Source: Pseudomonadota bacterium (GTDB lineage: Bacteria > Pseudomonadota > Alphaproteobacteria > Rhizobiales > Beijerinckiaceae). From it: a stretch of 50,581 nt of DNA. The stretch spans positions 1-50,581 of the forward strand of contig JAIUNR010000012.1 in assembly GCA_020161575.1 (NCBI GenBank). Direction: 5' to 3'. Of the stretch, positions 1 through 50,581 are shown piece after piece. The position numbers were made by a program, and so were the translations under genes. The notes under the pieces were generated by a model that worked only from the letters and a program-made list of their open reading frames with translations, was not told where the DNA came from and made no database searches. Position 1 is the stretch's first letter. Each line of letters starts with the position of its first letter.

Positions 1-197
1 GCCCGTCGAGGACGCAGCGCCATAGTTGCCCGTCGAGGACGCAGCGCCTTGGTGGCCCGTCGAGGACGCAGCGCCATAGTCGCCCGTCGAGGACGCAGCG
101 CCACGGGTGCCCGTCGAGGACGCAGCGCCACGGGTGCCCGTCGAGGACGCAGCGCCACGGGTGCCCGTCGAGGACGCAGCGCCTTGGTAGCCCGTCG
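1..197 (-). repeat. 27-bp coding tandem repeat, seven copies plus a partial
   Basis: Copies begin at 1, 28, 55, 82, 109, 136 and 163, with an 8-nt remnant at 190-197. Each copy starts GCCCGTCGAGGACGCAGCGC followed by seven variable bases. On the minus strand each unit encodes GAASSTG plus a variable dipeptide. The 21 conserved bases are nearly invariant, while the variable bases change in codon-respecting ways (TR, YQ, DY, HQ, NY). The array runs off the left edge, so the total copy number is unknown. Confidence 0.95.
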
Positions 198-597
198 CCG
201 TCTCACCTTCGACGGTAGCGCGCGACCACACATAGCCCCATGCGCGCTTGACGAGATCGGAGATCGACAACTCGACCTCGATGCTGATCTTCGCCGCGGC
301 GATCTTGGTGTCGGGTGTCTCCTTATCGCAGATGGTTCCGGAGAGTTTCACCTCAGCGTACCGGGACTGGCCCGGAGCGTAGAACCCGAACACCGAGAGA
401 GGGTGCTTGCAGGCGTGAAACCCGCTGTCGCAGGACTTCACCGGGCCGACATGCTCATACGACTTTCCGACCTCGAACTGGTAGCCACGACACGTCCAAT
501 CCTTGTTGAAGCCCTTATAGGCAACAACGGCATTCTCTGAGGCGGTGACCGTGGCGGGGCTCTCACCCGCCGCGACTTGCTTTTTCGCGCGCGCCAT
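1..597 (-). CDS. DUF7666-type phage protein with GAASSTG nonapeptide repeats (C-terminus off the left edge)
   Basis: Reading the minus strand from the ATG at 597 gives an uninterrupted frame to base 1. Residues about 24-130 read AYKGFNKDWTCRGYQFEVGKSY, then a CDSGFHACKHPL segment, which I recognise from memory as the phage-associated DUF7666 domain (GFxxxxxCRGYQFEVG; GFHAC). The remainder is a chain of nine-residue units, GAASSTG plus two variable residues (TR, DY, HQ, NY), encoded by the 27-bp DNA repeat. The start lies 5 nt after the stop of the upstream gene, so the pair is probably translated together. The function of this family is unknown to me. The plus-strand Arg-rich frame over the same DNA is a shadow: it lacks the conserved domain. 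Confidence 0.85.
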   Translation of the reverse strand, partial: MARAKKQVAAGESPATVTASENAVVAYKGFNKDWTCRGYQFEVGKSYEHVGPVKSCDSGFHACKHPLSVFGFYAPGQSRYAEVKLSGTICDKETPDTKIAAAKISIEVELSISDLVKRAWGYVWSRATVEGETATGYQGAASSTGTRGAASSTGTRGAASSTGTRGAASSTGDYGAASSTGHQGAASSTGNYGAASSTG

Positions 598-602
598 CTG
601 GA

Positions 603-911
603 TCACGCCGCGATGGTTTCGCCGAAAACAACGGTCGGCTTCACGCGAAGCGTCGTTGTTTCGGTCACGCGCTCATACTGCTTGACGATTTCCTCGCCGA
701 GCGCGGCGCGAATGGCCTTGTCGTCATAGGTCGTGCGGGCAGACGCCGCGAGCGTCACCGTCCAGCGGTCACCTTCGACGCGCTCATCACCGCGCTTTTT
801 CAGCTCGTCCTTGAGCGCGTCCTTGTGCTCCGTGAGCGCCTTGATGCGCGCATCGGTATCGCCGAGATCGTCCGCGATCTGCCGGCTCGAAAGGTTGTGG
901 AACTTTGACAT
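603..911 (-). CDS. Small phage protein with N-terminal coiled coil, function unknown
   Basis: A 102-residue protein. Residues about 10-50 are charged and heptad-like (KALTEHKDALKDELKKRGDERVEGDR). The second half is mixed, with TVTLAASARTTYDDKAIRAALGEEIVKQYERVTETTTLRV, suggesting a small alpha/beta domain. It is the first gene of a minus-strand unit with its own promoter (943-971) and ends 5 nt before the DUF7666 gene. The ATG at 911 has GGAGAG upstream, but that ribosome site lies in an inverted repeat (918-941). I do not recognise the family. Confidence 0.75.
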   Translation of the reverse strand: MSKFHNLSSRQIADDLGDTDARIKALTEHKDALKDELKKRGDERVEGDRWTVTLAASARTTYDDKAIRAALGEEIVKQYERVTETTTLRVKPTVVFGETIAA

Positions 912-917
912 TGGCTG

Positions 918-941
918 CTCTCCATCGCCGTTGATGGAGAG
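918..941 (-). promoter_or_regulatory. Inverted repeat covering the ribosome site of the 603-911 gene
   Basis: CTCTCCATC (918-926) and GATGGAGAG (933-941) are perfect 9-bp arms around a 6-nt loop. In the minus-strand mRNA the 3' arm contains the GGAGAG ribosome site, seven bases before the ATG. The predicted transcript start (about 936) falls inside the 5' arm, so the mRNA may keep only about 5 bp of stem. It could be a translational control hairpin or a DNA operator; the sequence does not decide. Confidence 0.55.
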
Positions 942-942
942 A

Positions 943-971
943 TTGATACGCTATGTAGCAATGCGCGTCAA
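943..971 (-). promoter_or_regulatory. Promoter with embedded repressor half-site, drives the 603-911 unit
   Basis: On the minus strand TTGACG (971-966) and TATCAA (948-943) are separated by exactly 17 bases. The spacer contains TGCTACAT, starting five bases after the -35. The same -35, five-base gap and TGCTACAT occur in the Cro-side promoter at 2288-2316. An RNA polymerase footprint and a repressor footprint would therefore overlap. Transcription start is inferred, not shown. Confidence 0.65.
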
Positions 972-978
972 TGCTGAT

Positions 979-995
979 TTCTACAAAATGTAGCA
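979..995. promoter_or_regulatory. Probable repressor operator, TTCTAC-N5-GTAGCA
   Basis: A 17-bp imperfect palindrome just upstream of the -35 of the minus-strand promoter. It has the same half-site and spacing as the 2299-2315 site (TGCTAC-N5-GTAGTA), which points to control by the same regulator, most likely the S24 repressor encoded at 1543-2250. Confidence 0.6.
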
Positions 996-1033
996 TTCAA
1001 TGTCGGGTCGGATGATTGACCCAATTTGCCAAA

Positions 1034-1546
1034 TTAAAGTTTAAGCTTGCACGAAGTTAGAAATTTTCCATAGTACTCAGACAGATCTGAAACGTCAAAT
1101 GAAGACTCTGTTTCCCCAAAAATCGGATTTTGAGTCCTGAACAATAGCGTCCGCTTATTTGCGGATGATTTTAAAAAGGATAACACTTGTCCTTTTGACC
1201 ACAAGCCTATGCCAGTACTGTCTTCAGAAGCAATCCAGCCTGCGCTTGAAACGGGCTTATCTTTATCAAAGCGATACTGGACCAAATTTTTATTTCTGCC
1301 GGCCGTAAGCCAGTCTGGAACAAAATATATAACGGCTGGCTTGCCAGCTTCGCATCTAAAAAGGAGGACGGCCACCGGCGCGCGTTGCTCAGCTCTTCGC
1401 TGCGGTCGCAAGATAGTTTCCTGGGCTTTGCGGCTGATTCCAACCGTCTCTACGCCGGTGATTCGATCTTTTTCATTGAATTCCGTCCACGCCGCAACCG
1501 GGCTCGCCAACAAGAGAGCAAAAGAGGAAGCAAAAAAAAATCTCAT
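1034..1546 (-). CDS. Secreted VasI-like protein, probable lysogenic cargo
   Basis: A 170-residue protein with a clear signal peptide (MRFFFASSFALLLASPVAA, cleavage near residue 19). The mature part has LLFRCEAGKPAVIYF, WIASEDSTGIGLWS and a C-terminal SCKLKL. This resembles the periplasmic VasI-type family first named from type VI secretion loci but also common as stand-alone proteins (family call from memory). The ATG at 1546 overlaps the repressor stop as ATGA, so it should be expressed with the repressor in the lysogen; a GTG at 1558 is an alternative. Base composition is AT-richer than its neighbours, and a nine-base T run encodes codons 3-5. No other secretion gene is nearby. Confidence 0.75.
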   Translation of the reverse strand: MRFFFASSFALLLASPVAAWTEFNEKDRITGVETVGISRKAQETILRPQRRAEQRAPVAVLLFRCEAGKPAVIYFVPDWLTAGRNKNLVQYRFDKDKPVSSAGWIASEDSTGIGLWSKGQVLSFLKSSANKRTLLFRTQNPIFGETESSFDVSDLSEYYGKFLTSCKLKL

Positions 1547-2250
1547 ATTGGAGCCCACCTTCCTATCACAAGACCGACGATCTCAACGGTAGTGCCGTCA
1601 TCTTCATGTAACCCGCCATTGCCCTTCACGCGTATCGGCTCCTGAAATCTGGTGTCGGTTGATTCAGGCCACAGCTCATAGTCACCGTTCACAACCTTCA
1701 GCCGCTTTACGGTTCTCTCTATTGTTGGCCCTCGCCTTCGCTCAACCACTACATAGTCACCATCGATGCGCGATGACCTTGCGCTACCGTATGGGACGCA
1801 GACCACATAATCGCCGGACCTCATGCCAGCGCGATCCATTGAAGGGCCGGCTATCCTGTACGCAAACTGTTCAAACGATCGCCAACGGCCTGGGGCGGCA
1901 GGCACGGGCTCAAAGGCTGAGCCATCAAAATCTTCAAACTCTTGCCACATGCCGGCCTGTGCCATCCCCCGCACAGACACAACATCGACTGGCAAGGGGC
2001 CGGCAATGGGCGCAGAGGCTGGCGCGTCCATCTGGCCGTCGCCTGTCAGCAACCACGCGGCGGACACCCCAAAACGACGACCGTATCGCCTAGCGCTATC
2101 AATCTTGAACCCGCGCGCACCTGGTTGGCCCGCGCGTTCGTGCGCGTTGTAAGTGGATACTGATACGCCAAGCGCGATCGCCGCCTCTCGAGCGGATGAA
2201 AACCCAGCTCTTCCACGCGCAAATGCCAATCTTTCGCCCGGTGTCCTCAT
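1543..2250 (-). CDS. CI/LexA-like phage repressor (HTH + S24 peptidase)
   Basis: A 235-residue repressor. The N-terminal HTH spans about residues 1-60 (MRTPGERLAFARGRAGFSSA, then GVSVSTYNAHERAGQPGARG). The C-terminal S24 domain carries the nucleophile context GPSMDRAGMRSGDYVVC and the ERTVKRL segment with the catalytic Lys. It should bind the operators in 2251-2320 and near 950-995 and be inactivated by RecA-stimulated self-cleavage, as known for the family. The frame is open upstream to 2418, but that extension crosses the operator region and has no family similarity; the MRTPGERL start is typical. It is divergent from the Cro-like gene. Confidence 0.92.
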   Translation of the reverse strand: MRTPGERLAFARGRAGFSSAREAAIALGVSVSTYNAHERAGQPGARGFKIDSARRYGRRFGVSAAWLLTGDGQMDAPASAPIAGPLPVDVVSVRGMAQAGMWQEFEDFDGSAFEPVPAAPGRWRSFEQFAYRIAGPSMDRAGMRSGDYVVCVPYGSARSSRIDGDYVVVERRRGPTIERTVKRLKVVNGDYELWPESTDTRFQEPIRVKGNGGLHEDDGTTVEIVGLVIGRWAPI

Positions 2251-2260
2251 GTCCACACCG

Positions 2261-2279
2261 GTAGCATTTGAATTGCTAC
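2261..2279. promoter_or_regulatory. Perfect palindromic operator GTAGCA-N7-TGCTAC
   Basis: GTAGCATTTGAATTGCTAC is a perfect 6-bp inverted repeat centred at 2270, ten bases upstream of the repressor start codon. That position suits repressor autoregulation. Its half-sites match those at 954-960, 979-995 and 2299-2315. I could not assign a convincing -35/-10 pair for the repressor itself. Confidence 0.7.
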
Positions 2280-2287
2280 AATAGGTG

Positions 2288-2316
2288 TTGACTTGATGTG
2301 CTACATAAGGTAGTAC
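2288..2316 (+). promoter_or_regulatory. Early rightward promoter overlapped by operator, possibly giving leaderless mRNA
   Basis: TTGACT (2288-2293), a 17-base spacer and TAGTAC (2311-2316). The operator TGCTAC-N5-GTAGTA (2299-2315) covers the spacer and the -10, so binding would block transcription. Counting 7 bases from the -10 puts the start near 2323, immediately before the ATG at 2324, so the Cro-like message may be leaderless. The -10 is a weak match. Confidence 0.6.
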
Positions 2317-2323
2317 TTCGCTC

Positions 2324-2635
2324 ATGATGACCGTAACTGACATCTTCACCTTGTGGCCCAGTGTTAGCGACTTAGCTCGCGACTTGGGCTTGAAACGCGA
2401 GAGCCACGGCACGCTCATGAAGCATCGCGGGTCGATTCCCGTAGGCTATTGGCCGCGCCTTCTTGATGCTGCCGCCCGCCGTGGAATTCAGGGGCTTTCG
2501 TACGACGTGCTGGTCGCCGCTCATGCTGGTGCCCCCCCCCTCGCGAATGATGACATGGCCGCTGCCTCCGATGTGAAGGCAGAAGGCGAGCACAACCTCG
2601 GTTGCAACAATCATAAACGCGCGGTGAATTTCTGA
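2324..2635 (+). CDS. Cro-like regulator with carph-isopro-type HTH
   Basis: A 103-residue protein. Residues about 5-65 (IFTLWPSVSDLARDLGL, HGTLMKHRGSIPVGYWPRLL) match the small HTH domain called carph-isopro in automated annotation, typical of phage Cro-like proteins; this is from memory. As first gene of the rightward operon facing the repressor it should antagonise lysogeny. The ATG pair at 2324/2327 leaves the exact start open. Codons around 2532-2540 form a C9 run, after which the tail has low similarity to anything I know. It ends TGATG with the next gene. Confidence 0.75.
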   Translation: MMTVTDIFTLWPSVSDLARDLGLKRESHGTLMKHRGSIPVGYWPRLLDAAARRGIQGLSYDVLVAAHAGAPPLANDDMAAASDVKAEGEHNLGCNNHKRAVNF

Positions 2636-3093
2636 TGACTCGCCCCAGCTACAAGCCCAACAAGCGTGTGCCGGATGGCACCACGAAAGCGGTTCTCGCC
2701 TGCCTTTACAGCGATGCGGGCGGCGTCGAGAGCGTGGCCTTCGTCCTCGGTCTTGGGGCGGCGCGGGTTTACCAGCTTCGCGACGAAGGCACGCTGACGC
2801 TGGATGACGCGGCGCGGCTGACGCTCGCCTCCGGCTCGACCAGCGCGGCGGAATATCTTGCGACGCTCGCGGGCGGAACATTCGTCCCCGAAAGCCCGGT
2901 CGATGACGATGTGGCTTCACTAGTCTCAAGCTACGCCGAGCGCAGCGGGGACGTTCTGGCGAAGGCGGTCTTCGCACTTCGCGATGGCGAGATTTGCGCC
3001 GCCGAATGGGGTCCGCTCGCCAGCGATATCGATGGCGCGATCCGCGTTCTTGTCGCGGCGCGCAAGCTGATCAGCGGCGGGAGGCGGTCATGA
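2635..3093 (+). CDS. CII-like phage regulatory protein (tentative)
   Basis: A 152-residue protein starting inside the stop of the Cro-like gene (TGATG). Residues 17-75 (AVLACLYSDAGGVESVAFVL, VYQLRDEGTLTLDDAARLT) resemble the Cp76/CII-type phage regulators that combine an HTH with a helical tail. Position directly after cro also fits a CII role (activation of repressor and integrase genes). Similarity is by eye only; another replication-control protein is possible. It overlaps the next gene by ATGA. Confidence 0.55.
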   Translation: MTRPSYKPNKRVPDGTTKAVLACLYSDAGGVESVAFVLGLGAARVYQLRDEGTLTLDDAARLTLASGSTSAAEYLATLAGGTFVPESPVDDDVASLVSSYAERSGDVLAKAVFALRDGEICAAEWGPLASDIDGAIRVLVAARKLISGGRRS

Positions 3094-3287
3094 ACGAAGA
3101 CGCCTGCACATATGAGATTGTCCGTGAGGCGATGCCGCCCGTCATCGTCGGCGCTCGCGCTGTTGGGGACGATGGCCGCGCAATCGTCGCATTGATGAAT
3201 GCCGGCTTTCGCACGGCGGATATCGCGATCCATCTCGATTGGGTGATGAATCAGGCGCGGAGAATGCGGGAGGCGCTGGCATGCTGA
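3090..3287 (+). CDS. Small phage protein, unknown
   Basis: A 65-residue protein whose ATG at 3090 overlaps the preceding stop (ATGA). It contains DDGRAIVALMNAGFRTADIAIHL, a helix-turn-helix-like stretch (residues about 30-50) of the sort seen in small phage DNA-binding proteins. The frame extends upstream to 2994 but that part is a shadow of the previous gene. It overlaps RusA by 7 bases. Function unassigned. Confidence 0.6.
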   Translation: MNEDACTYEIVREAMPPVIVGARAVGDDGRAIVALMNAGFRTADIAIHLDWVMNQARRMREALAC

Positions 3288-3727
3288 GCATCACGCTTCC
3301 CCTTCCGCCCTCGACCAATCGCATATGGCGTGTCGCGCGCGGTCGCGTTCATCGATCCGCCGAGTATCTCGACTGGATTGACCTTGCCGCCCGCGCGCTT
3401 CGCGATGCCGGTGTGACGGGCGCGAAAGTCGTCGGGCGGTACGCGCTTCAGCTTTTCATCCCGGCGAAGGATCGCGCCGACGCCGACAATCGGCTGAAGG
3501 CGACATGCGATTTGCTGGTGAAGCAGGGCCTTGTCCCTGACGATCGATTTCTTGAATGGGCGCTGGTGCAGCGCTCGAGCGCCGTCAGCGCCGGGCTGTG
3601 CCGCGTTCATGTGTTCGAGGTTGCTGATCTCCATGCCTTTGCGCCTGGGGAAAAGCGGCCGGAGGTGGCCCTGCCGGTTCAAGCCCTCCCTGGTGCCGGC
3701 AGGGCCATCGACGCCGCGCCGAGTTGA
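3281..3727 (+). CDS. rusA: RusA-family Holliday junction resolvase
   Basis: A 148-residue protein. The start LPLPPSTNRIWR and the acidic cluster DADNRLKATCDLLVKQGLV with a following DD are hallmarks of RusA endodeoxyribonucleases, whose conserved Asp residues bind metal. It should cut four-way junctions during phage recombination or replication. The start at 3281 is chosen because the motif begins at residue 4. The C-terminal 30 residues are Pro/Ala-rich and outside the usual RusA fold. The gene is part of the rightward early operon with translational overlaps on its 5' side. Confidence 0.88.
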   Translation: MLSITLPLPPSTNRIWRVARGRVHRSAEYLDWIDLAARALRDAGVTGAKVVGRYALQLFIPAKDRADADNRLKATCDLLVKQGLVPDDRFLEWALVQRSSAVSAGLCRVHVFEVADLHAFAPGEKRPEVALPVQALPGAGRAIDAAPS

Positions 3728-3836
3728 TTTCCGTGGCGGGTGGATACCGCGCTCGCGCGGAACAGCCGGCCCGCTCTCCCCGGTCCACCCGCCCGGACCC
3801 TTTCGGAGAGAGCGACGGCAAAAAGAGAGAGCGAAG

Positions 3837-4619
3837 ATGCAAAAGCTGCAAGACAAGATCCGCGCCTTGCGCGCGGAACTGCCTCCGCGCGTGCTGATCT
3901 ACGGCCCGCCCGGCATGGGCAAGACGACGCTCGCGAGCGAGTTCCCCGAACCGTTCTTCATCCAGGTCGAGGACGGCACGCCGGCAGGGCTTGAGCTTGT
4001 CGGGTCACAGCCGGCGACCTTCGACGAGATCATCGAGACGATTTCGCTCCTCTACGAAGAGGAGCACGGCTTTGCGTCGCTGGTGATCGACAGCCTCGAC
4101 AAGATGCAGCCCCTGCTGTGGGACGCGGTTTGCCGGGACAACAACTGGCAGTCAATCGAGGCGCCGGGCTATGGCAAGGGCTACGTCGCGACCGAGTACC
4201 GCTGGCGTGAGCTGCTTGACGGCCTTCAGGCGCTTCGTCGCGATCGCGGCATGAACATCGTGCTCATCGCGCATTCGGACGTCGAGCGCTTCGACGATCC
4301 TACGAGCGTTTCGTACTCGCAATATCAGGTCCGGCTGCACAAGAGCGGCCGGAAGCTGGTGGAGGATGAAGTCGATGCGATCCTGCTTTTGAAGCAGGAG
4401 GCGACCGTCAAGGAGGAGGATCAGGGCTTCAACAAGAAGCGGGCGCACGCCGAGGGCGGGCAGACCCGGTTCATCTACTGCGAGGGGCGCCCCGCCTTCA
4501 CGGCGAAGAACCGCTACGGCATGCCGGCGAAGATCGTTTACCGCCCCGGCGCCGGATATTCGGAAATCTCGAAGTTCTTCCCCGCCTCGGCCGACGCCGA
4601 GGCGACCAAAGCCGCTTGA
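3837..4619 (+). CDS. Phage AAA_24-type ATPase / nucleotide-binding protein
   Basis: A 260-residue P-loop protein. Walker A is GPPGMGKTT (residues 23-31) and Walker B is SLVIDSLD (81-88); a later LIAHSDV fits sensor 1. This is the RecA-like phage ATPase family often found just before a DUF669 protein and an exonuclease, probably acting in recombination or replication. The frame is open from 3531, but the start at 3837 follows a purine-rich AGAGAGAG stretch and sits just before the fold. About 110 bases separate it from rusA, the largest gap in this operon. Confidence 0.85.
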   Translation: MQKLQDKIRALRAELPPRVLIYGPPGMGKTTLASEFPEPFFIQVEDGTPAGLELVGSQPATFDEIIETISLLYEEEHGFASLVIDSLDKMQPLLWDAVCRDNNWQSIEAPGYGKGYVATEYRWRELLDGLQALRRDRGMNIVLIAHSDVERFDDPTSVSYSQYQVRLHKSGRKLVEDEVDAILLLKQEATVKEEDQGFNKKRAHAEGGQTRFIYCEGRPAFTAKNRYGMPAKIVYRPGAGYSEISKFFPASADAEATKAA

Positions 4620-4636
4620 CCGAAGGAGATCAGCAC

Positions 4637-5161
4637 ATGGCAAGCCTTGGAAAATACAGCGGAGCAGCGCTCGTCGAATCGTCGAACGACTTCTCTCCCA
4701 TTCCGGCAGGCGTTTACGACGTTGAGGTGATCGAGAGCGCCTTGGTGCCGACGAAGGCCGGCAACGGGACGATGCTCAAGCTTCAGCTTAAAGTCGTCGG
4801 GGCGCAATACGAAAACCGCCGGATCTTCGACCAGATCAATATCGAGAACGCCAATCCGCAGGCGCAGGAGATCGGGCAACGCCAGCTTTCGGACCTCGCC
4901 CGCGCCTGTGGCCTGACGGTTATTCCGGACGACTCCGATGCGTTCCACGGTATCCCGATCCGGGCGCGCGTGAAGATCAAGCAGGACCCGCAATATGGAG
5001 ATAAAAACGAAGTCGCGCACTACCTCGAAGCCGATGGCAGTCCGCACCCGGCTTCGCAGCCGGCGCCTCGGCAACAGGCCGCGACCGCCGCGCCGCCCCG
5101 CGCGAACACGACGCCCGCCGCCGGCAATCGTCCTCCGCCTTCGTGGAAGAGGACGGCGTGA
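4637..5161 (+). CDS. DUF669 phage protein, probable ssDNA-binding partner
   Basis: A 174-residue protein. Residues 1-130 (SSNDFSPIPAGVYDVEVIES, LKLQLKVV, NRRIFDQINIENANPQAQEI) are typical DUF669. The last 40 residues are a Pro/Ala/Gln-rich flexible tail ending PPPSWKRTA, like the tails of single-stranded-DNA-binding proteins. An ideal AAGGAG lies 8 bases before the ATG at 4637, so the TTG at 4616 is not needed. It sits between the AAA ATPase and a RecB-like exonuclease, which suggests joint action in strand annealing. The biochemical role is inference. Confidence 0.82.
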   Translation: MASLGKYSGAALVESSNDFSPIPAGVYDVEVIESALVPTKAGNGTMLKLQLKVVGAQYENRRIFDQINIENANPQAQEIGQRQLSDLARACGLTVIPDDSDAFHGIPIRARVKIKQDPQYGDKNEVAHYLEADGSPHPASQPAPRQQAATAAPPRANTTPAAGNRPPPSWKRTA

Positions 5162-5163
5162 CG

Positions 5164-6126
5164 ATGGCGATCATCCCGGCCGTCCAATCGCTGACCTCGC
5201 GCGCCATAGACAGGGCGTGCGAGGCGGTTCTCTCGGAGGATCGCGAGCGCAGCGCTACGCTTCGTTGCTCATCCATCGGAGACCCATGCGACCGGCGCTT
5301 GTGGTACGCGCTGCGCTGGGCTCATGAGGAAGAGAAGCACGAAGGGCGCGTACTCCGCATATTCGACAATGGACACTCGCGCGAGGCGCGATTGATCGAG
5401 TTCCTCCGTGCCGCCGGAATAGTCGTTCATGACCGCGATCCCGCAACGGGCAATCAATGGCGGGTTTCGCTCGCGAATGGGGCTCTGACGGGGTCGTGCG
5501 ACGGTATCGTCGAGAATGTTCCGGAGGCTCCGAAGACGCGGCACCTTCTTGAGATCAAGACGATGAAGGAGAGCCGGTATCGAGCGTGGCGCCGGCAAGG
5601 CGTGAGGGTCAGCGACCCGAGATATTGGGTGCAGATGCAGTGCTACATGCATGGCCTCGGCCTCACGCGGGCGCTGTTCCTCGTGGAGAATCAGGACACG
5701 CGGGAGATCGAGGTCGAGCGGATTGAGTATGACGCCGGCAATGCTCTGGTCATCGAGGCGCGAGCGGCGCGCATATTCGCAAGCGAGATGCCCCCCGCGA
5801 GATTGAGCGATGATCCGGGCTGGTATCAGTGCCGGTTCTGCCCTGCCAGCAAGATCTGTCACGGCGGCGAGTGGGTGCTGCGCAACTGCCGGACCTGCTA
5901 TGCGGCAAGCTCGCTTCAAGCCGAGCCGTTTCATTGCGGTCGCACCGAGGCGCCGCTTTCTCTTGCCGAGCAGGCCGTGGGGTGCGGGGCGCACCTGTAT
6001 TTCCCCTCGCTGGTGGAGGGTGAGGTTGTGAGTGCGGATCATGAACGGGGCGTCATCACGTACAAGCTCGCTAATGGCTTCGAGTTTGTCGACGGCGGAT
6101 CTGAAGCGGCGGCGAGGTCAGAGTGA
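5164..6126 (+). CDS. Cas4/RecB-like PD-(D/E)XK exonuclease with cysteine cluster
   Basis: A 320-residue protein. The nuclease core shows D113 in GSCDG, then E130-I-K132, the D...ExK metal-binding signature. C42 (DPCDRRLWY) and the late pair C223-x2-C226 and C232 (CRFCPASKIC) fit the iron-sulfur cluster ligands of Cas4/AddB-type exonucleases. A further CRTC (C242, C245) follows. Expected role: DNA end resection for phage recombination. The ATG at 5164 lies 2 bases after the DUF669 stop; GTG 5158 is an alternative. It overlaps a microprotein gene by ATGA-type coupling. Confidence 0.85.
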   Translation: MAIIPAVQSLTSRAIDRACEAVLSEDRERSATLRCSSIGDPCDRRLWYALRWAHEEEKHEGRVLRIFDNGHSREARLIEFLRAAGIVVHDRDPATGNQWRVSLANGALTGSCDGIVENVPEAPKTRHLLEIKTMKESRYRAWRRQGVRVSDPRYWVQMQCYMHGLGLTRALFLVENQDTREIEVERIEYDAGNALVIEARAARIFASEMPPARLSDDPGWYQCRFCPASKICHGGEWVLRNCRTCYAASSLQAEPFHCGRTEAPLSLAEQAVGCGAHLYFPSLVEGEVVSADHERGVITYKLANGFEFVDGGSEAAARSE

Positions 6127-6260
6127 TGTTCTCCATCCTCACCCACCTCGCCGCCGTCATCACCGGCACCTGCCTCGGCGTCGTCATTGCGGGGCTGCTC
6201 AGTGCGGCTCGCCCCGGCGATGACGAGCGCCACGAGCACAACCACGACTGGGGGGCGTGA
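6126..6260 (+). CDS. 44-residue single-span membrane microprotein
   Basis: The ATG at 6126 overlaps the exonuclease stop, giving MFSILTHLAAVITGTCLGVV and onward through one hydrophobic helix (residues about 4-26). The protein ends in a charged, His-rich tail (DDERHEHNHDWGA). Its own stop overlaps an 11-codon frame (6260-6295) that overlaps the following ATG at 6292, so the chain of couplings is continuous. I do not recognise it; small phage membrane proteins of this sort vary widely. Confidence 0.55.
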   Translation: MFSILTHLAAVITGTCLGVVIAGLLSAARPGDDERHEHNHDWGA

Positions 6261-6291
6261 TGGCTGCCGCCGCCATCCTAAAAGGTGAAGC

Positions 6292-6612
6292 ATGACCGAG
6301 CACGAGCAACTTGTGGAGCGGGTGGCGCACCCGATTGATGCAATCGTTGACCGCGCAAAAACTGCCGCCGCCAAAGCGAGCGCGCGATTTCCCCAGCCCA
6401 ACTACATCGCCCTGAAAGTCGCGGAGGAAGCGGGGGAGGTTGTTCGCGGGTGCGTGCATTTCGCTGAGGGGCGAATGACATGGGAGGAGGTCGAGGGCGA
6501 AATCGTCCAACTGATCGCCATGCTGATCCGACTGGTGACTGAGGGCGACGAGATCAACGGTGTCTATCCACCAACGCGCCGCCTCGCCCCTCAACCCGGA
6601 GAACAAAAATGA
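6292..6612 (+). CDS. MazG-like (all-alpha NTP pyrophosphatase-type) protein
   Basis: A 106-residue protein. YIALKVAEEAGEVVRGCVHF and WEEVEGEIVQLIAMLIRLV give the EExxE ... ExxxQ helices of the MazG-like all-alpha NTP pyrophosphatase superfamily. In MazG the second metal motif ends in Asp; here the matching position is not clearly acidic, so activity is uncertain. Phage members are thought to alter nucleotide pools or alarmones. It overlaps the next gene by ATGA. Confidence 0.7.
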   Translation: MTEHEQLVERVAHPIDAIVDRAKTAAAKASARFPQPNYIALKVAEEAGEVVRGCVHFAEGRMTWEEVEGEIVQLIAMLIRLVTEGDEINGVYPPTRRLAPQPGEQK

Positions 6613-6845
6613 AAAAGATACCCCAAATACTCGATCTAGTTTCTGGCCGCGCGCACTACATCGTGCGCGATATCGCCGGGCGGGGCCACGACGAATTTAC
6701 AGTCGCGATCCTGACCCGCGAGGAAATAACGGCCGTGATGGACATCATCGACCGGGCGGCGATGCGGCACGAAAAATCGCGCGTGAGAAAGCGCATCGCG
6801 GAACTCGAGCGCGAGCTGGCCAGTCTGAAACGGGAGGGGCGCTGA
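6609..6845 (+). CDS. Small phage protein with C-terminal coiled coil, unknown
   Basis: A 78-residue protein overlapping the MazG-like stop by ATGA. Residues 45-78 (IIDRAAMRHEKSRVRKRIAE, then LERELASLKREGR) form a basic coiled coil. The N-terminal half has no motif I recognise. Conserved coding density and tight packing support it as a real gene. Confidence 0.6.
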   Translation: MKKIPQILDLVSGRAHYIVRDIAGRGHDEFTVAILTREEITAVMDIIDRAAMRHEKSRVRKRIAELERELASLKREGR

Positions 6846-6846
6846 C

Positions 6847-7104
6847 ATGCCGCGCGCCGCGCTTCAGCCGATGCCTGTTCGTGGGCTGCGTGCCGGGGAT
6901 GCCGCGCGCTATATCGGCATGTCTGAGAGCAAATTCCGCGAGATGATCAGCACCCACCGCCTACCGGCCGGCTTTGCCGTCGATGGCATTCGCCTCTGGG
7001 ATATCCGCGATCTCGACGATGCATTCGAGAGACTAAAGGGTGGACCAGACAATTCTCCAGAAAAGAATCCTGTTGACGATGGCTGGGACGGCGTTGCTCC
7101 ATGA
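6847..7104 (+). CDS. Excisionase/AlpA-like DNA-binding protein
   Basis: An 85-residue protein with GLRAGDAARYIGMSESKFRE followed by DGIRLWDIRDLDDAFERLK, the winged-helix MerR-type layout of phage excisionases and AlpA-like factors (helix-turn-helix, beta wing, helix). It lies directly before the integrase and overlaps it by ATGA, the usual position for an Xis. It should bend attachment-site DNA to steer the integrase toward excision; that role is inferred from family and position. Confidence 0.75.
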   Translation: MPRAALQPMPVRGLRAGDAARYIGMSESKFREMISTHRLPAGFAVDGIRLWDIRDLDDAFERLKGGPDNSPEKNPVDDGWDGVAP

Positions 7105-8291
7105 GCGATATGGATATCACCCTGAACTACCTGAGCGAGGAAAAATCACGACACGGGCGGATGCGCTACTATGCGCGGTGGAAGGGCAAGCGTGTCCGCC
7201 TCGTGGAGCGCCCCGGCTCCCCGGAGTTTCTAGAGGAATACCGCGCCGCTATCCGCAAGCTGCGCGAGGTCATGCCGACTCTTCCCGGCCCCGAGGTCGA
7301 AGAAAAGGGGGAGGCACCATTTGCTGCCAAATCCCTCGGGTGGCTGATCGAGCGCTACTTTGCCGAGAGCCCGGAATTCAAGACCCTGAACCCCATCGGC
7401 GTAAAACGCCGCCGCCGAATCCTTGAAGACCTGAAAGTCAAGCACGGTCGCCGTGGGATGATGATGACCACCGAGTCTATATCGGCCGGCGTCGCCAAGC
7501 GATCCACCACCCCCGGCGCGGCGAATGACTGGCTCAAAAGCGTAAAGGCGCTCTACTCATGGGCAGTTAAAGTCCGCATCGTTGCCTCGAACCCGGCCGA
7601 TCCTCTCCGCAAGATCAAGGTCGCGACCGACGGTTTCCACATCTGGAGCGTTGCGGAGATCGCCGCTTTTGCGTCAAAGCACCCCAAGGGCACGCGGGCC
7701 TATCTCGCATTGATGCTGTTCCTGTTCACCGGGCTGCGCAGATCAGATGCCGCCAGCTTTGGCCGTCAGCATATCCGGGATGGAGTTGTGCGATTTCGCC
7801 CCGGCAAGACCAGCACGAAAACAGGCGCGGAGCTGATTACGTCGCTCGCATGGCCTCTGAAGCAAGCCATGGATGCGTGTCCGCCGCCGTCAGACAGCAC
7901 CAGCATGGCGCTCTTGCTCAGCGGATGGAACAGAGGCTTCGCCAGCGGCAACGCTCTCGGTATGTGGTTCAAAGACCGATGCGACGAGGCGGGAATTCCC
8001 CACTGCACGCCGCACGGCCTTCGCAAGGCCGCAGCCTCGATCGCCGGAGATTCCGGCGCATCGGATCTCACGCTGGACGCAATGTTCGCGTGGTCAGAGA
8101 GCAGCGCCAACAACCAGTCCAGAGCCTATACCCGCAACGCGCGCAAGTTGAAGCTGGCGACCGAAGGATTCGATCTCGTAGCGGCCGCATTAGTCGGTGC
8201 CGGCGTCATCGCGCGGGAACAGACCGTGAGCAGCATTGTCGCACCAGGAGAGGGGATGTCGCACGGTGCGACAAAAACGATGTCTAAGTGA
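7101..8291 (+). CDS. int: Tyrosine-type site-specific integrase
   Basis: A 396-residue integrase. The catalytic set is visible: R213 in FTGLRRSDA, H305-G-L-R308 in HGLRKAAAS, and Y343 in SRAYTRNARK. The N-terminal part (residues 1-60) holds an arm-type DNA-binding region rich in Arg/Lys, followed by a core-binding SAM-like domain. It is the last gene before tRNA-Glu, so it presumably integrates at the tRNA 3' end. The 28 bases between its stop and the tRNA end are AT-rich. Confidence 0.93.
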   Translation: MSDMDITLNYLSEEKSRHGRMRYYARWKGKRVRLVERPGSPEFLEEYRAAIRKLREVMPTLPGPEVEEKGEAPFAAKSLGWLIERYFAESPEFKTLNPIGVKRRRRILEDLKVKHGRRGMMMTTESISAGVAKRSTTPGAANDWLKSVKALYSWAVKVRIVASNPADPLRKIKVATDGFHIWSVAEIAAFASKHPKGTRAYLALMLFLFTGLRRSDAASFGRQHIRDGVVRFRPGKTSTKTGAELITSLAWPLKQAMDACPPPSDSTSMALLLSGWNRGFASGNALGMWFKDRCDEAGIPHCTPHGLRKAAASIAGDSGASDLTLDAMFAWSESSANNQSRAYTRNARKLKLATEGFDLVAAALVGAGVIAREQTVSSIVAPGEGMSHGATKTMSK

Positions 8292-8318
8292 CTGAGATAC
8301 AATAAGCTATTTTAGGAG

Positions 8319-8394
8319 TGGCGCTCCCAAGGGGATTCGAACCCCTGTTACCCACGTGAGAGGCGGGTGTCCTAGGCCTCTAGACGATGGGAGC
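8319..8394 (-). tRNA. tRNA-Glu (anticodon CTC)
   Basis: A full cloverleaf can be drawn on the minus strand. The acceptor arm GCTCCCA (8394-8388) pairs with TGGGAGC (8329-8323), followed by discriminator G and an encoded CCA (8321-8319). The anticodon stem CCCGC/GTGGG encloses the loop CTCTCAC with anticodon CTC, and the T arm is AGGGGTTCGAATCCCCT. It decodes GAG. The gene remains intact after element insertion because the element would have restored the 3' end. Confidence 0.96.
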
Positions 8395-8498
8395 GCATCG
8401 CACAACAAAGGTGCGAAGTTGGTTGCTATAGGCACTCCGGCAGCGTATCGCAAGGTCAAAATTCAAGCTTGACCAGAATTTCGGGCCACACGGGAAAC

Positions 8499-9494
8499 AT
8501 GGCGGATCGATCAGAGTTCACTCTCCTGGCGGAGGATCGCGGTCAGCGGCTCGATAAGGTGCTGGCGAAGCATCTGCCGGATTTCTCGCGTGCGCGGCTG
8601 CAGGTTCTGATTGCTGAAGGCAGGATCCGCGTCGAGGGCCAGTGCGAGACAAATGCTGCACGCAAGATGCGTGGCGGCGAGGCGATTGAATTCGATCTGC
8701 CGCCCCCTCAACCGGCGAGCCCGATCGGCCAGGCCATTCCGTTGCGCGTCGTTCACGAGGATGAGGACCTCATCGTGATCGACAAGCCGGCGGGCATGGT
8801 GGTGCATCCCTCGAATGGGCATGAGACGGGCACGCTCGTCAACGCGCTGATCGCGCATTGCGGGGAGAGCCTGTCCGGCATCAACGGCGTCCTGAGGCCG
8901 GGCATCGTACATCGCCTCGACAAGGATACGACCGGCTTGCTGGTGGTCGCCAAGAATGACAAGGCGCATCGCGGATTGGCGGATCAGTTTGCCGATCACG
9001 GCCGAACAGGGCCGCTCGAGCGGGAATACCTCGCCGTGGTCTGGGGCGAGCTGCCGCGCCGGAGCGGGATGGTGGATGCCGCGATCACCCGTTCAAGCAC
9101 CAACCGCGAGAAGATGGTGGTTTCCGGCGCGGAGCGGGCGCGCTTTGCCATCACCCATTACGAGGTTCTGGAGGCGTTTCCCGGCGAGGATGGAAACATC
9201 GTCGCAAGCCTGATCGCGTGTCGGCTCGAAACCGGGCGCACGCATCAGATCAGGGTGCATCTGGCGCATATCGGCCACCCCCTGCTTGGCGACGCGCTCT
9301 ATGGCAGCGGATTTCGAACCAAGGAGCGCTTTCTCTCTCCCGCCGCGCAAGCCGCGCTCGCTGGATTGGGCCGTCAGGCGCTTCATGCCCGCACGCTCTG
9401 CTTCGAGCATCCGCGAAGCGGGGAGACCATGGCTTTCGATTCCGTGCTGCCAGATGATCTCGAAGGCTTGATCACAGCGCTGCGTGCTAGCTGA
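8499..9494 (+). CDS. RluA-family (RluD-like) pseudouridine synthase
   Basis: A 331-residue protein from the ATG at 8499. An S4 RNA-binding domain spans about residues 10-70 (RGQRLDKVLAKHLPDFSRAR). The catalytic domain has VIDKPAGMVVHPS and HRLDKDTTGLLVVAK with the nucleophile D141, then GRTHQIRVHLAHIGHPLLGD. It should isomerise uridines in 23S rRNA helix 69, as for RluD, though RluC- or RluA-type targets cannot be excluded. A TTG at 8469 gives ten extra residues; the ATG is preferred because it is preceded by a purine-rich GGGAAAC. It is followed by rpoH, an order common in Hyphomicrobiales. Confidence 0.93.
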   Translation: MADRSEFTLLAEDRGQRLDKVLAKHLPDFSRARLQVLIAEGRIRVEGQCETNAARKMRGGEAIEFDLPPPQPASPIGQAIPLRVVHEDEDLIVIDKPAGMVVHPSNGHETGTLVNALIAHCGESLSGINGVLRPGIVHRLDKDTTGLLVVAKNDKAHRGLADQFADHGRTGPLEREYLAVVWGELPRRSGMVDAAITRSSTNREKMVVSGAERARFAITHYEVLEAFPGEDGNIVASLIACRLETGRTHQIRVHLAHIGHPLLGDALYGSGFRTKERFLSPAAQAALAGLGRQALHARTLCFEHPRSGETMAFDSVLPDDLEGLITALRAS

Positions 9495-9647
9495 GGGGGC
9501 GCTGCCTCCCGCCAAAATTTCGTGATCGCGAAGTGATCCATGCCGCTATTTCGCCACGTATCGGGTGTGCTATAAGCACAATCGCGTCGAAGGGTGTCTC
9601 ACCGCGACGATGGGTCTGCCGCTTCCGGGGGCCCGAAGGAGGTATGA

Positions 9648-10529
9648 ATGTCGACTGCTACGATGCCCGTCCTGTCGGGTGAGGGTGGACTTAATCGCTA
9701 TCTCGCTGAAATCCGCCGTTTTCCCGTCCTGAAGCCGGATGAGGAATTCATGCTGGCGAAGCGCTATCAGGAATATGCGGACCCAACCGCCGCGCACCGT
9801 CTGGTGACCTCGCATCTGCGCCTCGTCGCGAAGGTGGCGATGGGCTATCGCGGCTATGGTTTGCCGGTGGGCGATGTTGTCTCCGAAGGCAATATCGGGC
9901 TGATGCAGGCGGTCAAGCGGTTCGATCCCGACAAGGGCTTCCGCCTCGCCACTTATGCGATCTGGTGGATCAAGGCCTCCATCCAGGAATACATCCTGCG
10001 CTCGTGGAGCCTTGTGAAAATGGGCACCACGGCCAACCAGAAGAAGCTGTTCTTCAATCTGCGCAAGGCCAAGAGCAAGATTTCCGCTTTGGGCGAGGGT
10101 GATTTGCGCCCCGATCAAGTGGCGGCGATCGCGACCAAGCTGGGCGTCGAGGCGCAGGAGGTCATCGAGATGAACCGTCGTCTTGGCGGTGATTCCTCGC
10201 TCAATGTCACGATGCGCGATGATGGCACTGCTGAATGGCAGGATTTGCTGGTTGACGAGAGCGACAATCAGGAAGCGATCCTTGCCCGCTCCGAGGAGGC
10301 GGATAACCGCCATGCGGCTCTGGGCGACGCGCTTGCGACGCTCAATGCGCGCGAGCGCCGCATCTTCGAGGCGCGCCGCCTGCTCGACGAGCCTCTCACT
10401 CTCGAAGCGCTTTCCGAGGAGTTCGGGGTGAGCCGCGAGCGTGTGCGCCAAATCGAGGCACGCGCATTCGAGAAGGTGCAGGGTGCGGTCAAACGCTCCA
10501 TTGCCGCGATCGAAAAACGGGCGGCATGA
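9648..10529 (+). CDS. rpoH: RNA polymerase heat-shock sigma factor RpoH (sigma-32)
   Basis: A 293-residue sigma factor. Region 2 includes SHLRLVAKVAMGYRGYGLPV and DLVSEGN-like DVVSEGNIGLMQAVKRFDP, then the AIWWIKASIQEYILRSWSLV -10-binding helix. The RpoH box QKKLFFNLRK follows. Region 4 ends with GVSRERVRQIEARAFEKV for -35 contact. AAGGAGG precedes the ATG by a few bases. A TATAAG at about 9572 may be its -10 but I found no good -35. A strong terminator follows at 10551. Confidence 0.97.
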   Translation: MSTATMPVLSGEGGLNRYLAEIRRFPVLKPDEEFMLAKRYQEYADPTAAHRLVTSHLRLVAKVAMGYRGYGLPVGDVVSEGNIGLMQAVKRFDPDKGFRLATYAIWWIKASIQEYILRSWSLVKMGTTANQKKLFFNLRKAKSKISALGEGDLRPDQVAAIATKLGVEAQEVIEMNRRLGGDSSLNVTMRDDGTAEWQDLLVDESDNQEAILARSEEADNRHAALGDALATLNARERRIFEARRLLDEPLTLEALSEEFGVSRERVRQIEARAFEKVQGAVKRSIAAIEKRAA

Positions 10530-10550
10530 TGATAGTAGAGATATTCCCGA

Positions 10551-10581
10551 AGGGCGCCCCGCGGCGCCCTTTCTGTTTTTT
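10551..10581 (+). terminator. Rho-independent terminator of rpoH
   Basis: AGGGCGCC (10551-10558), tetraloop CCGC, GGCGCCCT (10563-10570), then a T-rich tail ending in six T. It lies 21 bases after the rpoH stop and before the next gene on the same strand. Confidence 0.9.
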
Positions 10582-10606
10582 GCGCGCACAGAAAGGATGA
10601 GAGCGA

Positions 10607-11164
10607 ATGGCGAAGTTCTTCAGCGAGATTGGTGATGACCACCGCGATTTCATTTTGCGGCAGAAGGTATTCTTCACCGCCTCCGCGGCGACGGATACCC
10701 GCGTCAACCTTTCGCCGAAAGGGCTCGATACGCTACGGATCCTTGGGAGAAACAGTGTCTGTTATCTCGATTACACGGGGTCTGGCAACGAAACCGCCGC
10801 GCATCTGCTCGCTGACGGGCGGCTGACGTTGATGTTCTGCGCTTTCGAGGGCGCGCCGATGATCCTCCGCCTCTTCGGGCGCGGGCAGGCGCTTCAGCGT
10901 GACGAAGCAGGCTATCAATCCCTGCTCGCGGCGCATTTCGGCGGTGAGACCCCCACCGGCGTGCGCCAGATCATCACGCTTGCGGTGGAAATGGTGCAGA
11001 CGGCCTGTGGTTTCGGCGTTCCGCTCATGGATTACCGCGCCGATCGCGAGACGATGCCGCGGCTGATGGAAAGCAAGGGCGAAGCCGGCCTGCGCGAATA
11101 CCGCGCGCTGAAGAATCGCGTCAGCCTTGATGGGTTACCGACGGGACTGCGTGAGCCGGCTTGA
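10607..11164 (+). CDS. Pyridoxamine 5'-phosphate oxidase-family FMN protein
   Basis: A 185-residue protein of the PNPOx-like split-barrel fold: FILRQKVFFTASAATDTRVN, LSPKGLDTLRILG, then YLDYTGSGNETAAHL and LTLMFCAFEGAPMILRLFGR. This is the group usually annotated as pyridoxamine 5'-phosphate oxidase-related, often binding FMN or F420, rather than true PdxH, which is longer and has different substrate motifs. The substrate is unknown. It is transcribed after the rpoH terminator, so it probably has its own promoter, and it converges on the minus-strand gene at 11171. Confidence 0.85.
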   Translation: MAKFFSEIGDDHRDFILRQKVFFTASAATDTRVNLSPKGLDTLRILGRNSVCYLDYTGSGNETAAHLLADGRLTLMFCAFEGAPMILRLFGRGQALQRDEAGYQSLLAAHFGGETPTGVRQIITLAVEMVQTACGFGVPLMDYRADRETMPRLMESKGEAGLREYRALKNRVSLDGLPTGLREPA

Positions 11165-11170
11165 CCGCGC

Positions 11171-12361
11171 TCACTTCCACTCTGCCAGCGCTTCCGCAAC
11201 CGCCTTATCGCCGGAAACCCCTTTTTCGGCGAGGACAGCGCCCCGGCGGCCATTGGCGAGCCGGACCTCGAAGACCAGCCATTTCTGGTTCCTGAGCAGA
11301 TCGAGATTGCGCTGGACACTCGCCTCCTGGCGGTCGAGCCCGATCATGAAGACATTGTCCTGCACCGGAACGACCATGCCGGCGAAAACGCTGCCGGGCT
11401 CGCTCTCACGACCACGCCATTCGATCGCGCTCATCTCGCGGATGTTCTCGACCCCAGCACCGGGCTCGAACATCGCCATCACGATATGCGAAGCGTTGAG
11501 ACCGGCTTCGCTGTTACGCGCGATGGAAAGGTCCACTTTGAGGCCGCTGCCAGAAAAGTCGATCCGTGCTCGCAGGCTCTTTTGTCCCCGCAGGGCGGGG
11601 TCGGGCAGAAAACTCCATTCGACCTTACCCTCGAACTGGTTCGGTGCGCTGCCGGCCACTTCGAGCACCACGAAGGCACGGCTTCCGGCATTGACCGGAC
11701 GCTGTTGCGGCTGTGCGGGTGGCTGCGCAGGGCGTGTTTCCGCAGGTGGATTGCGGGGCGCGGGGTCCGCCTGCGCCTGGCGTGCCGGGGGCTGCGCGGC
11801 TTCGCCTGCACCGAGGCGTCCTTCGGTCTTGCCTTCTTCGCCGCTCGCAGCGGTAGGCGCGGCGATGCGCGGCGGTTCGTCCTGGGCGCTGCGATCGGTA
11901 TCCTTGCGCGACATAGCGAGCATGCCCATCGCGACCATCGCCACAATGGCGATGCCTCCGAAGATGGCCAGCGATCTGCCCGATCTCTTTGGTTCGCTGC
12001 GCATTGGCGCGCGAGGCCGGATCACCGCCTGTTCGGCCGCGCGCAATTCCTCGATCGGCGAAGGGAGCGGCGGGGGCGCGAGCGGTACAGGCTCGTGTGC
12101 CTCGGGTTCTGGCGGCGCAGGCTCGGGCTCCGTCTGCGCCTCTGCTTCGACCTCGGTGACCGGATTAAGCTCGCCCTCGATCCGAAGCGCCACGGCGTCG
12201 ATCGCGGTGAGTTCCGCGGCGATCGCCTCCTCGGTCAGCGGGGGCTCGAAGCCGCGCAATTGCCGCTCCAGTGCGCTGCGCGCGCGGGCATAGATTGCCT
12301 CGCGATCGGCGGCATCCTTGCCGGCAATCGCGCGCTGGAGCAGGGGATAGTAATCCGTCAT
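11171..12361 (-). CDS. Membrane-anchored conserved hypothetical protein
   Basis: A 396-residue protein starting 4 bases after the purA stop, so probably cotranscribed with purA. An N-terminal helical domain (residues 1-65) precedes a Pro/Glu-rich linker (75-125) and one transmembrane helix at 131-150. A second Pro/Ala/Gln-rich linker leads to a C-terminal beta-rich domain (AFVVLEVAGSAPNQFEGKVE; WLVFEVRLANGRRGAVLAEK). The layout suggests a cytoplasmic head and a periplasmic domain. I know it only as a hypothetical often found beside purA in related bacteria. The open frame starts upstream at 12406, inside purA; the ATG at 12361 is preferred. Confidence 0.8.
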   Translation of the reverse strand: MTDYYPLLQRAIAGKDAADREAIYARARSALERQLRGFEPPLTEEAIAAELTAIDAVALRIEGELNPVTEVEAEAQTEPEPAPPEPEAHEPVPLAPPPLPSPIEELRAAEQAVIRPRAPMRSEPKRSGRSLAIFGGIAIVAMVAMGMLAMSRKDTDRSAQDEPPRIAAPTAASGEEGKTEGRLGAGEAAQPPARQAQADPAPRNPPAETRPAQPPAQPQQRPVNAGSRAFVVLEVAGSAPNQFEGKVEWSFLPDPALRGQKSLRARIDFSGSGLKVDLSIARNSEAGLNASHIVMAMFEPGAGVENIREMSAIEWRGRESEPGSVFAGMVVPVQDNVFMIGLDRQEASVQRNLDLLRNQKWLVFEVRLANGRRGAVLAEKGVSGDKAVAEALAEWK

Positions 12362-12365
12362 GCCC

Positions 12366-13664
<1,299 letters not shown>

Positions 13665-13795
13665 CTACTCCGGTTTGCGCGCGCACGAGTTTGCTCGCCG
13701 CGCCCGTCGTTAAAGCATCGGGATAGCCAATGGTTAGCGTGGGGTAAAGCACGAAGGTTGCCTAGGCCTTCGATCCAGACGGTTTTCCTGCCCGA

Positions 13796-15466
13796 TCAAG
13801 GCCGGAGCGGCAGGGCGCGGATCTCCTTGCCCGCGGGCCAGCGCAGCCGGTAGGCGGTAACGAAGGCGCGTTCTTCCTGCGGCTTCAGGTTCGGAATCCA
13901 CACGATGACCCCGCGCCTCTCGTCGGGCGCTTCAAGATCGGGCTTGGTCAATTCGCTCATGCGCTCGACCGTGATCGCCTGATCCTCGCTGACCGGGATA
14001 CGATCCTCGATGACCATCGGCACCGGGAAGGCGTGAAGATTGCGAACCACGGTTCGGAACTGGAATTCCTCGCTTTTCGTCGAACCCAGCAGCCCCGGTC
14101 CCGCGGCCTGGCGCGACAGGGGCACGCGCGTCACCTTCACGCGGTCATCCGCTCCGAAGCCAAGGCGGGTATTTTCTCCCGGCGCGATCTGGCTGAAGCG
14201 CCCTTTGCCGATATAGGTGCCGTCGCGGCTGAGCAGAACCTCGCCGGGCAGGATCGGCGTCTCGCCCTTATGCGTGAAGCCCGCTTCGAGATAGGCGGTG
14301 GGATCGAGAACCGGCGCGGTGCGCACAACCAGCTTGATCTCTGGCTTTTCTGCCGAGAGGCGCACCGAGCGTTCCGCGCCACCCGAGGCGAGCGTCATTT
14401 TTCCCGGCAGCACGAATTCGGCCTGATAATCGCCGAGATCAACCTTCGCCTCCGCTTCATCGGCGGCGATATAGGCTTTCTGGCGTTGCTCCTCGGCAAT
14501 CTTCGCGGCTGCTATTTCCGCAGACATTGGTGCCGAGCGTGCCACGGGCGCCGGGGCCATGACCGGCTTCGGTGCGGGGCGTTCATAAATCGCCACTTTC
14601 TCGCCGCGCAGCTCCGGCGCGGCAGTGCCGCGATTGACCGCGAGGGTGGAAAGCGTGACCTTCGCTTCCTTCCAGTCCTCGCCGGTCTGCTGGCGGATGA
14701 GCGCGCGCCGGACCAGCTCCAGCGCGGGAGCGGTGCCGCGCGTATCGAGCCGCGCATCATAGACAGGGCGCCAGGAAGCGCCGCGCACACGGTAGGAAAC
14801 GCTCAGCTCGGCCTTGGCCGCGCTCTGCGCCTCGACGGCGATGGCGGCGACGATGCGTGTTTCCGGCTGCGAAGGAGCGATGCCTTCCGGGTTCTCGATT
14901 GCCGCGATCTCGGCATCGAGCCGCGCATCCTCGTCGCGCAAAACCCGCAACTCCTCGTTCACTGCCCGTAGCCCTTTGCCGACGATCTCGACGGCCTTGA
15001 GCCATTGTTCGGGATCGACCATTTTGGTGTCCTTGCCCTCGCCAGGCGAGGCGAGGCGGTTGATCATCGCCTTCTTGCCCTCGGCGGCGTCGATCTTGTC
15101 ACCGACGCGATCCTTCTCGGCGCGCAGGGCCTTGAGGCGCTTCTGCGCTTCCGGCGTGCCGGCGCCTGCGGCGCTGGCGCGGAACTCGACCCCGCCGATC
15201 AGGAGTTTGGTGTCGCCCGCACCCTCGATCCGCAACGAGGCGGGGTCGATCTGGGCAGGAAGATCGCTCAGCACGACCTCGTGCTCGCCAGCGGGGATCT
15301 CCACGCTGACACGGCGGCTGACGAGTGCCGCATCGGGGTAGAGCGTCACGCCCTCGATCCGCGACGTGGCGGAAAGGCTCGCGGCCTGCGCGAGTGCGAA
15401 AGGCGAGACGCCTGCCAGCACGGCGCCGAGAAGCAGCTTGCGGGAAAGAACGGCAATGCGCGGCAT
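13796..15466 (-). CDS. MuiA-family (DUF4139/DUF4140) periplasmic protein
   Basis: A 556-residue protein. After a signal peptide (MPRIAVLSRKLLLGAVLAGV ... ALAQA) comes a DUF4140 N-terminal domain (IEGVTLYPDAALVSRRVSVE), a coiled coil (about 110-200), and the DUF4139 domain with LSVSYRVRGASWRPVYDARL and EEFQFRTVVRNLHAFPVPM. Proteins of this type are named mucoidy inhibitor A from early genetics, but the molecular role is unknown. The ATG at 15466 follows GGGGG and starts the signal peptide, so the upstream open frame to 15541 is not used. Confidence 0.88.
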   Translation of the reverse strand: MPRIAVLSRKLLLGAVLAGVSPFALAQAASLSATSRIEGVTLYPDAALVSRRVSVEIPAGEHEVVLSDLPAQIDPASLRIEGAGDTKLLIGGVEFRASAAGAGTPEAQKRLKALRAEKDRVGDKIDAAEGKKAMINRLASPGEGKDTKMVDPEQWLKAVEIVGKGLRAVNEELRVLRDEDARLDAEIAAIENPEGIAPSQPETRIVAAIAVEAQSAAKAELSVSYRVRGASWRPVYDARLDTRGTAPALELVRRALIRQQTGEDWKEAKVTLSTLAVNRGTAAPELRGEKVAIYERPAPKPVMAPAPVARSAPMSAEIAAAKIAEEQRQKAYIAADEAEAKVDLGDYQAEFVLPGKMTLASGGAERSVRLSAEKPEIKLVVRTAPVLDPTAYLEAGFTHKGETPILPGEVLLSRDGTYIGKGRFSQIAPGENTRLGFGADDRVKVTRVPLSRQAAGPGLLGSTKSEEFQFRTVVRNLHAFPVPMVIEDRIPVSEDQAITVERMSELTKPDLEAPDERRGVIVWIPNLKPQEERAFVTAYRLRWPAGKEIRALPLRP

Positions 15467-15542
15467 GAAATCCCCCTTTTGTGCCCGGTGAGGCAAGGGA
15501 ATGGCTTCGTAAGGCAAAGTTGGGGCGAGGAAAGGGCCCAAA

Positions 15543-16403
15543 TCAGGCCGCGCGCATCAGCGCGCGCGGCTTCACCCGGGCCTCGATGAAATTGCGGATT
15601 TCCGTCACCCGCAATTGGGGATCGGTGACATCCGGCCCGAGGCCATGGCGCCATGCGACATGCTTGATCCCGGGTTCGGCATCGAGCGCGCGCAGATCCG
15701 CGATATAGGCGGCCTGTTGGGCTTCGTTTGCGAAGAAACCGTCCCGCACCATGTTGCGGATGCGCTTCTCGATGAGGAAGGCGATGTAGGCAGGCGAATA
15801 TTCCGGGTGATATTGCACGCCCCAGAACGTACCGCCTTCGTGGCGGATTTCGGCGGCCTGCACCTGCGACATGTCGTTCGAGGCGAGGAGGGTCGAATCC
15901 GGCGGCAGGCTGGCAACCTCGTCGTAATGCGTGCAGGGTGCATCGAAGACATCCGGGCGTCCTTCGAGCAGGGGATGCACCGCGCCGGCCTTCGTCACGC
16001 GGATCTTGCGCGCGAAACCCACCTCATAGCCGCGCGGATTGGCGTGAACGCTTCCGCCCGCGGCGACCGTCGCGAGCTGCAGGCCCCAGCAGGAGCCGAA
16101 GAACGGCACATTGGCTTTGAAAACCGCCCGCGCAACCTCGATCTGGCGCGTCGCCTCCGGCGCCATCTGCCAGATATTGAGCGCCGAGCCGGTGATCACC
16201 ACGGCGTCGTAATCAGCGAAGGTCATGCCCTTGGGCAAGCTGGCGCCGGCATCCGCCGCGAGCAGCACGTCATAGGCGCCGCCCCCTGCGATTCTGACCA
16301 GCAGGTTGCCGTAATCCTCGGCGGGCGTAATCCCGCGCGTTGATCGGTGGAAATCCCGGATCTCGGAACTATTGCCTTCGATCACGAGGAAGCGCACAGA
16401 CAT
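15543..16403 (-). CDS. Class I glutamine amidotransferase-like protein
   Basis: A 286-residue stand-alone GATase1 protein. The nucleophile elbow is FFGSCWGLQLATVAAGG and the catalytic His/Glu pair lies in GVQYHPEYS. It resembles the GMP-synthase glutaminase-like group used in gamma-glutamyl hydrolysis or transfer of amido nitrogen to unknown partners. No synthetase partner is adjacent. It lies next to the MuiA-like gene on the same strand and is divergent from the EamA exporter. Confidence 0.87.
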   Translation of the reverse strand: MSVRFLVIEGNSSEIRDFHRSTRGITPAEDYGNLLVRIAGGGAYDVLLAADAGASLPKGMTFADYDAVVITGSALNIWQMAPEATRQIEVARAVFKANVPFFGSCWGLQLATVAAGGSVHANPRGYEVGFARKIRVTKAGAVHPLLEGRPDVFDAPCTHYDEVASLPPDSTLLASNDMSQVQAAEIRHEGGTFWGVQYHPEYSPAYIAFLIEKRIRNMVRDGFFANEAQQAAYIADLRALDAEPGIKHVAWRHGLGPDVTDPQLRVTEIRNFIEARVKPRALMRAA

Positions 16404-16521
16404 AGGAAAGATCCTTCGAACATTGCGTTGCCAAAGGGATATCCCGCCCTGCGCATTGCATCAACTGTGCCTTTCACCCTTCCGGCTGCCTTGCCCGGCA
16501 GCGTCAATTTTCCGTGAAACC

Positions 16522-17442
16522 ATGCCGCCACCAGCTTCCGATTTTCCGGCTTCGCGCCCGATTTTCTCCAATGCCTATCTTCTGCTGGCAATCACCACCC
16601 TGCTCTGGGGCGGCAACGCGATCGCCGCACGCCTCGCTGTCGGTCATATTTCACCGATGGTATTGACCGCCGGGCGCTGGTTCGTGGTCCTCGTGATCAT
16701 CGCCCTGTTCCTGCGCGCGCCCTTGCGCGAGGCGATGCCGGTCCTGCGCCGGCATTGGCTGTTCGCCCTGGTGATGGGGATGCTGGGCTACACCTTTTTC
16801 AACGCGCTCATGTATGTCGCGGGGCATTATACCAGCGCGGTGAACATCACGCTGCTCCAGGGCTCCATTCCGGTCTCGACCATGATCGGCGCCTATCTCG
16901 TCTTCGGCAGCCGCATCACCTGGCTCCAGATCATCGGGATTCTGCTCACGCTTGTCGGTGTCGCGGTGACGGCAAGCGGCGGCGATCCCGCCCGATTGAA
17001 GGCGCTGGCGTTCAATTTCGGCGATCTGTTGATGGTGATCGCCTCGGTGCTCTATGCGGTCTACACGGTCCTGCTCAACAAGCGGCCCCCGATGCGTGCG
17101 CTGGCCTTCTATTGCGGTATGGCGATCGCGGCCGCCTTGGCCTCGATGCCGTTCCTCATCGCCGAGATCCTGATGGACAAATCGGGTCTGCCGACGCTGC
17201 GTGGATGGCTGATCCTCGCCTATGTCGCGATCGGTCCCAGCCTGATCTCGCAGATATTGTTCATGCGCGCGGTGGAGCTGGTCGGGCCGGCGAGGGCGGG
17301 ACTCTTCACCAATCTGACGCCGGTCTTCGGTGCGTTGCTCGCGGTGCTGATCCTGGGCGAGCATTTCGGCTGGCATCACGCCGTCTCGATGGCGCTGGTG
17401 ATCGGCGGCATCGCGATCGCGGAGAAAGGGCGGAGCCGCTAG
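16522..17442 (+). CDS. EamA/DMT-family exporter
   Basis: A 306-residue inner-membrane protein with about ten hydrophobic helices in two EamA repeats. The first begins NAYLLLAITTLLWGGNAIAA and includes NALMYVAGHYTSAVNITLLQ. The second includes FGDLLMVIASVLYAVYTVLL and ends HAVSMALVIGGIAIAEKG. Members export amino acids or other metabolites; the substrate cannot be read from sequence. The ATG at 16522 is chosen over the upstream open frame because the fold starts shortly after it. It converges on serA with only 15 bases between. Confidence 0.9.
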   Translation: MPPPASDFPASRPIFSNAYLLLAITTLLWGGNAIAARLAVGHISPMVLTAGRWFVVLVIIALFLRAPLREAMPVLRRHWLFALVMGMLGYTFFNALMYVAGHYTSAVNITLLQGSIPVSTMIGAYLVFGSRITWLQIIGILLTLVGVAVTASGGDPARLKALAFNFGDLLMVIASVLYAVYTVLLNKRPPMRALAFYCGMAIAAALASMPFLIAEILMDKSGLPTLRGWLILAYVAIGPSLISQILFMRAVELVGPARAGLFTNLTPVFGALLAVLILGEHFGWHHAVSMALVIGGIAIAEKGRSR

Positions 17443-17457
17443 GCTCCACCCCGGTTT

Positions 17458-19050
17458 TTAGAATGTGAGTCGCCGCGCGCGCTTCACATGCTCGATGGCG
17501 TGGATCTCGGCAAGGATGGCATCGGAAATCCGCTCGTCCACCGCCACGAAGCAGATCGCGTCGCCACCCGGCTTGTCGCGACCGAGATTGAACGTGGCGA
17601 TATTGATGCCCTTCTCGCCAAGCAACGAACCGAACCGGCCGATGAAGCCCGGCTTGTCGTTGTTGCGCACATAGAGCATGTGGGGCGAAAATTCCGCATC
17701 CATCTGGATGCCGCGGATCTCGGTGATACGCGGCTTTCCGTCCTGGTACACGGTGCCGGCGACATTGCGCGTCATGTCCTCGGCGATGACTTCAAGATAG
17801 ATCCGGCTCTCGTGGTCGCCTTCCGCGTTGCGCTTCACTTCATCGACCGCGATGCCCTTCTCCTTCGCGGTCATTGGCGCGTTGACCATGTTGACCTCGG
17901 GCAGGAAGGAGCGCAGCGCGCCGGCGATGGCCGCCGCCGTGATCGGGCGGACATTGAGATTACCGACCTCGCCCTCATAAACGATGCGGATCGCCTTGAT
18001 CGGCGCTTCCGTCAACTGGCCGAGGAAGGAACCGAGCTTCTCGCCGAGCGCGACGAAAGGTTTCAATTTCGGCGCTTCTTCGGCCGTGATCGAGGGAAAG
18101 TTCACCGCATTCGAGATCGCGCCGTTGAGCAGGTAATCCGACATCTGCTCGGCGACCTGAAGAGCGACATTTTCCTGCGCCTCGTTGGTGGAGGCTCCGA
18201 GATGCGGGGTGCAGATCACGTTTTCCAGCCCGAAAAGCGGGTTGGTTTCCGCCGGCTCCACCGAGAACACGTCGAAAGCCGCGCCGGCGACATGGCCTGA
18301 TTTGATCGCCTCGGCCAGGGCTTCCTCATCAACAAGCCCGCCGCGCGCGCAATTGACGATGCGCACGCCCTTTTTCGTCTTCGCGATGTTCTCGCGCGAG
18401 AGGATGTTTTTCGTCTGCTCGGTCAGCGGCACATGGAGCGTGATGAAATCCGCGCGCGCGAGCAGGGCGTCGAGTTCTACTTTCTCCACGCCGAGCTGGA
18501 TCGCACGTTCGGGCGAGAGATAGGGGTCATAGGCGACGACCTTCATGCCGATGCCGATGGCCTTGCGCGCCACGATCGAGCCGATATTGCCGGCGCCGAT
18601 CAGGCCGAGGGTCTTTGCCTCCAGCTCCACGCCCATGAAGCGGTTCTTTTCCCATTTGCCGGCCTGGGTCGATTGATCCGCTGCCGGGATCTGTCGCGCC
18701 AGCGCGAAGATGAGCGCGACGGCGTGTTCGGCGGTGGTGATCGAATTGCCGAAGGGCGTGTTCATCACGATGATGCCGCGCGCGGTGGCGGCAGGAATCT
18801 CGACATTGTCGACGCCGATGCCGGCGCGGCCGATCACCTTGAGATTGGGGGCGTTCTCCAGCAGCTTCGCGGTCGCCTTGGTCGCCGAGCGGATGGCGAG
18901 GCCGTCATAATCCTTGATCAGGGCGGCGAGCTTCTCCTTGTCCTTGCCCAACGCGGGATCGAAGGTCACATCGATGCCGCGATCCTTGAAGATCTGCACG
19001 GAGGCGGGAGAAAGGGCGTCGGAAATCAGGACGCGGGGTTTTTTGGTCAT
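17458..19050 (-). CDS. serA: D-3-phosphoglycerate dehydrogenase
   Basis: A 530-residue enzyme oxidising 3-phosphoglycerate to 3-phosphohydroxypyruvate with NAD, the entry to serine synthesis. NAD-binding GLIGAGNIGSIVARKA and the catalytic region INCARGGLVDE-like IVNCARGGLVDEEALAEA and TPHLGASTNEAQ are clear. The long form has an intervening domain (about 320-450) and a C-terminal ACT domain (MLYVRNNDKPGFIGRFGSLL) for allosteric control by serine. GAGG lies 9 bases before the ATG at 19050. It is downstream of serC on the same strand, with a palindrome between them. Confidence 0.97.
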   Translation of the reverse strand: MTKKPRVLISDALSPASVQIFKDRGIDVTFDPALGKDKEKLAALIKDYDGLAIRSATKATAKLLENAPNLKVIGRAGIGVDNVEIPAATARGIIVMNTPFGNSITTAEHAVALIFALARQIPAADQSTQAGKWEKNRFMGVELEAKTLGLIGAGNIGSIVARKAIGIGMKVVAYDPYLSPERAIQLGVEKVELDALLARADFITLHVPLTEQTKNILSRENIAKTKKGVRIVNCARGGLVDEEALAEAIKSGHVAGAAFDVFSVEPAETNPLFGLENVICTPHLGASTNEAQENVALQVAEQMSDYLLNGAISNAVNFPSITAEEAPKLKPFVALGEKLGSFLGQLTEAPIKAIRIVYEGEVGNLNVRPITAAAIAGALRSFLPEVNMVNAPMTAKEKGIAVDEVKRNAEGDHESRIYLEVIAEDMTRNVAGTVYQDGKPRITEIRGIQMDAEFSPHMLYVRNNDKPGFIGRFGSLLGEKGINIATFNLGRDKPGGDAICFVAVDERISDAILAEIHAIEHVKRARRLTF

Positions 19051-19134
19051 GGGATATGTCCTCATGCATCATGTCTGGTCCGGCGACCCTCGATCTGGGA
19101 AAACCGGAGCAGGACAGAAATGGGAAAATCGTGG

Positions 19135-19157
19135 ATGCCCGCCTCACAGGCGGGCAT
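19135..19157. repeat. REP-like intergenic palindrome between serC and serA
   Basis: ATGCCCGCC (19135-19143), loop TCACA, GGCGGGCAT (19149-19157), with CGTG/GACG flanks that extend the symmetry loosely. It lies 12 bases past the serC stop. There is no T-run, so it is not an ordinary terminator; an mRNA-stabilising REP-type element is more likely. I saw no second copy in the window. Confidence 0.6.
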
Positions 19158-19169
19158 GACGGAAGCGGT

Positions 19170-20345
19170 TTAGCCGAGCTTCGCCAGTTCGGTGGCGAAG
19201 GCGTATTCAATCCATGGGATCAGCGCCTTGACATCGCGGCGCTGGATGGTCGCGCCGCACCAGATCCTGAGGCCCGGAGGGGCATCGCGGTAATGACCGA
19301 GATCGAGCCCCGCGCCTTCCTTCTCCAGAACGGTGACGACGGCCTTGGCGAAGGCGGCCTGCTTGTCCGCCGGAAGGGCGACGACCTTCGGGTGCACGAA
19401 TTTGAGGCAGACCGAGGTGTTGGAGCGCGTCTTCGGCTTGACGGCGAGGAAGTCGATCCAGTCCGTCTTGCGCACCCAGGAAGCGAGCGTGCGCGTGTTG
19501 ACATCCGCGCGCTTGACGAGCGCATCGAGCCCGCCGAGCTTCTTCGCCCAGGCGAGGGCGTCAATGTAATCCTCGACGCAGAGCATCGAAGGCGTGTTGA
19601 TCGTCTCGCCCTCGAAAATCCCCTCGATCAGCTTGCCGCCCTTGGTGAGGCGGAAGATCTTCGGCAGCGGCCATGCGGGCTTGTAGCTCTCGAGCCGCTC
19701 CACCGCGCGCGGGGAGAGGATCAGCATGCCATGGGCGGCCTCGCCGCCAAGCACCTTCTGCCAGGAGAAGGTGACGACATCGAGCTTGTCCCATTCAAGG
19801 CGCTGGGCGAAGGCGGCGGATGTTGCATCGCAGATGGTGATGCCTTCGCGGTCCGCCGCGATCCAGTCGGCATCCGGCACGCGCACGCCGGAGGTCGTGC
19901 CGTTCCAGGTGAAAACGATATCGCGCTTCTTGGTGTCGACCTTCTTCAGGTTCGGCAGATGGCCGTAAGGCGCGGTGACGACCTCACAATCCGGGAGCTT
20001 GAGCTGCTTCTGGACATCGGTGATCCAGCCTTCGCCGAAGCTTTCCCAGGCGATCATGGTGAGCGGGCGCGCGCCGAGCATCGACCACATCGCCATCTCG
20101 ACGGCGCCGGTATCGGAAGCGGGGACGATGCCGATACGGTAATCGGCGGGGACCTGAAGGATCTCGCGTGTCAGATCGAGGGCTTGCTTGAGCTTCGCCT
20201 TGCCGACCTTGGCGCGGTGCGAGCGGCCAAGCGGGGCATCTTTCAGGGCTTTGAGGGACCAGCCGGGGCGCTTGGCGCAGGGGCCGGAAGAAAAATTAGG
20301 CGTACGCGGGCGGATTCCGGGCGCGTTTCCGGGAAGTTTCGTCAT
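19170..20345 (-). CDS. serC: Phosphoserine aminotransferase
   Basis: A 391-residue PLP enzyme converting phosphohydroxypyruvate and glutamate to phosphoserine. The Schiff-base lysine lies in [20 protein letters not shown]. The start [13 protein letters not shown] and the [13 protein letters not shown] segment mark the alphaproteobacterial SerC type, which is longer than the E. coli form. It is first in a serC-serA operon with its own promoter and a leader hairpin (20370-20398). GGAG lies 8 bases before the ATG. Confidence 0.97.
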
Positions 20346-20369
20346 CGCAATGTCTCCATCCTTGCAGAT

Positions 20370-20398
20370 GGGTGTCTCCCGTTGGGGGGAGATGACCC
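20370..20398 (-). promoter_or_regulatory. serC leader hairpin, candidate serC RNA motif
   Basis: In the serC 5' leader, GGGTcaTCTCCC pairs with GGGAGAcACCC around a 6-nt loop (minus strand). The stem is interrupted only by an asymmetric bulge and lies 24 bases before the serC ATG. A conserved structured RNA named the serC motif is known upstream of serC-serA operons in Alphaproteobacteria (comparative genomics, Rfam). Position, gene and lineage match, but I could not compare it with the covariance model. Its ligand or mechanism is not established. Confidence 0.6.
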
Positions 20399-20405
20399 GC
20401 TGACG

Positions 20406-20434
20406 AGGCTATGTGTTTTGCTGCGCTGCGTCAA
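20406..20434 (-). promoter_or_regulatory. Probable serC-serA promoter
   Basis: On the minus strand TTGACG (20434-20429), a 17-base spacer and TAGCCT (20411-20406). The predicted start near 20400 would place the hairpin at 20370-20398 at the very 5' end of the message, which fits a leader element. The -10 matches consensus only partly. Confidence 0.55.
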
Positions 20435-20866
20435 GACGGGATATGCGGTGGTGTGAAGTGAAGGATCAAATGGCAGCACGGGCCAAGCCGGGATCAGCCG
20501 GGAATAGCCGGTCTTTTGCGATTAATCGCTTATAATTTCTGAGGCTTAACGCAGATGATAGGGCGCCTTCCCACTAATGCGTCCCGAAGCATGATTGGCA
20601 TGAAAGCGCACCTTTTTCGCGGTCCTCCGGTGTGCGGCTTTTGGGGCGATACCAGAAACAACGCTGGAAATTCAAGGTTTAGGGCTTGGGGCGCAAATGT
20701 TCCGATCTCGCCCAATATCGATGTTTTTCACTGACATTGCGGGTCTCCGTCAATTTTTTCATAAGCCATTGAAAATATACATATAATGGTAGAAATTCTT
20801 AGCCGCCATTTGGCGCGGGACTTTGACGCTGCGTTGACCAGGAAACCCCATGAACAGGTCTGGGCA
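20435..20866. other. Gene-poor, lower-GC intergenic stretch
   Basis: No frame here has convincing coding character; the short minus-strand frames within it look like chance. Base composition is visibly AT-richer than the surroundings (for example around 20741-20800). I see no tRNA, terminator with a T-run or insertion-sequence end. It may be a decayed insertion or the long upstream region of serC. Confidence 0.5.
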
Positions 20867-21301
20867 TCATTTTTCTTTTGACTGCATGTTGGCGAGCATG
20901 GCCGCTTCCGCAGTAATCCGACCGCCCGGTTGTAAGCTCTTGCGGTATGCCGCATACCGCTCCTTCTTTTCGCTCTCCTCTTCTTCCTGCCGCTTGGCTT
21001 CGGCTTCCTTCATCGGAGCCTCGAGTGCAAATCTGACGGCGGCCGCATCGCTCGCGATCTCCTTCAGCGCCTTCAGTTGTTCGGCGCTCAGATCCGGTCT
21101 GCGTTGAGCAGCATTGATGAGCGCAACAAAGCCAAGCGAGAGGATCAACGCCAGAACAGAGAACCCGAAGCTGGTCCGAATAACTAGTTGTTGGAACACC
21201 GTGGTTCCCGAACTCCCCTCAAGGAACAAGACATCCAAGCCAGCGAAAACAGCGCCGAAGAAGGAGATAGTGGCAAACAATCCCAAAACAAAACGAACCA
21301 T
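20867..21301 (-). CDS. Two-span membrane protein with charged coiled-coil tail, unknown
   Basis: A 144-residue protein. Two hydrophobic helices (residues about 4-27 and 43-64) are followed by a highly charged helical tail (75-125: KALKEIASDAAAVRFALEAP, then KRQEEEESEKKER). GGAGG lies 8 bases before the ATG at 21301, which supports this start over the TTG at 21319. It stands alone in a lower-GC patch between serC and the YgiQ gene. I do not recognise a family. The overall layout recalls small phage or stress-related membrane proteins, but no function is claimed. Confidence 0.65.
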   Translation of the reverse strand: MVRFVLGLFATISFFGAVFAGLDVLFLEGSSGTTVFQQLVIRTSFGFSVLALILSLGFVALINAAQRRPDLSAEQLKALKEIASDAAAVRFALEAPMKEAEAKRQEEEESEKKERYAAYRKSLQPGGRITAEAAMLANMQSKEK

Positions 21302-21545
21302 GAGCTTATCCTCCAGCAAGGACTAATAAATAAAAAATCAAATCATCCTTGATGCCAAGGAAATAGGACGAGCCGCCGGCAGTCACTGCAAATAGGCTGT
21401 TGACTATTTCTCCGGAGCATAGAGTTCGCGATTATCCGACACAAGCATCGGCGCTCCGTCTATCGCCGGCTGAAAGCACCTTTCTCGGAAGCCATCCTCG
21501 GTCCGGGATCCGAAGACCTTGCTCTTGATGCGGGGGCGTTTCCCG

Positions 21546-23705
<2,160 letters not shown>

Positions 23706-23806
23706 GAGTTCAGGAACGGCAAAGCGCCGGATGCGCCATCGCCTAGCATGTTCCGCGACAAATGTGCGCATTTCATTACACGAAAGCGCGTAATCACGGC
23801 TCGCGG

Positions 23807-24712
23807 CTACCGCGCGAGCGGCATTTCGCGATGGATTTCCGCCACCATCCAGTCGCGGAAGGCGATGATATCCGGGTTATAGGCTTTCGCGCGCGGATAG
23901 ACGATGTAATAGGCGCCGTCCGATCTGAGCTTCTCCGGTAGGGGCGTGACCAGCGCGCCCTTCTCGATTTCCGCGCGCGCAAGGAAGGCTGGCAGCAGCG
24001 CGATTCCCAGCCCCGCCGCGGCGGCCTCGATCATCAGGGAATAATGCTCGAAGCGAGGGCCGGCGAAGCCGTTGATGCCGCTGGCGCCGGCCCGGGCGAG
24101 CCATTGGTTCCAGGCATCCGGTCGTGTCGTGTGCTGGAGCAGGACATGGGCGGTGAGATCCGAAGCGCTGGCGAGCGGCTTGGCTGCCAGCAGTTCCGGC
24201 GCGGCAAGCACGCTCAGCTCTTCATCCATGAGATAGGTGACATGTGCGTTCGGCCAATTGGCGTCGCCGTAATGGATCACGAGATCGACCGTGTCCTCCT
24301 CAAAGCGGAAGGGCCGGATCTTGGTGACGATATTGATCTCGGTGGCGGGGCGCAGGCGGATGAAATCGCCCAGCCTCGGCATCAGCCAGCGCGTGCCGAA
24401 GGTCGGCAACACGCCCAGCGTCAACGTTCCGGCGGCCTGCCCGTTCGTCATCAGCCGCATCGCCGAGAGGCGGGTGCGATGCAGGATATCCGCGACATCG
24501 CGCGCATATTCCGCGCCGAGCTTGGTCAGGTGCAGCCGTTTCTTCTCGCGCGTGAAGAGACGGCATTTGAGCAGGGCCTCAAGCCCGGAGATCTGGCGCG
24601 ACACGGCACTCTGGGTGACGTTCAGCTCTTCCGAGGCCCTGCTCACGGAACCATGCCGGGCGACGGCATCGAAGCAGGAAAGCGCGGTCATCGATGGCAG
24701 ATAATGGCTCAT
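23807..24712 (-). CDS. LysR-family regulator (GcvA type)
   Basis: A 301-residue regulator. The N-terminal winged HTH reads [20 protein letters not shown] and [18 protein letters not shown]; the rest is a periplasmic-binding-like effector domain. The [18 protein letters not shown] opening is typical of the GcvA subgroup. It is divergent from the peptide-type ABC operon, which is its likely target, with about 200 bases of shared control region (24713-24909). I could not pick out a single convincing T-N11-A box there. Confidence 0.9.
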
Positions 24713-24909
24713 GCTTCTCGTGATCTTGTTGCGTTTTTCGAATGATTTTGCTGACGGATAATCACTTTACGCCTCTGAGGATGGCGCAATAATCTACCTC
24801 CGGCAATACAGGAATCGTGTCGTTTTGTCGCGCAATCGCGATGTTTCAGTACTTTTCTGCGTATCTGAAGCGCGAAGGAAGGCGCTTGCCACCCAAGGGA
24901 GGTCAGAAG

Positions 24910-26550
24910 ATGAAGAGTCAATTTCTTGCATTCAAGGCAACAATCTCGGCAAATCTCATCGTCGGCGCGCTTACCGCTGCGTCGGGCGTCGCCCTCGCGC
25001 AACCGAAGCCGGTGCCGGAGATCGATTTCGTCACCTGGCCGGCGGCGAAATATCAGCATTACTACGAATCCTCGAATTATATCGCCGAGCAATGGCGCAA
25101 GCTTGGGCTGAAAGTGAAGTTGAATACGGCCAATTTCCCGAATCCGATGCTGGCCATGTGGTTCAAGGATCATCAGTTCGATGCAATCCTCTCGGTCTTG
25201 TCGGGATCGCCGTCGCGGCTTGAGCCTGATTTCTTCACCAATGCCCAGTTCAACTCGAAGAGCAACGGTCCCGGCGACTGGAATGTCGGCAGTTTTTCCA
25301 ATGCGCAGGTTGATAGCCTCGGCAATCAGCAGGTCCGTGTCTATGAGGACGAGGTCCGCCGTGCGTTGATCCACAAGATGCAGGAAATCCTGCATGACGA
25401 GCAGCCCGAAGGGCTGATTTCCTCGGTGGTCAACACCACGGCCATGAATACCGACACGGCCGCGATCGAGGGATTCGAGACTTCCGCCGATGGCATCCGC
25501 TCGATCTGGAATCTCGTGAAGCTCGAATCGAAGCGGGCGCAGAAGCTGGTCCGTCTCGGCTGGACCATCGATCAGGCGAGCTGGAACCCGATCACCGCCC
25601 GCACGCTGGAGGATCTTGAACGCCTCGGCCTCGTCTATGACAGGTTGATGGTTGTCGGCACGGACGGCAAGATGCGCAACTGGGCCGCCGAGAGCGTGAA
25701 GATCGTCGATCCGGTGACGATCGATGTGACGCTGAAGGACGGCCTCACCTTCTCGGATGGCAAGCCGGTGACGGCCGAGGATGTCCGTTTTTCGTTCGAG
25801 TTCCTCCAGAAGAACGAGGCGGTGTTCTACAAGAAGTTCCTTGAGAAGATCGCCGCCATCGAGACGACGGGCCCGCGCGCGATCCGCTTCAGGCTCACCG
25901 AGCCGCATGCGCCCTTCCTGCTCAACGCGCTTGGACAGGTCTTCATCCTGCCCAAGCATGTCTGGGCGGATATCGTGACACGCGAGAACCTCAAGCAGCC
26001 GCAGGATTATCGCAACGTGCCGCCAATGGGCAGCGGGGCCTATCGTCTGCGCCACTGGAAGGAAGGGCAGGAGACCTATTTCGAGCGCAACGAGAAGCAT
26101 TTCACGAAGCCCAGATCCGATCTCGCGATGATCGTGTTCGGCTCGGCCGAGGTACTCGCCGCCTCGCTCAAGAAGGGCGATCTTGATGTCTCGCTTCAGC
26201 CGCTGGTGCCCACTGTTGTCGATGAGTTCAAGAAGGAGAAGAACCTCCGGCTCTTCCGCACGCAGTCCAATGGCTACATGTCGGTGCGCTACAACGTCGC
26301 CAGGGCGCCGTTCAACAACAAGGCGTTCCGGCAGGCGCTTTCGCAGGCCATTCCCTATGAGGCGATCATCGCCGAAGTGCTCAATGGCGATGGCGGGCGC
26401 ACGGCGGCGGCGATCACGCCGGTGAATGCCTATTGGTACAACGACAAGGTCAAGCCGGTTGAATTCTCCATCGAGAAGGCGCGCGCCACCCTCAAGGCCG
26501 CGGGCTTTTCGTGGGCGGCGGATGGCAGCCTGTTGATGCCGGCGCAATGA
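24910..26550 (+). CDS. Peptide-type (SBP_bac_5) ABC binding protein, apparently circularly permuted
   Basis: A 546-residue periplasmic protein with a signal peptide cleaved after A30. Residues about 36-205 (YIAEQWRKLGLKVKLNTANF, QFDAILSVLSG, RRALIHKMQEILHDEQPEG) match the segment that normally lies near the C-terminus of SBP_bac_5 proteins. Residues from K212 (LVRLGWTIDQASWNP, YDRLMVVGTDGK, TFSDGKPVTAEDVRFSFEF at 281-299, MGSGAY at 373-378) match the normal N-terminal part. The protein stops at LKAAGFSWAADGSLL, where the usual C-lobe would continue. The total length equals one copy, so this is reordering, not duplication. The start follows GGAGGTC. It is first gene of the importer operon. Confidence 0.88.
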   Translation: MKSQFLAFKATISANLIVGALTAASGVALAQPKPVPEIDFVTWPAAKYQHYYESSNYIAEQWRKLGLKVKLNTANFPNPMLAMWFKDHQFDAILSVLSGSPSRLEPDFFTNAQFNSKSNGPGDWNVGSFSNAQVDSLGNQQVRVYEDEVRRALIHKMQEILHDEQPEGLISSVVNTTAMNTDTAAIEGFETSADGIRSIWNLVKLESKRAQKLVRLGWTIDQASWNPITARTLEDLERLGLVYDRLMVVGTDGKMRNWAAESVKIVDPVTIDVTLKDGLTFSDGKPVTAEDVRFSFEFLQKNEAVFYKKFLEKIAAIETTGPRAIRFRLTEPHAPFLLNALGQVFILPKHVWADIVTRENLKQPQDYRNVPPMGSGAYRLRHWKEGQETYFERNEKHFTKPRSDLAMIVFGSAEVLAASLKKGDLDVSLQPLVPTVVDEFKKEKNLRLFRTQSNGYMSVRYNVARAPFNNKAFRQALSQAIPYEAIIAEVLNGDGGRTAAAITPVNAYWYNDKVKPVEFSIEKARATLKAAGFSWAADGSLLMPAQ

Positions 26551-26645
26551 ACCCCTGATCCCTCTTGCGAAGGCGGGCCCGGCCGATGCGCTGCCGCCTT
26601 CGCTTGCCCGGCCTTTCTTCCTGAATACGGTGCCCTGTTTCCGAC

Positions 26646-27452
26646 ATGCTCGAAGCGATTTCCCTCACGAAAACCTATCCGCCACGCATGGGCCTCTCCA
26701 TGCCATGGCGGCGGCCGGCACCGGTTGTCGCAGTGCGCGCGGCGAGCCTATGCGTCGCGCCCGGCGAGGTGCTCGGCATTATCGGCCAGAGCGGCAGCGG
26801 AAAATCCACCCTGGGGCGGATGCTTGTCGGGCTCGAAAAACCGAGTTCCGGCCGCATCATGATCGGCGGGGAAGATGTCGCCGATTTGCTCAGGCGCGAC
26901 CGCATGGCCTTCTACCGGCGGATACAGATGGTTTTCCAGGACCCCTATGGGTCCATCAACCCACAGCATGGCGTCTTCGAGACGGTGACGCGCCCGCTCC
27001 TCTATCAGCGCGAACGCGACACCAAGGTGCTTCAGGCGCGGGCGAAGGATGCGCTTGAGCGTGTGGGATTGCGCCCCGCCGCCCGCTATCTCGAAACCCA
27101 TCCTCACCGGCTGTCGGGCGGTCAGCGGCAGCGCCTGTGCATCGCCCGCGCGATGATCCTCGAACCGCGTTATCTCGTCGCCGACGAGCCGATCTCGATG
27201 CTCGATGTCTCGATCAAGTGGGACATCATCCGTCTGCTCAAACGGCTCGTGACCGAGGAAGGGCTGGCGCTGATCTATATCACCCATGATCTCGCGACGG
27301 TGCGCAGCCTCTGCCACCGCGTGATGATCATGCGCGCGGGCGAGATTGTCGAAGAGGGGCCGGTCGATGCCGTGCTCGATGCGCCGCGCCACGAATATAC
27401 CCGTGCCTTGATCGCGGCCTGCCCCTCCGGCGTGCCGGAGGTGGCGGCATGA
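26646..27452 (+). CDS. Peptide-type ABC transporter ATPase (OppF/DppF-like)
   Basis: A 268-residue ATPase. Walker A is GQSGSGKST, signature LSGGQRQRLCIARAMILEPR, Walker B YLVADEP, and H-loop YITHDL. The RIQMVFQDPYGSINPQHGV segment is typical of the OppF/DppF branch. It lacks the C-terminal oligopeptide extension with Cys residues that the partner ATPase (29296-30345) has. It overlaps the first permease by ATGA. Cytoplasmic, drives import of the ligand caught by the preceding binding protein. Confidence 0.93.
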   Translation: MLEAISLTKTYPPRMGLSMPWRRPAPVVAVRAASLCVAPGEVLGIIGQSGSGKSTLGRMLVGLEKPSSGRIMIGGEDVADLLRRDRMAFYRRIQMVFQDPYGSINPQHGVFETVTRPLLYQRERDTKVLQARAKDALERVGLRPAARYLETHPHRLSGGQRQRLCIARAMILEPRYLVADEPISMLDVSIKWDIIRLLKRLVTEEGLALIYITHDLATVRSLCHRVMIMRAGEIVEEGPVDAVLDAPRHEYTRALIAACPSGVPEVAA

Positions 27453-28420
27453 CCAGCTTCCTTCTCCGCCGCCTCGGCTTCATGTTGCTCACGCTTTTCG
27501 TGATGGCCAGTGCGATGTTCTTCCTGTTCCGGCTGTTGCCGGGCGATCCCACCGCCACGGTGATCAGCCCTGCCCTTCACCCGGATGCGCAGGCGGTGCT
27601 CAAAGCCCGCTTCGGGCTCGACAAGCCCCTCTGGCAGCAATATCTCGCTTATATTGCCAATCTCGCGCGGCTCGATTTCGGATATTCCTTCGAGACTGCG
27701 CGGCCCGTTTCCGAAGTGATCGGCGACAGGCTCGCCAATACGCTCCTCCTGCTCCTGCCTTCGCTCATCGCGGCTTATGTCGTCGGTGCGCTGATCGGCG
27801 CCTTCATCGCGTGGCGGCGGGCCGGCGCGCTCGATACGATCATTGTCGTACTCGCAACCGCCCTGCAATCCGCGCCGGTCTTCTGGGTCGGGATGATGGC
27901 GATCCTGTTCTTCTCCCTCCATCTCGACCTGTTTCCGGTGGGGCATATCGTGACGCCGGGTCGCCAGATGGAGCCCGGCCTCATGGGCTATCTCGACCCC
28001 GACGTGCTGCACCACCTCGCGCTGCCCTTCTTCGTCAACTTCGCCTACCAGCTATGCTTTCCGCTGTTGCTGATGCGCACCTCGATGCTCGCGACGATCG
28101 GCGAGGATTTCATCGATCTCGCGCGCATGAAGGGGCTTTCTGAGCGCAAGGTGCTGATGCGCCATGCCATGCGCAATGCCCTTCTGCCACTCGCGACCAC
28201 GCTGCCGATGCTGCTGGGATGGGCGGTTGCCGGATCGGTCGTCATCGAGACGGTGTTCTCGTGGCCCGGTCTCGGCCTGCTGATGGTCGGCGCGGTGGAA
28301 CGCAACGATTATCCCGTGGTGCAGGCCTGTTTCATGCTCTCCGCGCTTCTCACGGTCATGGGCACTTTCATCGCCGATCTTCTCTATGGGGCGCTCGATC
28401 CCCGCATTGCCTACGAGTAA
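27449..28420 (+). CDS. ABC transporter permease (DppB-like)
   Basis: A 323-residue inner-membrane protein. FLLRRLGFMLLTLFVMASAM and FFLFRLLPGDPTA are the DppB/OppB N-terminal signature, and the EAA loop reads EDFIDLARMKGLSERKVLMR. About six membrane helices are visible. It pairs with the DppC-like permease that starts 4 bases after its stop. Confidence 0.94.
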   Translation: MTSFLLRRLGFMLLTLFVMASAMFFLFRLLPGDPTATVISPALHPDAQAVLKARFGLDKPLWQQYLAYIANLARLDFGYSFETARPVSEVIGDRLANTLLLLLPSLIAAYVVGALIGAFIAWRRAGALDTIIVVLATALQSAPVFWVGMMAILFFSLHLDLFPVGHIVTPGRQMEPGLMGYLDPDVLHHLALPFFVNFAYQLCFPLLLMRTSMLATIGEDFIDLARMKGLSERKVLMRHAMRNALLPLATTLPMLLGWAVAGSVVIETVFSWPGLGLLMVGAVERNDYPVVQACFMLSALLTVMGTFIADLLYGALDPRIAYE

Positions 28421-28424
28421 GTCC

Positions 28425-29294
28425 ATGCGCCTGCTTCTTGTATCCGGCCGCCAGTTCATCAGGGTTGTCACCGCGACGACGACGGGGAAGATCGCCCTTG
28501 CGATCTGTCTGCTTTGCCTTGTGATCGGGGTTTTCGCGCCCTGGATCGCGCCGTTCGATCCTGCGCAAAAGCATTACGAGGCGGGCAAGCTGCTCCGCCT
28601 GTCGCCGCCGAGCTGGAAACATTGGCTCGGCACCACCTCGCTGGGACGGGATGTGCTGAGCCAGATGATCTGGGGCGTACGGCCCGCCTTGCTGGTGGGC
28701 TTTAGCGTCGCGCTTGGCTCCGCGATCATCGGGGCGAATATAGGCCTGCTCGCGGGCTATTTCGGTGGCAGGCTCGACAATGCCCTGATGCGCTTCACCG
28801 ATATCGTGATGGGTGTGCCGTTCCTGCCCTTCGTGATCGTGATGCTCTCCGTCACCGGCAAGGGGCTTTGGAGCCTCATCCTCGCCATGGTGCTGGTGAT
28901 GTGGCGGGCGAGCGCGCGTATCATCCGCGCGCAGGTTCTCTCGTTGAAGGAGATGCCTTTCGTCTCGGCGGCGCGCATCACCGGCGGCTCCGAACTGGCG
29001 ATCCTCTATCGCGAGATCGCGCCGAACATCTTGCCGCTGGCCTTGGTGAACATGGCCTTCACCCTTGCATGGGCGATCACCACGGAAGCCAGCATCGGCT
29101 TCCTCGGCTTCGGCGATCCCGACGTGATCAGCTGGGGCGGCATTATCTACGACGCCTTTGCCTCGCAGGCGATGTATCGCGCGCCTTGGTGGGTGGCACC
29201 GCCGGGGATCGCGATCATGGTGCTCGTTTCCGCCGTCTATCTCGTCGGGCGTGAATACGAGAGCGTTGTCAATCCCCGTCTGGGAGGGCGCTGA
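28425..29294 (+). CDS. ABC transporter permease (DppC-like)
   Basis: A 289-residue inner-membrane protein. The N-terminal helix is followed by APFDP and [18 protein letters not shown], the DppC/OppC signature. The EAA loop is [20 protein letters not shown], and [20 protein letters not shown] is typical. The ATG at 28425 gives the standard length; the frame opens upstream inside the DppB-like gene. Confidence 0.94.
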
Positions 29295-29295
29295 C

Positions 29296-30345
29296 ATGGG
29301 TGCCATGCTGTTGCCGCTTCTGACCATCGAGGGGCTGGATATTGCCTTTTCCACCGCGCGCGGCGAAGCCATGGCGGTGAAAGGGATCGATCTGACGATT
29401 CCGCCGCATACGATCTATGGCCTTGTCGGGGAATCCGGCTGCGGCAAATCCACGCTTCTCAAGGCGATCATCCGGGTGATGGCCTCGAATGCGCGCATCG
29501 CGGGCGGGAAAATCCGCTTCGAGGGAGAGGATCTTGTCGCCCTCCCGGAAGCGGTGATGCGCGCCCGGCGCTGGCGGCATGTCTCCATGATCACCCAGAG
29601 CGCGATGAACGCGCTCAACCCCGTGCGCCGGGTGGGCGACCAGATCGTCGAGGCGATCCGCGAGCATGAGCCGGTTTCGCGCCGGGAAGCAGAGGCGCGC
29701 GCGGCGCGGATGCTCGGGATTGTCGGCGTCGATCCCGGACGCATGAACGACTACCCGCATCAATTCTCGGGCGGGATGCGCCAGCGCGCCCTGATCGCGA
29801 TGGCGCTGGCGCTCGGGCCGGAACTGGTGCTCGCGGACGAGCCGACGACCTCGCTCGATGTCATCGTCCAGGACGAGATTTTCCGGGAAATCCGGCAGCT
29901 TCAGGCCGAGCGGGGCTTCTCGATGATCCTCGTGACGCATGATATCGCGCTGGTGCAACGCCATTGCGCGCGCGTCGCGGTGATGTATGCGGGCGAGATC
30001 GTGGAGGACGGGCCCGCCGAAGCCGTGCTCAGCGAGGGCGCGCATCCCTATACGCTTGGCCTGAGAAACGCGGTCGCCCGCCTCGACACGAAGCGCGAGC
30101 CGATCTCCATCCCTGGCCAGCCGCCGGACCCGTTTCAGCCTGAAGCGGGGTGCCCCTTCGCGCCGCGCTGCCCCTTCGCGCTTGAAAAATGCCGGCAGGA
30201 CAAACCTCCGCTCCGGAAGATTGCGCCGGGGCATCGCGCTGCCTGCCATCGTGCCGAGGAAAGCGCCGAACTCGGGCGTCAGGCCCTCAGGCCCGAAACC
30301 TGGGACAAGCTCGCTCCTCCTCCCCCACCAGCCCGAACGGAATGA
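29296..30345 (+). CDS. Peptide-type ABC transporter ATPase (OppD/DppD-like)
   Basis: A 349-residue ATPase. Walker A is GESGCGKST, signature [20 protein letters not shown], Walker [15 protein letters not shown]-loop LVTHDI. The C-terminal oligopeptide-type extension has [14 protein letters not shown], with the conserved Cys cluster that may bind 4Fe-4S as in related OppD/DppD proteins. It starts 1 base after the DppC stop. Operon order here is binding protein, F-type ATPase, B, C, D-type ATPase, unlike the common A-B-C-D-F order. Confidence 0.94.
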
Positions 30346-30347
30346 TC

Positions 30348-30800
30348 ATGACCTATTTCGCCTATGCCAATCTTCTCGACATCGACCGCATGCGCTCCAT
30401 GGCTCCGAGCGCGACCCCGCTCGGGATCATGACGCTGCCGGGCTATCGCCTCGCCTTCGCCTGGTGTCAGGGGCGCGACATGGGCGGCGCCACCTTGCGC
30501 AAGGAGCAAGGCGCAACCCTCTATGGCGTCAATTATGCGATGAGCGATGAGGATCTTGTCGCGATGGACAAGGCATCGCTCACGCATCTCAACAAGTGGC
30601 GGCGCATGCCGGTGACGGTGTTCGACGAAGCGGGCAAGGCGCACGAAACCTCGACCTATTTCATTCCCGATGCCGAGGAGGGCGTCTTCACGCCCCCGCT
30701 CGACAATTACGTGCTGCCCATGCGCAAGGGCATGAAGGCTTACGGCTTTCCGGTCGCCTATCAGACCCAGCTCGAGTCGTTGCTCGCGACGGGTGCGTGA
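30348..30800 (+). CDS. GGCT/AIG2-fold protein lacking the expected catalytic Glu
   Basis: A 150-residue protein. YFAYANLLDIDRMRSMAPSA and LPGYRLAFAWC match the gamma-glutamylcyclotransferase-like fold (YFAYGSNL, LPGYRLAF). In active members the segment GVVYxLxxEDLxxLDxxEG supplies the catalytic Glu; here it reads GVNYAMSDEDLVAMDKASLT, with Ser at that position. Cyclotransferase activity is therefore doubtful, and binding or another reaction is possible. ACGGA precedes the ATG at 30348; an ATG at 30342 overlapping the previous stop is an alternative. It is last in the importer operon, so it probably handles the imported ligand. Confidence 0.75.
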   Translation: MTYFAYANLLDIDRMRSMAPSATPLGIMTLPGYRLAFAWCQGRDMGGATLRKEQGATLYGVNYAMSDEDLVAMDKASLTHLNKWRRMPVTVFDEAGKAHETSTYFIPDAEEGVFTPPLDNYVLPMRKGMKAYGFPVAYQTQLESLLATGA

Positions 30801-30810
30801 TCAGCCGTCT

Positions 30811-31671
30811 TCACAGGCCGAGGAAATCCCGGATCTCGCCGCGAAGGATTTCCGGCGCATCCACCCGCATCGTGTGGCTGCAATCCGGGACGATCCTGAG
30901 CCGCGAGCTGGGGATCAGCGCATGGATTTCCTCGGAGAATTCGGGCGCGCAGATCCAGTCCTTCTGACCGGCGAGGATCAGGGTCGGCACGCGGATGTTC
31001 TTCAGCTCCGGGCGGAGATCCAGGCGGCGCAAGGTGCCGCCCGGCTTGAAAGCCTCCACCAGAGGCTCGGGGGAGACGATCGCGTGTTTCGCGCGCGCGG
31101 CGGCGCGCTCGGCATCGAACTTCACCGAATACATTGGCCCCATATGGCGGTAGTAATTCTGCACCTTCTCCACCGTATCGAGACGGCCGGCCCAGAGGTC
31201 CTCGCAGACCGCGATCTGTTCCGCTGAACCCCGCGCGCGGACATGCGCCAGCGCTTTATCGTTGAAGCCCGCATGGGAGGCGGTGACGATCAGGATCAGA
31301 TGCGAGACGGAATCAGGATAGCGCGCGGCATGGGCCATCGCCACCATGCCACCATAGCTCGTGCCCATCGTCACGATCTTGCCGAGACCGAGATGGCGGC
31401 GCAGCGCCTCCATATCCTCGACATTCTCATCCAGATTGTATTTGGCGCGATCGCCTCTCGCCGAGCGGCCCTGTCCCCGATGATCGAAATAGACGATCTG
31501 CATCGCTTCCGAGAGCGGAGAAAAACCCAGGCGCAGCTCGACATGCTCCCCGCCCGGCCCACCGTGAATGGCGAAGGCCGTCTTCTTCTCGTGCAGGCCG
31601 TTCTCGTCGATGCGAAGGCCCGTGCCCTCGACATCGAAATAAAGCTCGGTATCGCGAATGGCAGCGCGCAT
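30811..31671 (-). CDS. Alpha/beta hydrolase, proline iminopeptidase-like
   Basis: A 286-residue hydrolase. HGGPGGEH forms the oxyanion region, DHRGQGRSARG the conserved strand-loop, GTSYGGMVAMAHA the nucleophile Ser elbow, D in LAGQKDWICAPE and H in PDCSHTMRVD the rest of the triad. This is the S33 proline iminopeptidase-like group, which removes N-terminal proline or cleaves related amides. It converges on the peptide importer operon, ending 10 bases from the GGCT-like gene. The cap domain (about 135-195) is present. Confidence 0.87.
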   Translation of the reverse strand: MRAAIRDTELYFDVEGTGLRIDENGLHEKKTAFAIHGGPGGEHVELRLGFSPLSEAMQIVYFDHRGQGRSARGDRAKYNLDENVEDMEALRRHLGLGKIVTMGTSYGGMVAMAHAARYPDSVSHLILIVTASHAGFNDKALAHVRARGSAEQIAVCEDLWAGRLDTVEKVQNYYRHMGPMYSVKFDAERAAARAKHAIVSPEPLVEAFKPGGTLRRLDLRPELKNIRVPTLILAGQKDWICAPEFSEEIHALIPSSRLRIVPDCSHTMRVDAPEILRGEIRDFLGL

Positions 31672-31753
31672 GGTTTTCTCCGTGGGATAGCGATGTTTGC
31701 GTCAGCGGAGCACAAGCGCCTGCCGGATTCCAGTCTTTTCCGGCTCTTTGGCC

Positions 31754-32512
31754 TCAGGGCGCGGCGCGCCGGAGCAGATAGGTATCCATGATCCAGCCGT
31801 GCCGGTCGCGCGCGGCGGCGCGGGCGGCGCGGATGCTCGGGGCAACCTCCGCGAGCGGGCCGGCGATCAGGATTTCATGCGGTAGACCGAGAAAGGCGCC
31901 CCACCAGATCGTGTACGCGCCCGGAAGGAGGGTTTCGAAGGCGAGGGTGCCGTCAAGCAGTACGGCGAGCGTTTCGGCATCTTCCGGCCAGCCCTTGTCG
32001 CGCAGGTTGCGTCCGGTCGTGATCGTCACCGCCCCGCCGATCGTGTTGAGCGGAATCGCGTGGGCGGCGGCCAGCGCCTGAAGCGCGGTGATGCCGGGGA
32101 CGACCTTTGTCTCGACCGCGAAAGGCAGCGATTGCGCGATGCGCAAGGTGCTGTCGTAAAGCGAGGGATCGCCCCAGACGAGCAGCGCGACATGCCCCTT
32201 CTCGCCCAGCTCCCGCCGGATCGTTTCGGCCCAGATCGCGGCGATGCGCGCGTGCCAATCCTCGACGCGGTGGCGGTAATCCGGCTCGGCTTCGTCACGC
32301 CGAGGCATCGCGAAAGGCGCGAGGCGCGCGCGGGGATGGATCGCGAATTCATCGCAGATCGCGCGGCGCAGGGCCGCGAGATCCGCTTTTTCCTCCCCCT
32401 TCTCGGGGATGAGGATGAGATCGGCCCGTGCGATCGCCTCGATCGCCTCGAGCGTGAGATGGGCACGGCTGCCCATGCCGATGCCGATGAGCGCAAGCCG
32501 GATCATCGGCAT
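31754..32512 (-). CDS. cobF: Precorrin-6A synthase (deacetylating)
   Basis: A 252-residue SAM-dependent methylase of the aerobic B12 route. CobF methylates C1 of precorrin-5 and releases the acetyl group, giving precorrin-6A. LALIGIGMGSRAHLTLEAIE is the N-terminal glycine-rich segment. VALLVWGDPSLYDSTLR and VVPGITALQALAAAHAIPL are the tetrapyrrole-methylase SAM-binding motifs. It follows cbiM by 12 bases, so should share its riboswitch. The ATG at 32506 is an alternative start. cobF is found in the oxygen-dependent pathway only. Confidence 0.95.
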   Translation of the reverse strand: MPMIRLALIGIGMGSRAHLTLEAIEAIARADLILIPEKGEEKADLAALRRAICDEFAIHPRARLAPFAMPRRDEAEPDYRHRVEDWHARIAAIWAETIRRELGEKGHVALLVWGDPSLYDSTLRIAQSLPFAVETKVVPGITALQALAAAHAIPLNTIGGAVTITTGRNLRDKGWPEDAETLAVLLDGTLAFETLLPGAYTIWWGAFLGLPHEILIAGPLAEVAPSIRAARAAARDRHGWIMDTYLLRRAAP

Positions 32513-32524
32513 CGGGTCTTTCGT

Positions 32525-33205
32525 TCAGGCCGGCGCGTGGAGGCGGCGCGTCACCAGCGGTGAGCCCTTGAGACCATGCGCGGTCTTCGCCAAAGCGAGA
32601 ACCGCGAGATCCACCAGGGGTTCGCCAAGCACCACCAGCATATAGGCGCCGCCGAACAGCGAAAGTGACGAGAAGGTCTCGACCGAGATCCCCTGTCCGT
32701 AGAGTACCCAGAAGGCGACCCAGGCGACGATGCCGGCCTGGAAGGCGGTGGAGAGCGCCAGCGCCTGCGCGTAGCTGATATCCACATAGGCTGTATTCGG
32801 CGCGATGATCCGCTTCGCAAGCACCTGAAGCGCGAAAAGCGGCACCAGCAGGGTGGTGACGTTCATCGCGTATTGCGGCAGGTCCTGCGGGGCGAAGAAG
32901 AGGCTCTGCACGAGCAGCCCGAGCGCGAGGCCGATACCCGCAGGGGCCGCGCCCAGCAGCAGGAAGAGCGTGGAGCCGAGGATGAAATGCACCTCGGAAA
33001 CACCGCCGACCGGATAATGCGGCAGGATTTCAAAAAAGCCGAACACCGCGCCGGTGGCGATGATCGCGCGCAGGGCGAGCGAGGCGAGACCCTGCTCGCG
33101 GGCGCTGTTGAGGGCGATCTTGGCGAGGCAGCCGGCGCAGGTGGCGGCGGTGGCGTAGCTGAGCGCGAGTTTCGCGCCCTGAACGACTTCAGGTTCGATA
33201 TGCAT
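32525..33205 (-). CDS. cbiM: CbiM-family cobalt transport membrane protein, solitary
   Basis: A 226-residue membrane protein with about six or seven hydrophobic helices. It keeps the MH N-terminus (MHIEPEVVQG), whose amino group and His2 coordinate the metal in ECF-type CbiM/NikM, but lacks the usual PDG that follows (MHIPDG). VGGVSEVHFILGSTLFLLLG is typical. It lies directly behind a cobalamin riboswitch, which supports cobalt import. No cbiN, cbiQ or cbiO is adjacent; the next gene is cobF. GGAGG is 8 bases before the ATG. Confidence 0.9.
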   Translation of the reverse strand: MHIEPEVVQGAKLALSYATAATCAGCLAKIALNSAREQGLASLALRAIIATGAVFGFFEILPHYPVGGVSEVHFILGSTLFLLLGAAPAGIGLALGLLVQSLFFAPQDLPQYAMNVTTLLVPLFALQVLAKRIIAPNTAYVDISYAQALALSTAFQAGIVAWVAFWVLYGQGISVETFSSLSLFGGAYMLVVLGEPLVDLAVLALAKTAHGLKGSPLVTRRLHAPA

Positions 33206-33269
33206 GTCAGGTTCCTCCGGCCGTCATCCCCGACGGCGAGATAGGGTGAATGGGCGACGCTCGCGCGCC

Positions 33270-33472
33270 GGACGGCAGGTCTCCTGACTTGCGGGTCGTC
33301 GCCTTGCCCGATCCTTCCCGGCGCCCGAACTCCCTTTGGGAGATCCGGCGGCCAGTGGTTCATTCGGGGCGGCTCACCGCCTACAGTTGCGGGGGCAGTC
33401 GCGGCCTTGAGGGGTTGAGACCTCTCACCGCATTCCCTTTTCACCCTTAGGCCTAGAGGCCGCCGGGAACCG
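33270..33472 (-). promoter_or_regulatory. Cobalamin (adenosylcobalamin-type) riboswitch upstream of cbiM-cobF
   Basis: On the minus strand the RNA starts near GGTTCCCGG (33472), continues with GTGAAAAGGGAATGCGGTGA (33447-33428), then CTGCCCCCGCAACTGTAGGC, the B12-box region ACCACTGGCC (33359-33350), and ends CAAGTCAGGAGACCTGCC (33291-33274). These blocks and their order are those of cobalamin riboswitches (Rfam family Cobalamin). It lies between the cobA stop and the cbiM start, so cobalamin should turn off cbiM-cobF expression, most likely by blocking translation. No intrinsic terminator follows it. Confidence 0.95.
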
Positions 33473-33519
33473 TCCTTGCCAGCGATGCACGGGCGCGGCG
33501 GCGCTGTCAATCGCACCGG

Positions 33520-34257
33520 CTAATCCGGGTTGTTCGTTCCGGCGAGGGGGCCGTAAAGCACAAGCGTCGGCGCGTGGTCGGCGCGCGGATTGGCGAGGAG
33601 ATATTCGGCCAGTGTCCGCAGGGTCAGGCGCAGCAGGCTCTGCTCGGCAGTTGTCACTGATTCGGCGAGAATCGCGGGGGTATGGGGCGAGAGCCCGGTC
33701 GCGATCAGGCGCTCGGCGAGGGCGGGGAAGGTCGCCCGCGCCATGTAGACGATGCTGGTCGCTTCCGGGTCCGCGAGGGCGGCGAGGTTGAGATCGCCCG
33801 GCAGCGCGCCGGATACGTCATGCCCCGTCACGAACTGGATGCGCCGCGCGGTGTTGCGGCGTGTGAGCGGGATTCCCGCCGCCGCCGCTGCCGCCGAGGC
33901 TGCGGAAACACCGGGCACGATCTCAAAGCCGATTCCGGCTTCCTGCAACGCCAGGATCTCCTCTTCAAGCCGCCCGAAAATGCCGGCATCGCCGGATTTG
34001 AGCCGCACCACCTTCGCGCCGGAACGCGCGTGTTCGATCATCTCGCGGATGATATCCGCCTGCCGGGCCGAGGGGCGGCCCGCGCGCTTGCCGACCGGCA
34101 CAAGGCGGGCGTTTTCCGGCGCGTGGACCAGCGCCGGCTCGGTCGAAAGTGAATCATAGAGAATGACATCGGCCTCCGCGACGCGCTTGACCGCTTTGAG
34201 CGTCATCAGCTCGGGATCGCCGGGACCGGAGGAGACGAAGGAAACAAAGCCGCTCAT
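33520..34257 (-). CDS. cobA: Uroporphyrinogen-III C-methyltransferase (SUMT)
   Basis: A 245-residue SAM-dependent enzyme that methylates C2 and C7 of uroporphyrinogen III to give precorrin-2, the branch point to corrins and siroheme. VSSGPGDPELMTLKAVKRVA, YDSLST, VGKRAGRPSARQADI, VRLKSGDAGIFGR and VPGVSAASAAAAAAGIPLT are the classic motifs. It overlaps cobB by ATGA and is last of the long cob unit. Single-domain form, without the CysG dehydrogenase part. Confidence 0.97.
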   Translation of the reverse strand: MSGFVSFVSSGPGDPELMTLKAVKRVAEADVILYDSLSTEPALVHAPENARLVPVGKRAGRPSARQADIIREMIEHARSGAKVVRLKSGDAGIFGRLEEEILALQEAGIGFEIVPGVSAASAAAAAAGIPLTRRNTARRIQFVTGHDVSGALPGDLNLAALADPEATSIVYMARATFPALAERLIATGLSPHTPAILAESVTTAEQSLLRLTLRTLAEYLLANPRADHAPTLVLYGPLAGTNNPD

Positions 34258-35582
34258 GGCAGCCCGCCTTCGCCGGCTGGCGCGATGAGGTGGAAGAACG
34301 TCCCGGTGACGCGCCCGCGCGCCGAACCGGTCTCCGCCACCGTCTCGCCATTGGCGTCCACGACGGCGGCAAGGGGGGCGTCGGGCTGCTCGACAATCCC
34401 GGCATAATGGAATTCATGGCCCCGAAGCAGCGTTCTGGCGGCGAAGCCGGGGAGATCGCTTGCGAGGCGCGCAAGGCGATATCCCAGATGCATTTTCCGG
34501 TTTGCGAAACTCGTGACGAGACCGAGAAGGCCAGCCATCTCGTGGGCGTTTCCGTCCGCGTCGATCAGGGCCGTGCCCAGAGCCATGTAGCCGCCGCATT
34601 CGCCATGGACAGGGCGGGTCTGGGCAAAGGCGCGAAGGCCGGCACGGAAATGCGAGGCCGCCGCCAATTTCTGCGCATGAAGTTCGGGATACCCGCCCGG
34701 CAGCCAGCAGCAATCGGCATGGGGTGGAGGCGCCTCGTCGCCAAGCGGAGAGAAGGGCAGGATTTCCGCGCCCGCTGCCTGCCAGCTTTCAAGCAGATGC
34801 GGATAGATGAAGGAGAACGCGGCATCGCGCGCGAGCGCGATCCGCTGGCCGGGTGGCCGCGTCTGCTTCAGCGTGGAAGGCGCCGGGAGGGTCCCTGCTG
34901 CCGCCTGTCTGAGGGCATCGAGGTCGATATGTGCCGCGACGAAATCCGCCATGCCGGCGATGCGCTCCGCGAGATCGGCCTGCTCCTCGGCCTGGACCAG
35001 CCCGAGATGCCGGCTCGGCATCACGAGATCCTTGCGCCGGGGTAGGGCGCCGAAAACCGTAATCCCCGCCTCGGCAAGACCTGCGCGCGCGAGCGTTTCG
35101 TGCCGTGCGCTCGCGACGCGGTTGAGCACCACGCCGGCAAGGCGGACATCGGATCGGAACGTGGCGAAGCCCCTGGCGATCGCACCGGCAGATTGCGCCT
35201 GCCCCGAAGCATCGATCACCAGCACCACGGGCCAGCCGAACAGCGCGGCGAGATCCGCGCTGGCGCCCGAGCCGGTCTCGCCCGGTTTCGCCACGCCGTC
35301 GAACAGGCCCATCGAGCCTTCCGCGAGGATGAGATCCGCCCCGGAGCCTTGTTGCGCGATCAGCCCCGCGAGCCGCGCTTTTTCCATGGCCCAGCTGTCG
35401 AGATTGAACGAAGCGCGCCCCGAGGCCGCGCGGTGGAAGGCGGGATCGATGTAATCGGGACCGCTCTTGAAGGGTTGGACAGCCATGCCCCGCGCCCGGA
35501 AGGCCGCGAGAAGCCCGAGCATCAGCGTGGTCTTGCCGGAACTGGAGGCCGGTGCCGAAACGAGGAGGCCGGGCGGGATCAT
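34254..35582 (-). CDS. cobB: Hydrogenobyrinic acid a,c-diamide synthase (glutamine-hydrolysing)
   Basis: A 442-residue enzyme that amidates the a and c side chains using ATP and glutamine. N-terminal P-loop [10 protein letters not shown] and [25 protein letters not shown]-terminal class I GATase domain with nucleophile in [11 protein letters not shown] and MHLGYR, HEFHYAG. The ATG at 35582 overlaps the cobM stop (ATGA); the frame is open further upstream but without family similarity. It acts just before cobalt insertion by CobN-CobST in the aerobic route. Confidence 0.96.
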
Positions 35583-36358
35583 TCGCCCTCCGGGAAGCGC
35601 GGTGCATCGCCGCGCGGGCGGAAGCGACGGTCGTAATCGCCCGCGTAAAGGCGGCTCTCGGCGAAATCGGTCGCGCCCAGCGCGCGCCCGACAAGGATCA
35701 GGGCGGTGCGCTCGCCCTCGCCCAGTTCGGTATCGACGCTGCCAAGCGTTGCACGGATGATCCGCTCGTCGGGCCAGGAGGCGCGGAAGACGAGTGCGAT
35801 CGGGCAATCCGCGCCGTAGAAGGGCGTGAGTTCCGTCACCACCTTTTCCAGCACATGGATGGAAAGATGGATCGCCAATGTCGCGCCCGTGGCTGCGAAG
35901 GCGGCGAGCTTTTCTGCTTCGGGCATGGCCGAGGCGCGTCCCGAAGTTCGGGTGAGCACCACGGATTGCACGAGACCGGGCAGGGTAAGCTCGGCCTCAA
36001 GCGCCGCGGCCGCCGCCGCGAAGGCGGGCACGCCGGGCGTGACATCGAAGGGGATTCCAAGCGCGCGCAGGCGCCGGATCTGCTCGCCCATCGCGGACCA
36101 GACCGAGAGATCGCCCGAATGCAGCCGCGCGACATCATGGCCTTTCGCATGGGCATCGGCGCATTCGGCGATGATCTCGTCGAGGCTGAGCGGTGCGGTA
36201 TTCACGATGCGCGCGCCCTTGGGGCAAAAATCGAGCAGGGCCGCCGGCACCAGCGAGCCGGCATAAAGGCAGATCGGGGATTTCGCGATGAGATCGCGCC
36301 CGCGCAAGGTGATCAGATCCGCCGCGCCGGGACCGGCACCGATGAAATGGACCGTCAT
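35579..36358 (-). CDS. cobM: Precorrin-4 C11-methyltransferase
   Basis: A 259-residue SAM-dependent methylase forming precorrin-5 from precorrin-4. [60 protein letters not shown] and [20 protein letters not shown] are typical CobM/CbiF motifs. It overlaps cobE and cobB by ATGA at both ends, so the cobE-cobM-cobB block is translationally coupled. Confidence 0.96.
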
Positions 36359-36753
36359 GCCTTGTCTCCTTGGGCGCAGGGTATTTCAGCGCAGGGTATT
36401 TCAGCGATGGCGCAGGTCGCCATGCCGTCGTCGGAAGTTGCACGCGGGGCGGCGAGAGCGGCCCCGGTCCCCGCCGCGACAAGCGCGAGGGCTTCCGCCA
36501 CCGAGCCGGTTTCAAAGCCCTTCTCGATCCGGCAGGAATGCGTGCGGGTGGCGATCCCCGCAATATTCTCGCGCGGGAGCGCGCGCAGCGGCAGGCCGAG
36601 CCGCGCCACGAGCGCCGCCAGCGCCGGGTGCGCTGTCTTGTCGGCCAGAACGGCGAGATGCGTCACGCCCGCCACACCGCCGGCACGCGCCAGTGCATTC
36701 TCCAGCGAGGTCTGGCTTGCCTTCTCGCGCAATCCGAAAGCGGCGACCCTCAT
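36355..36753 (-). CDS. cobE: CobE, CbiG C-terminal-domain-like cobalamin biosynthesis protein
   Basis: A 132-residue protein. [20 protein letters not shown] and [25 protein letters not shown]-type segments ([21 protein letters not shown]) match the CobE/CbiG C-terminal family, thought to help the ring-contraction stage or bind tetrapyrroles; its exact role is unsettled. It lies between cobL and cobM with ATGA overlaps. Its last residues include [10 protein letters not shown], the product of a 15-bp tandem duplication. Confidence 0.88.
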
Positions 36754-37955
36754 CGCGTCACGCTCCATTGCACGAGCGGGCGCGCCGGCTGCCAGCCGCG
36801 CATCGAGCCGAGCGGCGCGGCCTCGGCCAGTTCGATACGCAGAAGGCTGCCGCCCTTCGCCTCCGACCAGCGCATCAGCAGGCTTTCCGTTTCGAGCGTC
36901 ACGGCATTGGCGACGAGTCGCGTGCCGGCGGGAAGCCGCGACCACAGAACGTCGAGCAGGGCGTCGTTCGCACCGCCGCCGATGAACACGGCATGAGGCG
37001 GCTCAAGTTCTCGCAGACAATGCGGCGCATCGCCCTCCACCAGCGCGATGCGCTTCACAAGGCCGAATCGGCGCGCGTTTTCGGTGATGTTCGCCGCGCG
37101 ATCTGCGCGCCTTTCAACAGCGACAGCCGAACCGCCGCCCGCGAGGCACCATTCGACCGAGATGGAACCCGATCCCGCGCCGAGATCCCACAGGATTTCG
37201 CCTTGACGCGGTCCGAGCGCGGCGAGGGTCAGCGCGCGCGCCGCTGCCTTGGTGATCTGCCCGTCATGCGCGAAGAGGGAGTCGGGCAGGCCAGGCGTCC
37301 GCGCCAGCGCGGGGCCGCCCTGCGCCTCGATCGCGACGGCGACCGGCGCGACGATATCGGCGAGCGTGAAATTATCGGCGGTCGCGATACGGATGCGCTC
37401 CCGGTTCCCGCCCAGGCATTCCAGCACGTGCAGGCGCGAGGCACCGAAGCCGCGCGTCTTGAGCCACTCCGCCAGCGCGGCCGGGGCAGCACCATCCCGC
37501 ATCAGCGCGATGAGCCGCGCGCCATGCGTGAGATCGAGAAGGATCGTCTCGAACGGGCTGGCATGAAGGGCGTGGCAGGGGGTGTCCTCCAAAGCCCAAC
37601 CCAGTCGTGCGGCGGCGAGGGAGAAGGTCGAGGGGGCGGGAAAGGCAAGCCATTCCTCGCGCGGCAAGGCTTGTGCGATGAGGCTGCCCGCGCCGAACCA
37701 GAAAGGATCGCCGGAAACCAGCACGGCAACACGTTTCCCCCGCTCCGTCAGAACCGGGGCGAGGGTGAAGGGCACCGGCCATGTGCGCCCGCGCGCACCG
37801 ATTCCGGCGAGTTCGAGGTGACGCGCGCCGCCAAACACGATATCCGCGTTCCTGAGCGCCTCCGTGGCTTCGCGAGGCAGGCCGGCGAGCCCGTCCTCGC
37901 CGATTCCGATCACGGTGAGCCACTGGGCAGGGCAGGGCGGGAGGGGATCAGACAT
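36750..37955 (-). CDS. cobL: Precorrin-6Y C5,15-methyltransferase (decarboxylating)
   Basis: A 401-residue two-domain enzyme. The N-terminal CbiE-like half (WLTVIGIGEDGLAGLPREAT, VLVSGDPFWFGAGSLI) methylates C5; the CbiT-like half (GEILWDLGAGSGSISVEWCL) methylates C15 and decarboxylates the acetate, giving precorrin-8. AAGGAGG at 37971-37965 stands 9 bases before the ATG at 37955, so this start is preferred over 37964. That start overlaps the divergent cobK start inside CATG. It overlaps cobE by ATGA. Confidence 0.96.
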   Translation of the reverse strand: MSDPLPPCPAQWLTVIGIGEDGLAGLPREATEALRNADIVFGGARHLELAGIGARGRTWPVPFTLAPVLTERGKRVAVLVSGDPFWFGAGSLIAQALPREEWLAFPAPSTFSLAAARLGWALEDTPCHALHASPFETILLDLTHGARLIALMRDGAAPAALAEWLKTRGFGASRLHVLECLGGNRERIRIATADNFTLADIVAPVAVAIEAQGGPALARTPGLPDSLFAHDGQITKAAARALTLAALGPRQGEILWDLGAGSGSISVEWCLAGGGSAVAVERRADRAANITENARRFGLVKRIALVEGDAPHCLRELEPPHAVFIGGGANDALLDVLWSRLPAGTRLVANAVTLETESLLMRWSEAKGGSLLRIELAEAAPLGSMRGWQPARPLVQWSVTR

Positions 37956-38709
37956 GACGCGCATCCTCCTTCTCGGCGGAACGCAGGAGGCGAGCCGGCT
38001 GGCGGCCCTGCTCGCGGAAGCGGGCCGGGATGCGCTCTTCTCCTATGCCGGGCGCACGGAGAAACCCGCGCCGCAGCCGCTGCCCATCCGCGTTGGAGGG
38101 TTCGGAGGCGTTGCGGGGCTTGTGGAATTCCTTCGTGCCGAGCGGATCACGCATATCGTGGATGCGACGCATCCTTTCGCCGCCGGCATGAGCCGCAACG
38201 CGCTTCTGGCGGCCGAGCAGACCGGCATCCCCCTGCTCGCGCTCGAAAGGCCGGGATGGACGCCCGGCGCGGGCGATCGCTGGCAGAGGGTGGCGGATAT
38301 CGCACAGGCGGTCGCCGCCCTGCCGGACGAACCGGGGCGCATCTTTCTCGCCATCGGCAGGCAGAACCTCGATTCTTTCGCCGCGCGGCCCGAGCACGCC
38401 TATCTCCTGCGCCTTGTCGATCCGCCGGCAGGCGTGCCGCTGGCGGGGGCGGAGATGGTCATCGCCCGCCCGCCCTTCAGCCGTGCCGATGACCGCGCCC
38501 TGATGGAGAAGCATCGCATTACCTTGCTCGTCGCCAAGGATGCCGGCGGCGTGGTGGGACGCGCCAAGCTCGATGCCGCGCGCGATCTCGGCCTGCCGGT
38601 GATCCTCATCGAGCGGCCGGTGCTTCCGCCCCGCTTGCGGGTCGAGACGCCCGAGCAGGCCATGGAATGGCTTGCTCTTCATGGCGCCTCCGCTTTGCGG
38701 GGAGCATAG
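37954..38709 (+). CDS. cobK: Precorrin-6A reductase
   Basis: A 251-residue NADPH-dependent enzyme reducing precorrin-6A to dihydro-precorrin-6B. RILLLGGTQEASRLAALLAE, RVGGFGGVAGLVEFLR, HIVDATHPFAAGMSRNAL and VAKDAGG are typical CobK/CbiJ motifs. It is the only plus-strand gene in the cob region: its ATG shares CATG (37953-37956) with cobL, and its 3' end overlaps cobJ by 31 bases. Its ribosome site (GGGAGGGG, about 37939-37946) lies inside cobL. Its promoter must lie within cobL or beyond. Confidence 0.95.
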   Translation: MTRILLLGGTQEASRLAALLAEAGRDALFSYAGRTEKPAPQPLPIRVGGFGGVAGLVEFLRAERITHIVDATHPFAAGMSRNALLAAEQTGIPLLALERPGWTPGAGDRWQRVADIAQAVAALPDEPGRIFLAIGRQNLDSFAARPEHAYLLRLVDPPAGVPLAGAEMVIARPPFSRADDRALMEKHRITLLVAKDAGGVVGRAKLDAARDLGLPVILIERPVLPPRLRVETPEQAMEWLALHGASALRGA

Positions 38710-39419
38710 ACGAAGCGCCCGACGCGGCGGGTCGAGGCATTGGCGAGAATCACCATCGTACGCATATCCGCCATTTCCGGCTTGGCCTCGGCGAGGGGAA
38801 CCACCGCGATATCCTCTTCAGGGCGGAACACGGCGCGCGCAAAGATGATCAGCCGCTCCGGCCCCGCTTCCTCGCGCATCACATCGAGCAGGCGCGCGAA
38901 TTGATGCGGCCGCGCGCGCGAACGCGGGTTGTAGAAGGCGCAGGCGAAATCGGCGCGGATCGCCAGCCGCAGGCGGTGCTCGATCAGCTCGAAGGGCTTG
39001 AGGTTGTCCGAGAGGTTGATCGCGCAGAAATCATGGCCGAGCGGCGCGCCGATCCGCGCGGCGGCGGCGAGCATGGCCGTAATGCCGGGCAGCACGCGGA
39101 TATCGAGGTCAAGATAGGCGGGTGCGGCTTCAAGCGCCTCGAAGACCGCCGCTGCCATGGCGAAAACGCCGGGATCGCCCGATGAGACCACGACCACCTT
39201 CTGCCCGGCGGCGGCAAGTTCAAGCGCATGGCGGGCGCGCTCGATTTCCTGGCGATTGTCGGTGGCATGGAGGCGAAGACCTTCGCGCGCCGCGATCCGC
39301 TCGACGTAAGGCCCGTAGCCGACGATATCGGTCGCGGCTTCAAGCGCGGCCATGACATCCGGCGCGATCAGGCCCTCCGTGCCGGGGCCGAGCCCCGCAA
39401 TGACCAGCGAGCCTGTCAT
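38679..39419 (-). CDS. cobJ: Precorrin-3B C17-methyltransferase
   Basis: A 246-residue enzyme that methylates C17 and contracts the ring to give precorrin-4. LVIAGLGPGTEGLIAPDVMA, DIVGYGPYVERI, VVVVSSGDPGVFAMAAAVFE, LPGITAMLAAAARIGAPLGH and INLSDNLKPFELIEHRLRLA are diagnostic. The ATG at 39419 overlaps the cobI stop (ATGA). The frame continues upstream to 39845 through cobI; that part is a shadow. Its 3' end overlaps convergent cobK. Confidence 0.97.
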   Translation of the reverse strand: MTGSLVIAGLGPGTEGLIAPDVMAALEAATDIVGYGPYVERIAAREGLRLHATDNRQEIERARHALELAAAGQKVVVVSSGDPGVFAMAAAVFEALEAAPAYLDLDIRVLPGITAMLAAAARIGAPLGHDFCAINLSDNLKPFELIEHRLRLAIRADFACAFYNPRSRARPHQFARLLDVMREEAGPERLIIFARAVFRPEEDIAVVPLAEAKPEMADMRTMVILANASTRRVGRFVYAPRKAEAP

Positions 39420-40150
39420 GATGCGTCCTTCCCCGGTCTCCGGCCCTTGCCGTGTACGAGGATCATCGAGAAATAGGAGGGGGCAGCGTCGGGCATGTCG
39501 GTGAGCAATCCGGCGCTTTCGCCGGGCATCGTGCCGCGTTCGACCAGCCAAGCCTCGTCGAGCCGCCCTGCCGCTTCCAGCGCGCGGCGGACCTTTGGCA
39601 GATTGCGACCGAGTTTCATCACCACGAAGGCATCCGCCTCGCGCATGTGCCGTACCAGCCTTTCCTCGGGAAGGGTCGCGGCGAGCACGCTGAGCACATC
39701 GTCGCCCCAGGTGATGGGAAGGCCGGTTGCCGTCCAGCAGCCGGACATGCCGGTGATGCCGGGGATGACCTCCACCGGCACGCGGGACTTCAGCCGCACA
39801 TGAAGATGCATGAACGAGCCGTAGAAGAACGGGTCGCCCTCGCACAGGACCAGGACATCGTCGTGCAATGCCAAAGCCGTGAGCTTTTCAGCCCATTCGT
39901 CGTAAAATCCGGCGAGCAGCGTATCGTATTCGGCGCTGTCGAAGGCGATTTCGGTCGTCACCGGATATTCCATGGGGAATTCGCGCGCCTCCGGGTGCAG
40001 ACGCCCCTCGACGATGGCGCGCGCCTGCCCGGCTCTCCCTTTTTTGCGGAAGAAGGCGATCTGGCGCGCGTTTCTCAGCGCGCGGTCTGCCTTGACGCTC
40101 ATCAGATCGGGATCGCCGGGGCCGAGGCCGATGCACAGGATACGGCCCAT
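39416..40150 (-). CDS. cobI: Precorrin-2 C20-methyltransferase
   Basis: A 244-residue SAM-dependent enzyme converting precorrin-2 to precorrin-3A. ILCIGLGPGDPDLMSVKADR, VLVLCEGDPFFYGSFMHLHV, VIPGITGMSGCWTATGLPI and DAFVVMKLGRNLPKVRRAL are characteristic. Its ATG overlaps the cobH stop as TGATG, and its stop overlaps the cobJ start, so cobH-cobI-cobJ are coupled. Confidence 0.97.
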   Translation of the reverse strand: MGRILCIGLGPGDPDLMSVKADRALRNARQIAFFRKKGRAGQARAIVEGRLHPEAREFPMEYPVTTEIAFDSAEYDTLLAGFYDEWAEKLTALALHDDVLVLCEGDPFFYGSFMHLHVRLKSRVPVEVIPGITGMSGCWTATGLPITWGDDVLSVLAATLPEERLVRHMREADAFVVMKLGRNLPKVRRALEAAGRLDEAWLVERGTMPGESAGLLTDMPDAAPSYFSMILVHGKGRRPGKDAS

Positions 40151-40782
40151 CAGATTTCCCTCGCCTGCGCGATGGCGTTGATCGCCGCGACAGTCACCGC
40201 CGAGCCTCCGAGCCTGCCGAGCACGCTCATCGCCGGCACGGGCGGCGACTCCATCAGAGCGGCTTTCGATTCCGCCGCGCCGACAAAGCCGATGGGGCAA
40301 CCGATGATCGCGGCGGGGCGCGGGCAATCCGGCGCTTCGAGCATGTTCAGGAGATGGAACAGGGCGGTCGGCGCGTTGCCGATCGCGACTACGGCGCCGG
40401 CAAGATGCGGGCGCCACAATTCGAGCGCGGCGGCGGAGCGTGTATTGCCCATGCGCGCCGCGAGATCCGCGGTTGCAGGGTCGTGCAGGGTGCAGATCAC
40501 GGGGTTGCCCGCCGGCAGGCGTGCGCGGGTAATGCCCTCGCTCACCATCCGCGCGTCACACAGGATCGGCGCGCCGCCTTCGAGAGCCGCGCGGGCGGCG
40601 CTCACCATGCCGGGCGTGAAGCGGATATGCGCGGCAAGCTCCACCAGCCCTGCGGCGTGGATCATCCTGACCGCGACAACCTCTTCCTCGGGCGAAAAGC
40701 GCGCGAGATCGGCCTCGCGCCGGATGATCGCGAAGGATTGCCGGTAGATCGCCGCGCCGTCTTTTTCGTAAACATGAGGCAT
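40150..40782 (-). CDS. cobH: Precorrin-8X methylmutase
   Basis: A 210-residue enzyme moving a methyl from C11 to C12 to form hydrogenobyrinic acid. YEKDGAAIYRQSFAIIRREA, then MIHAAGLVELA with the catalytic His (H42), AILCDARMVSEGI-like ILCDARMVSEGITRARLPAG, and AIIGCPIGFVGAAESKAAL are hallmarks. The ATG at 40782 overlaps the cobG stop as TGATG. The frame upstream to 40935 is a shadow of cobG. Confidence 0.97.
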   Translation of the reverse strand: MPHVYEKDGAAIYRQSFAIIRREADLARFSPEEEVVAVRMIHAAGLVELAAHIRFTPGMVSAARAALEGGAPILCDARMVSEGITRARLPAGNPVICTLHDPATADLAARMGNTRSAAALELWRPHLAGAVVAIGNAPTALFHLLNMLEAPDCPRPAAIIGCPIGFVGAAESKAALMESPPVPAMSVLGRLGGSAVTVAAINAIAQAREI

Positions 40783-41918
40783 CAGAGGAACTCGCGGATC
40801 GCGGCAGCGGAGGCATCGAGCCCCGTGCGCGTGGGAGAATCGGCGGCATCGCCGTCGCGGATGAGGTCGAACCCGTTTCCGGTGGCGACCAGCGTGATCG
40901 GCGCCGTTTTCGGGTGGGCACAGCCTTTGGCGCAACCGGAGACGTGAAGCAAGCCGTTTGCTGGCACCAAAGGCGCCAATTCCCGCGCCAGTTCGCGCAC
41001 CGGCGCTTTTGCTTGCGCGCAGCCCGGCGCACCGGCGCAGGCGATAACCCGTCGCAGCGGATCGGCGGGATCGGTGATGAGGCCCGGCAGGGCCGGGAGC
41101 GCGGCTGCCCCCTCAACGAGCAGCATCCGCCAGGGGGTCATGCGCAGCGGGCCCAGCGCGGCGAGTTCCACTAGCGTCCCGGCGGTCATTTGCCCGAAGG
41201 CGAAACCGATCAAGGCGCCGGATTCGACCAATCCGGGCGCGGGCGCCGGTTCTGCATTCGCGCTTGCCGGGACTTGGGCGAAACGGGGGGGCAGGACCGC
41301 CCCTGCGGCGAGATGAGCGGCCATGCGGCTTGTTCCGCCCGAAGCGAGAACCCAGCGTGCCAGCGCGATCATCGCCGGGATGGCTTCTTCCGGGGTTACG
41401 ATCGCGCCTGTCCCGGCGCCATCGGCGCGGCAGATCAGCGCGCCCGCTTCGTTTCTTTCAAGGCGGATATCGGCGGAAATGCCGCACAGGACGGGGCGAG
41501 ACCCGCAATCGATCGCGAAGCCGAATTTCTTGGGAAGGCGCGGCGCATCGGGTGATGCGAGCGCCGCTTCCAGCGCCTCGGCAAGCGTGAGCGTGCCGTC
41601 ATCCGCGCGCCAGAAAGGGGAGACGATGATGTTGCGGCGCGCTTCGACCGCGACATCGTCATCGATCAGACCGAGCGCATCGAGTCCGGCGACGAGCGCT
41701 TCGATTTCTCCCTCCCGCACACCGCGGAGCTGGAGATTGGCGCGCTGCGAGAGGTCGATCAGGCCGTTGCCATGTCGGCGCGACAACCGGGCGATTTCCG
41801 TTGCCTGCACGCCGGAAAGACGCCCGGTGCGCGGGCGGATGCGGAGCAGCCAGCCATCGCCCGAAAGCATGGGGCGCAGCGCGCCGGGGCACCAGCCCTT
41901 GATTTCGGGTGCGCTCAT
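40782..41918 (-). CDS. cobG: Precorrin-3B synthase
   Basis: A 378-residue iron-sulfur/oxygen-dependent enzyme that hydroxylates C20 and forms the lactone of precorrin-3B. It is a sulfite/nitrite-reductase-like protein: the cluster ligands appear as C-x5-C (CAGAPGC) and C-x3-C (CAKGC), with SQRANLQLRGV early and an intact ferredoxin-like half. This gene is the marker of the aerobic pathway. The ATG at 41918 overlaps the cobN stop; the frame running further upstream inside cobN is a shadow. Confidence 0.95.
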   Translation of the reverse strand: MSAPEIKGWCPGALRPMLSGDGWLLRIRPRTGRLSGVQATEIARLSRRHGNGLIDLSQRANLQLRGVREGEIEALVAGLDALGLIDDDVAVEARRNIIVSPFWRADDGTLTLAEALEAALASPDAPRLPKKFGFAIDCGSRPVLCGISADIRLERNEAGALICRADGAGTGAIVTPEEAIPAMIALARWVLASGGTSRMAAHLAAGAVLPPRFAQVPASANAEPAPAPGLVESGALIGFAFGQMTAGTLVELAALGPLRMTPWRMLLVEGAAALPALPGLITDPADPLRRVIACAGAPGCAQAKAPVRELARELAPLVPANGLLHVSGCAKGCAHPKTAPITLVATGNGFDLIRDGDAADSPTRTGLDASAAAIREFL

Positions 41919-44900
41919 GGTTCGTCTCCCATGCCGGCACGGATCGAATTGCGGCGCGTGATCCAGAGCCCGGCCTGCGCGAGGGCGGTGAAGCGCGCGC
42001 GGATCGCCGCGAGCGCGGCGGGATTGGCGGCCTCCAGGAAGGCGACGACTTCGCCCCGGCCCAGAATGGCCTCGTGATAGAGATCGAACAGGTGATGAGG
42101 AACCGTGCGCGTCAGCTGCTGGAAAGCGGCAAGGTGATCCAGGGTGGCCGCGATCTCCGCCGCGCCGCGAAAACCGTGGCGCATCATGCCATCCGCCCAG
42201 CGCGGATTGGCGACCCGCGCGCGCAGGATGCGGGCGAGTTCCTCGTTGAGCTGGCGCGCGCGGGGCTTGCCCGCAATCGTCGTATCGAGATGGTAGAGCG
42301 ATGGCGCGCTTGTCCCGAGGCGCGCCATCGCCGCCGCGAAGCCGCCGTGATGCGCGGCGTAATCGGCGGCGAGCAGCAGATCGCTCTCGGGTAGATCCTG
42401 CGCGTGGACATAGGCATCCGTGTTGGCGAGCTGCGCTTCCAGCGCCGCGCGGGCCTTGAATTGCCGGCCATCCCGGCCCGTCGCCCATTCCGAGGCCGCG
42501 AGCCAGGCCTCGCCCGCTGCTTGCCGCGCATCCTCGGTGAAGGTTTCCGCAAGATCGCCCATGCCGATGCCGTATTGGCCGGGTTCGGGGCCGAAAACAC
42601 GCGGCGCTTGGCGTAGATAGGGATTGTCCCCGCCCTCGAAATCGCGCGCGGCGAGCGCTTCGGTCGCCGCGGCGAAGAGGCGACCGAGTTCGGGGAAGAC
42701 ATCGCGGAAAAGGCCCGAGAGGCGCAAGGTGACATCGATGCGCGGCCGATCGAGCATCGCCAGCGGCAGGATCTCGAAACCGGAGACGCGCTCCGAACCC
42801 TTGTCCCAGAGCGGCGCGAGGCCGCAAAGATGCAGCGCCATCGCGAAGTCCTCGCCGGCATTGCGCATCGTTGCCGAACCCCAGAGATCGACGACGAGTC
42901 CTTTCGGCCAATCGCCGTGATCCTGCAGATGCCGGCGCAGAAGCTCCTCGGCGAGCTTGACGCCCTGCGCATGGGCCGCGCGCGAGGGAACGGCGCGCGG
43001 ATCGATCGCGAAGAGATTGCGCCCGGTGGGCAGCACATCCTTGCGCCCGCGCCAGGGCGAACCGGAGGGCCCGGCATCGATGCGCCGCCCGGCAAGCGCG
43101 GCCAGAAGCCCCGCGCGTTCCGTCGCGCCGCTCTCGCCCTGACCGAAGACATGCAGCCCGTCGCCGAAGCGGCTTTCCTTGATATCGCAGACGAAGCGGT
43201 CGATGCGGGTCAGCGCTTCGGCGGCATTGGCGGCTTCATCGAGCGCGAGATCCGCCTCGACGCCGCGCGCGCGCGCTTCCTCGCGGATCGCGCCGATCAG
43301 CCTGTCGCGCCGGGCGGGATCGAGCCCGTCCGCGGTGGAATATTCGTCGAGGAGCTGTTCGAGCCGGACAAGATCATCCGGCACGGATGAAGCAGCGGGC
43401 GGCGGTGGAAGATGCCCGAGCGTCACCGCGCCGATGCGCCGTTTCGCCTGCGCCGCCTCGCCCGGATCATTGACGATGAAAGGATAGATGACCGGCATGG
43501 CGCCGGTCAGCGCTTCCGGCCAGCAGGCATCGGACAAGGCCACCGCCTTGCCCGGCAGCCATTCGAGCGTGCCATGCGCGCCCATATGTACGAGGGCGTG
43601 AAATCCATGCGTCTGCAGCATCAGGTAGAAGGCGACATAGCCATGGCACGGCACGCGGGCGGTATCGTGGTAATCCGCGACGCGATCCTCCCGCCTTGCG
43701 CGCTCGGGCTGGAGCGCGACGAGGTGATGGCCGATCCGAATCGCGGAAAAATGGAAGCATCCGTCTTCGACGAGCGGGTCCGTTTCCGGCGTGCCCCAGC
43801 TTGCGCGGAGGTCTTCCCGCAGGGCTTGCGGCAGGTTTTCCAGCGCGGCACGATAGGCCGCGAGCGGCCATGGAATCGTTTCGCGCTCAAGGCATTCCGG
43901 GAGATTGGCGGGCAGGCGCGCGCCGCCAAGATCCTCGAATACGCTTTCGAGCGAGGCGAAGACATCGAGCCCCACGGCATGGGCGTGTTGGTATGCCTTG
44001 CCGGGATAGGTGGAAAGGACAAAAGCGAAGCGCTTTTCTTCATCGCGCAGGCGGGCGAGGCGGTGCCAGTTCGCGACGCGCTCCGCGATGGCCATGATGC
44101 GCGCCGCCTCCGGCTGATGCCGGAAGGGCGAGAATTCGAGATCGGCATCGCGCTCGAGGGCGGATTTGAAGCTCGCGACGCCCGCGAAGATCCGCCCGTC
44201 CACCTCGGGCAGCACGACATGCATCGCAAGATCCGCCGGGGAAAGGCCGCGCTCGGCCTCAAGCCAATCCGCGCGGGCATTGGTCGCGAGCGCGATCTGG
44301 AAGACCGGGCAGCCTGGCCCGTCGAGCGGGGAAATTCCCGCCGCGTCCTTCGCGGAAAAGGCGGTGGCGTTGACGATCGCCGCCGGCGGGAAGGCGGCAA
44401 GTTCGGCGGCGATCCATCGCGCGGCTTCCGGCATTTTCAGCGATGGCGCGAAAAGCCCGCGTGCGTGAAAGCCGCGTTCGCGCAGCGCTTCGATCAAGGC
44501 ATCGATCGGCGCCGTGTCGCCGGCGGCGAGATAAGCGCGATAGAAAACGGCAACGGCGAGAGGGCGACCGGAGGCTTGAAGCGTGGCGGTCGCACTGCCT
44601 TCCGGCGGATCATACCAGCCGAAATCCGGCAGGGCGGGCGGATCTGGCAGGGGAGGAGAGGCAAGGCCGCCCGCCTGCGCGAGAAGGCCCAAGGCGGCCC
44701 GTGCGGCCTCGGCCCCGCCGCTTTCGCACAGGCGCGTCAGCTGGCGCAGGAGCGGGACGGGCAGGGTCGAGAGCGCGTCGAGGCGAAGATCGTCCCGGCC
44801 ATCCGCCGGCAGAACCGCGAGGGCGATGCCGTTGCGGCGGGCCAAAGCATGGACCTCGCCAAGACCATAGGCCCAGTAGCTCTCGCCACCGATGACACGG

Positions 44901-45151
44901 ATCAGGATTGCCTTCGCGTAGGCAAGGGTCTGGTCCAGATAGGTATCGACGGAAAGCGGGTGTTTCAGGCTCGCGAGATTAGCAAGGCGCAGCGAGGGCA
45001 GGCGCCCGCCGCTGAGCCGCCAGCCGGCGGCGAAGGCCCCGAGATCGCTATCCGAGAAGGAAAGCACCGCGAGATCGGCCGGCGACTGCCCGAGATCCAC
45101 CGGGATCTCGGCGGCGTCGAGGCCGTGTTTCTCGCGGAACAGGACATGCAT
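41915..45151 (-). CDS. cobN: Cobaltochelatase subunit CobN
   Basis: A 1078-residue large subunit of the ATP-dependent chelatase that, with CobS and CobT, inserts cobalt into hydrogenobyrinic acid a,c-diamide. Typical segments: ILIRVIGGESYWAYG, HVGAHGTLEWLPGKAVALSD-like VHMGAHGTLEWLPGKAVALS, GRNLFAIDPRAVPSRAAHAQ, DLWGSATMRNAGEDFAMAL and RHGFRGAAEIAATLDHL. It is shorter than the roughly 1250-residue form of Pseudomonas denitrificans but continuous at both ends. No cobS or cobT is in the window. It starts 5 bases after the cobW stop. Confidence 0.97.
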   Translation of the reverse strand: MHVLFREKHGLDAAEIPVDLGQSPADLAVLSFSDSDLGAFAAGWRLSGGRLPSLRLANLASLKHPLSVDTYLDQTLAYAKAILIRVIGGESYWAYGLGEVHALARRNGIALAVLPADGRDDLRLDALSTLPVPLLRQLTRLCESGGAEAARAALGLLAQAGGLASPPLPDPPALPDFGWYDPPEGSATATLQASGRPLAVAVFYRAYLAAGDTAPIDALIEALRERGFHARGLFAPSLKMPEAARWIAAELAAFPPAAIVNATAFSAKDAAGISPLDGPGCPVFQIALATNARADWLEAERGLSPADLAMHVVLPEVDGRIFAGVASFKSALERDADLEFSPFRHQPEAARIMAIAERVANWHRLARLRDEEKRFAFVLSTYPGKAYQHAHAVGLDVFASLESVFEDLGGARLPANLPECLERETIPWPLAAYRAALENLPQALREDLRASWGTPETDPLVEDGCFHFSAIRIGHHLVALQPERARREDRVADYHDTARVPCHGYVAFYLMLQTHGFHALVHMGAHGTLEWLPGKAVALSDACWPEALTGAMPVIYPFIVNDPGEAAQAKRRIGAVTLGHLPPPPAASSVPDDLVRLEQLLDEYSTADGLDPARRDRLIGAIREEARARGVEADLALDEAANAAEALTRIDRFVCDIKESRFGDGLHVFGQGESGATERAGLLAALAGRRIDAGPSGSPWRGRKDVLPTGRNLFAIDPRAVPSRAAHAQGVKLAEELLRRHLQDHGDWPKGLVVDLWGSATMRNAGEDFAMALHLCGLAPLWDKGSERVSGFEILPLAMLDRPRIDVTLRLSGLFRDVFPELGRLFAAATEALAARDFEGGDNPYLRQAPRVFGPEPGQYGIGMGDLAETFTEDARQAAGEAWLAASEWATGRDGRQFKARAALEAQLANTDAYVHAQDLPESDLLLAADYAAHHGGFAAAMARLGTSAPSLYHLDTTIAGKPRARQLNEELARILRARVANPRWADGMMRHGFRGAAEIAATLDHLAAFQQLTRTVPHHLFDLYHEAILGRGEVVAFLEAANPAALAAIRARFTALAQAGLWITRRNSIRAGMGDEP

Positions 45152-45156
45152 GGGCT

Positions 45157-46191
45157 TCAGCCACCCAGGATGCCGGCGATGGCCTTTTCGTCGACATGAT
45201 CATGCTCGGCGATCACGACGAGACGCGAGACGCGCGGCGTGTCGCCCCAGGGGCGGTCATATTGCATGCGGACGCGCTCGCCCACGGCCTGAACCAGCAG
45301 GCGCATCGGCTTGCCGGCCACCGCCACGTAGCCTTTGACGCGCAGGACATGCTGCTCGCGCGCGAGCTTGCGGATGGCTTCGGCCAGCTTTTCCGGCTCG
45401 GCGATTTCGTCGATTTCCAACGCGAGCGTGTCGAAATCCTCGTGTTCGTGATCGTCATGCCCGTCATGATGGGAAGGGCGGGCATCGATGCCATCTTCCG
45501 CGGCAGCGCCGAGGCCAAGGATCACGCGCGGATCGATCATGCCTTCGGCGATCTCGATGATCGGCAGCTTGCGCGCAAGTTCGCTCTCGATCACGGCGCG
45601 CGCCTGCTGGCGCTGCGCTTCGTCCGCGAGGTCCGATTTCGTGAGCAGCACGATATCGGCGCAATTGATCTGGTCCTCGAAGACCTCGGCGAGGGGCGTG
45701 TCGTGCTCGGGCGCCTCGCCATTGGCCTGCGGGCTCTCCGGCGCGAAAAGCCCCTTCGCGACCGCTTCCGCATCGGCCAGCGCGATCACGCCGTCGACGG
45801 TGATCTTCGAGCGGATCGCGGGCCAGTCGAACGCCTTGAGCAGCGGTTTCGGCAATGCGAGCCCTGAGGTTTCGATCAGGATATGATCTGGCTTGTTCTT
45901 GAGGGCGAGCAGGGTCTCGATGGTGGGGATGAAATCATCGGCGACCGTGCAGCAGATGCAGCCATTGGCGAGTTCGATGATGTTTTCGGCGGGGCAGTTC
46001 TCGTCGGCGCAGGATTTGAGGATCTCGCCATCCACGCCCACCGAGCCGAATTCGTTGACCAGAACCGCGAGGCGCTTTCCTTGCGCATTCGCCATGAGAT
46101 GGCGGATCAGCGTCGTCTTTCCCGCGCCGAGAAAGCCCGTGACGATGGTGACAGGCGTTTTGGCGAGGGAGGAAGGAACAGGCGAGGGCAT
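45157..46191 (-). CDS. cobW: CobW-family GTP-binding metallochaperone
   Basis: A 344-residue G3E GTPase. The P-loop is GFLGAGKTT (residues 19-27); ELANGCICCTVADDF holds the metal-binding CxCC motif; LLTKSDLADE is the guanine-specificity motif. A His/Asp-rich loop (HHDGHDDHEHEDFD) in the middle may bind cobalt. The family delivers metal; CobW in this context probably supplies cobalt to CobN. It is first gene after the riboswitch at 46385-46562, so cobalamin should repress the whole following unit. Confidence 0.96.
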   Translation of the reverse strand: MPSPVPSSLAKTPVTIVTGFLGAGKTTLIRHLMANAQGKRLAVLVNEFGSVGVDGEILKSCADENCPAENIIELANGCICCTVADDFIPTIETLLALKNKPDHILIETSGLALPKPLLKAFDWPAIRSKITVDGVIALADAEAVAKGLFAPESPQANGEAPEHDTPLAEVFEDQINCADIVLLTKSDLADEAQRQQARAVIESELARKLPIIEIAEGMIDPRVILGLGAAAEDGIDARPSHHDGHDDHEHEDFDTLALEIDEIAEPEKLAEAIRKLAREQHVLRVKGYVAVAGKPMRLLVQAVGERVRMQYDRPWGDTPRVSRLVVIAEHDHVDEKAIAGILGG

Positions 46192-46384
46192 GGGATTTCC
46201 TTATCAGCGGCGAAAGCCCCGTTGGGGGCGGCAAAGGCACGGCGTAGCCGGTTTTGCGCAGCAGTAAGGAGGGGCCTCGTCGCGCGCGCAACCTTGGGAA
46301 CGGGGCGCGACCAGAGGCAGGACACGCGGGGGCACCGCGCATCGCCAGCCGGTTGCGGAACACCCCGTCCGCCCGAATATCAGG

Positions 46385-46562
46385 TGCTGGCAGGTCTCCC
46401 GGCTCGCGGATTCAGGGCTTTCGCCCAGCGAGGCCCCGCCTTCCCGGCTTGTGCCAGTGGCTTGAGGTCTCTTTCCGGTCACGGTCGCGGGGGCGGCTGC
46501 ATTCGGGTTTCCCCTCTGCATTCCCTCTTCGCCTGTCGTTGCGCTTGCGCGGACAGGAACCA
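46385..46562 (-). promoter_or_regulatory. Cobalamin riboswitch upstream of cobW-cobN
   Basis: On the minus strand the RNA begins with GGTTCCTGTCC (about 46562), runs through GAAGAGGGAATGCAGAGGGG and CAGCCGCCCCCGCGACCGTG, then CCACTGGCACAAG at the B12 box (46460-46448), and ends GAGCCGGGAGACCTGCC (46405-46389). Block order and content fit the cobalamin riboswitch family. A 193-base leader separates it from the cobW ATG, longer than usual. It should control cobW through cobA. Confidence 0.94.
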
Positions 46563-46604
46563 GCGAGGGATTTCTTGGGCCTGTCTCCCGGCCTTGTCAA
46601 CCGA

Positions 46605-47228
46605 CTAGCGGATTTCCCATTCGGTGGCGGCATTCTCCTGCCAGCCCGCGCGATGGAGCAGGGGCGTATCGTCATGCTGTTCGGGCCAGCCGAGACAGAG
46701 CAGGGCGGAAAAGCGCCATTCCGCGCCGAGCATGAAAAGCGCCTCGACCTTCGCGGGTTCGAGGATTGAAACCATGCCGAGGCCGAGATTTTCGGCACGT
46801 GCGGCGAGCCATAGCGTATGGATCGCCATCGCGGTGGATTGCGTGAGGGTCTCCGGCATTCGCCTGCGGCCGAGCCCGTGGCCGGAAGCTGGATCGATGG
46901 CGGTAAAGATCGCGAGGATTTCCGGTGCGCGATCAAGCCCAGCGAGCTTCAGCCGCCGGTACTCCGCCTGCCGGGCGGTATCGTATTCCTCTGCCGCCGC
47001 TTCATTGCAGGCAAGGAAGATCCGGCGGATCTGTTCGCGCAACCCGTCATTCCTCACGCGGAGGACACGCCATGGGCGGGCATTGCCGACGGAAGGCGCG
47101 AGCGCCATCGCCCGGCGCAGCCTTTCGAGCATGTCCTCCGGTACCGGATCAGGCCGGAAATGCCGGACATCGCGTCTCCATCGGAATATTGCGTCGAGGC
47201 GCTCACGATCCTCGGTTAAAAATTCCAT
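46605..47228 (-). CDS. bluB: 5,6-dimethylbenzimidazole synthase
   Basis: A 207-residue nitroreductase-fold enzyme that cuts reduced FMN with oxygen to make 5,6-dimethylbenzimidazole, the lower ligand of B12. FRWRRDVRHFRPDPVPE, LAPSVGNARPWRVLRV, RLKLAGLDRAPEILAIF and GMVSILEPAKVEALFML are BluB signatures. The ATG at 47228 lies 2 bases after the cobC stop; the upstream open frame is a cobC shadow. It lies upstream of the riboswitch and so outside that control. Confidence 0.95.
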   Translation of the reverse strand: MEFLTEDRERLDAIFRWRRDVRHFRPDPVPEDMLERLRRAMALAPSVGNARPWRVLRVRNDGLREQIRRIFLACNEAAAEEYDTARQAEYRRLKLAGLDRAPEILAIFTAIDPASGHGLGRRRMPETLTQSTAMAIHTLWLAARAENLGLGMVSILEPAKVEALFMLGAEWRFSALLCLGWPEQHDDTPLLHRAGWQENAATEWEIR

Positions 47229-47230
47229 TC

Positions 47231-48208
47231 TCAGCGCTCCAGGGCGGCGGCGAGACGGCGCCATTCGCTTGTCGGCCCAGGAAGGCCGAGACGCAGCCAT
47301 GTGCGCGAATAGGGGAAGATGCGCGACCAGATCGCCGCTTGGGCCAGCCTTTCCTGTGCGGCTGTCGCATCGGGTGTCTCGTAGAGGCGGAAGAGGGCGC
47401 TTCCGCCAACAAGGCGCCAGCCGGCCTTTTGCGCGAGGTGATCGAGCTTGAGCGCATCGGCATGAAGCCGGGCGGCTGTCGCCTCCCGCCAGGCATCATC
47501 CGCCAGCGCGCGGCAGCCGATTTCGATGGCCGGGCCCGAGACCGGCCAGGGGCCGGCGAGCGCGGCGAGCTGCGCGATATCCTTCGCATGGCCCAGCGCG
47601 AAGCCGAGCCTCACCCCTGCAAGCCCGTAGAACTTGCCGAAGGAGCGCAGGACGATCACCCCTTCCTCGCCGGCCCGCGGCGCGAGCGAGAGGGCCGGGG
47701 TCGCATCCATGAAGCTTTCATCGACGACGAGCAGGCCGGTTTGTTTGGCCAGGTCCATGAGGAAGTCAGGGCTCTGGAGCCGGCCATCCGGGTTGTTGGG
47801 GTTGACGATGACGGCAAGATCGGCCCCTGCGAGCGCGGATGCTTCCGACACTTCCTCGACCTGCCAGCCATGCAGACGGAGGCTCGCGGCATGCTCATTG
47901 TAAGTCGGCGCGAGAATTCGCGCCTGTCCGGGCGGGCGCAGGCGCGGCAGGAGCTGGATCGCGGCCTGCGCGCCCGCGAGCGGCAGGAGGGATGCTTGCG
48001 TCCCGTAGGCACGGGCGGCGATCCGCGCGAGTCGGGCGATATCCGATTGCGGCGGCAATTGTTGCCAGATACCGGGTTCCAGCGGGCCTAGCGGATAGGG
48101 CAGACGGTTGATGCCGGTCGAAAGATCGATCCAGTCGCTGCCTCCGAAGCGGGCGATCGCCGCGTCGATGTTGCCGCCATGATCGCGGGGAAGATCGGTC
48201 GCGCTCAT
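47231..48208 (-). CDS. cobC: L-threonine-O-3-phosphate decarboxylase (CobC/CobD type)
   Basis: A 325-residue PLP enzyme of the aminotransferase class I/II fold that makes (R)-1-aminopropan-2-ol phosphate, the linker of the nucleotide loop. DHGGNIDAAIARFGGSDWID, LSTGINRLPYPLG, VIVNPNNPDG, VVDESFMD and the Lys in RSFGKFYGLAGVRLGFALG are characteristic. AAGGAG is 6 bases before the ATG at 48208, favouring it over 48223. It heads the bluB unit and is divergent from the MHS transporter, with about 175 bases of control region. Confidence 0.95.
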   Translation of the reverse strand: MSATDLPRDHGGNIDAAIARFGGSDWIDLSTGINRLPYPLGPLEPGIWQQLPPQSDIARLARIAARAYGTQASLLPLAGAQAAIQLLPRLRPPGQARILAPTYNEHAASLRLHGWQVEEVSEASALAGADLAVIVNPNNPDGRLQSPDFLMDLAKQTGLLVVDESFMDATPALSLAPRAGEEGVIVLRSFGKFYGLAGVRLGFALGHAKDIAQLAALAGPWPVSGPAIEIGCRALADDAWREATAARLHADALKLDHLAQKAGWRLVGGSALFRLYETPDATAAQERLAQAAIWSRIFPYSRTWLRLGLPGPTSEWRRLAAALER

Positions 48209-48384
48209 GCCGTGCTCCTTCACGCTGGCGCGTCATGGGCCAAGGGCGTGCATTTGTCGAGGGGCCGTGGAACTCCGCCGCCGGGTCTTCGACCAATGGA
48301 GGGCTATTCGTTGCGGGCGGGAACCGTCATCCTGTGATGCTAGGGCATTTCGAGCGATGCCTAAAATAATCAAGGAGGAAGCTC

Positions 48385-50217
48385 ATGGCAGATATGGCAG
48401 CCGGGGGGGCGCGGTCGACGCCGCGACCGATGACCAAGGAAGAGAAGAAAGTCATTCTGGCTTCTTCCCTTGGTACGATTTTCGAATGGTATGATTTCTA
48501 TCTTTACGGCTCGCTGGCCGTGATGATCGGGGCGCACTTCTTCTCTGCCTTCGATCAATCGACCCGCGCGGTGTTCGCGCTGCTCGCCTTCGCCGCGGGC
48601 TTTCTGGTGCGGCCTTTCGGCGCGCTGTTCTTCGGGCGTCTGGGCGACCTGATCGGTCGCAAGCAGACCTTTCTCGTTACCATTCTGATCATGGGCGTCT
48701 CCACTTTCGCGGTGGGCCTGCTGCCTTCCTACAACACGATCGGCTGGGTTGCTCCCGTCATCCTCATCATCCTGCGCATGCTGCAAGGCCTCGCGCTGGG
48801 CGGTGAATATGGCGGCGCGGCGGTCTATGTCGCCGAACACGCGCCCGTCGGGCGTCGCGGCCTCTACACCTCGTGGATCCAGACCACGGCCACGCTCGGC
48901 CTGCTGCTCTCGCTCGTCGTGATTCTCGGCCTCAGGCTGTGGCTCGGGGAGAAGGATTTCGCGGAATATGGCTGGCGCATTCCCTTCCTGGGGTCGATCT
49001 TCCTGCTCGCGATCTCGGTCTGGATCCGCATGCAGATGCAGGAATCCCCGGCCTTCCAGAAGATGAAGGAAGAGGGAACCCAGTCGAAGGCTCCGCTCGG
49101 CGAAGCGTTCGGCGCTTTCCCGAAGGCCCTTCAGGGCTTCATCGGCATTGCGCTCGCCGTGGCTGTCGGCGCGGGGTTCCTCGGCCAGCCGCTGATTTCG
49201 CTGGTCGCGGTCGGTGCCGTCATCCTGTCGATCGCGGCGAACATGTTCCGCAACAAGAACGGGCGCCTCGTGATCATCGCGCTGCTCGGGCTCGTCGCCG
49301 GGCAGGCGGTCGTCTGGTATACGGGCCAGTTCTACGCGCTGTTCTTCATCCAGAGCATCCTCAAGGTCGATCTGTTCACGGCGAACGTGCTTGTGGCCTG
49401 GTCGCTCATCATCGGCACCGGCGGCTTCATCTTCTTCGGATCGCTGTCGGACCGCATCGGCCGCAAGCCGGTTATTCTCGCCGGTTGCCTTATCGCCGCG
49501 GCGACGTATTTCCCGCTCTTCCAGGCTCTGACGAGCGTGGCTAATCCGGGGCTCGACAAGGCGATCAATACCGTCAAGGTCGAGGTTTCGGCGGATCCGG
49601 CAACCTGCGGCAACGTGATCGATCCGGTTGGTATCCGTGTCTTCACCGCGCCGTGCGATGTCGCCCGCGTTGCGCTCGCCCGCGCCGCGATCAAGTACGA
49701 CTTCAAGCCGGCGGCGACGGGCAGCACGCCCAAAGTGTCGTTCGGTGGCAAGGACGTGTCGATCGCGCCGGCGATACCGGCCAACATCACCGCCTTCACG
49801 GCGGCGTCGATCGAGGCGGGCTATCCGAAGGCGGGTGATCCCTCCATCGTGAAGCTGGATTCGAGCAAGTTCATCGGCGGCGTCGTGCCGGCGACGAAGC
49901 AGGCCTGGACGATCGTCGGGATCCTGACGATCCTGGTGCTCTATGTCACGGCGGTCTATGGGCCGATCGCGGCGGCGCTGGTCGAGTTCTTCCCGACCCG
50001 CATCCGCTATACCGCGATGAGCCTGCCCTACCATATCGGCAATGGCTGGTTCGGCGGCTTCCTGCCTCCGACCTCCTTCGCGATGGTGGCCGCGACGGGC
50101 GATATCTACTACGGCCTGTGGTATCCGGTCGTGGTGGCGCTCGGCACCTTCGTCATCGGCCTTATCTTCGTGCCGGAAACCAAGGACCGCGATATCTACA
50201 CGGTCGAGACGCGCTAA
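48385..50217 (+). CDS. MHS-family (ProP/ShiA-like) MFS transporter with insertions
   Basis: A 610-residue inner-membrane symporter. LGTIFEWYDFYLYGSLAVMI, FGRLGDLIGRKQTFLVTILI, GLALGGEYGGAAVYVAEHAP and the second-half GSLSDRIGRKPVILAG are MHS signatures. Two stretches exceed the usual roughly 430-550 residues. One is a hydrophobic insert after helix 6 (PKALQGFIGIALAVAVGAGF to ANMFRNKNG). The other is a roughly 120-residue polar segment before the last helices (DPATCGNV ... TAPCDVARV), probably periplasmic and possibly disulfide-bonded. Substrates of the family include proline, shikimate, citrate and ketoglutarate; this one is unknown. AAGGAGG is 6 bases before the ATG. Confidence 0.92.
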   Translation: MADMAAGGARSTPRPMTKEEKKVILASSLGTIFEWYDFYLYGSLAVMIGAHFFSAFDQSTRAVFALLAFAAGFLVRPFGALFFGRLGDLIGRKQTFLVTILIMGVSTFAVGLLPSYNTIGWVAPVILIILRMLQGLALGGEYGGAAVYVAEHAPVGRRGLYTSWIQTTATLGLLLSLVVILGLRLWLGEKDFAEYGWRIPFLGSIFLLAISVWIRMQMQESPAFQKMKEEGTQSKAPLGEAFGAFPKALQGFIGIALAVAVGAGFLGQPLISLVAVGAVILSIAANMFRNKNGRLVIIALLGLVAGQAVVWYTGQFYALFFIQSILKVDLFTANVLVAWSLIIGTGGFIFFGSLSDRIGRKPVILAGCLIAAATYFPLFQALTSVANPGLDKAINTVKVEVSADPATCGNVIDPVGIRVFTAPCDVARVALARAAIKYDFKPAATGSTPKVSFGGKDVSIAPAIPANITAFTAASIEAGYPKAGDPSIVKLDSSKFIGGVVPATKQAWTIVGILTILVLYVTAVYGPIAAALVEFFPTRIRYTAMSLPYHIGNGWFGGFLPPTSFAMVAATGDIYYGLWYPVVVALGTFVIGLIFVPETKDRDIYTVETR

Positions 50218-50238
50218 GCGCCGGCTTATGCAAACCGA

Positions 50239-50266
50239 GACCCCGCCGCGAGGCGGGGTCTTTTTT
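50239..50266 (+). terminator. Strong rho-independent terminator after the MHS transporter
   Basis: GACCCCGCC (50239-50247), tetraloop GCGA, GGCGGGGTC (50252-50260), then six T. It begins 21 bases after the stop codon and separates the transporter from tuf. Confidence 0.95.
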
Positions 50267-50353
50267 GTTTGTGTGCTCCTTTCGGATAGGAAGGGCTATT
50301 GCCTTCAATCTTCGCTTGAAATCGCCGGAAAACCCGCCTAAACGGCGCGGTGT

Positions 50354-50388
50354 TTCGCCGGGGATCCTTGAGGATCGCCTCCGGCGAA
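50354..50388 (+). promoter_or_regulatory. Hairpin and short direct repeats in the tuf leader
   Basis: TTCGCCGG (50354-50361) pairs with CCGGCGAA (50381-50388), and inside GATCC pairs with GGATC around TTGA. No T-run follows, so it is not a plain terminator. After it, CTGCAAGTCA occurs twice (50399-50408 and 50417-50426), 18 bases apart, just before the tuf ribosome site. It may act on tuf mRNA or as a DNA site. Confidence 0.45.
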
Positions 50389-50445
50389 GGCTCCAACGCT
50401 GCAAGTCAGTTCGACACTGCAAGTCAAGTCAGGGAAACCGCGCAT

Positions 50446-50581
50446 ATGGCCAAGGAAAAGTTTTCGCGGACGAAGCCGCATTGCAACATCGGGACGATTG
50501 GTCACGTTGACCACGGCAAGACGTCGTTGACGGCTGCGATCACGAAGGTTCTCGCGGAATCGGGCGGCGCGACGTTCACGG
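50446..50581 (+). CDS. tuf: Elongation factor Tu, 5' end only
   Basis: The first 45 codons read [20 protein letters not shown], then [18 protein letters not shown], which is the EF-Tu N-terminus with the P-loop [10 protein letters not shown]-Tu carries aminoacyl-tRNA to the ribosome with GTP. AGGGA precedes the ATG. The gene runs off the right edge and no stop is in view. Its leader has no tRNA or ribosomal-protein gene, so it looks like a stand-alone tuf copy or the start of a new unit. Confidence 0.95.

Follow-up and report, generated by a model that had tools for sequence, protein, structure and literature searches.

The gene at positions 24910 to 26550 of the window (the whole 50,581-nucleotide stretch analyzed here) raises the question of whether the solute-binding protein of an ABC importer can carry the segments of its chain in rotated order. 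A sequence-only reading had described it as a circular permutation that arose naturally and became fixed within a complete importer operon, and profile searches, structure prediction and relatives all support this description. The gene very probably encodes a circularly permuted, natural form of the SBP_bac_5 solute-binding protein (family 5, cluster C, Dpp/Opp/Nik-like) that serves a complete ABC importer. The permutation is real, old and widespread within a known family, and we found no evidence in our analysis against the permutation itself. The features of the gene are as follows:

24910..26550 (+), circularly permuted SBP_bac_5-type solute-binding protein, 546 residues plus stop (profiles, survey and structure prediction)
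24910..24999 (+), putative signal peptide, residues 1-30, ALA before Q31, no lipobox motif (by eye)
25000..25524 (+), residues 31-205, which cover the second half of lobe 2 and the return to lobe 1 and are homologous to the last part of normal-order family-5 chains
25525..26547 (+), residues 206-546, which cover lobe 1 and the first half of lobe 2 and are homologous to the first part of normal-order family-5 chains
25525..25560 (+), approximate region in which the old C-terminus joins the old N-terminus

Order of the two segments

The open reading frame runs from an ATG at 24910 to a stop codon at 26548-26550 and encodes 546 amino acids. In a profile search of its own genome, 25672-26529 corresponds to positions 2-285 of the SBP_bac_5 model PF00496 (189.9 bits), and the upstream stretch 25039-25263 corresponds to positions 294-365 (19.3 bits, alone under the 32.4-bit cut-off). 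The protein as a whole scores 203.5 bits, well above the gathering cut-off of 32.4, with model positions 294-365 placed upstream of positions 2-285 rather than in the usual N-to-C order. Because the model order is rotated, we refer to the protein as a permuted variant and not as an ordinary SBP_bac_5 member. Each of the other 18 SBP_bac_5 matches in the same genome follows the model in normal order, and the search returned no second match to the C-terminal part (C-part) at the window locus.

Searching the two segments separately, as the sequence-only reading had proposed, places them in the late and the early part of the model, respectively. Residues 31-205 match PF00496 positions 298-365 (E 4.9e-4, 19.8 bits, under the cut-off) and residues 206-546 match positions 2-284 (E 1.6e-55, 189.2 bits). 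The proposal that residues from about 36 to 205 are the segment that normally ends SBP_bac_5 proteins, and that the segment from residue 212 is the one that normally begins them, is therefore borne out. Two outcomes had been named as speaking against it, namely a failure of the first segment to match the late part of the model and coverage of the whole model by the second; the first segment does match late, and residues 206-546 stop at position 284. The claim that the length equals one copy also holds: the two segments together make a single copy, neither is doubled, and there is a single cut site. As for the individual motifs, MGSGAY does lie at residue 373, and TFSDGKPVTAEDV, which had been placed at 281, begins at residue 280.

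The weak score of the first segment on Pfam is complemented by profiles of our own, one for the part before the cut (N-part) and one for the C-part, built from only 18 normal-order proteins of the window genome cut at the corresponding loop. On the normal-order C-part HMM the first segment reaches 42.9 bits, whereas 5000 shuffles reach at most 11.6; with the N-part HMM it gives no match (-2.1 bits).

Comparison with solved structures gives the same order. Residues 31-205 used as a single sequence have four matches to solved chains at E≤1, three of them late in the chain (421-543, 369-472 and 373-489) and the fourth early (3drf 42-89, E 0.35). Since this search was weak, a family profile of the first segment was used instead, and we consider its result decisive: 55 PDB sequences match at E≤0.1, all at chain positions of at least 328, with a best E of 3.1e-13. 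Residues 206-546 match early chain positions, such as 59-345 of AppA, and with a profile of the full-length family the best-matching stretch lies early in the chain in the best 60 of 106 PDB matches. No solved permuted chain is found among the 55 matches of the C-part profile or among the best 60 of 106 matches of the full-length profile.

Cut site, predicted fold and chain ends

In normal-order chains, an AG(W/Y/F) turn, and in many of them also a DG loop, precedes the strand that opens the C-part. In the window protein the corresponding loop, AGFSWAADGSLLMPAQ (from residue 531), forms the C-terminus and is where the cut lies, and after the signal peptide the chain starts at the strand that follows that loop. 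Of 106 distinct permuted open reading frames (ORFs), 105 have an N-part match that stops at HMM position 352-353 of 355, and the cut site is therefore shared. The exception, L084, is a shortened ORF. At that locus (7878-9564) the remaining N-part is encoded by a second ORF in a different frame, which looks like a frameshift in that metagenome-assembled genome (MAG).

Structure alignment places the N-part-like and C-part-like segments at 18-357 and 355-509 of AppA (1xoc), 1-347 and 337-504 of DppA (1dpe), and 1-361 and 350-513 of OppA (1ola), so that the cut maps to OppA residues ~350-361. Domain III of OppA (lobe 2) we take to be residues 271-486. The cut thus falls inside lobe 2, and both chain ends are consequently relocated from lobe 1 to lobe 2. 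The chain runs from the second half of lobe 2 through lobe 1 to the first half of lobe 2 and should retain two hinge crossings. Of the earlier description as two lobes in swapped order, the permutation stands; the exchange of whole lobes does not, as the cut sits in a loop within lobe 2.

AlphaFold2, run with 80 permuted sequences and without templates, predicts one compact fold for residues 31-546 (pLDDT 93.2, pTM 0.91); the first segment folded alone reaches a pLDDT of 76.0 and a pTM of 0.58. The best Foldseek match is NikZ for the full model (E 9.5e-20) and YliB for the first segment alone (E 9.2e-5). Among the VIA-align matches listed, at most 50 per search so that other folds may match as well, the segments, folded whole and apart, align with the reciprocal parts of AppA, DppA and OppA. 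The predicted structure is the two-lobed fold of family 5, the usual clam-shell, in which a short linker would join the old ends and the new ends would lie in a loop of lobe 2. Judged by the prediction's own confidence, the two parts would pack as in normal-order proteins. Closing on the ligand and hand-over to two permeases would proceed as in other binding proteins, with the signal-peptide or anchor end now on lobe 2.

By eye, the window protein has a hydrophobic start resembling an ordinary cleavable signal. Of the five haloarchaeal members, four have a lipobox-like motif. In L208 and L209, two permuted proteins from archaea, a stalk followed by a hydrophobic helix extends the chain, by eye, at its new C-terminus, and in the normal-order proteins L203 and L206 of the same genome a tail of this type sits at the customary end, suggesting that the tether has moved to lobe 2 in L208 and L209.

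Distribution and origin of the permuted order

A survey of homologues, which had also been suggested, finds the permuted order recurring across many loci. A search of 61 genomes returned two distant full-length members besides the window protein (30% and 26%). Within the same family, a three-row profile of the junction matches 18 genomes out of 397, counting that of the window, and all 18 loci are full-length and permuted. At the phylum level the three-row profile matches the window's own genome only (1/398), and at the class level a 26-row profile gives full-junction matches in 13 of 385 genomes, two results that are not comparable with each other as both profiles and draws differ. Twelve of these 13 are permuted by the order test and one (L158) has overlapping segments. 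The class-level draw has 39 matching genomes in all, 26 of them matching at one junction half only; 17 of the 26 are represented by loci (L160-L176), every one of normal order.

A C-part search of named genome contigs found a permuted ORF in 80 of 80 loci among the matches listed; these loci were chosen by similarity to the permuted C-part and at least 80 exist, hence the count is no measure of prevalence. Most are from Alphaproteobacteria, and the others are from MAGs labelled as a beta-proteobacterium, Rubrivivax, Desulfobacteraceae, Trueperaceae (Deinococcota) and Desulfurococcales (Archaea), labels that may be wrong. Plasmid records are firmer than MAG labels: 76 match, in 38 of these the match extends over 80% or more of the query at a single place, and the eight plasmid loci examined, five of them haloarchaeal, are all permuted. 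All eight annotate the permuted form just as 'ABC transporter substrate-binding protein'. Five further loci, two of which are repeats, are permuted as well. Counting ORFs of at least 300 amino acids with an N-part match over all surveyed loci, 131 are permuted (106 distinct) and 76 normal, 19 of the latter coming from the training-set loci of the HMMs; the remaining ORFs comprise four with the N-part only and one with overlapping segments. Both orders can occur together: one archaeal MAG (Desulfurococcales label) has permuted L207 (the same gene as L134), L208 and L209 beside normal-order proteins. The same cut site is thus common to a family found in bacteria and archaea.

Whether this order arose once was addressed with a quick tree of 86 rows, representing 28 of 111 permuted ORFs (the 106 distinct ones plus five added later) and 58 of 76 normal ones after thinning at 62% identity, L158 and the four N-part-only ORFs being excluded. 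Twenty-five permuted rows, among them the window protein, group together (SH-aLRT 94). The tree, in which several long branches meet, requires four changes of the order label, as three outlying permuted rows are interspersed with normal-order ones, two of which come from the same archaeal MAG. When the 28 permuted rows are constrained to group together, the likelihood is higher by 3.96 (p-AU 0.555); a single origin is accordingly not rejected, but neither is it shown. Two marks in the C-part largely follow the order. Of the 28 permuted rows, 23 have an Arg in the ligand loop and 25 a two-residue insert beside it; for the 58 normal rows the numbers are 3 and 6.

Alternatively, the permuted order may have arisen at least twice, for example in the main bacterial and haloarchaeal group and separately in thermophilic archaea. 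L209 groups with the normal-order L203 and L206 of its own archaeal MAG (support 97), L208 and L210 fall outside the main permuted group, and the Arg mark is missing from five of the 28 permuted rows, L208, L209 and L210 being without the Arg loop. We nevertheless regard repeated origin as rather unlikely, given that the AU test does not reject one clade, that the constrained tree scores higher, and that L208 and L210 share the cut site (N-part end 353) and L209 is cut nearby (348).

The protein could instead be a chimera in which domain shuffling brought the N-terminal segment from another binding-protein gene, with no rotation of one ancestor involved. The C-part is indeed far more divergent (19.8 versus 189.2 bits on Pfam), and the authors of the study of Tp0684, a permuted binding protein discussed below, raise the same possibility for their protein (PMC4990184). 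The segments of the permuted proteins, however, meet at matching points, with the same N-part end in 105 of 106 distinct ORFs, and one loop forms the junction on both sides. In normal-order proteins, too, the C-part generally tends to be the less conserved half, which would count against a chimera, and we consider this origin improbable. That the gene is broken, or an artefact of assembly or of a frameshift, is scarcely credible, as nothing we found supports it and it is ruled out by the uninterrupted ORF, by relatives of 56-57% identity with the same order in other genomes, and by complete plasmids with the same order and the full operon.

The permuted order may well have arisen a single time, and the simplest route would be an in-frame tandem duplication followed by loss of both outer ends. 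No ORF with an extra C-part, as expected of an intermediate, is present among 182 distinct ORFs, which counts against the duplication route.

Known binding proteins, the importer operon and its ligands

Compared with the normal members of family 5/cluster C (AppA, DppA, OppA and NikA/NikZ), the permuted form has its N-to-C order rotated and its chain ends in lobe 2, and most permuted members add two residues and an Arg in a loop of the C-part. The NCBIfam models Opp4A, NikA, DppA, GsiB, SapA, CntA and TIGR04028 are matched partially, in their early part; among six permuted proteins scanned, all matches are far under the cut-off, none has its best stretch past profile position 388, and no model naming the permuted form was found. 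The open-access full text searched yielded, among the papers listed, no published permuted family-5/cluster C protein, in agreement with the earlier remark that no description of permuted members was known.

The sole published natural permutant of an ABC binding protein that we found is Tp0684 (TpMglB-2) of Treponema pallidum, described as a cluster B solute-binding protein for which the names 'Type Ic' or 'Cluster Bc' were proposed (PMC4990184). The two cases are alike in that a natural permutation of an ABC solute-binding protein is common to relatives. They differ in that Tp0684 belongs to cluster B, binds glucose/galactose, has three N-lobe strands moved and gains a fourth hinge crossing (PMC4990184), whereas the window protein should stay at two crossings. 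Anchoring is among the possible reasons for the permutation discussed in the Tp0684 study (PMC4990184). The window protein has no relation to the cluster B sugar-binding proteins in Pfam, where the matches at E≤1 are SBP_bac_5 and one sub-threshold viral polymerase model. The permuted form of the large peptide/nickel family, present in importer operons of many bacteria and archaea, appears to be ancient and to have been overlooked. Nature provides here a test of whether lobe closing and permease docking depend on where the chain ends and the anchor sit. Partial-profile searches or rules based on domain order will misread the permuted form.

In the window locus, Dpp/Opp-type permeases and ATPases lie alongside the binding-protein gene:

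23807..24712 (-), LysR-type regulator, divergent
26646..27452 (+), ABC ATPase; oligo_HPY tail at 25.2 of 27.1 bits, slightly under the cut-off
27449..28420 (+), permease, DppB/OppB type (BPD_transp_1 and N-terminal domain)
28386..29294 (+), permease, DppC/OppC type (BPD_transp_1, OppC_N)
29296..30345 (+), second ABC ATPase with oligo_HPY, start inferred
30348..30800 (+), gamma-glutamylcyclotransferase-like protein (GGACT/AIG2_2, slightly over the cut-off), start inferred; last gene of the operon

The same set recurs in the subfamily to which the window protein belongs (subfamily A). Two ATPases, two permeases and the cyclotransferase are present in all 11 loci counted (L059-L067, L069 and L140), a count that leaves out L051 and L055-L058 as too short. 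These genes lie downstream on the same strand as the binding protein in 10 of the 11 and on the other strand in L059, and 10 of the 11 loci also have a LysR gene. Nearly all other permuted loci that are long enough have the order binding protein, permease, permease, ATPase, ATPase; at L134 the permeases alone are visible. The neighbours of subfamily B include Peptidase_M28 (25 of 75 ORFs), IclR (11), Hydantoinase_B/oxoprolinase (10) and Asp/Glu/hydantoin racemase (9), counts that are rough because a crude pick on base composition reduced 154 candidate ORFs to the 75 surveyed, which come from 28 loci lying between L070 and L133.

Gamma-glutamyl, pyroglutamyl (5-oxoproline) and hydantoin-type compounds would fit the neighbours of both subfamilies. 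On the basis of its neighbours, the window importer might take up gamma-glutamyl or pyroglutamyl-type compounds for processing by the adjoining cyclotransferase, a doubtful but possible function. Tentative, too, is a wider proposal in which the permuted proteins would form an ancient cluster C subclass of single origin ('cluster Cc'), present in Pseudomonadota, haloarchaea and, by MAG labels, Deinococcota and thermophilic archaea. The anchor of its lipid- or helix-anchored members would have moved to the other lobe, and the Arg ligand loop of most members would suit acidic or amine-blocked ligands of the gamma-glutamyl, 5-oxoproline and hydantoin types.

Tail to tail with the operon lies an alpha/beta hydrolase gene (30811-31671, minus strand) with matches to Abhydrolase_1 and S33 aminopeptidase, whose motif presumably resembles that of proline iminopeptidases; it may belong to the same peptide metabolism as the importer. 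Other neighbours are unrelated, namely a tetrapyrrole methylase (31754-32512, minus strand) and a radical SAM protein (21546-23771, minus strand; Radical_SAM_N and DUF3362), which we take to be of the YgiQ type.
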